DNA from: Azospirillaceae bacterium
GTDB lineage: Bacteria > Pseudomonadota > Alphaproteobacteria > Azospirillales > Azospirillaceae
Direction: 5' to 3'
Length of the DNA stretch: 36,226 nt
Assembly: GCA_028281465.1 (NCBI GenBank)
Contig: JANQJV010000298.1
Location: forward strand, 1 to 36,226
The translations under genes were made by a program, and so were the position numbers. The notes under the pieces were generated by a model. It had not been told where the DNA came from and searched no databases. It worked only from the letters and a program-made list of their open reading frames with translations. Within the stretch, counting starts at the first letter, position 1, and the number at the start of each line of letters is the position of its first letter. Below are positions 1-36,226 of this stretch, piece after piece.

Positions 1-180
1 GCCATCCGACGGCGGCCCCCGCACCGGCGTGCACACGAGGCCGACGAGGCGTCGGCGCTCCCACAAAGGCCTCCCCGGATGGACCCGTTTGTGCCCAACG
101 GCACCGTTCGTGTCTTTCTAGCCCGCGGAGGAAAGCCAGGGTTCACGGTCATAGCGCCCAGGGACACGCAGGAGTTATGA
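1..180 (+). other. Open frame without visible start, possible 3' end of an upstream gene
   Basis: Frame 1 is open from the first base to a TGA at 178-180 and would encode about 59 residues, ending in PRDTQEL. The only in-frame ATG is at 79. The stretch is GC-rich like the phage genes downstream, while the DNA right after the stop turns sharply AT-rich, as expected at the end of a gene. It could be the C-terminus of a protein encoded upstream of the window, perhaps another phage gene, but I recognise no domain and the other forward frames are also fairly open. Low confidence. Confidence 0.25.
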
Positions 181-347
181 GAAGTAGAAATATTATAACT
201 TTTATATAGTATTATTATTTCAGAATAAATAAAATTATGGTTTGTTATGGGCGCGTAATTAAAAGATATAGAATCCATGTTCAAACAGCCGACTACTATG
301 GTATGCAATAACTTTTGCTTGACTGCAAAAGAAAATAATCCTATATC
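181..347 (+). promoter_or_regulatory. AT-rich upstream region with a sigma70-like promoter before the virion cassette
   Basis: Bases 181-345 are strikingly AT-rich compared with the rest of the first 30 kb. At the downstream edge a good housekeeping promoter is readable: -35 TTGACT at 319-324, a 17-base spacer, and -10 TATATC at 342-347, giving a start near 354. The only genes downstream on this strand are the phage structural genes. AT-rich upstream DNA is also typical of targets of xenogeneic silencers, but no specific operator could be identified. Confidence 0.6.
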
Positions 348-437
348 GAGGGCGTCAACGCCCAAGGTGGGCCCGCAGGGTGGGTGCTTGGGGGTTGATG
401 TTTCTGTCTCCTCCCCATGACGGCTCTCTAACTGGCG

Positions 438-473
438 GGCCGGCGGACCGCTCCGCCGGCCTGCTTTTTTTCC
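438..473 (+). terminator. Intrinsic terminator between promoter and capsid gene
   Basis: A perfect 10-bp GC stem (438-447 pairing with 452-461) with a four-base loop CCGC is followed by TGCTTTTTTTCC. It lies about 90 bases after the predicted promoter and 50 bases before the capsid start, so it would end a short leader RNA or end transcription from upstream. Read-through would be needed to express the capsid gene from the promoter at 319-347. Confidence 0.8.
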
Positions 474-524
474 TGGCCGGGCCGGACAGCGCCCGGGCCC
501 AGCCCGCGAAGGAATGCCTGACCC

Positions 525-1346
525 ATGTCCACCAGTATCTCCCAATCTTTCATCAAACAATTTGAGCGCGAGGTGCACGAAGCATTCCAGCGCATGGGTT
601 CGAAATTGCGCAATACCGTGCGCTCCAAGACCAATGTGCAAGGCGGTTCCACCGTTTTCCAGAAGGTTGGTAAGGGCACCGCTTCGACGAAGTCACGCCA
701 CGGCACCGTCCCGGTGATGAACATCGATCACGATCCGATCGAGTGCTTGTTGGCTGATTTTTATGCCGGCGACTGGGTTGACAAGCTGGATGAGCTCAAG
801 ATCAACATCGACGAGCGCCAGGTCATTGCCAATGCCGGTGCCTATGCGCTCGGCCGAAAGACCGATGAGCTGCTCATCGCCGAGATGGACCGTTCCCAGG
901 TGTACGCGCTGACGGACGGTGACGGGTTGACCAAGAACAAGGTGTTAGCCGCCTTCGAATTGCTCGGCGCCGCCGATGTGCCGGACGACGGCCAGCGCCA
1001 TGCCGTGGTCGGTTGGAAGCAGTGGAGCCAGCTACTCGGCATTGCCGAATTCGCTAGCGCCGACTATGTCGGACCGGACGAGTTGCCGTGGCAGGGCACA
1101 CAGGCCAAGCGATGGCTCGGCACGCTGTGGATACCGCATTCTGGGCTGACGCTGACCAACGGCGTGCGCTCCTGCCATTGGTACCACAAGACCGCCATCG
1201 GTCATGCCTCAGGCGCTGACGTCAAGACCGACGTCACCTGGCACGGCGACCGTGCCGCCCATTTTGTCAACAATATGATGTCGCAGGGCGCCTGCCTGAT
1301 CGATGCCGCCGGCGTGGTCACCATGCGCTGTGCTGAGACGGCGTAG
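525..1346 (+). CDS. Podovirus-type major capsid protein
   Basis: This 273-residue protein is recognised as a major capsid protein of the kind found in T7-like and roseophage-type podoviruses. The call rests on overall resemblance and on gene order: a capsid gene, then a terminator, then tail tubular A and B genes. The N-terminal 35 residues are basic and polar and look helical; the central part has the helical segment DERQVIANAGAYALGR near residue 96. ATG 525 is preceded by AAGGA at 509-513, a long spacing of 11 bases; an alternative ATG at 514 is in another frame. It would form the icosahedral shell. No scaffold or portal gene is adjacent upstream, which is unusual. A strong intrinsic terminator follows about 110 bases after the stop. 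Confidence 0.8.
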   Translation: MSTSISQSFIKQFEREVHEAFQRMGSKLRNTVRSKTNVQGGSTVFQKVGKGTASTKSRHGTVPVMNIDHDPIECLLADFYAGDWVDKLDELKINIDERQVIANAGAYALGRKTDELLIAEMDRSQVYALTDGDGLTKNKVLAAFELLGAADVPDDGQRHAVVGWKQWSQLLGIAEFASADYVGPDELPWQGTQAKRWLGTLWIPHSGLTLTNGVRSCHWYHKTAIGHASGADVKTDVTWHGDRAAHFVNNMMSQGACLIDAAGVVTMRCAETA

Positions 1347-1455
1347 CCGCTGGGGCGACCTCCCCGCCCGCGCTACGCCCGGTTGGGGGGAGGCGCTGGC
1401 GCCACGCCTCATCAGGCGCCGGCGCCTCCCCCGGGAAGGAAATCAAGAACCCTTT

Positions 1456-1477
1456 CCCTCTGGACAAGAGGGTTTTT
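1456..1477 (+). terminator. Intrinsic terminator after the capsid gene
   Basis: Stem CCCTCT (1456-1461) pairs with AGAGGG (1467-1472) around the loop GGACA and is followed by TTTTT. Flanking AAC/GTT bases can extend it. Its place, directly after the capsid gene and before the tail genes, matches that of the T-phi terminator behind gene 10 in T7, where partial termination keeps capsid expression above tail expression. That role here is inference from position. Confidence 0.75.
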
Positions 1478-1496
1478 CGGATCGAGGAGAATTTCC

Positions 1497-1742
1497 ATGT
1501 CGTATCTCTCGAAAGATCTGAGTGTGTTGGCGTATGCGAACGGCTTTACGCTTTGGCATTACACAACGCCCGATACCGGCATAGAGGTGGAGGGCCCGAA
1601 TTACTTTACGCCGGCCGCCGCCTTGCTGCGCGCGGGGGACATGGTGCTGGCCAACACGACCACGGGCACCAGCCCGACCGGGGCGCTGTACCGCCTGTCC
1701 GCCACCGCCGGCGGAGCGGTGACCCTGAGCAAGATGGCCTAA
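1497..1742 (+). CDS. Small phage virion-associated protein, unknown role
   Basis: An 81-residue protein starting at ATG 1497, chosen because GAGGAG at 1484-1489 lies just upstream; the frame is open further upstream, but that stretch overlaps the terminator. The sequence contains WHYTT near residue 20 and a YFTPAAALLRAGDMVLAN segment in the middle. This pattern (YF..A...LR.GD.I..N) recurs in short proteins next to capsid and tail genes of podovirus-like prophages, possibly head decoration or fibre proteins. I do not know a demonstrated function. It sits 20 bases before the tail tubular A gene and probably shares its transcript. Confidence 0.65.
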   Translation: MSYLSKDLSVLAYANGFTLWHYTTPDTGIEVEGPNYFTPAAALLRAGDMVLANTTTGTSPTGALYRLSATAGGAVTLSKMA

Positions 1743-1761
1743 GGCCAGCGGCACCGCCGCC

Positions 1762-2331
1762 ATGGCGCTAACCGCCATCGGGCTCTGCAGCCGGGCGTTG
1801 CTCAAGCTCGGCGCCACACCCATCACCACATTCGAAGACGGCACCACGGAGGCGGAGATCGCATCCGGATTGTACGCTCCGACACGGGATGCCCTGTTGT
1901 CTTGGTACGCCTGGAGTTTTGCCACGGTTCAGGCCAACCTGCCACGGCTAACCGAGGCACCCACGGCGGACCATGCGTACGCTTTCCAGCTTCCCGAAGG
2001 CTTCCTCCGGGCGCTGTCAGCCGGACCGGGCAGCACCAGCCGGGGGCTCAGCTACCGCATTGTTGGTCGGACGCTGCAATGCAACAGCACGCAGGTGATG
2101 CTGACCTATCTCACCCGACCGGCCGAGGCGGATTTCCCTGGTTTTTTCGACCTGGCCCTGATCGCCAAACTGACTGCCGAGTTTTGCATCCCGCTGACCG
2201 AGAGCACCAGCCGGGCGGACATGCTGACTCGGCTGGCAGAAAAGGAGTTCGAGAGAGCCCGGCGGCTCGACACGCAGCAAGACACCCAACCCGTGTTCGA
2301 AGACTTCACGTTGATCGAGGCACGCCGCTAA
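1762..2331 (+). CDS. Tail tubular protein A-like (T7 gp11-like) adaptor
   Basis: A 189-residue protein similar to T7 gp11-type tail tubular protein A, the ring that joins the portal to the tail nozzle in podoviruses. The N-terminus MALTAIGLCSRALLKLGA, the segment Y..TRDALLSWYAWSFA and the later AYAFQLPEGFLRAL are the usual landmarks of the family (N-terminal helix with ALLKLG, then R..LL..Y.W.FA, then Y.YQLP.D.LR). Length is typical. The stop overlaps the next ATG by one base (TAATG at 2329-2333), indicating translational coupling to tubular protein B. Confidence 0.8.
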   Translation: MALTAIGLCSRALLKLGATPITTFEDGTTEAEIASGLYAPTRDALLSWYAWSFATVQANLPRLTEAPTADHAYAFQLPEGFLRALSAGPGSTSRGLSYRIVGRTLQCNSTQVMLTYLTRPAEADFPGFFDLALIAKLTAEFCIPLTESTSRADMLTRLAEKEFERARRLDTQQDTQPVFEDFTLIEARR

Positions 2332-4229
2332 TGCCCCGCTTCCGCCAGGATAAGACGAATTTCACGGCCGGTGAAATCTCGCGAGCCTTGTTGGGTCGCA
2401 GCGACCTGCGCGCCTACGACAACGGTGCGCTCACCTTGCGCAACGTGGTCATCCAGCCGACCGGCGGGGTGAGTCGGCGCGCTGGCCTGCGTTTCGTCGA
2501 TTGGGCGGCGGGGACCGGGCGGCTGGTCGCCTTCGAGTTCAACACCGAACAGACCTATCTCCTGGTCTTTACGGCGGCGTCGCTCGCGATCTACCAAGGC
2601 GACAACAAAGTCGCCACCTTGACTGCGCCTTGGAGCGCCGCACATCTGGCGTCCATTTCCTGGACGCAGAGCGCCGATACGCTCCTGGTGTGCCACCCGG
2701 ACGTTCCACCGCAACGCCTGACCCGCAACCCGGGTGGTGTGTGGAAGCTGGACGTTTGGGTGTTCCATACCGATGGCGACCTGGTGCGCCAGCCGTATTT
2801 CAAATTCGCCGATGCCGCGGTGACGCTGCAACCGGCGGCGACCGACGGCAGCATGATGGTAACCGCGTCGGCCGCCATCTTCGATCCACAGCACAGCGGC
2901 ACCGTGCTGCGCATCAAGGGCAAGCAACTGCGCATCACGTCGGTCGCGTCGACGACCCAGGTGCAGGCGACGGCGCTGGAGACCCTGCCCGACACGAATG
3001 CCACCACGGCGTGGGACGAACAGGCCTTCTCGCACTTGCGCGGATGGCCGGTCACGGCCGTGTACCATCAGGACCGGCTGGTCATCGGCGGCTCGCGCGA
3101 CTTGCCCAACCGTTTATGGCTGTCGCGCTCCGCGGATCTTTGGAATTTCGACCTGGGCACGGGGGCCGACGACCAGGCGATCGAGTTCGGGATCCTCTCG
3201 GACCAGGTGAATGCCATCCGGGCCCTGTTTTCGGGCCGGCATCTGTTGATTTTCACCTCCGGCGCGGAATGGATGGTCACGGGCGATCCGCTGACTCCAC
3301 AGACCATCCAGCTCAACCGGCAAACCCGGGTTGGTTCGCCGGTCGACCGCACGGTGCCGCCGCGTGACGTCGACGGTGCTATCCTGTTCGTCACGCGCAA
3401 TGGTCGGGAGCTGCGCCAGTTCCTGTACACCTTGGACGAACAAGCGTACAGCGCGATCGATCTGGCGCTAGTCGCGCGACATCTGATGAACGACCCGGTC
3501 GACATGGATTTCGACCAGCGACGTCGTTTGCTGTACGTCGTGATGGCCGACGGCAGTATTGCGGTGCTGACGTCGTATCGGGCCGAACGCATCACCGCCT
3601 GGACACGGCAGGAGACCGACGGCACGGTGTCGGCAGTGGCCCTGGCCGGTGAGACGGCCTATGTGCTGCTCGCCCGCGGTGCCGGCTGGACCATCGAGCG
3701 CTTCGACGATGCGCTTAACCTGGACGCTGCGGTGACCGGTAGCGCCGACCCGCCGGTGGCGTCGTGGAGTGGCCTCGACCACCTGGAAGGTCAGACCGTT
3801 TGGGCAGTGGCCGACGGCGCGGTGGTCTCTGATCTGACCGTGACCGCCGGCGCCATCACCCTGGATACACCGGCCGGGGCCGTCCAAGTCGGCCTGTCCT
3901 ACCGACACGAGATCGAACCGTTGCCGCCCAACCTGTTGGGGCAGGGCGGCCTGGGGGCCCGCTTCCGCCTGGTCGACGTGTTGTTTCGGCTGCACGAGAC
4001 GGCGGCGCTGCGTGCCGATGTCGGCCGCGGCCTCAGATATCTGCCGCTACACCGGCTCGGGGTGGCGGCATTCACGACCGCGCCAGCGCCGCTGGTCAGC
4101 GGCGACAAGCGCCTGCGGGCGCTCGGCTGGCCGGCCGATGGCACCCGGCCGGCCTGGCGCATCGAACAGGATTTGCCGCTGCCCTTCGCGCTGCTTTCTG
4201 TCACGACCGAATTGAAGGTGAACGACTGA
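2331..4229 (+). CDS. Tail tubular protein B-like (T7 gp12-like) nozzle
   Basis: A 632-residue protein from ATG 2331; the frame is open far upstream, but the start overlaps the stop of the preceding gene and gives the family N-terminus MPRFRQDKTNFTAGEISR. The early motif FTAGE(I/L)S..L.GR.DL..Y..G...L.N....P.GG...R.G is typical of podovirus tail nozzle proteins. The rest is beta-rich with repeated short hydrophobic strands, in line with the propeller-like fold of gp12. It would form the distal tube through which DNA leaves. The stop overlaps the next ATG (TGATG at 4227-4231). It is shorter than T7 gp12 (about 790 residues), but the protein looks intact. Confidence 0.82.
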   Translation: MPRFRQDKTNFTAGEISRALLGRSDLRAYDNGALTLRNVVIQPTGGVSRRAGLRFVDWAAGTGRLVAFEFNTEQTYLLVFTAASLAIYQGDNKVATLTAPWSAAHLASISWTQSADTLLVCHPDVPPQRLTRNPGGVWKLDVWVFHTDGDLVRQPYFKFADAAVTLQPAATDGSMMVTASAAIFDPQHSGTVLRIKGKQLRITSVASTTQVQATALETLPDTNATTAWDEQAFSHLRGWPVTAVYHQDRLVIGGSRDLPNRLWLSRSADLWNFDLGTGADDQAIEFGILSDQVNAIRALFSGRHLLIFTSGAEWMVTGDPLTPQTIQLNRQTRVGSPVDRTVPPRDVDGAILFVTRNGRELRQFLYTLDEQAYSAIDLALVARHLMNDPVDMDFDQRRRLLYVVMADGSIAVLTSYRAERITAWTRQETDGTVSAVALAGETAYVLLARGAGWTIERFDDALNLDAAVTGSADPPVASWSGLDHLEGQTVWAVADGAVVSDLTVTAGAITLDTPAGAVQVGLSYRHEIEPLPPNLLGQGGLGARFRLVDVLFRLHETAALRADVGRGLRYLPLHRLGVAAFTTAPAPLVSGDKRLRALGWPADGTRPAWRIEQDLPLPFALLSVTTELKVND

Positions 4230-4852
4230 TGGGTGGATTGACCGCCATGGCTCCGGCGTTGTTGGGGCCACTCTTGGGTTCCGGAGCGACCGCGGACCAG
4301 CAGCAACGGCGCTACGACCACGACCGTCTCCTGCAGCAGCAGGCCATTGAGGCCGATCGGCAGAGTCAGGCTGCGGCCCTCGATGCCGAACGGGGCCGCC
4401 AGGAAGCGGAGCTGCGGGCTGAACGGGAGCGGCGCGAATGGGCGCTGGCGCAGCTTCGTTCCGAGCAGGACCAGTCCATGGATCAGCTCATCAGTACCCA
4501 AAACCTGGGCAACCGGCAGGCCAGTGCCGAAACCGCCAACCGTCTTGAAGAGTTGCGGACGGCCGCCGAGGCCGACGAACGCCGTCGGCGGCAGGCGTTG
4601 CGCCGGGCGGTGGCCAAACAACGGGCCCGTTTCGGTGCCCGTGGCGTGTCGGCGGCCGGGGGCTCGGGTGAGGCGATTCTGCTTGGGTTGGTCGATGAGA
4701 CCGCGGAGGAGCGGCGCGAGGCCGAGCAGGCCGACCGGCTGCGGGCCCAGGCACTGCGCCAGTCCTTGGCCGACCGCAACCGGCGCAACCTCTTGGAACA
4801 ATCGCAGCTAGCCGAGCGCCATCGTCTGCAGATGATCAGCCGTCTCGGTTGA
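4229..4852 (+). CDS. Coiled-coil internal virion-type protein (gp14-like position)
   Basis: A 207-residue protein with a short hydrophobic Gly/Ala/Leu-rich N-terminus (residues 2-22), then a long Gln/Arg/Glu-rich alpha-helical stretch through the C-terminus. Near residue 130 it has RFGARGVSAAGGSGEAILLGL, a glycine break between two helices that is common in phage proteins encoded between the tail nozzle and the tail fibre (gp14 or internal virion protein class). In T7 such proteins are ejected to form a channel across the cell envelope. The larger partners gp15 and gp16 are missing here, so if it is an ejection protein the apparatus is reduced. Function is inferred mainly from position and architecture. 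Confidence 0.55.
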   Translation: MGGLTAMAPALLGPLLGSGATADQQQRRYDHDRLLQQQAIEADRQSQAAALDAERGRQEAELRAERERREWALAQLRSEQDQSMDQLISTQNLGNRQASAETANRLEELRTAAEADERRRRQALRRAVAKQRARFGARGVSAAGGSGEAILLGLVDETAEERREAEQADRLRAQALRQSLADRNRRNLLEQSQLAERHRLQMISRLG

Positions 4853-4874
4853 GTCGTGGCTGCGAGGGGCGCCC

Positions 4875-6905
4875 ATGGCCGACGATATCCTCATCCCACG
4901 CGGCACACCGCGTATCCAATTCACCGCTGACGGCGCGCAGACCGCGTTTTCCTACCCATTCCCCGTGTTCCAGGCCGACGACCTGGAAGTGTATCTCGAC
5001 GCGGCGCCGCAGAGCACCGGTTTCGTCGTCACCGGTGCCGGACAGACCGAGGGTGGCACGGTCAGCTTTGCGGCGGCGCCGGCCGACGGCACGCTGGTCA
5101 CCCTGCGCCGGCGCGTCATTACCCAACGAGTCAGTGATTTTCTAGAGAGTGGGCCGCTGCCTGCGGCGGCGCTGAACAGCGAGTTCGACCGGCTCACGGC
5201 GGGCTTGCAGCAGCTCGCCGACGATTTGGCCCTGACTCTGCACTACGCTGCGACCGACCTGCCGGCTTCGGCCGAACTGCCGGGCCGTACCCTGCGTGCC
5301 AATCGACTGTTGTCCTTCGATTCCGGTGGCAATCCAAGCGTGGAACTCCCCGGCGATACCGACAACCAGATCTCCTATGTGCCCGCCGGGGCCGGCGCCG
5401 TGGAACGGCCGGTGCGTGACAAGCTGCGTGATGCCGTTTCAATCAAGGATTTCGGTGCCGCCGGCGATGGAGTCAGCGACGACACGCTGGCAATCCAGAC
5501 GGCGCTTGCATCGGCGATGGCGGTGCACGTGCCGCCGGGCACCTATGTCATCAGTCAGAGCCTGACGGTCGAGGAAGGCCGTACGCTGTTCGGTGACGGA
5601 CAATCCTCGGTGATCCGGGGGACCGGCCACGGTTTTGATCTGATCCGGGTACCGGCGTCCTATGCCACGGTGCGCGATCTGAAGTTGGAGAACGGGGCCG
5701 CTGGCGTGCGCCTGTTCGGTGACGCGGCGCCCTGCGTGCAGAACAGCTTGCTCGATCTGACCATCTGGGATGCGGATATCGGCTTGGTGCTGGACGGCTA
5801 CACGCGTACCGATCGGCCGTGTTACTGGAACAACATTGCCCGAGTTCTGGTGGCGCGGCCGGCGACCCACGGTGTCTGGCTCACCCGCAGCGGTACAGGC
5901 GACACGCCCAATGCCAACAAGTTCCTGAGTGTGCGGGTTTATTCGCTGAGTGCGCCGATTTCGGGCAGCGGTTTCTATGTCGAGCACGGCCGCTTCAACA
6001 ATGCCTTCATCGATTGCGAGGCCAATCTGTCGACCGGCGCGCACAGTTGCTTCAGGCTCGGCGCCGACACCGACAAGAATCTTTTGGTCAATCTGTACTG
6101 CGAAACCTTGGGGGCGGTCCCCAATCTGGTCATCGGGGCCGGGTCGGTCGAAACCTCGATCGTCAATCTGTTCTCGGCCAGCGCCGGGCCGGCGATCGAA
6201 GATTTCTCGGGTGGCCAATACACCGCCTATAACGCCGGCCACCCGACCAAGAACCGGCTGCGCGAAACGCGCATCACTGACCTGGTGGTCGAGGCGTTCC
6301 GGTACGACACCGAGTTCTATGATCCGGTGGCCGGTGGGGTGTTCGAACCCGACCTGACGAGTTCGGTCTACTTGGTCAGTGGCTTCAACGGTGCGGTCGA
6401 GGTGCGCCTGCCGGCACCGGAGGGACGCAACGGTCAGGTGGTCACGGTGAAGAAGACCGACGGGGCGTCGAACCCGGTCACCGTGACCGCATCCACCGGC
6501 ACCGGACCGGACGGCCGGGAGGTGGTGCTGGGCAACCGGTACGACTTCGTCACCATGCTGTCCAATGGGGCTGCCTGGCATGTCACGGCGGCCAGCGGCT
6601 TTCCCGGCAGCACCCGTTTTCATGAAGGCGAGGGCCTGGTGCAGCCGGATCTGACCGCCACGCTGTATCTGATCAGTGCCTTCGCTGGACCGGTCGAGGT
6701 GCGCCTACCTGTGCCCCAGGCCCCCCATGCCGTCGGGCGCACGCTGACGGTGAAGAAGAGCGATCCGAGCGACCATGTGGTCACCGTCACCGTTGCTGCG
6801 GGGAGTGGGCCAGATGGTGAGGCGATCGTGCTCGGCGCCATCGGGCATGCGCTGACCGCCATGTCCGATGGTGGCGGATGGCACATTCTGGCGCGTTATC
6901 CGTGA
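4875..6905 (+). CDS. Tail spike: T7 gp17-like N-terminus, beta-helix, duplicated C-terminal module
   Basis: A 676-residue receptor-binding tail protein. Residues 1-125 match the virion-anchoring N-terminal domain of T7 gp17-type fibres (YPFPVFQADDLEVYLD, then a stretch ending LNSEFDRL). Residues about 186-260 begin a right-handed beta-helix of the pectate-lyase-3 type with the hallmark DFGAAGDGVSDDT..IQ.AL, and the helix continues to about residue 480. Such spikes often cleave or bind surface polysaccharide; no catalytic residue was assigned. Residues about 488-575 and 585-676 are two copies of one module (PDLT..(V/L)YL(V/I)S.F.G.VEVRLP...TVKK...VTVT...G.GPDG...VLG...W H). The gene lies 22 bases after the preceding one and 6 bases before the next. 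Confidence 0.8.
   Translation: MADDILIPRGTPRIQFTADGAQTAFSYPFPVFQADDLEVYLDAAPQSTGFVVTGAGQTEGGTVSFAAAPADGTLVTLRRRVITQRVSDFLESGPLPAAALNSEFDRLTAGLQQLADDLALTLHYAATDLPASAELPGRTLRANRLLSFDSGGNPSVELPGDTDNQISYVPAGAGAVERPVRDKLRDAVSIKDFGAAGDGVSDDTLAIQTALASAMAVHVPPGTYVISQSLTVEEGRTLFGDGQSSVIRGTGHGFDLIRVPASYATVRDLKLENGAAGVRLFGDAAPCVQNSLLDLTIWDADIGLVLDGYTRTDRPCYWNNIARVLVARPATHGVWLTRSGTGDTPNANKFLSVRVYSLSAPISGSGFYVEHGRFNNAFIDCEANLSTGAHSCFRLGADTDKNLLVNLYCETLGAVPNLVIGAGSVETSIVNLFSASAGPAIEDFSGGQYTAYNAGHPTKNRLRETRITDLVVEAFRYDTEFYDPVAGGVFEPDLTSSVYLVSGFNGAVEVRLPAPEGRNGQVVTVKKTDGASNPVTVTASTGTGPDGREVVLGNRYDFVTMLSNGAAWHVTAASGFPGSTRFHEGEGLVQPDLTATLYLISAFAGPVEVRLPVPQAPHAVGRTLTVKKSDPSDHVVTVTVAAGSGPDGEAIVLGAIGHALTAMSDGGGWHILARYP
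6336..6902 (+). repeat. Tandem protein-level repeat in the tail spike
   Basis: Two modules of about 88-92 residues, encoded at roughly 6336-6597 and 6627-6902, align over their whole length with shared PDLT, VEVRLP, TVKK, VTVT, GPDG, VLG and a tryptophan-histidine near the end. The DNA copies have clearly diverged, so this is an old duplication kept in frame, not a recent one. Such C-terminal modules could serve in trimerisation or receptor binding. Confidence 0.75.
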
Positions 6906-6911
6906 GGATCC

Positions 6912-7271
6912 ATGGCCAACCCAACCATCCAGACCTTGCGCGCGACCATTGCCCGGCTGGTGCCGGAGGCGATGGAGCGCGCCGTCCAGTCTTACCGCGG
7001 CTTCGTCCTGTCGGGCGGCGCCGATGGTTTCGACGACCCCAAAAAGTTCAAGGACCATCATGCGGCTGGCCGGAGCGCGCTCGCCCATTTGGAGGTGCTG
7101 CTGCGCCTGGCGCGCTGGTCCACGGCGGGCGACGCGGTGGTCGGCGGCGACCGGGAGGACGAAGCCGCTCTGCTTGCGATGGTGAGCGACGCCCGCCAGA
7201 CCCTCGCGGCCCTGCGTGGCGAGTCGCCGGATGGGGGGCCGGACGGGACGGTGGACGAGGATGCGCCGTGA
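6912..7271 (+). CDS. Small phage protein, possible small terminase subunit
   Basis: A 119-residue, mostly helical protein starting at ATG 6912 after GAGGATCC. It contains the segment GADGFDDPKKFKDHHAAGRSA and an acidic C-terminus (DGTVDEDAP). It sits immediately before the large terminase, and the two genes overlap by four bases (GTGA at 7268-7271), the usual place for a DNA-recognising small terminase or a T7 gp18-like protein. I see no clear helix-turn-helix and do not recognise the family, so the role is inferred from position and size only. Confidence 0.5.
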   Translation: MANPTIQTLRATIARLVPEAMERAVQSYRGFVLSGGADGFDDPKKFKDHHAAGRSALAHLEVLLRLARWSTAGDAVVGGDREDEAALLAMVSDARQTLAALRGESPDGGPDGTVDEDAP

Positions 7272-8791
7272 TCCGGCTCACCCTGCCCGAGTTCGTCGCG
7301 ATCTGGACACGGCGACAGGGGTTGAGCGTGCCACAGGTGCATGACCGGATCGTCCGGTGGCTGGAGGCGCGCTGGCTGGCCGGCGATCGGCGGATGCTGC
7401 TGCAAGCATTCCGCGGCTGCGGCAAATCCACCCTGGTCGGGTTGTTCGCTGCTTGGCTCCTGGTCGGCAACCCCAACCTGCGCCTCTTGGTGTTGGCGGC
7501 TGATCTGGCACTCGGCCGCAAAATGGTGCGCACGGTAAAGCGTCTCCTGGAACGGCACCCGTTCGCGCGCGGTCTCAAGCCGGCACACCTGGACCAGTGG
7601 GCTGCCGACCGGTTCACTGTGGCGCGACCCATGGAATTGCGCGACCCGTCCATGTTGGCGTGCGGCATCGATTCGAACATGACAGGCAGCCGGGCCGATG
7701 TGGTGATTTGTGACGACGTGGAGGTGCCAAAAACATGCGATACGGCAGCGAAACGGTCTGAGCTGCGTGCCAAACTCAGTGAGATAGATTATGTCTTGGT
7801 GCCGGGTGGAACCCAATTGTATATTGGCACGCCGCACACCTACTATAGCCTCTATGCCGAATCACCGCGTCGGGATGTGGGAGAAACCTCCATATTCCTT
7901 GATGGATTCGCACGTTTGACGGTTCCGGTACTGACGATGGATGGCGGCTCAGCGTGGCCTGAACGCTTCTCAATGGAGCGCATCGAGCGGATGCGCCGCC
8001 ACACGGGCATGAACAAGTTCGCCAGCCAGATGTTGCTGCAGCCGGTCAATATGACCCTGTCCCGGCTCGACCCGGAGCGACTCCGGCGCTACGATGGCTC
8101 CCTGGAGTACCGGGAGGCGCAAGGTGTGGCGCGCTTGAGCCTGAACGGTGAGCGCCTGGTTTCGGCCAGTTGCTTTTGGGACCCGGCCTATGGTGCGCGC
8201 GCTCCCGGCGGCGCTGTTGGGCGGGACGGGGGGGACGGCAGTGTCGTCGCGGCCGTATTCAGTGATCGCCATGGTAATCACTACCTGCATCGCATCCTTT
8301 ATATTGAGCCACAACCAGACCGGACCACGGGGTCGGGCATGCCTGGGGCGGGTGATGACGATGCGACGCGGCAATGCCGCCGGGTTGCCGCCTTTGCGGA
8401 GTCGCTGCATTTGCCAGCGGTGACTCTGGAGATCAACGGATTGGGTCGTTTCTTGCCTGGTCTGCTGCGCCGCGCGCTGGCCCAGGCCGGCACGGCCTGT
8501 GCCGTGGTCGAAACCAATACGCACACCAACAAGCAGGTGCGCATCCTTGAGGCCTTCGACACAGTGTTGGCAGCGGGAGCCTTGTTTGCTCACGTCAGCG
8601 TCTGGGATACCCCCTTCATCGAGGAGATGCGGGACTGGCGCCCGGATGCCCGCTTCAAAGGCCACGACGATGGGTTGGATGCCGTCGCAGGCTGCCTGAA
8701 GGCCGAACCCGTCCGCCTGGGCCGTCTGCCGCGGCCAGCCAGGCTCCCTGACTGGCGGCCGGGGACACCCGTCGTCGCACCAACCGAATGA
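7268..8791 (+). CDS. Phage terminase large subunit (DNA packaging ATPase/nuclease)
   Basis: A 507-residue packaging motor that would cut concatemeric DNA and pump it into the capsid. The GTG at 7268 overlaps the stop of the preceding gene. Walker A is FRGCGKST at residues 48-55 and Walker B VVICDD at 145-150 followed by a glutamate at 152; GTQLYIGTPHTYYS follows as the coupling region. The C-terminal RNase H-like nuclease begins with CFWDPAYG near residue 300 and ends with an acidic DDGLDAVAG near 474. Length and order agree with T7 gp19-type terminases. All catalytic landmarks are present, so the gene appears functional. In T7 this gene also ends the late region, as it does here. Confidence 0.88.
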   Translation: MIRLTLPEFVAIWTRRQGLSVPQVHDRIVRWLEARWLAGDRRMLLQAFRGCGKSTLVGLFAAWLLVGNPNLRLLVLAADLALGRKMVRTVKRLLERHPFARGLKPAHLDQWAADRFTVARPMELRDPSMLACGIDSNMTGSRADVVICDDVEVPKTCDTAAKRSELRAKLSEIDYVLVPGGTQLYIGTPHTYYSLYAESPRRDVGETSIFLDGFARLTVPVLTMDGGSAWPERFSMERIERMRRHTGMNKFASQMLLQPVNMTLSRLDPERLRRYDGSLEYREAQGVARLSLNGERLVSASCFWDPAYGARAPGGAVGRDGGDGSVVAAVFSDRHGNHYLHRILYIEPQPDRTTGSGMPGAGDDDATRQCRRVAAFAESLHLPAVTLEINGLGRFLPGLLRRALAQAGTACAVVETNTHTNKQVRILEAFDTVLAAGALFAHVSVWDTPFIEEMRDWRPDARFKGHDDGLDAVAGCLKAEPVRLGRLPRPARLPDWRPGTPVVAPTE

Positions 8792-8893
8792 GGATTGGCA
8801 ATACCCGCCGTCCCAGTTCCCCGATCCACAAACGGGACAGAAACTGCTCGGTATATCAGCAACGTGGTCCTGGCGCTGGCGATGAGCTGACGC

Positions 8894-8924
8894 CCCTCTC
8901 CCACTTAGAGTGGGAGAGGGTTTT
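8894..8924 (+). terminator. Strong intrinsic terminator closing the phage cassette
   Basis: A perfect 12-bp stem, CCCTCTCCCACT (8894-8905) with AGTGGGAGAGGG (8909-8920), three-base loop TAG, then TTTT. It lies about 100 bases after the large terminase gene and before the convergent small gene. The thymine run is only on the + side, so it terminates the phage transcript. Confidence 0.85.
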
Positions 8925-8962
8925 AGGGTGCTGCCTGCGCTGAGAGGACCGGGACAGCACCG

Positions 8963-9181
8963 TCATTCGGCAGCCTGCACCATGGCCTGGTAGATGCGCC
9001 ACGCCGTTTCAACGCCGACGTCGCCAGCCCGTGCCCCGGCCGTCAACATCTCAGTGCTGGGTTTGATCGGCACTGCCGTCAGGCCGGCTTCGCCCAGGGC
9101 GGACACCACATCAAGGGCGTAGTCGAGGGCCCCCTGGTGTTTGACCGTATCCACTTTCATCGACCGAAATCGCCTTTCCAT
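8963..9181 (-). CDS. Small conserved protein of unknown function
   Basis: A 72-residue protein beginning MERRFRSMKVDTVKHQGA. The start at 9181 was chosen because GGAGGGGAGAG lies just upstream on this strand; a longer form would begin at 9220 and a shorter one at 9160. It looks soluble and helical, with ALDYALDVVSALGEAGL and a C-terminal AWRIYQAMVQAAE. I do not recognise a domain. It converges on the phage cassette terminator and has its own upstream region, so it is probably a single-gene unit. Confidence 0.55.
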   Translation of the reverse strand: MERRFRSMKVDTVKHQGALDYALDVVSALGEAGLTAVPIKPSTEMLTAGARAGDVGVETAWRIYQAMVQAAE

Positions 9182-9627
9182 GTCTCTCCCCTCCGATGGC
9201 ATCGCCGGAGAGGTAAGCAAGTCCCGGGCCGTTCGTCAGAACTCTCCCAATGCCGGGGTGGGTCGAACCTTCGTGGCAGCAAAACGGAGTCGATAGCCGG
9301 TTTGCAACGTGGTTCTTTCGGCGCGACGATACTATGGGGGCATTGTGATTCGCAAACTGCAATTTGGGCGGAATGGAATCGCCGGCGGGAATGCAAACTG
9401 CGAGTCGTCAGTCATCAATGCTGCCCACGCCATGCGTCCGCCACGCCGGCTGTGGGCGGGTGAAAAATGCTCCGCCAGCCATGGAGGATGGCAAAAAACA
9501 CCGGATGCGCCCTGGAACCGAATTCGCTAGAGTGCCCGCCGCGTGCCAAGGCACACGGCGGACCGTCGATCCGTGCCCAGCGGGCGACGGTGGCCAGCCG
9601 GGCCGGCGAAAGCCATCAGGACGGATC
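9182..9627. promoter_or_regulatory. Intergenic region upstream of DUF952-pyrD with short repeats and a hairpin
   Basis: No convincing gene is seen in these 446 bases. GCAAACTGC occurs twice as a direct repeat at 9352-9360 and 9393-9401, 41 bases apart. A near-perfect hairpin (CCGCCG-C-GTGCC 9536-9547 pairing with GGCAC-A-CGGCGG 9550-9561, one mismatch) lies about 70 bases before the DUF952 start and has no thymine run, so it looks like a leader structure, not a terminator. No clear -35/-10 pair was identified. Confidence 0.35.
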
Positions 9628-10017
9628 ATGACCGACAGGGCGAAAAACGACCGGGTAATCTACCATATCTGCAAGGCCGGGGAATGGCACACCGCGGAGG
9701 CTGCCGGCTATTATCTGGGGTCGACCCGGGATCGACGTGACGGCTTCATCCATTTGTCGACGGCGGCCCAGCTCACTCAGACCGCCAACCGCCATTTTAC
9801 CGGTCAGACCGGTTTGGTGGCCCTGGCGGTGGACACGGCCCGCCTCGGAACGGACCTGGTGTGGGAGCCGTCGGCAGAAGGTGAACTGTTCCCGCACCTC
9901 TACACGCGCATGCCGGCCTCGGCCGTCATCGGCGTCAAGCCGATCGAGACCGCGGCCAGCGGGAGCTTGGTGCTGCCGCTGGCCACCGCCGAGGGCTTTG
10001 CGACCGACGGTGATTGA
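9628..10017 (+). CDS. DUF952 family protein
   Basis: A 129-residue protein of the DUF952 family, whose members share an N-terminal (I/V)YHI....W..A...G.Y.....D..GFIH.S and a C-terminal WEP....LFPHLY motif; here YHICKAGEW, DGFIHLST and WEPSAEGELFPHLY are all visible. The biochemical role of the family is not established as far as I know. The start ATG 9628 gives the conserved N-terminus; the frame is open upstream but carries no homology. The stop overlaps the pyrD GTG start by eight bases, so the two are very likely co-translated, an arrangement found in other alphaproteobacteria. Confidence 0.8.
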   Translation: MTDRAKNDRVIYHICKAGEWHTAEAAGYYLGSTRDRRDGFIHLSTAAQLTQTANRHFTGQTGLVALAVDTARLGTDLVWEPSAEGELFPHLYTRMPASAVIGVKPIETAASGSLVLPLATAEGFATDGD

Positions 10018-11107
10018 CGTCTATCCCCTGGTCGGACCGTTGCTGCGCCGGTTCGAGCCGGAAACCGCCCATGCCCTGGCGCTGCGGGCGCTGCGCGCCG
10101 GCCTGGCGCCGAGGGTGCACGCCTCTGTGCCACGGAGACTGGCCACGACGGCGTGGGGTCTGTGTTTCACGAGTCCGGTCGGGGTCGCTGCGGGCTTCGA
10201 CAAAAACGCGGAGGTGACGGACCCTTTGCTGCGTTTAGGCTTCGGCTTCGTCGAGGTCGGCACGGTGACGCCACGTCCGCAGGTCGGCAATCCGCGGCCT
10301 CGTGTGTTTCGCTGCCCGGACGCGCAAGCCATGATCAATCGGCTTGGCTTCAACAACCACGGCGCCACCGTGGTGGCACAACGCCTGCGAGCCTTGCGTC
10401 GGGCGCATGCCGGCCCGGCCGGCCGAGGCGGTCGCGGTCGGGTCGCCGTCAATATCGGCTGCAATGCGACCAGCAGCGATCCGATCGCCGACTACGTGAC
10501 CGGTGCGCGTTGGTTCGCCCCGTTGGCTGACCTGTTGGTGGTCAATGTCTCCTCGCCCAACACGCCCAACCTGCGCCGCCTGCAGGCAGCCGATCACCTG
10601 GATCGGCTGCTGCCGCTGGTGCTGCAGGCGTGCCGAGATGCCGTGCCGGATCGACCAGTGCCGGTCCTGCTGAAAGTAGCACCGGACCTGGACCAGGCGG
10701 CTGTTGACAGCATCGCTGACGCCGCCATCCGACACGGCATCGACGGCTTGGTGGTGTCGAACACCACGGTGGACCGTCCATCCAACCTGCCGACCGGCTT
10801 CGCCGCGCAGACCGGCGGCCTGAGCGGCCGCCCGCTGATGGCGCCATCGACCCGCCTGCTGGCGGCGTTTCATCGTCGCCTCGGTGGCCACCTGCCACTG
10901 GTCGGCGTGGGCGGTATCGCCGGTCCCGAGGATGCCTATGCCAAGGTGCGGGCCGGTGCCAGGCTGTTGCAAGTGTACACGGCGTTGGTTTTTCAAGGGC
11001 CTGGCTTGTTGACCCGCCTGCACCGCGGCTTGGCTGAGCGCTTGAACCGGGACGGGTTCTCGACCCTGGCGGACGCCGTGGGTGTGGATTCCGGTCGCCG
11101 GCATTAA
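10010..11107 (+). CDS. pyrD: Dihydroorotate dehydrogenase, quinone-dependent class 2
   Basis: Oxidises dihydroorotate to orotate in pyrimidine synthesis, passing electrons through FMN to the membrane quinone pool. The 365-residue length and the N-terminal helical extension (residues 1-40, with FEPETAHALALRAL) mark it as a class 2 membrane-associated enzyme. Visible motifs are GVAAGFDKNAEV for FMN binding, RLGFNNHGA, VNVSSPNTPNLR with the catalytic serine, KVAPDL, VSNTT and GVGGI near the phosphate site. The start is a GTG at 10010 within the end of the DUF952 gene, chosen for the conserved VYPLVGPLLRRFEPE N-terminus. Confidence 0.95.
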   Translation: MIDVYPLVGPLLRRFEPETAHALALRALRAGLAPRVHASVPRRLATTAWGLCFTSPVGVAAGFDKNAEVTDPLLRLGFGFVEVGTVTPRPQVGNPRPRVFRCPDAQAMINRLGFNNHGATVVAQRLRALRRAHAGPAGRGGRGRVAVNIGCNATSSDPIADYVTGARWFAPLADLLVVNVSSPNTPNLRRLQAADHLDRLLPLVLQACRDAVPDRPVPVLLKVAPDLDQAAVDSIADAAIRHGIDGLVVSNTTVDRPSNLPTGFAAQTGGLSGRPLMAPSTRLLAAFHRRLGGHLPLVGVGGIAGPEDAYAKVRAGARLLQVYTALVFQGPGLLTRLHRGLAERLNRDGFSTLADAVGVDSGRRH

Positions 11108-11167
11108 GGAGGACGCAATCGCTGGACGCATGAGGTATCACAGCAGCGGTTCCGCCTCGGAGGGGCT

Positions 11168-12484
11168 ATGAGCCCGATCGTCCATGTGGTTTTTGCCCTC
11201 GCATACATCGTCACTGGCCTAACCGTGGCGATCACGCTGCCGCATCTGCGTCCGGGCATCGAGGCGGCGATTCCCATCCTGGCGGGGGTGTCGATCGCCC
11301 TGTTCGGCGGACTGGTGCACGAAGTGATCACCCGTTTGTCGCACGACCAGTCGGTGGACCACCGTTTGACCCGCATCCTCCGAGTGACCGAGGATATGGC
11401 CAAGCACTTGGCACAGTTACGCAAGGACGTGACCGGCATTAAGGCCGTGCTCGAAGCCCAGGGGGCGAGGCCGGCTCCGGCCAACAGCCTGGACGACGTC
11501 GTTTCGGAGATGAAGCTGTTGCAGTCGCTGGTTGGCCGTCTATCCAGCCACAGCGAGGAGGCCGGTGACACCGGCGAGGCGACCACCACCTCGGGTGGCC
11601 CCCTGAGTCCGTCCAGCGCTCCGCAGCCGCTGCGCGCCACCCGCGCCAGCCTTCCGGACGACCCGTCCGCCCTTGGCCCGATCATGACCCAGACCAGCCT
11701 GCCCGAGGCGCTGCGGCCGCATCATGCCGAAGAGATGAGCGAAGCCGAACGGGAAGCCATTCTGGACACCTTGCGCGACGCGTTGCGCAACGATCGCATC
11801 GACATCTATCTGCAGCCGATCGTTAGCTTGCCGCAACGTAAGCACCGCTTTTATGAGGTTTTCACCCGCATTTATGCAGGCGATGGCCAGGTTCTGCAGC
11901 CAGACCAATACCTGGACGTGGCCGAGAAGGCCGGTCTGATCGCCACCATTGACAACTACCTCTTGGTGCGCTGTCTGCGCCTGATCCGCGAGACCGACCG
12001 GCGTCAACACCCGGTCGGCTTCTTCTGCAATGTATCGGCGGCTACGCTGCACGACGCCGACTTCATGCGCCAATTCGTCGACCTGGTGTCGCGCCACCCC
12101 AGCTTATGCCCCAAACTGGTCTTCGAACTCAGCCAGATCGACCTCCTCGCCACGGGGGCCAGCACCTTTCCTATCCTTGGGCGGTTGGCCCGGCTTGGCC
12201 TGCGATTCTCCATGGATCAGGTGATCAAGCTGGAGATGGATTTCGACCGCCTCGTCCAGCATGACTTCCGCTTTCTCAAGCTTGATTGCGGCCGTTTGCT
12301 GGACCCGTCGCAAAGACTGCGTGTACAAGAGTTGCGGCGGAAGCTGGAAGGGCAGAACGTCGATGTGGTGGCAGAGAAGATCGAAACGGAGACGCAGTTG
12401 CTCGAGCTTCTGGACATGCGGATCGATTTCGGACAGGGGTATCTGTTCGGTGAGCCGCGCCTGAGCCGCAAACCGCAGGCATGA
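11168..12484 (+). CDS. Membrane-anchored degenerate EAL protein, TipF-like
   Basis: A 438-residue protein with two N-terminal membrane helices (about 5-24 and 31-52), a coiled-coil/linker region (about 60-190) and a C-terminal EAL domain (about 194-430). Motifs are altered from an active phosphodiesterase: EAL is EVF, DDFGTG has become MDQVIK, but KLDCG, EKIET and QGYLFG are recognisable. This layout (two helices, coiled coil, linker, degenerate EAL) and length match TipF, a c-di-GMP receptor required for flagellum assembly at the pole in Caulobacter. Binding rather than hydrolysis is therefore likely. No flagellar gene is nearby. Its stop overlaps the start of the HAD gene (ATGA). ATG 11168 is preceded by GGAGGGGCT. 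Confidence 0.75.
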   Translation: MSPIVHVVFALAYIVTGLTVAITLPHLRPGIEAAIPILAGVSIALFGGLVHEVITRLSHDQSVDHRLTRILRVTEDMAKHLAQLRKDVTGIKAVLEAQGARPAPANSLDDVVSEMKLLQSLVGRLSSHSEEAGDTGEATTTSGGPLSPSSAPQPLRATRASLPDDPSALGPIMTQTSLPEALRPHHAEEMSEAEREAILDTLRDALRNDRIDIYLQPIVSLPQRKHRFYEVFTRIYAGDGQVLQPDQYLDVAEKAGLIATIDNYLLVRCLRLIRETDRRQHPVGFFCNVSAATLHDADFMRQFVDLVSRHPSLCPKLVFELSQIDLLATGASTFPILGRLARLGLRFSMDQVIKLEMDFDRLVQHDFRFLKLDCGRLLDPSQRLRVQELRRKLEGQNVDVVAEKIETETQLLELLDMRIDFGQGYLFGEPRLSRKPQA

Positions 12485-13404
12485 CGGTTCATCCGGCCGC
12501 ATCCACCGTCGGGCCCACCGCCGCGCCGCCGGCGCTGGCTGTGCACACTGGTCTTGCCGTGCTGGCGGACCGGTATGACGCTTTCCTTGTCGATCTGTGG
12601 GGCACGCTGCACAATGGCGTTGCCCCCTATCCCGGTGCCGTGGACTGCCTGCGCCGCCTGCGCGACGCCGGCAAGACCATCTGCCTTCTGTCCAATGCGC
12701 CGCGGCGAAGCCAGGCCGTGGTCAGCAAGCTCCGTGGTTTGGGCGTGGCGGACGATGATTACCATTTGATCGTGACCTCGGGCGAGGCCACGTGGCGCGC
12801 CTTGCGCTACCGGCCCGACTCTTGGCACGCCAATCTGGGGGAGGCCTGTTTCCATCTGGGCCCCGACCGCGATCTGAGCGTTCTGGAGCAGCAGCCGTCA
12901 GTCCGCCGTGTGACCAGCCTGGAGCAGGCGACGTTTGTGCTCAACACTGGTCCTTTGTCGTATGACGATACTCTGGCCGACTACGAATGCGTCTTGCTCA
13001 GTTGTCTCGATCGTGGTCTGTCGATGGTGTGCGCCAATCCCGATCTGATCGTCGAGGTTGGCAACCGCACCGTCCTGTGCGCTGGTATTCTGGCGCAACG
13101 GTACGAAGCTCTGGGCGGCACGGTCCGTTACCATGGCAAGCCAGATACTGGCGTCTATGATCTGTGTCTAGAGGCGCTCGGGCTCACCAAGCGGGACCGC
13201 GTGCTCGGCATTGGCGACAGCCTTCGCACCGATGTGGATGGCGGCCGAGCAGCGGGCATCCACACCGCTCTTTTAGCGGGCGGCATTCACCGGGACGACT
13301 TCGGCTGCCGCTGGGGAGACGTGCCGGAGGGTGCCGCCGTGGCTGCTCTGCAGCCGGAGTCGGCCCGGCAACCGCACATCGTGCTGCCGGCGCTGAAATG
13401 GTGA
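12481..13404 (+). CDS. HAD-superfamily IIA hydrolase (TIGR01459-type)
   Basis: A 307-residue phosphatase-like protein of HAD subfamily IIA. Motif I is FLVDLWGTLHNG (nucleophile Asp38), with tryptophan replacing the second Asp as is usual in this alphaproteobacterial subgroup; motif II is LLSNAPR; the C-terminal motifs are GKPDTGVYDLCLEAL and GIGDSLRTDVDGGRAAGI. The cap domain between motifs II and III is of the NagD type, so the substrate is probably a small phosphorylated metabolite. The substrate is not known. The start ATG overlaps the stop of the EAL gene by four bases. After the stop, CCCCGC...GCGGGG (13411-13434) could form a hairpin but has no downstream thymine run. Confidence 0.85.
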   Translation: MTVHPAASTVGPTAAPPALAVHTGLAVLADRYDAFLVDLWGTLHNGVAPYPGAVDCLRRLRDAGKTICLLSNAPRRSQAVVSKLRGLGVADDDYHLIVTSGEATWRALRYRPDSWHANLGEACFHLGPDRDLSVLEQQPSVRRVTSLEQATFVLNTGPLSYDDTLADYECVLLSCLDRGLSMVCANPDLIVEVGNRTVLCAGILAQRYEALGGTVRYHGKPDTGVYDLCLEALGLTKRDRVLGIGDSLRTDVDGGRAAGIHTALLAGGIHRDDFGCRWGDVPEGAAVAALQPESARQPHIVLPALKW

Positions 13405-13450
13405 GACATCCCCCGCGGTTGTTTTTCTGCGGGGCAATGGAGGATTGGGG

Positions 13451-14086
13451 ATGATGCGGACCATGCGCCGTTTGGTTGCGTTCGGCTTGACAATCTTGTT
13501 TGTGCACGGTTTTTCGACTGTACCATTGCTCGCAGCCGACGATCTCTTGCCATCTCAGCGTTACACGGCCAGCTTGTCCGATGTGCGAGAATTGCTATCC
13601 ACCTTCGCACAAGTGGTCGAAACGTACAATCGTGAGATCGGCGCGATCACCGAGTTCGACCTTGCGGCGGCAAAGGTCCAGGTGGCTGAGATTCGCCAGT
13701 CGATCGAGGATATCCTTGGGCAGATCGGCGACGACAGTGCGCTGGCACGCTCGCAGGCTGACCTGGTGCGTTGGATCGAAAGCAACTGGCGTCAGGTGCG
13801 CGCCGATGTCTACTTGTCAGAAGAGCGCCGAACCTATCTCTTGTCCGAATGGTCGCAGCGTGCTGACCAGGTGACCGAAGCGGCGTCTGAGATCGAGGTG
13901 ATCCGCCGCGAATTGACGCGACAGTTGAGCGTTGTCATTGGCGACGAACATTATTTGTCGCAGTTGATCCTGCTCGAGAAGGCCGATGAGGCCGGCCGGC
14001 TGATCCGGGAGTTTCTCGAAAACATCCGCATTTTCTCCAACTCCATTCGCCAACGGTTCGAACGGGTGCCGGTTCCGGCATCCTGA
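13451..14086 (+). CDS. Exported coiled-coil protein of unknown function
   Basis: A 211-residue protein with a clear N-terminal signal peptide: MMRTMRR, a hydrophobic core VAFGLTILFVHGFSTVPLL, then a likely cleavage after AA in LLAADDLL. The mature part is almost entirely helical, with heptad-like stretches (VAEIRQSIEDILGQI, ADQVTEAASEIEVIRREL, ADEAGRLIREFLENIRIF), so a periplasmic coiled-coil or helical-bundle protein is expected. ATG 13451 lies six bases after GGAGGA (13439-13444); a TTG at 13445 overlaps that site and is less likely. I do not recognise a family. Confidence 0.7.
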   Translation: MMRTMRRLVAFGLTILFVHGFSTVPLLAADDLLPSQRYTASLSDVRELLSTFAQVVETYNREIGAITEFDLAAAKVQVAEIRQSIEDILGQIGDDSALARSQADLVRWIESNWRQVRADVYLSEERRTYLLSEWSQRADQVTEAASEIEVIRRELTRQLSVVIGDEHYLSQLILLEKADEAGRLIREFLENIRIFSNSIRQRFERVPVPAS

Positions 14087-14187
14087 CGGCAGCGCCTGCG
14101 GTCCGTATGCGGGCGCCGGACGGTCCGCGGCGTTCGGCGCCGGTCGGCTGCGGCGGTTGTCGATGGCCGCAGGCATCATGAAAATCC

Positions 14188-14215
14188 TTGCGATGTTGGG
14201 CCGAGGGCCTATAAT
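14188..14215 (+). promoter_or_regulatory. Sigma70-like promoter of the rimP-nusA-infB operon
   Basis: TTGCGA at 14188-14193, a 16-base spacer and a perfect TATAAT at 14210-14215, predicting a start near 14222. It is the only strong promoter-like site seen between the upstream exported-protein gene and rimP, and it sits directly before the leader attenuator. Confidence 0.75.
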
Positions 14216-14272
14216 CATTCACCGTTAAAGAGCAAGCCTGCGGTGCTTTGGTACAAGCGCGGTGCGGAACGG

Positions 14273-14295
14273 GTGGGCTTCAGGCCCACTTTTTT
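14273..14295 (+). terminator. Leader attenuator/terminator upstream of rimP
   Basis: Stem GTGGGC (14273-14278) with GCCCAC (14284-14289), loop TTCAG, followed by six thymines. It lies about 50 bases into the predicted transcript and 55 bases before rimP. Premature terminators before rimP have been described as a rimP-leader class in other bacteria; placing this one in that class is by position and shape only. Since NusA affects pausing and termination, feedback by NusA is an attractive explanation. Confidence 0.7.
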
Positions 14296-14350
14296 GTTGC
14301 GGATCGGGTGCATGGCGTGCGGTGTTGTGAGGGAAAGCGGCCGAGCGGGA

Positions 14351-14860
14351 ATGGACGAAACACGCCGCATCGAACGTGTCATCGCGCCAGTGGTTGCCGA
14401 TTTGGGGTTTGAACTGGTCCGTGTGCAGACTTCCGGCGCGCGCCGCCCTGTTTTGCAAGTCATGGTCGAGCGTGTGGACGGCACCACGATGACGGTGGAG
14501 GATTGTGCGGTTGTTAGCCGGGAAATTTCCGCGGTTCTCGACGTGGCTGACCCGATCGCTGGTCCGTATACGCTAGAGGTGAGTTCTCCTGGGATTGACC
14601 GACCGCTCACGCGACTGAAGGATTTCCACCGATTCCGTGGCTTCGAGGCCAAGATCGAAACGCGACTGATGATCGACGGCCGGCGGCGCTTCAAGGGTGT
14701 GTTATCCGGTGTGGACGACGGGGTGGTGGGGATCGAAGCGGATGGCGTGCTGGCACGGATTCCGTTCGATGCCATTCAACGGGCCAAGCTGGTCCTGACC
14801 GATGCGTTGCTTGCCGCATCGGCACCGGCGGAGGGGACGGTTGCGGCCGAAACCGGATAA
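14351..14860 (+). CDS. rimP: Ribosome maturation factor RimP
   Basis: A 169-residue factor for maturation of the 30S ribosomal subunit. Visible family signatures are the N-terminal IERVIAPVVADLGFELVRVQ, the central DCAVVSREISAVLDV, and YTLEVSSPGIDRPLTRLKDFHRFRG, which is nearly invariant in RimP. The C-terminal half forms the SH3-like domain (RRRFKGVLSGVDDGVVGIE). ATG 14351 was chosen because it gives the conserved short N-terminus; the frame is open upstream to 14243, but that would run through the attenuator. It is the first gene of the rimP-nusA-ylxR-infB operon. Confidence 0.93.
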   Translation: MDETRRIERVIAPVVADLGFELVRVQTSGARRPVLQVMVERVDGTTMTVEDCAVVSREISAVLDVADPIAGPYTLEVSSPGIDRPLTRLKDFHRFRGFEAKIETRLMIDGRRRFKGVLSGVDDGVVGIEADGVLARIPFDAIQRAKLVLTDALLAASAPAEGTVAAETG

Positions 14861-14934
14861 CAGGGTGCGTGCGGCCTGAGTGGGAATGATCATGACCTGG
14901 GCGTACGGTTGAGCGCCGGTCAGGACGGTTTGGT

Positions 14935-16464
14935 GTGAAAGTTGGTCTCATGGAATTGCTGCAGGTTGCCGACGCGGTCGCGCGGGAGAAAAGCATCGAT
15001 CGGGAGGAGGTTCTGGATGCCATGGAGCTGGCGATCCAGAAAGCCGGTCGCTCCAAATACGGCCACGAGCATGACATCCGGGCGCGGATCGACCGGCGCA
15101 GCGGCGACATCCAGCTCATGCGCTACCTCGAAGTGGTCGAGAACGATGAAGCGGTCGAGAACGAGATCACCCAGGTCACCCTGGATCGGGCCAAACGAAA
15201 GAAGCCTGATGCGAAAGTCGGCGATCATCTGATCGACATCCTGCCGCCAATCGATTTCGGCCGCATCGCCGCCCAGACCGCCAAACAGGTCATCGTACAG
15301 CGTGTGCGCGACGCGGAGCGCCGGCGCCAATACAACGAATACAAGGATCGAGTCGGCGAAGTGGTCAATGGCTTGGTCAAAAGAGTCGAATACGGCAATG
15401 TAACGGTGGACCTGGGGCGTGCAGAGGCGATCCTGCGCCGTGACGAGTTGCTACCGCGCGAACACTTCAAGAACGGTGACCGGGTACGGGCGTTAATTTA
15501 CGACGTCCGCGACGAGGCGCGTGGACCGCAGATTTTCCTATCGCGCACCCATCCGGTGTTCATGGCCCGCCTGTTCACCCAAGAGGTGCCCGAAATCTAC
15601 GACGGCATCATCGAGATCAAGGCCGTGGCACGGGATCCGGGCAGCCGCGCCAAGATTGCGGTGTTGTCACACGACAGCGCCATCGACCCGGTCGGTGCCT
15701 GTGTGGGCATGCGCGGCAGTCGCGTGCAGGCCGTGGTTGGTGAGCTGCAGGGTGAGAAAATCGACATCATTCCGTGGTCGCCCGATGCGGCGACGTTCGT
15801 CGTCAATGCATTGGCGCCGGCCGAGGTCGCCAAGGTGGTGCTGGACGAAGACAACAACCGCATCGAAGTGGTGGTGCCGGACGAGCAGTTGAGCCTGGCC
15901 ATCGGCCGGCGCGGCCAAAACGTGCGCCTAGCGTCCATGTTGACCGGTTGGGATATTGACATCCTCACCGAAGCCGAGGAATCGGAACGGCGCAATGAAG
16001 AGCTCAAGACCCGGTCTAATATGTTCATGGAAGCCCTCGATGTGGATGATGTCATCGCCCATCTTCTGGTGGCCGAGGGTTTCACGTCGCTTGAGGAGGT
16101 TGCCTTCGTCGATCCGGCGGAACTAACCGAGATCGAAGGGTTCGATGCCGATGTCGCCGCCGAGCTGATCAACCGGGCTCAGGTATCACTGGAGGAACAG
16201 AACCGGGTGTTCAACGAGCGTCGCGTGGAGCTCGGCGTGGACGACGAGGTGGCGGAAATCAGCGGTTTGCAGCCGTCTCTTTTGGTGAAACTGGGTGAGA
16301 ATGGGGTTAAGACCATCGACGATCTGGGCGATCTCGCTGGCGACGAATTGCGCGAAATCTGCGGCAAAGAAGGGCCTTCGGAGGAAGAGGCCAATGCCAT
16401 CATCATGGCCGCACGGGCCCATTGGTTCGCCGACGATCCGGCCAGCTCGGCCGGAGCGCAGTGA
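14935..16464 (+). CDS. nusA: Transcription termination/antitermination factor NusA
   Basis: A 509-residue RNA polymerase-binding factor controlling pausing, termination and antitermination. The N-terminal domain has ELLQVADAVAREKSIDREEVLDAMELAIQKA; the S1 domain follows (about 135-200, VGEVVNGLVKRVEYGNVTVDLGRAEAIL), then two KH domains (ARDPGSRAKIAV..., CVGMRGSRVQAVVGELQGEKIDIIPW and LAIGRRGQNVRLAS). The C-terminus carries two acidic helix-hairpin-helix repeats (LEEVAFVDPAELTEIEGFD and IDDLGDLAGDELREICGKEG), as in E. coli and many proteobacteria. GTG 14935 is supported by AGGACGG six bases upstream; ATG 14950 is an alternative. Confidence 0.95.
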   Translation: MKVGLMELLQVADAVAREKSIDREEVLDAMELAIQKAGRSKYGHEHDIRARIDRRSGDIQLMRYLEVVENDEAVENEITQVTLDRAKRKKPDAKVGDHLIDILPPIDFGRIAAQTAKQVIVQRVRDAERRRQYNEYKDRVGEVVNGLVKRVEYGNVTVDLGRAEAILRRDELLPREHFKNGDRVRALIYDVRDEARGPQIFLSRTHPVFMARLFTQEVPEIYDGIIEIKAVARDPGSRAKIAVLSHDSAIDPVGACVGMRGSRVQAVVGELQGEKIDIIPWSPDAATFVVNALAPAEVAKVVLDEDNNRIEVVVPDEQLSLAIGRRGQNVRLASMLTGWDIDILTEAEESERRNEELKTRSNMFMEALDVDDVIAHLLVAEGFTSLEEVAFVDPAELTEIEGFDADVAAELINRAQVSLEEQNRVFNERRVELGVDDEVAEISGLQPSLLVKLGENGVKTIDDLGDLAGDELREICGKEGPSEEEANAIIMAARAHWFADDPASSAGAQ

Positions 16465-16496
16465 GCCGGCCGTGAGACAGAAGAGCCAGGTGCACG

Positions 16497-17198
16497 GTGA
16501 GCCGCGTCATGGTTGCCGAACCGCCTGCCCAAGGGCCCGAGTCGCCGCCGGCAAAAGGTGGGCTGACCGGCGTCGTCGCTAAGGGCGGCCCGCAACGCCG
16601 TTGCTTGGTGACTGCACAGGTCTTGCCGCGCGACGATATGCTGCGGTTCGTCATCGGTCCAGATCAGCAGGTTGTGCCGGATGTGGACGGGACGCTGCCG
16701 GGACGTGGATACTGGTTGGTGTGCGACCGCGGCGTTCTGGATAAGGCGGTGCGCAAGCGCCTGTTCAGCCGTGCGGCACGGCAGCCGGTGCAGTGTCCGT
16801 CTGATCTGGCCGATCGTGCCGCCGGCTTGCTGCGGGCCCGGTGTCTCGGCCTGATCGGCATGGCACGCCGCGCTGGCCAGTTGGTTGCCGGATTCGACAA
16901 GGCGCGGGAAGCGTTACATCGGCAGCGGGTGGGGACTGCCGGCAAGCCAGCGGTGATGGTCGCCGCCAGCGATGGGGCCGATGGAGGCCGCTCGGCGCTG
17001 GCCGGTTTGGCTCCCCACCTCCCAGTCGTCGATCGCTTTTCGGCGGCCGAACTGGGGCGCGTGCTCGGTCGGGCACGTACGGTGCATATGGTCATCGCGG
17101 ACGGCCGGTTGGCGCAGCGCCTGCTGACGAAGACCGCGTGTTTCGATAAACTCAGGGGTTTGGATGGCGGCACGTTTGGGGCTGATCCAGCGGACTGA
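16497..17198 (+). CDS. YlxR (DUF448) RNA-binding protein fused to an L7Ae-like domain
   Basis: A 233-residue protein. Residues about 32-100 form the YlxR/DUF448 nucleic-acid-binding domain ([45 protein letters not shown]). The C-terminal half ([23 protein letters not shown] onward) resembles the ribosomal L7Ae/L30e-like domain fused to YlxR in alphaproteobacteria; in Firmicutes these are two separate genes at the same operon position. It lies between nusA and infB as usual. YlxR has been linked to transcription regulation and RNase P in other bacteria; the role here is not established. The start is GTG 16497 or ATG 16509. Confidence 0.88.
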
Positions 17199-17220
17199 CG
17201 CACAACATCGCCGGAAGGAT

Positions 17221-19941
17221 ATGACGGAAAGCAACGACCAGGAACGCAAGAAAGTCCTTCACCTGTCGCCAGGCAAGGGCAAGCTTGAGCTGAAGAAAAC
17301 CGTCGATGCTGGCTCGGTCCGCCAGAGTTTTTCGCACGGCCGCTCGAAGACTGTCACCGTCGAAGTCAAGCGGAAGCGCACCTTGGAGAAGGGAGCGGCG
17401 CCTGGCGTGGCGGATGGTGGGGCTGCTGCTCGGCGCGCCGCCGAAGGACTTCCGACGAAATCCGGCCAAGGCAAGGGGCAGCGCGGCGGAAACACGGTTC
17501 GGCAGCTCACCAAGGAAGAGCGTGAGGCGCGCGTCCGGGCTCTGAAGGGTGCCATCCAGGATAGCGGCCGGCGCGCGGCGGAAGCGCCACCGGAGGTGGT
17601 GGAGCCGGTGGAAGTGCCGGTGCCTGAGCCGGAACCGGTGCCGGAGGTGCTGGACGCCGAGACATTGCGCCGTCGTGAACTGGAGGAACTGGAGCGCATC
17701 CAGGAAGAGGAGCGCGCCCGCCAGGCCGAAGAAGAGCGACGCTTGGCCGAAGAAGCGGCCAAACGCAAGGAAGAAGAGGACCGGCGCAAGGCCGAAGGGG
17801 CCAAGCGCAAGGCCGAGGATGCGCGGCCGAAAGCGGACGAGGCGAAGGCACGTAAGCCGGCAGAGGAAGCTCGCAGGAAGCCAGGTGAACAGGCGGCCCC
17901 ACCGACCGATCGACCGGCGTCCACGGCCAAAACGGGGACCCGCGACGAGGAGGAGGAAGGGGCGCGTCGGCCGCGCAAGGGCGGCGCCAAAGGGGCCGCA
18001 GCCAAACCGGCCAAGACGCCGGCCAAGAGCAGCGAGCGGCGGCGTGGCGGCGGCAAGCTGACGGTCACTCAGGCGCTGGACGAGGATGCGCAGGAGCGGG
18101 TGCGCAGCCTGGCGGCGGTGCGTCGTGCCCGTGAACGCGAACGCCTGCGCAACCTTGGCCGCGAGGAGACCGCAAAGGTCACCCGCGAGGTGATCGTTCC
18201 GGAAGGCATCACGGTTCAGGAACTGGCCAACCGCATGGCCGAGCGCGGCGCGGATGTGATCAAGGCGTTGATGCGCATGGGCGTGATGGCCACGATCACC
18301 CAGACCATCGATGCTGATACGGCCGAATTGGTGGTTACCGAATTCGGTCACCGCATCCGCCGCATCTCCGATGCCGATGTGGAAATTGGCTTGGAAGGCG
18401 AAATGGATCAGGCCGAGCAGCTCCTGGCCCGTCCGCCGGTGGTCACCATCATGGGACACGTCGACCACGGCAAGACGTCGCTGCTGGATGCGTTGCGCGA
18501 AACCGATGTGGTTAGCCGCGAGGCCGGTGGCATCACGCAGCACATCGGCGCCTACCAGATTCAAATGTCGAGCGGTGACCGGATCACTTTCATCGATACG
18601 CCGGGTCATGCCGCCTTCACCGAGATGCGGGCTCGCGGTGCCAAGGTGACCGATGTGGTGGTGCTCGTGGTGGCCGCCGATGACGGTGTCAAGCCACAAA
18701 CCGCAGAGGCAATCCGACACGCCAAGGCGGCCAGCGTTCCCATCATCGTTGCCATCAACAAGATGGACCTGCCGGCGGCCAAGCCGGAACAGGTGCGCCA
18801 GGAGTTACTGCAGTACGACTTGGTGGTCGAAGAGATGGGGGGCGACGTGCTCACCGTGGAGGTATCTGCCAAGGCGCGCCTGAACCTGGACAAGCTGGAA
18901 GAAGCGATCCTCCTGCAGTCGGAGATTCTGGAGCTCCGTGCCAATCCAGACCGGACCGCGCGCGGTGCCGTGGTGGAAGCGCGGCTCGACCGCGGCCGTG
19001 GTGTGGTGGCCACCGTGCTCGTCCAGCACGGCACGCTCAATGTTGGTGATATCTTCGTCGCCGGCAGCGAATGGGGCCGTGTGCGTGCATTGATCAACGA
19101 CCGTGGGCAGATCGTGGAGATGGCGATCCCGGCGACTCCGGTGGAAGTGCTCGGGCTGAATGGGACCCCCGTGGCCGGCGACGAATTCGTCGTCGTTGAG
19201 AGCGAAGCGCGGGCCCGCGAGATCACCGAGTTCCGCCAACGTAAGAAGCGCGATGCCCTGGCCAAATTAACCGTTCGCTCCAGTGTGGAGCAGATGTTCA
19301 GCAAGATTCAGGAGGGCGAGGCCAAGGAACTGCCACTCGTCATCAAGGGCGATGTGCACGGGTCGATCGAGGCGATCTGCAAGGCGGTGGAGCAGCTCAC
19401 CGCGGATAACACCGAGGTCAAAGCCCGTGTGTTGCATTCCGCGGTTGGCGCCATTACAGAATCTGATGTGACTCTGGCCAACGCGTCGCATGCGTTGATG
19501 ATCGCGTTCAACGTGCGCGCCAATCCGATGGCGCGCGAGATGGCGAAACGAGACAACGTGGAAATCCGATATTATTCGGTGATCTACAATGTCATCGACG
19601 ACGTCAAGGCGCTTCTGTCGGGCATGCTCGCCCCGACCGTGCAGCAGAAGTTCATCGGTTACGCCGATATCCGCCAGGTGTTTACCATCACCAAGGTGGG
19701 CAAGGTGGCCGGTTGCATGGTCACCGAGGGTGTGGTCAAGCGTGGGGCCGGTGTGCGCCTGCTGCGCGACAACGTTGTGGTCCACGAAGGCAACCTCAAG
19801 ACGCTGAAACGTTTCAAGGAAGAAGTGCGGGATGTTCGCGAAGGCTACGAATGTGGCATGGCGTTCGAGAACTACGACAACATTCAGGTCGGTGACGTGA
19901 TCGAAGTGTTCGAGACCGAGGAGGTGGCCCGGGCGATTTGA
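17221..19941 (+). CDS. infB: Translation initiation factor IF-2
   Basis: A 906-residue GTPase that brings initiator tRNA to the 30S subunit. The N-terminus ([24 protein letters not shown]) is the alphaproteobacterial IF-2 type, followed by a long charged Lys/Glu/Arg/Ala region (about 150-280) of low complexity, then the IF2-N module ([20 protein letters not shown]). The G domain has GHVDHGKTS (about 411-419), DTPGHAAF, and NKMD (about 513), and domains II-IV follow with the usual length. ATG 17221 is preceded by GGAAGG. The stop is only four bases from the end of the convergent GNAT gene, with no terminator visible between them. Confidence 0.96.
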
Positions 19942-19945
19942 CCGG

Positions 19946-20782
19946 TTAGCCGAGGGCCTGCGAGGCGATGGCGATCAAGCGCCGGCGATCGCCGGGCAGG
20001 CTGGCCGCGCCGCGCAGCATCATCGGATCGGTGGAGACATGCGTCATCCCACCGGCTTGCAGCCATGACGGAAGGTCGCCATGCCGGGCGAACACATCGA
20101 TGCGCACCGCGTGGGTGCGGTCTTTAGCCAAGCCGGCAATGAGCATCCGAGCGGCCAGGGCATCTGGGGCGACGAGCGGCCCGATGACGGTGGGAGTGCG
20201 CGGGCTACCGGGCACAGCGAGTCCATAGCCGGAATACTGTCCGTTGTGGCTGAGCAGTAGGCGGCGATCGGCGCGGCCGAACAGCGCGGTGAGGAGGTGC
20301 CGGCGGTCAAGGCCGGTGGCGGCGGCGTCGAGGGACACGAGGGTGTCCAGATCGCCAGGCGTGGCCTCGGCCAGGTGACCATCCGGTGGGGAAGCGACCT
20401 CGAGTGGGCCAATATACTTATGTATTTGGTCGACCGCGAGGTAGCCGAGCTTGCGGTAGAGTGGCCGGCCCATGGGGGTGGCGAACAAGCATGTGATGTC
20501 TTCGGTGCCGCCGTCGTGCAGATGGGCCATGAGTCGCGTGGCCAAGCCGCGTCGGCCATGGTCGCGGCGCACGACGAGCAAGCCAATGGTGGCGTAAGCT
20601 GGGTGGTACCGGGTCAGGAAGCCACAGGCGGCAAGCCCGCCATCCGGTGCATCCAAGCCCCAAACGTCGGCGATCTGCAACATGAGGTGCCAGCGCAGGC
20701 TGTCTGCATCCCAGCTTCGATCCGCGGCCAAGACCAGGCAGGCCGGCAGGTCGGCGGTTGATAGGCGGCGAAACGGCGGCAT
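19946..20782 (-). CDS. GNAT acetyltransferase with C-terminal Acetyltransf_18-like domain
   Basis: A 278-residue protein starting at ATG 20782 (MPPFRRLSTADLPAC). The frame is open upstream on this strand, but that part overlaps the divergent GST gene and shows no homology. Residues 1-140 form a GNAT N-acyltransferase domain; the acetyl-CoA loop is VVRRDHGRRGLATRLM, and AATPMGRPLYRKLGY-like sequence follows as FATPMGRPLYRKLGYLAVD. The C-terminal half resembles the second domain of YitH-type two-domain GNATs. The substrate is unknown. It lies opposite to the surrounding operon, inserted between infB and rbfA, with only 30 bases separating it from the GST start. Confidence 0.8.
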   Translation of the reverse strand: MPPFRRLSTADLPACLVLAADRSWDADSLRWHLMLQIADVWGLDAPDGGLAACGFLTRYHPAYATIGLLVVRRDHGRRGLATRLMAHLHDGGTEDITCLFATPMGRPLYRKLGYLAVDQIHKYIGPLEVASPPDGHLAEATPGDLDTLVSLDAAATGLDRRHLLTALFGRADRRLLLSHNGQYSGYGLAVPGSPRTPTVIGPLVAPDALAARMLIAGLAKDRTHAVRIDVFARHGDLPSWLQAGGMTHVSTDPMMLRGAASLPGDRRRLIAIASQALG

Positions 20783-20812
20783 GGCGGGAAAACGACAATC
20801 ATTGAGTGGGCT

Positions 20813-21478
20813 ATGACCTATACGCTGTATACGAGCCGTCGCACGAGCGGAATGGCCATCGACTGTCTGTTGGCTCTGATCGGTGCGCGATATGACAAGA
20901 CTGTGCTCGATCTGCGCGCGGGTGAGCAAAACGGCGCGGCCTATCGCCGTGTCAACCCGACCGGCAAGGTGCCAGCCTTGGTCTTGCCTGATGGCCAAGT
21001 GGTCACTGAATCTGCGGCCATCATCCTAACGCTGGCGGACCGCCACCCTGAGGCCGGGCTTTTGCCACCAGCCGGAACACCGGCGCGCTGGACGGCGTAT
21101 CGCTGGCTCATGGTCCTGACCAGCGAGGTGTATCCGATGATTGAGATCGTCGATTTTCCTGAACGCTTTGCACCGCGCGAAGATGGACGGGCGGAGGCGT
21201 TACGCGATCGGGCCATGGCGCGATTCTTGGACCGTTTGGTTTTGATCGAGGCAGCGGTGGCCGGGTCGCCATGGTTCCTTTCGGATGGGCCGGGCGCACT
21301 CGACATCTACTTGGCGAACATGACCGAGTGGAGCGTCGATCCGGAATGGCGCCGCACCCATCTACCGAAAGCCGTGGCGATCGTCTCGGCCTTGACGCGG
21401 CATCCGGTCGTCGGACCGATCTGGCGGGAGAGTTTTTCCGCGGTGGCGGGGCCGGTCGGGCCCGGAGGACCTTTGTGA
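20813..21478 (+). CDS. Glutathione S-transferase family protein
   Basis: A 221-residue GST. The N-terminal thioredoxin-like domain has YTLYTSRRTSGMAIDCLLALIGA, with the glutathione-binding turn NPTGKVPALVLPDGQVVTESAAI (cis-proline and SNAIL-like ESA motif). The C-terminal helical domain contains DGPGALDIYLANM, the usual N-capping region near GD..T.AD. The active-site residue is probably one of the serines at 8-12 (TSRRTS). The substrate is unknown; detoxification or a metabolic isomerase/dehalogenase role are both possible. It lies 19 bases before rbfA and is probably co-transcribed with it. Confidence 0.85.
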   Translation: MTYTLYTSRRTSGMAIDCLLALIGARYDKTVLDLRAGEQNGAAYRRVNPTGKVPALVLPDGQVVTESAAIILTLADRHPEAGLLPPAGTPARWTAYRWLMVLTSEVYPMIEIVDFPERFAPREDGRAEALRDRAMARFLDRLVLIEAAVAGSPWFLSDGPGALDIYLANMTEWSVDPEWRRTHLPKAVAIVSALTRHPVVGPIWRESFSAVAGPVGPGGPL

Positions 21479-21497
21479 GACAGAGGGAGACGAGAGA

Positions 21498-21992
21498 ATG
21501 GTGAGCCGGTCCAGCCGCCACGCCGTGGCCGCCGACCGAATGCACCGGCACCTGCGGGTCGGCGAAGAGTTGCGCCATGCCCTGGCCGATTTGCTTCAGC
21601 GCGGCCGGTTTCGCGACCCTGAACTGAGCGCGCTCAATGTGACGATCACCGAGGTTCGCCTGAGCCCGGATCTGCGCAATGCGGTCGCCTTCATCGCGCC
21701 GTTCAACCACGGTGATCGGGAACCGGTTCTGGCTGCACTGCGGCGGGCGGCGCCGCACCTGCGTGGCGAACTGGCACGCGCCGTGCGGCTCAAATATGCG
21801 CCAACGTTGAGTTTCCAGCCTGACGAGTCGTTTGACTATGCCGAGCGGATTGACGCCGTGCTGCGCAGGCCCGAGGTGGCCAAGGACCTGTCGGGCACGA
21901 CTGAAACGGGGCGAACGACCGGGGGGACCGGTGTCGACGACATGGACGCCGCCGGCGCCCCGCAGCGGCAGGATGAAGGGGCGGAAAGGTGA
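21498..21992 (+). CDS. rbfA: Ribosome-binding factor A
   Basis: A 164-residue cold-shock and 30S maturation factor. The KH-like fold is evident from RVGEELRHALADLLQRG, LSALNVTITEVRLSPDLRNAVAFIAP and LRGELARAVRLKYAPTLSFQPDESFDYAERIDAVLRR. The C-terminal 35 residues form a Gly/Thr/Asp-rich low-complexity tail beyond the conserved domain. GGAGACGAG precedes ATG 21498. The stop overlaps the truB start (GTGA at 21989-21992). Confidence 0.93.
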   Translation: MVSRSSRHAVAADRMHRHLRVGEELRHALADLLQRGRFRDPELSALNVTITEVRLSPDLRNAVAFIAPFNHGDREPVLAALRRAAPHLRGELARAVRLKYAPTLSFQPDESFDYAERIDAVLRRPEVAKDLSGTTETGRTTGGTGVDDMDAAGAPQRQDEGAER

Positions 21993-22930
21993 GACGCCGG
22001 CGCAAGGGACGGCCTGTGCACGGTTGGCTGGTGCTGGACAAGCCGGTCGGCATGACTTCGACCCAAGCGCTGTCGCGGGTCAGGCAGGTGTTTGAGGCCG
22101 AAAAGGCGGGGCACGCGGGCACGCTAGACCCCTTGGCGACCGGCGTGTTGCCCGTGGCGTTCGGCGAGGCCACCAAGACCATCCCGTTGATCCAAGACGG
22201 GACCAAGGTGTACAATTTCAGAATCCGCTGGGGCGAACAACGCAGCACCGACGATGCCGAGGGCGACGTGATCGCCCGGTCGCCGCACCGTCCGGACGCG
22301 ACGGCCATCCGGAGCGCGTTGGCACGCTTCGTTGGTGAGATCGAGCAGGTGCCGCCGCAGTATTCGGCCATCAAGCTTGATGGCGAACGAGCTTACGATC
22401 TGGCGCGCGATGGTGAGGTGGTCAACTTGGCGCCGCGTTTGGTGTGGATCGGGCGGTTCGATCTTGCCGCGTGTATCGACGAGGACAATGCCGATTTCCG
22501 AGTGGAATGCGGTAAAGGCACCTACATGCGGGCGCTTGCCCGGGATGTTGCGCTGGCCTTGGAGACCCGTGGCCATGTTGCACAGCTTCGCCGCTTGCAG
22601 GTGGGGCCAATGTCGGAGGCGCAGGCGATAACACTTGACCAGCTTAAAGAAATCACCGACAAAGAAAGCTTGGATAGGCTCTTGCTTCCCATCGAGACCG
22701 TGCTGGACGACATCCCGGCTCTGGTTTTGACCGACGGGGAAGCTCAACGGCTTCGGCTGGGCCAATCGGTTGCTCTCCTGCAACGGCAAGATCGTGAGCG
22801 GCTGGACCCTCTGGTACGGGCCGGTGTTGTGGACGATGCCACGACCCTGGCCATGTGGCATGGCCGGCCCGTGGCTTTGATCCGATTGGAGGGCGCCGAA
22901 GTCCGCCCGGTCCGAGTCTTGAACCTATGA
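21989..22930 (+). CDS. truB: tRNA pseudouridine-55 synthase TruB
   Basis: Makes pseudouridine at position 55 of the T-psi-C loop in tRNAs. The 313-residue protein starts at a GTG overlapping the rbfA stop. Motifs: HGWLVLDKPVGMTSTQAL, the catalytic GHAGTLDPLATGVLP with Asp at about residue 47, TKTIPLIQDGTKVYNF, VPPQYSAIKLDGERAYDLAR, and VECGKGTYMRALARDVA. The C-terminal PUA-like region (residues about 245-313) is present. Position between rbfA and rpsO is the standard order. Confidence 0.95.
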   Translation: MRRRRKGRPVHGWLVLDKPVGMTSTQALSRVRQVFEAEKAGHAGTLDPLATGVLPVAFGEATKTIPLIQDGTKVYNFRIRWGEQRSTDDAEGDVIARSPHRPDATAIRSALARFVGEIEQVPPQYSAIKLDGERAYDLARDGEVVNLAPRLVWIGRFDLAACIDEDNADFRVECGKGTYMRALARDVALALETRGHVAQLRRLQVGPMSEAQAITLDQLKEITDKESLDRLLLPIETVLDDIPALVLTDGEAQRLRLGQSVALLQRQDRERLDPLVRAGVVDDATTLAMWHGRPVALIRLEGAEVRPVRVLNL

Positions 22931-22968
22931 GCCAATGGTGAAATCGCGAACGCTATGGGGATCCAGCG

Positions 22969-23238
22969 ATGTCGATAACGCCGGAGCGCAAAGCCGCTCT
23001 GATCGAAGAATATTCGACCAAACCCGGAGACACCGGGTCTCCGGAAGTTCAGGTGGCCATCCTGACAGAACGGATCAGCAATCTTACCGAGCATTTGAAG
23101 GTCCATGGCAAGGACTTCCATTCGCGGCGCGGGCTGCTGGTTATGGTTGGTCAGAGGCGGCAATTGCTCGATTATCTCAAGCGCAAGGAAGTTGGCCGCT
23201 ACGAGTCGCTGATTCGGAGCTTGGGTCTGCGCCGCTGA
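22969..23238 (+). CDS. rpsO: 30S ribosomal protein S15
   Basis: An 89-residue protein of the usual length that binds 16S rRNA helix 22 early in 30S assembly. Family signatures: [68 protein letters not shown]. The S15 mRNA leader is an autoregulatory site in many bacteria; the short 38-base interval from truB leaves limited room for one, and none was resolved here. Confidence 0.97.
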
Positions 23239-23287
23239 CCGCCGGGCGCGCCGGCATGATCGGAGGCCTCCCTGTCGACGCCGTTGA

Positions 23288-23324
23288 CCAGGCAGCCGGC
23301 CCATGGCACGGGCCGGCTGCCTGG
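23288..23324 (+). promoter_or_regulatory. Perfect 15-bp hairpin between rpsO and pnp, possible RNase III processing site
   Basis: The 15-base arm 23288-23302 pairs perfectly with 23310-23324 around the loop ATGGCAC. No thymine run follows, so it is not a standard intrinsic terminator. In E. coli the rpsO-pnp interval carries an RNase III-cut hairpin through which PNPase represses its own translation. Equivalent function here is an inference from position. A short palindrome GACCACGGTGGTC follows at about 23343-23355. Confidence 0.6.
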
Positions 23325-23527
23325 TCGTGTGCGTATGGCCGGGACCACGGTGGTCGCGCCGTTCCGGGCATTGTTGGTGCGGGGGCAGTGCTCTCCTTGG
23401 GCGTGCCTCGACCCCACCTCGTTCATCGTTCACTCCATGACACAGGGGTGCCGGGTGTCGCATCGCCGTCGTTCAGACCGACGCCGCTCGTACTCCCGAA
23501 ACCCGGCAACCGGGATGGCAGGTAATC

Positions 23528-25654
<2,127 letters not shown>

Positions 25655-25820
25655 ACCGATACAAGTTGGTCGTTGGCCGTTCGTGGCATTGGGCCGGCTT
25701 ATGGGTCGGCGCGGTGCTGGCGGCGCTGCGTGCCGTCGCCGGGGCGGGCAACGGGTCTGGAAAACGCCTATGCGGTAGGCCATAAGCCGCCACCCGATGA
25801 GGGCGGGAAGGGGGTGGGAC

Positions 25821-26276
25821 GTGTCTGTTATGATGGCTGTGGCGGCCGTCTGGGCGACCGTGTTGGGCGTGGGATTGGACGTCGGGACGTCGGTCGCCGT
25901 GGCATCGGCGTTTGGCGCCGATTTGGAAGTCCGCATCACCGGGGTACGCAGTGCGAAGGGCGTGCTGCGCGTGGCCCTCTACGACGATGCCAATGATTTC
26001 CCAAAAGACGATGTGCAGGCGCGTGTGGTTCCGGCCAGGGCTGATGTCACCATTGTTCGCTTCAATGGCATTGGCCCAGGTGTGTATGCCATTGCCGCCT
26101 ATCATGATGAGAACGACAACAACGAGTTCGATTCCGGCTTTCTTGGTTTGCCCAAGGAAGCATACGGTTTCTCCAACGACGCCCGGCCGTTCTTGAGCGC
26201 ACCGCCTTTCGAACGAGCCGCGTTCGAGGTCGGGACCGGCGGAGCCATGATCGAATTCGAACTAGTCTATCCCTGA
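25821..26276 (+). CDS. Exported DUF2141 family protein
   Basis: About 151 residues if started at GTG 25821, which follows a GGGAAGGGGGTGGG stretch; ATG 25830 or 25833 are alternatives. The first 30 residues form a signal peptide (VMMAVAAVWATVLGVGL and an ASA-like cleavage site). The mature part fits DUF2141: SAKGVLRVALYDDANDFP, GPGVYAIAAYHDENDNNEFDSGFLGLPKEAYGFSND and a C-terminal beta strand. DUF2141 proteins are small beta-sandwich periplasmic or outer-surface proteins of unknown function, and the acidic DENDNNEFD run may bind metal. It follows pnp after 166 bases without a visible terminator. Confidence 0.82.
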   Translation: MSVMMAVAAVWATVLGVGLDVGTSVAVASAFGADLEVRITGVRSAKGVLRVALYDDANDFPKDDVQARVVPARADVTIVRFNGIGPGVYAIAAYHDENDNNEFDSGFLGLPKEAYGFSNDARPFLSAPPFERAAFEVGTGGAMIEFELVYP

Positions 26277-26375
26277 TCAGGACGGGCCGTCTTCCAACCT
26301 GCCCACCGAGGCCCCACCTCCAGGATTGGATGGTGGAACAAACCGCGTCCAAGCCGTTGTTGGGTGCCGTTCGAC

Positions 26376-27581
26376 ATGGATGCGCTGTGCCGTGATTGTA
26401 CCTCCTTGATTCCCAGGCTTGTCCCCGGCGAGCGGGTGTGTCCGGTGTGCGGCTCGGGGCGCATTGTCGCCCATGCTGATCTGTTGGCACTGCACATCGC
26501 CCACATCGACTGTGATGCGTTCTATGCGGCGGTGGAGAAACGGGATAATCCGGCGCTCCGCGACCAACCGGTGATCGTTGGCCACACGGGTGGCCGCGGC
26601 GTCGTGACCACCGCCTGTTACGTGGCACGCCGGTATGGGCCGCGTTCGGCCATGCCGATGTTCAAGGCCTTGCAGCTCTGTTCACACGCTGTGGTCGTTC
26701 CGCCGGACATGCCGAAGTACAAGGCGGTCAGCCAGCACATTCGTCGTATTTTGCTGGGCGCGACACCGGTCGTGGAGCCCTTGTCGTTGGATGAGGCGTA
26801 TCTCGACTTGGCGCCGGAGATCCGTTCCGACCCCCGATTTCCGGCTCAGGTGATGGCCGACGTGGCCCGGCGTATCGAGCGCGAGGTCGGCATCACCGTC
26901 TCGATCGGGCTGGCCGCCAATAAGTTCCTTGCCAAACTCGCCTCCGATCTGGAGAAGCCACGCGGTTTCACGGTCATTGGGCAGACCGAGGCGGCTAGCC
27001 GACTGGCGATGATGCCGGTTCGCCGTCTGATCGGCGTTGGTGACGCGACGGCGAAACGCCTGGAAGCCTCGGGCATCACCACCATCGGCCAGTTGCAAGG
27101 ATTGTCGGAAGGGCAATTGGTTGCACTGTACGGCCGGTTCGGCCGGCGTATCGCCGCCTATGTGCGCGGCGAAGACGACCGGCCGGTGACGCCGGAGCGG
27201 GATTCCAAGAGCATCTCGGTGGAGACGACGTTCGACCACGATCTGTCGGAGCTGGTCACCCTGGAAGCCGTGTTGCAGCGGATGTGCGCCCGTTTGGAGG
27301 TGCGCTTGCGCCGCAGTGGTTTGGCTGGCCGATGCACGGTGCTCAAGGTCAAGACCGCAGATTTCCGGATTTTGACCCGCAACCGCCAACTCGGTGTGCC
27401 CAGCCAGCGGGCTGAGGTGGTGTTTGGTGCCTTGCAATCATTGTTGCGACAGGAGGCCGACGGGCGCCGTTTCCGCTTGCTTGGGGCCGGCATGGTTGAG
27501 CTGTGCGATGCGCGACACGCCGATCCGCCAGACCTGTTCGCTGCTGCCCCGTCCGTGCCGTCCGGCGTATCGCTGCGCTGA
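26376..27581 (+). CDS. dinB: DNA polymerase IV with N-terminal zinc-binding motif
   Basis: A 401-residue Y-family translesion polymerase. Residues 1-40 carry CRDC and CPVCG, a likely four-cysteine zinc ribbon found in many alphaproteobacterial DinB proteins but not in E. coli DinB. The palm domain has HIDCDAFYAAVEKRDNP and PLSLDEAYLDL with the metal-binding acidic residues; SIGLAANKFLAKLASDLEKPRG follows, then the helix-hairpin-helix thumb (IGVGDATAKRLEASGI) and the little-finger domain. The far C-terminus lacks an obvious clamp-binding motif. The start is ATG 26376 or GTG 26364; neither has a strong ribosome-binding site. No SOS box was identified. Confidence 0.92.
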   Translation: MDALCRDCTSLIPRLVPGERVCPVCGSGRIVAHADLLALHIAHIDCDAFYAAVEKRDNPALRDQPVIVGHTGGRGVVTTACYVARRYGPRSAMPMFKALQLCSHAVVVPPDMPKYKAVSQHIRRILLGATPVVEPLSLDEAYLDLAPEIRSDPRFPAQVMADVARRIEREVGITVSIGLAANKFLAKLASDLEKPRGFTVIGQTEAASRLAMMPVRRLIGVGDATAKRLEASGITTIGQLQGLSEGQLVALYGRFGRRIAAYVRGEDDRPVTPERDSKSISVETTFDHDLSELVTLEAVLQRMCARLEVRLRRSGLAGRCTVLKVKTADFRILTRNRQLGVPSQRAEVVFGALQSLLRQEADGRRFRLLGAGMVELCDARHADPPDLFAAAPSVPSGVSLR

Positions 27582-27722
27582 AAGCGGTTGAGGGCTGCGA
27601 CCATCGTTTCTTTTCCGCAAGGCAGCCGGTACAACAGCGGCGCGGGCGCAAAGCCTGCGTTCCATCGTACCGAGGACGCAGGAGCCCCGACCTGCGACCG
27701 ATTCGAACAAGAGGAGCGAACA

Positions 27723-28091
27723 ATGTCTGGCCGGAAGATCTATGAAGGCAAACAAGGCGATGTTCTGGTGCAGCTATATGGGAGCGAGGCCATCGATCCG
27801 GAGTTCTATATTGACGGCGTGCATGGGATTTTGAACACCGGTAGCAGCGTGAAACTCAATCTCTATACGCTTGCAGTGGATAGCACGGCGGACGTACAGA
27901 GACGGGAGGTGGCATGCCGTCTGGCCATGTCGACACCGCAGTTCGTGCGCTTGGTTGATATGCTCAATGCCTATGTTCAGCAGCTCCGTCAACAGGCGGT
28001 GCAGGCCCAGCAGGTGGAGGGTGCCCAGTCGGCCGTTGCCAATGCGGCCTCCGATGGCCGCGGGCCTGACGGTGGGCCGCGGCCTGCATGA
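27723..28091 (+). CDS. Small DUF3467-like protein
   Basis: A 122-residue protein with a good ribosome-binding site (GAGGAG about ten bases before ATG 27723). Residues 20-95 have a pattern reminiscent of DUF3467: a strand region (DPEFYIDGVHGILNTGSSVKLNLYT) followed by RREVACRLAMSTPQFVRLVDMLNAYVQQLRQQ, where P..F..L...L...I..Y is the family's helix. The C-terminus is Gln/Ala/Gly-rich and probably disordered. The function of the family is unknown. It lies 241 bases before the membrane protein gene on the same strand; whether they form one unit cannot be told. Confidence 0.6.
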   Translation: MSGRKIYEGKQGDVLVQLYGSEAIDPEFYIDGVHGILNTGSSVKLNLYTLAVDSTADVQRREVACRLAMSTPQFVRLVDMLNAYVQQLRQQAVQAQQVEGAQSAVANAASDGRGPDGGPRPA

Positions 28092-28332
28092 CGCAGCCGG
28101 CCCAACTGTGGGTGGCGGTGGCACGGGGTGCATACCGAGATGTCTCCCGTTTTTCGTGGTTGGGTATGGAGGACGGGCCCCGCTGCAGACGGGAGTCAGG
28201 CCACATCTACGCCTGTTTAGGCTATTCATCGTAGGTTACACATGGCGTGTGGTTGGCTCTGCCGACCATTGTGCAACCCTTGCGAGCCATCCCCGGCGTG
28301 ACCGGCGAACGTGGTGAGACGGACCCTGTGCC

Positions 28333-29874
28333 ATGACCGCAAATCTTGTCGACCGCTTCGACCTGCCCATGGCAACGGCAGCGTTTCTGCTTTTCCTGGT
28401 CTCCGTCAGCGGTCATTTCACCTACGAAGGGCTCGCGCTCGCCTATCCCAACAATCCGGTCTTGGCCTTAGCGATAACAGTGGCCATCCAGGGTACCATT
28501 TTTCTGGCCCTGATTTATTTGCCGCAAATTCAAGCCGTTGGGCGTGTGTTGTGTTTCGCCGTCTATGTTTTTGCCACCATCTTTTCGGCCCTGTTCGCCT
28601 TCATCTATCTCTATCATAGCGGCTACGGTGATGCGGAACGGGCCCATGCGTTGCGCCGTACCGCCTCGTTTCTGCAGGCCGAGCTGTCGGTCCTGGAAGC
28701 GGCGGAGAGCCGGTTCATCGCCGAGGCGCAGGCGCGGTTGGTGGAGAAGGATACGCTGGTTCAGGCGGAGTTGGAGAGCGGCCTCGTGTCGGGCCGAGGC
28801 GAGGGCGAGGGACCAGTCTACTTCCGTTTGAAGCAGGAATTGGACGTCGAGACCAGGTACCTTGCTCTCTTGCAGCAGCGCTACGATCAATTCCGTGTCG
28901 CGGCCGACGAATTGCATAGGGTGTTGTCGGCAGCGGCTTATGATCCCGGCGACGTGTCCCGCCTGTTGGCTCGGCTGACGGCCTATTGTGCGACGTGTAC
29001 CGATCAAGGTGGGCCGGCCCAAGGCAAGACGGTCGATGATCTGATCGTGTCGTTCACCGACCGGGCCGGGTATCTGCCGTCATCATTCGAGGCCGCCTTT
29101 ACCATGTTGATGACCGACATTGAGCGGCGGCGGGTTTGGATCACCCTGATCCAGGCCAGCTTGTTTGATGTGTTGTCGCTCTTCGTCGGTTTGGTCCGCG
29201 CGATGATCGTCACGAAACCGGCACCGGCTTCGGTCGCGAGGCGCCAACGCCGGCCATGGCTGATCGACACTTTGCTGTTTCTTCGCCGGCTGCGCCTGCA
29301 GCGCTTGCGTTTGCAACGCATACACCAGCGCTATTTGTCCGATCCGCCGAGGCCGGCTGGGGCGGACGGCATGGCCCTGGTCGAAGCGGTGCCGGTGGTC
29401 GACCCAGACCCGGTGGTGGACGAAGCACCGCCGGCCGCCTTCACGGAGACCGCACACGAGCGCGATGAGGCGCGGCTGGAGCGGTTCGCCTGGCAGTTGC
29501 TGTCCACCTGCGTCTCGGTCGCCTGGCGGGAGAATGAACTGCTCGAGCCTCTCAAGGTGTTGATCAAGAAGCTGGAGCGTACGGGGGCCAACCTGACCGG
29601 CGATGCTCTTGGTGTGCGGCGAATCGACATCCGCTACAACGAGCGTCTCGGGGCCGTGTTCAACGTGCTCATGAGCCATGGTGTGTTCCACGACGATGGC
29701 CATCGCACCCACTATCGGCTTAGCCGCGATCCGGCCAACGAAATCTTTGTCGATGCCTTCTACCGGATAGCCGCCTCCGACGCCGAGCGGGCGTTGCAGT
29801 TCGTGCGCCAGCCGAGCCGGGAACTGATGTGGTGGGTCGACCCCGGTCTTCGGCAGCTTGAAATGCGCACCTGA
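28333..29874 (+). CDS. Four-helix membrane protein with large predicted periplasmic domain, unknown function
   Basis: A 513-residue protein. Three membrane helices lie at about 12-34, 43-64 and 71-95. Residues 97-265 form a helical, coiled-coil-rich domain with a CATC motif near 217, and a fourth helix lies at about 268-292. The next stretch (300-345) is rich in arginine (RRLRLQRLRLQRIHQRY), which by the positive-inside rule puts the C-terminus in the cytoplasm and the 97-265 domain in the periplasm. The C-terminal part (about 380-513) looks like a folded helical domain with a winged-helix-like DIRYNERLGAVFNVLMSHGVF.DDGHRTHYRL. I know no family for it. The architecture suggests signal transfer across the membrane, which is inference. 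Confidence 0.7.
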   Translation: MTANLVDRFDLPMATAAFLLFLVSVSGHFTYEGLALAYPNNPVLALAITVAIQGTIFLALIYLPQIQAVGRVLCFAVYVFATIFSALFAFIYLYHSGYGDAERAHALRRTASFLQAELSVLEAAESRFIAEAQARLVEKDTLVQAELESGLVSGRGEGEGPVYFRLKQELDVETRYLALLQQRYDQFRVAADELHRVLSAAAYDPGDVSRLLARLTAYCATCTDQGGPAQGKTVDDLIVSFTDRAGYLPSSFEAAFTMLMTDIERRRVWITLIQASLFDVLSLFVGLVRAMIVTKPAPASVARRQRRPWLIDTLLFLRRLRLQRLRLQRIHQRYLSDPPRPAGADGMALVEAVPVVDPDPVVDEAPPAAFTETAHERDEARLERFAWQLLSTCVSVAWRENELLEPLKVLIKKLERTGANLTGDALGVRRIDIRYNERLGAVFNVLMSHGVFHDDGHRTHYRLSRDPANEIFVDAFYRIAASDAERALQFVRQPSRELMWWVDPGLRQLEMRT

Positions 29875-29895
29875 CCGGGGTCTCGACCCCGGTCG

Positions 29896-30333
29896 TCACC
29901 AAATGGTTTCGGCCAGATCGCCCTCTTTCTCATGCTGGAATTCGATTTCGGCGATTTCCTGGGAAACGAAATCGCGCATGGAGACGATGCCGACCACGTG
30001 GTCGTTCTGGACCACCGGCAGGTGACGCACATTGCACCCATCCATCAGGATCAGTGCGTCGCGCACCGTGGCCGTGGGCGCAATGGCGGCCGGGTGCGGC
30101 GTCATCACGTCGCCGAGCCGGGTGGCCTTCGGATCCAGGCCTGGGGCGATGACGCGGCACACCAGATCCCGTTCGGTAAAGATTCCAGCCAGATGATCAT
30201 TCTCATCCGACACAATCATGGCGGCGACGTGTTTGGCGGCCATGAGGCGGGCGGCCTGCTGGACCGTGGCTGGCGGCGGTGCGTGGACGACGTCGCGATG
30301 TTTCATCACGTCCTCGATGCGTCTGTGCAGCAT
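29896..30333 (-). CDS. CBS-domain pair protein
   Basis: A 145-residue stand-alone protein with two CBS domains (VHAPPPATVQQAARLMAAKHVAAMIVSDENDHLAGIFTERDLVCRV and the second AAIAPTATVRDALILMDGCNVRHLPVVQNDHVVGIVSMRDFVSQEI). CBS pairs bind adenine nucleotides and usually act as energy or redox sensors. The start at 30333 is well supported by AGGAGG six bases upstream; the longer frame to 30387 has no support. It lies downstream of the EamA gene on the same strand and converges with the membrane protein gene. Confidence 0.9.
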   Translation of the reverse strand: MLHRRIEDVMKHRDVVHAPPPATVQQAARLMAAKHVAAMIVSDENDHLAGIFTERDLVCRVIAPGLDPKATRLGDVMTPHPAAIAPTATVRDALILMDGCNVRHLPVVQNDHVVGIVSMRDFVSQEIAEIEFQHEKEGDLAETIW

Positions 30334-30506
30334 CGGATGCCTCCTGAATGCCAGGAACCTGGGTCTGCTCGGAAGGCAGGCGCACACGGGCCGTGCCGTC
30401 CGGAGACGTCAGGGGTGTCGGGGAGCGACACCAGCTCGGCTATGGCGGTGCAGCGAAACACTCCCTATCCGATATGGGTAAACCGAATGCCGTCCAAGCT
30501 GAGGCA

Positions 30507-31403
30507 TTATGCCGCGGACCCGCGGGTTCGCGGTGGGCGGTCGCGGGCGGCGACCATGACGGTGGCGCCGATCACCATGACACCGCCGATCCACGTGAAG
30601 GCGGACGGGATTTCGCCGAACAGGAAGAACCCGAGCAGCATGGCCCAGACCAGTTTCATGTAATCCACGGGCATGACCACGCTGGTATCGGCCCGGCGTA
30701 AGGCTTCGGTCAGCGAGAGCTGCGCTGCTGTGCCGGTCAGGCCGAGCAGCAGCAGCCAGCCCCACAGTGCCGGTCGGTCCGGCCATGTCCATACAAGAAG
30801 CGCCGGCGGCAGCGACAACACCGACATGAACAGGGCGGTGTAGAAGACGATGGTGGCACCGGTTTCGGTGCGCGACAACTGCTTGATGACGATCAGCGTC
30901 ATGCCCCAGAGCGTGGCCGAGCCCAGGGCGTACAACGCACCGAAATGCATGGATGGTCCCGGCTGTAGAATCACCACGGCGCCGGCGAAACCCAGCAACG
31001 TCGCCGCCCAGAGACGGGGCCCGGCCTGTTCGCGCAGGAACAAGACCGCGAGCAGGGTGGCCATGATGGTGGCGCTGAACTGCAGTGCGTTCACTTGGGC
31101 CATGGGGGCGAGCGACACGGCGGTGAAGAATAGCATCATGGCGCATGTATTGAGCGCTGAGCGCAGCAGCAGGGTAGGCAGGCGCGCGGTGGTCCAGGTG
31201 AGTCCCTGCAGGGCGGTCAACCAGGGCAGCACGGTGAGGAAGCCAAAGGCATTGCGGAAGAAGGTGATTTGCAGCGGGTGGAGGTCGTCGGCCAACACGC
31301 GGATCACACTCTGCATCAATGTGAACGCCAAGGTCGCCGCCAGCATCAGGGCCATGCCGAGCAGAGGTTGGCCGGCATGGGGGGTGATTGCTGGGTGAGT
31401 CAT
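30507..31403 (-). CDS. EamA/DMT-family transporter
   Basis: A 298-residue inner-membrane protein with ten predicted helices in two EamA repeats, the usual drug/metabolite transporter layout. The first repeat holds the segment ITFFRNAFGFL and ends with LREQAGPRLW; the second contains GATIVFYTALFMSVLSLP and SVVMPVDYMKLVWAMLLGFFLFGEIPS, with the characteristic P..Y..L......G...F.E motif. Close relatives are annotated as S-adenosylmethionine or riboflavin transporters, but the substrate cannot be read from the sequence. The start at 31403 gives MTHPAITPHAGQP; the frame extends to 31433. Confidence 0.88.
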   Translation of the reverse strand: MTHPAITPHAGQPLLGMALMLAATLAFTLMQSVIRVLADDLHPLQITFFRNAFGFLTVLPWLTALQGLTWTTARLPTLLLRSALNTCAMMLFFTAVSLAPMAQVNALQFSATIMATLLAVLFLREQAGPRLWAATLLGFAGAVVILQPGPSMHFGALYALGSATLWGMTLIVIKQLSRTETGATIVFYTALFMSVLSLPPALLVWTWPDRPALWGWLLLLGLTGTAAQLSLTEALRRADTSVVMPVDYMKLVWAMLLGFFLFGEIPSAFTWIGGVMVIGATVMVAARDRPPRTRGSAA

Positions 31404-32665
<1,262 letters not shown>

Positions 32666-32672
32666 TGAAGGT

Positions 32673-32698
32673 GGGGCGTGTTACGGTACGCACGCCCC
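32673..32698 (+). terminator. Probable terminator hairpin after ilvC
   Basis: GGGGCGTG (32673-32680) pairs with CACGCCCC (32691-32698) around a ten-base loop, directly behind the ilvC stop. The downstream sequence TCTACTTCC is only partly thymine-rich, so termination may be weak or Rho-assisted. Confidence 0.5.
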
Positions 32699-33248
32699 TC
32701 TACTTCCCCACCCTCGCATGAATCACTGTTCAGGTCAGACCGACCGCTTAACGATTGTTTGCTTCATCCCATGGGCCAGTCGAAACCGTCCAGCAAAAAG
32801 GCCGGTGCCATCACGCGGATGAGGGGCTCGAGCCGGTCGGTGTAGCGAATCTGCGTGTTGTTGATACGGAAGCCGCGCCATTGGCAATCGGAGAACATGC
32901 ATTCTGAAGATGAACGTGGAACGCTATCAACGACGCGGGGCCCTGGAGGGCAAAAGCTCCATGCCGACATCCGATCCGTCGTCGAGACTGGGTGAAGAGG
33001 CGGCATCGGAGCCCTTGAGGCGATCAGATGAACCCTACGGGAAAGCCACCCGAGCCTCCTGCCTGACCAGCCTTGTGAGCAATTGCAAAAAACTATTCCA
33101 GAAGTAAGCAAAGGTGCTACAAAGCTTCTTGGATGCTACCAGCCAAGCTTGGCCATGGCTCCAGCCATAGGTGGCATTCTCTCCTAACTCAGGCCCACCC
33201 GTGTCAAAACGGTGGGGTCCTCTTCATGTGCGCGCTCACGAACGCCTG
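32699..33248. other. Non-coding or decayed stretch at the edge of the low-GC cassette
   Basis: No convincing intact gene is present in about 550 bases. Overlapping opposite-strand frames (32764-33111 minus, 32910-33107 plus) are open but lack recognisable domains and good ribosome-binding sites; one may be a remnant of an insertion element or another lost gene. The last 130 bases hold several imperfect inverted repeats: AAGCTT-containing arms at 33122-33127 and 33143-33150, and CCCACCCGT (33194-33202) with ACGGTGGGG (33209-33217, one bulge). The latter lies 30 bases before the small gene and could be a terminator-like or regulatory hairpin. Confidence 0.35.
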
Positions 33249-33440
33249 ATGACGACAATGAACAACTATGAGATTGACGTTGATGAGCTTTATCCCGCTG
33301 GCGCGATCGAGAAGAAAAAGATACGCGGTGCGTTGCGCTCCCCTATTTTCTTGATGGTCACCTCGAACCAGCCTCATCCAACGCACCTTGCGCGCGCATT
33401 CCTGTCTGGATTCGGAATCTATGTAGGGCGCAATGACTAG
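33249..33440 (+). CDS. Short protein encoded upstream of, and overlapping, an ATP-grasp ligase; possible modified-peptide precursor
   Basis: A 63-residue protein if started at ATG 33249 (60 residues from 33258); the frame is open back to 33171. The N-terminal part is acidic (NNYEIDVDELYPAGA), the middle basic (IEKKKIRGALRS), and the C-terminal part mixed (IFLMVTSNQPHPTHL... then AFLSGFGIYVGRND). It overlaps the ATP-grasp start by eight bases (ATG 33433, stop TAG 33438-33440), so the two are probably translationally coupled. A leader-like charged half followed by a different C-terminal half next to ATP-grasp ligases recalls ribosomal peptide precursors, but no known core motif is visible. It could also be a small partner subunit or a gene fragment. 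Confidence 0.5.
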   Translation: MTTMNNYEIDVDELYPAGAIEKKKIRGALRSPIFLMVTSNQPHPTHLARAFLSGFGIYVGRND

Positions 33441-34458
33441 TGCACGCAACAATTATCTTTTTGGAATCTTGACCTCTCTGTGTTCTGAAATCGATGCGAA
33501 AATTGTTGTTGATCCCGCCTTCAAACGGGCTGGATACATCGAGTTTTTGAATGGGAAGAGGGCATTTTTTAAGGGGACCTCATTTGATATCAACGGACAA
33601 GGTTCCAGCCAAATTGCACGGGACAAGGACTATTCGGCATATTTTTTGGCGATGGAGGGCTTGCAGGTTCCACAAGGCGTTCTTTGTTTTTCTCCGCGAT
33701 TCATAGAAAAAATCAGACGCAAGAACGCCGATGTTGCCAGGGCTCTTGCCTCCTTTTCAGTCGCGATAGAGTTTGCCGAAAAGCACTCGTATCCCGTGAT
33801 CGTTAAGCCTAATGAGGGAGCGGAGGGCGACGGTGTCCGGCGTATCACCGACGTTGATGGCCTGTGTTTGCATCTTGGCAGACTCTTCGAGGAGCACGAA
33901 CGTGTCTTGGTTCAACGCCAATATGACGGATTGGATCATCGGATCGTTGTACTTGATGGTGAGGTTATATCCGCGTACCGTCGGACACCGCTGAGCATTG
34001 TCGGTGATGGTGTTTCCACCGTGGCCGAGCAAATGCACACCGTTGCTGATAACCTGAGACGCTCGGGCGTGACTCCTTCTCTTGTTTTCGACCAGGTATC
34101 GATAAGCGATTTTCTTACCACTTCGGGACGGAGTTTGGACAACGTTCCGGAAGCCGGGGATGTATGGCCGCTTCTACCAAACGCCAACCTGTCGATGGGA
34201 GGTAGAGTGGATGATATGACAGATTGCGTTTGCCAGGAGTTTGGCGACATTGCTACTCGGGCCGCGTCCGCCCTAGGGCTCCGATACGCCGGAGTGGATA
34301 TTCTATGCAGTGGCCTTGACGCGTTTGATCCGTCATATGTCGTGCTGGAGGTGAACTCAGCACCGGGATTGAATAACTTTGGCCGTTCTGGTGAGCGAGA
34401 AAACGACGAAGTGGTTGGACTATACCGCCGCCTGCTTGCGGCTTTGGAGGCCCGGTAG
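33433..34458 (+). CDS. ATP-grasp ligase, cyanophycin-synthetase/GshAB-like type (first of a pair)
   Basis: A 341-residue ATP-grasp enzyme, expected to join a carboxylate to an amine or similar group through an acyl phosphate. Before the ATP-grasp core there is a RAFFKGTSFDINGQGSSQIARDKDYSAYFL segment (43-72), a pre-grasp motif with the conserved Asp-Lys. The core has YPVIVKPNEGAEGDGV (lysine 125, glycine-rich loop), LVQRQYDGLDHRIVVLDGEV, the IVGDGVSTVAE motif (189-199) seen in cyanophycin synthetase and GshAB, and a C-terminal LEVNSAPGLNNF with metal-binding Glu and Asn near 305-307. All catalytic motifs look intact. GC content is visibly lower than in the rest of the window. The next gene starts four bases after its stop. 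Confidence 0.8.
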   Translation: MTSARNNYLFGILTSLCSEIDAKIVVDPAFKRAGYIEFLNGKRAFFKGTSFDINGQGSSQIARDKDYSAYFLAMEGLQVPQGVLCFSPRFIEKIRRKNADVARALASFSVAIEFAEKHSYPVIVKPNEGAEGDGVRRITDVDGLCLHLGRLFEEHERVLVQRQYDGLDHRIVVLDGEVISAYRRTPLSIVGDGVSTVAEQMHTVADNLRRSGVTPSLVFDQVSISDFLTTSGRSLDNVPEAGDVWPLLPNANLSMGGRVDDMTDCVCQEFGDIATRAASALGLRYAGVDILCSGLDAFDPSYVVLEVNSAPGLNNFGRSGERENDEVVGLYRRLLAALEAR

Positions 34459-34462
34459 ACAG

Positions 34463-35413
34463 ATGGTGAAAAATAGAGAACGGGTGTTCGTAAAATGTCT
34501 GGAGCAGTATTGCAGAGCTTTCGAGGTTACCCTTGAATCTTACTCGCATGACTGGATATCTCGTCTCTCGAAGGGAGCGAAGCACCATGTCATCATGGGG
34601 TATGATTTGGGACTAAATTCATCATCATCAGCCCAGGTATGCTCCGATAAAGCAGCGACCTTTACGTTGTTGGAGAGCCAAAATGTGGCAAGTATTCCCC
34701 ATCACTTATTTCTTGAACCATGGAAAATGCAGTTTATCGAGAAAGCTGGCAACTGGGGTGAAATAACCAAGCTACATAACTCTTACGGTGGAAAGACAGT
34801 TGTCAAGCAGAATGACGGAACGGGTGGTAGGGGTGTCTTCCTCGTTGAAGATATCAACGGCTTAGAGAAAGCTGTCACGGAGATTTTTTCACAAGGGAGA
34901 AGTGTGTCAATCTCACCCTTCCTTGAAGTAGAGAGAGAGGCCCGGTTCTGCATTTCCCATGGGCGTGTGGTTCTTTGCTACGAAAAGCTGCGGCCATCTG
35001 TTGTCGGTGATGGGGTTAGCTCTGTCTTGGAACTGGCGCTTGCATCCCAAATTGACCTTCAGGCCACCTGGTTTGAGCGCGTCGATAAGAACTACACTCC
35101 ACCGGAAGGCGAAGAGTGTCTGTTAGATTGGAAACATAATCTTGGTGGTGGTGCCGCCCCAAGACGTTTGAATAGTGATGCCGATGACGTGAAGGATGCC
35201 CGTGATCTTGCTCTGAGCGCCTTTCGCACCCTTGGACTCTGTGCGGCCTCTGTTGACGTGGTGTGTGTTAAGAAATCCTGGATGGTCTTGGAGGTAAACA
35301 CGGGAATAATGATCGAGAACGCTTTTCGGGCAGGCTTGATTTCTCTCGAAGAAGCACAGGAGATATATAACGAACTATTGAGTCATTTGGGTTTCTGTCA
35401 GAACGAACTGTGA
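34463..35413 (+). CDS. ATP-grasp ligase, second of the pair
   Basis: A 316-residue ATP-grasp protein, started at ATG 34463, four bases after the previous stop; the frame extends upstream into the first ligase but that part is not conserved-looking. Motifs: GYDLGLNSSSSAQVCSDKAATFTLLES (47-72), SIPHHLF, KTVVKQNDGTGGRGVFLVED (111-130), EVEREARFCISHGRVVLCYEKLRPSVVGDGVSSVLEL (155-191), and a C-terminal WMVLEVNTGIMIENAF. It shares the GDG.S and LEVN signatures with its neighbour but is clearly a different subfamily, so the pair may add different residues or act on successive intermediates. It is low in GC and uses AT-ending codons freely, as the first ligase does. Confidence 0.78.
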   Translation: MVKNRERVFVKCLEQYCRAFEVTLESYSHDWISRLSKGAKHHVIMGYDLGLNSSSSAQVCSDKAATFTLLESQNVASIPHHLFLEPWKMQFIEKAGNWGEITKLHNSYGGKTVVKQNDGTGGRGVFLVEDINGLEKAVTEIFSQGRSVSISPFLEVEREARFCISHGRVVLCYEKLRPSVVGDGVSSVLELALASQIDLQATWFERVDKNYTPPEGEECLLDWKHNLGGGAAPRRLNSDADDVKDARDLALSAFRTLGLCAASVDVVCVKKSWMVLEVNTGIMIENAFRAGLISLEEAQEIYNELLSHLGFCQNEL

Positions 35414-35476
35414 ATACGGTCGATTTCCCCTTTAGCTGCGCCATGCAAGGGGACTTCGACGCCGCAAACGGCCTGC

Positions 35477-36177
35477 TCACCAGCCGGCGGACCCGCTGTT
35501 CCGGACACGGGCCGGGACCGCGCTCAGCCGCTCCCGCAGCTCCGCGACATCCGTTTGGTGCTGCTGCTCCATATCCGTCCCGTATGGCTCCTGCACCAAG
35601 TTCTCTGATATCAGGCCTACCTTGCGTTCGAGTGCCATTACTCGCTCGTTCATTGCTTCCGTGAACCGATCAATATTCTCCTGCTGTGTTGCTTCTTCGG
35701 CGTCTGCGAAACACTATCGGTATACACCCGGGCCATCTCTTCCAGCCGCTTGAGCGTTCGCATGAGAGCCTCCGCATGAGGTCTGTGATACCGTTCAAAG
35801 TCTCGCATGAGCGCAAAGACGCCATTGAGCAAGGACTGTGACGTCCACCAGGGCTGCAATTGGTAGATGCCTGCGGCGTAATAGTGTGGGAGAATCCTTG
35901 GGGTGTCCCCTCGCTTTTCGAGGTGCTGCATCTGAGATGCCGTTGGTAATTGGCCGCCGTTGCAACGCGGCGACATGCCGATCTTTGATACGGCCAGGAG
36001 GTACCATAAGAGGACAAAGGACGGCGCGCAGACGTTTATCCAACCGCGAACGGTCTATTTGCTGGAAGTATTTTCTACTCTGCTTCCGCAGCTCAACACG
36101 CCGCTGTCGTTTTTGATTTTCTCCTCTATTCGTTCAACAACAGTATCAAACTGCTGCTGTATTCGCTCAGTGAACAT
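35477..36177 (-). pseudogene. Frameshifted remnant of a coiled-coil protein gene
   Basis: Three coding-looking pieces follow each other on this strand in different frames. From 36177, MFTERIQQQFDTVVERIEEKIK runs to a TAG at 36055, with a continuing KRQRRVELRKQSRKYFQQ in another frame. A second piece, ending at 35650, contains HYYAAGIYQLQPWWTSQSLL and LMRTLKRLEEMARVYTDS. A third frame continues with ADAEEATQQENIDRFTEAMN, ERVMALERKVGLISENLVQE and AELRERL to a TGA at 35477. The pieces join sensibly if two or more frameshifts are corrected and would give a helical, coiled-coil protein. I do not recognise the family; a phasin or polymer-granule protein is one guess. It may continue past the window edge. 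Confidence 0.5.
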
Positions 36178-36226
36178 GACGATTGCCCGGTTGCCTGGAC
36201 AACTCCACCAACTCCCGATACCATGA

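Follow-up and report, generated by a model that had tools for sequence, protein, structure and literature searches.

The window analysed here, 36,226 nucleotides long, is the whole of one contig (C247) of a 6.3-Mb, 426-contig alphaproteobacterial assembly. Close to its end lie two intact genes for ATP-grasp ligases, here called A and B (Table 1), of which B starts 4 bases after A, and the contig ends 0.8 kb downstream of the pair. A sequence-only reading of this DNA had described a three-gene cassette made up of a 63-residue protein and two ligases. Its ORF positions, the overlap of the small ORF with A and the four-base gap between the ligases all hold, as does the pair of ligases itself, whereas the 63-residue protein drops out of the cassette because it is the remnant of a 5'-nucleotidase gene.

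Table 1. Features at and around the ligase pair (window coordinates)
Feature	Position	Strand	Remarks
ilvC	31646-32665		PF07991/PF01450; upstream of about 0.8 kb of decayed DNA, then A and B
Decayed insertion-sequence transposase fragment	32753-32899	-	DNA matches in C192 and a Methylobacterium plasmid
Decayed end of another insertion sequence	33086-33226	.	Sharp outer boundary at 33226
C-terminal 5'-nucleotidase remnant (PF06189/PDC-S08 type), frameshifted	33227-33400	+	Holds most of the 63-aa ORF
63-aa ORF	33249-33440		Overlaps A by 8 bases
Ligase A, 341-aa CphA/GshF-like ATP-grasp ligase, intact	33433-34458	+	Pfam, NCBIfam, model
Ligase B, intact 316-aa ATP-grasp ligase; separate subfamily with a wide, scattered occurrence	34463-35413	+	Pfam, NCBIfam, model
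Decayed DNA, no intact gene recognised	35414-36226	.	Reaches the contig end

The GC content of A and B is 50%, compared with 63.6% in positions 1-31645, and third-position GC is 0.53 and 0.50 in the pair compared with 0.79-0.83 in neighbouring genes. Decayed DNA lies on both flanks, with insertion-sequence fragments in the upstream one, so the earlier description of a low-GC unit between decayed flanks was accurate. Because both GC measures fall below those of the neighbouring genes, the A+B module was probably acquired, as had been claimed. The insertion-sequence debris around the module and the absence of a B match (at E<=1e-10) from all 81 relatives of the family point the same way. A phage or plasmid origin was considered and rejected, since B has no match in the plasmid and phage collections at an E-value of 1e-5; viral contigs hold only weak relatives of A. 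A structured RNA search of positions 30000-36226 retrieved no Rfam family, a promoter and terminator search at the pair gave nothing convincing, and no gene for making a substrate, for transport or for resistance was found alongside the pair within the window. On its minus strand, the downstream decayed stretch holds remnants of coding sequence that are frameshifted and coiled-coil-like (35650-35976 and 35477-35653, for example) and belong to no recognised family.

The upstream debris comes from two elements. The DNA of the transposase fragment matches C192, another contig of this genome, at 83% identity within a transposase-like ORF, and is 71% identical to a transposase gene of a Methylobacterium plasmid. 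The second element matches six other stretches of the genome (two on C217, the others on C381, C200, C1 and C137) at 73-89% identity, and the two copies on C217 are inverted and face each other. Because this repeat, common to six other places, stops in each at the base corresponding to 33226 or the one after it, we take 33226 as the end of an insertion sequence.

The 5'-nucleotidase remnant starts right behind that end. Searched in an extended form, from an upstream GTG (33171), the small ORF matched the C-terminal part of the Pfam 5'-nucleotidase family PF06189 (E=0.0014), below the Pfam whole-protein cut-off, as a fragment would be, and the same stretch matched the C-terminal part of PADLOC PDC-S08 (E=7.7e-6). 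A tblastn search of plasmids with this extended form gave six matches, of which four, including the best (E=8e-3), are annotated as 5'-nucleotidases. Frameshift-aware alignment to two plasmid 5'-nucleotidases scored 111 and 85, against 65 and 52 for the best of 60 shuffles, and the homology runs on in other frames, both before 33236 and after about 33340 (HLEPASSNAPCARI). An ORF of at least 63 codons is obtained in 90% of shuffles of the stretch, and no counterpart of the 63-aa ORF was found beside any other A+B pair, elsewhere in its own genome or in the plasmid collection. From the 5'-nucleotidase homology, the insertion-sequence end, the shuffles and the lack of counterparts, the small ORF reads as a pseudogene fragment of a 5'-nucleotidase with no part in the function of A and B, and its overlap with the start codon of A is coincidental. 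A defence system was likewise considered and rejected, as PADLOC has no match for A or B and the PDC-S08 match is to the dead 5'-nucleotidase gene.

These results bear directly on the reading in which the 63-aa ORF encodes the precursor of a graspetide or of another kind of ribosomal peptide. That reading draws on the overlap of the small ORF with A and on the presence of the graspetide ligase PsnB, lower down, in the fold list for A. Graspetide loci sometimes carry two ATP-grasp ligases (PMC8939145), and MvdC/MvdD and the graspetide ligases resemble A and B in being ATP-grasp enzymes that at times occur two per locus. Unlike them, A and B have no precursor peptide, and no graspetide profile appears among the best 25 of the 38 NCBIfam matches of A or among all 20 of B. 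The three-gene order, whose recurrence with a varying small gene the sequence-only reading had proposed to test, was not seen at the other pairs, where the small gene lacks a counterpart. With its supposed precursor a frameshifted remnant missing at all of these, a ribosomal peptide system is the most improbable of the alternatives considered here; the small ORF as RiPP precursor is contradicted by its 5'-nucleotidase origin, and no precursor gene is conserved beside the ligases. The case illustrates that a pseudogene fragment beside a ligase can pass for a peptide precursor.

Both ligases match RimK/ATP-grasp families in Pfam, and alignments agree with the earlier statement that both keep the lysines, the glycine loop and LEVN. 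Structure prediction, which had been proposed as a check, yielded confident ATP-grasp folds for A (AlphaFold pLDDT 86.4, from an alignment of 6 rows) and B (pLDDT 94.2, 39 rows). In fold rankings made with Foldseek and VIA-align, the glutathione-synthetase-like G domain of cyanophycin synthetase CphA1 came first for both (7wae; Z 29.1, rmsd 3.2 and 309 aligned for A; Z 23.7, rmsd 3.8 and 291 aligned for B), with the ATP-grasp half of GshF, a bifunctional glutathione synthetase, close behind; the absence of a protein from these lists was given no evidential weight. Among NCBIfam profiles, A has significant matches to GshF and Ngg that are nonetheless far below the family cut-offs, and the best match of B is to the RimK family (2.1e-13), again below the cut-off. 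The scores of A and B are 134.5 and 37 bits for the cyanophycin synthetase family TIGR02068 (cut-off 850) and 71.4 and 50.3 bits for TIGR00768 (cut-off 143.4), and neither ligase reaches the cut-off of any specific NCBIfam family among the matches listed (for A, the best 25 of 38). A 37-row tree separates B, as a single fully supported group (100/100), from A, CphA, Ngg and the remaining relatives, and the B members of the alphaproteobacterial pairs cluster as a clade (100/99); A as one group is only weakly supported (69/50), with Ngg on a separate branch. The claim of two different ATP-grasp subfamilies is upheld.

The ATP-grasp module of GshF (its glutathione synthetase half) and Ngg (N-acetylglutaminylglutamine synthetase) belong to the same ATP-grasp clade as A and B, but A and B have neither a gamma-glutamylcysteine ligase nor a GNAT domain. 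The genome of the window also encodes an N-acetylglutaminylglutamine synthetase-like GNAT/ATP-grasp protein (L002:1438-3192). A single ATP-grasp ligase related to A occurs elsewhere in the same genome (L003:1128-2135, contig C411) and in another genome, G018 (L009:1411-2427), where a FolC/Mur-ligase-like gene flanks it on either side, an arrangement that resembles a split cyanophycin synthetase.

To compare A and B with their closest structural relative, we mapped the catalytic and aspartate-binding residues of TeCphA1 (PMC9427784) onto them by profile alignment and motif spacing, at roughly 16-25% identity; invariance refers to alignments of 6 rows for A and 39 rows for B. In CphA1, Lys261 binds ATP, Arg309 contacts the acyl phosphate, Asp431 and Glu450 are Mg ligands, and Arg458 contacts the alpha-carboxylate of the incoming aspartate (PMC9427784). 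Lys261 corresponds to K125 in A and K115 in B, Arg309 to R170 and R161, Asp431 to D289 and D265, and Glu450 to E306 and E277, all of them invariant in both alignments, so both A and B should form an acyl phosphate. With the fold, two lysines, the acyl-phosphate arginine and the Mg-binding Asp/Glu in place, A and B have the hallmarks of ATP-grasp carboxylate-amine ligases. The changes fall among the residues that in CphA1 hold the incoming aspartate. Of these, Asn394 is retained in both (N252 in A, N226 in B) and Ser396 in A. Arg323 corresponds to R184 in A but to an invariant lysine, K175, in B, which also lacks the NxxPG motif. Arg458 is replaced by Asn, Ser or Asp across A (N314 in the window) and by Glu in 37 of the 39 B proteins (E285 in the window). 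Because residues that bind amino acids in cyanophycin synthetase are altered in A and B, the substrates and product of A and B are not predictable from it. We infer that A and B both make amide bonds, that cyanophycin synthesis is the role of neither and that neither would use aspartate as CphA does; the nucleophile of B is probably not anchored by an alpha-carboxylate-arginine contact.

The same comparison weighs on the idea that A and B are split enzymes making a cyanophycin-like storage polymer or fragments of one. The closest fold and sequence relatives of the pair are indeed cyanophycin synthetases, and the G domain of CphA1/CphA2 shares its fold with nearly the full length of A and B as well as the ATP, Mg and acyl-phosphate residues. 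Against this, A and B exist as free-standing chains whose alignment to CphA1 spans only about residues 159-486; they have no CphA N domain or Mur-ligase domain, fall far short of the TIGR02068 cut-off and have lost the arginine that binds aspartate. Three alphaproteobacterial cphA loci have an isoaspartyl peptidase and a cyanophycinase, and no such ORF was noticed beside the A+B pairs. We regard a cyanophycin-like product as very unlikely.

The pairing of A with B is real, recurrent and rare. The co-occurrence in other genomes that the sequence-only reading had proposed to look for was found: A directly adjoins B in five of them, in the order A-B with a 4-base overlap of the genes in three alphaproteobacterial metagenome-assembled genomes, or MAGs (L023, L024 and L075), and in the order B-A in a planctomycete (L067) and a Lachnospiraceae MAG (L074). 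The adjacency thus occurs in at least four separate lineages besides that of the window, in both orders. When 27 B-bearing genomes were searched whole, full A (E<1e-100) was present in the five paired ones only, always beside B. Across 385 sampled Alphaproteobacteria, A was found at E<1e-70 in two, the genome of the window and one other (G326, whose paired contig is the same contig as that of L023), both of them paired with B. One of 250 genomes of the family of L074 has A, the paired one, and A is also confined to the paired genomes among 15 genomes of the order of L075 and 26 of the order of L067. The exception is a pair of Rhizobium plasmids with A at 36% identity and no B match. In these plasmids, one of which is a Ti plasmid, two small genes that overlap each other and have no known function come after the gene for A (L007:5944-6993 and L008:5944-6993).

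This distribution helps to judge whether A and B have no joint function and were merely carried together on mobile DNA. That B is mostly single, that A occurs without B on the Rhizobium plasmids and that the window locus bears signs of transfer in its low GC and insertion-sequence debris would all fit such co-carriage, but repeated adjacency in several lineages and both orders does not, nor does the finding that, in genomes searched whole, A was only ever beside B. On balance we consider this explanation improbable.

Gene neighbours vary from pair to pair, so the context fixes no pathway. When the neighbours of the B loci were clustered, no conserved gene emerged that would name one: apart from B and A, the clusters held little more than shadow reading frames of B, ABC-type proteins and a common dehydrogenase family. 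In two related Rhodospirillaceae MAGs, and only there, a PF01841 transglutaminase-like gene lies about 25 bases upstream of A (L024:6184-6948 and L075:6181-6945). This gene is of interest for the alternative of protein or peptide tagging, in which one or both ligases would add residues to a host protein as RimK does, since PF01841 proteases could trim a tag. The RimK family, which resembles A and B in a weak profile match and a similar fold, supplies the best NCBIfam match of B, and RimK, LysX and ArgX rank next after CphA and GshF by fold. Nevertheless, A and B are below the TIGR00768 cut-off and structurally nearer to CphA and GshF than to RimK, and no gene for a target protein is conserved beside the pairs; tagging is therefore unlikely, although we would not set it as low as a storage polymer.

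The reading we prefer, at a probability of roughly 0.5, is that A and B perform a two-step synthesis of a small amide, making successive ATP-dependent amide bonds on one metabolite. Within a single pathway, the two would act on one small soluble metabolite, either one after the other or joined in a heteromeric enzyme, each activating a carboxylate as an acyl phosphate and then joining it to an amine, and the product would be a small peptide-like or amine-capped metabolite. Of the earlier proposal of a new ribosomal or aminoacyl-peptide pathway, the ribosomal half falls with the small ORF, and what we retain is aminoacyl or peptide-like ligation whose substrate would be a small metabolite and not a ribosomal peptide. 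The preferred reading draws on the recurrence of the pair across phyla and on the intact catalytic residues, and the sequential model finds a precedent in PnaC and PnaB, two ATP-grasp ligases that make phosphonoalamide tripeptides in two steps (PMC11867202). The likeness lies in the arrangement only, that of two different ATP-grasp ligases, and the surroundings of A and B showed no recognisable phosphonate genes. Points that speak against the preferred reading are the missing substrate, transport and resistance genes in the window, the many genomes with a solitary B, the Rhizobium plasmids that have A but no B match, and the changing neighbours of the pairs. It is conceivable, though doubtful, that A-B is a previously undescribed module of two diverged CphA/GshF-type ligases that makes a new small amide metabolite, with an amine nucleophile of B unanchored by an alpha-carboxylate, and that has spread by horizontal transfer through Proteobacteria, Planctomycetes and Firmicutes. 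Paired use of ATP-grasp ligases is already known from PnaC/PnaB, and we found no adjacent or tandem ATP-grasp pair of the A+B type in the open-access literature; A+B is a rare two-ligase module.

A scan of genome contigs with the single B sequence found no relatives, a class search gave six homologs of B, and a scan with an alignment returned 80 loci spread over Alphaproteobacteria, Chloroflexi, Clostridia and Planctomycetes, five of them with A beside B. In most B-bearing genomes B stands alone, without A, so it has a role without A as well. This scattered subfamily scores below the curated family cut-offs seen here, and the rare A+B pair offers a way into its chemistry. In one Bradyrhizobium branch of B (L021 in G438, L070, L071, L073, L077 and other loci), about 45 residues are missing, among them the GDG segment and a large part of the loop module that in CphA helps to bind the incoming amino acid.
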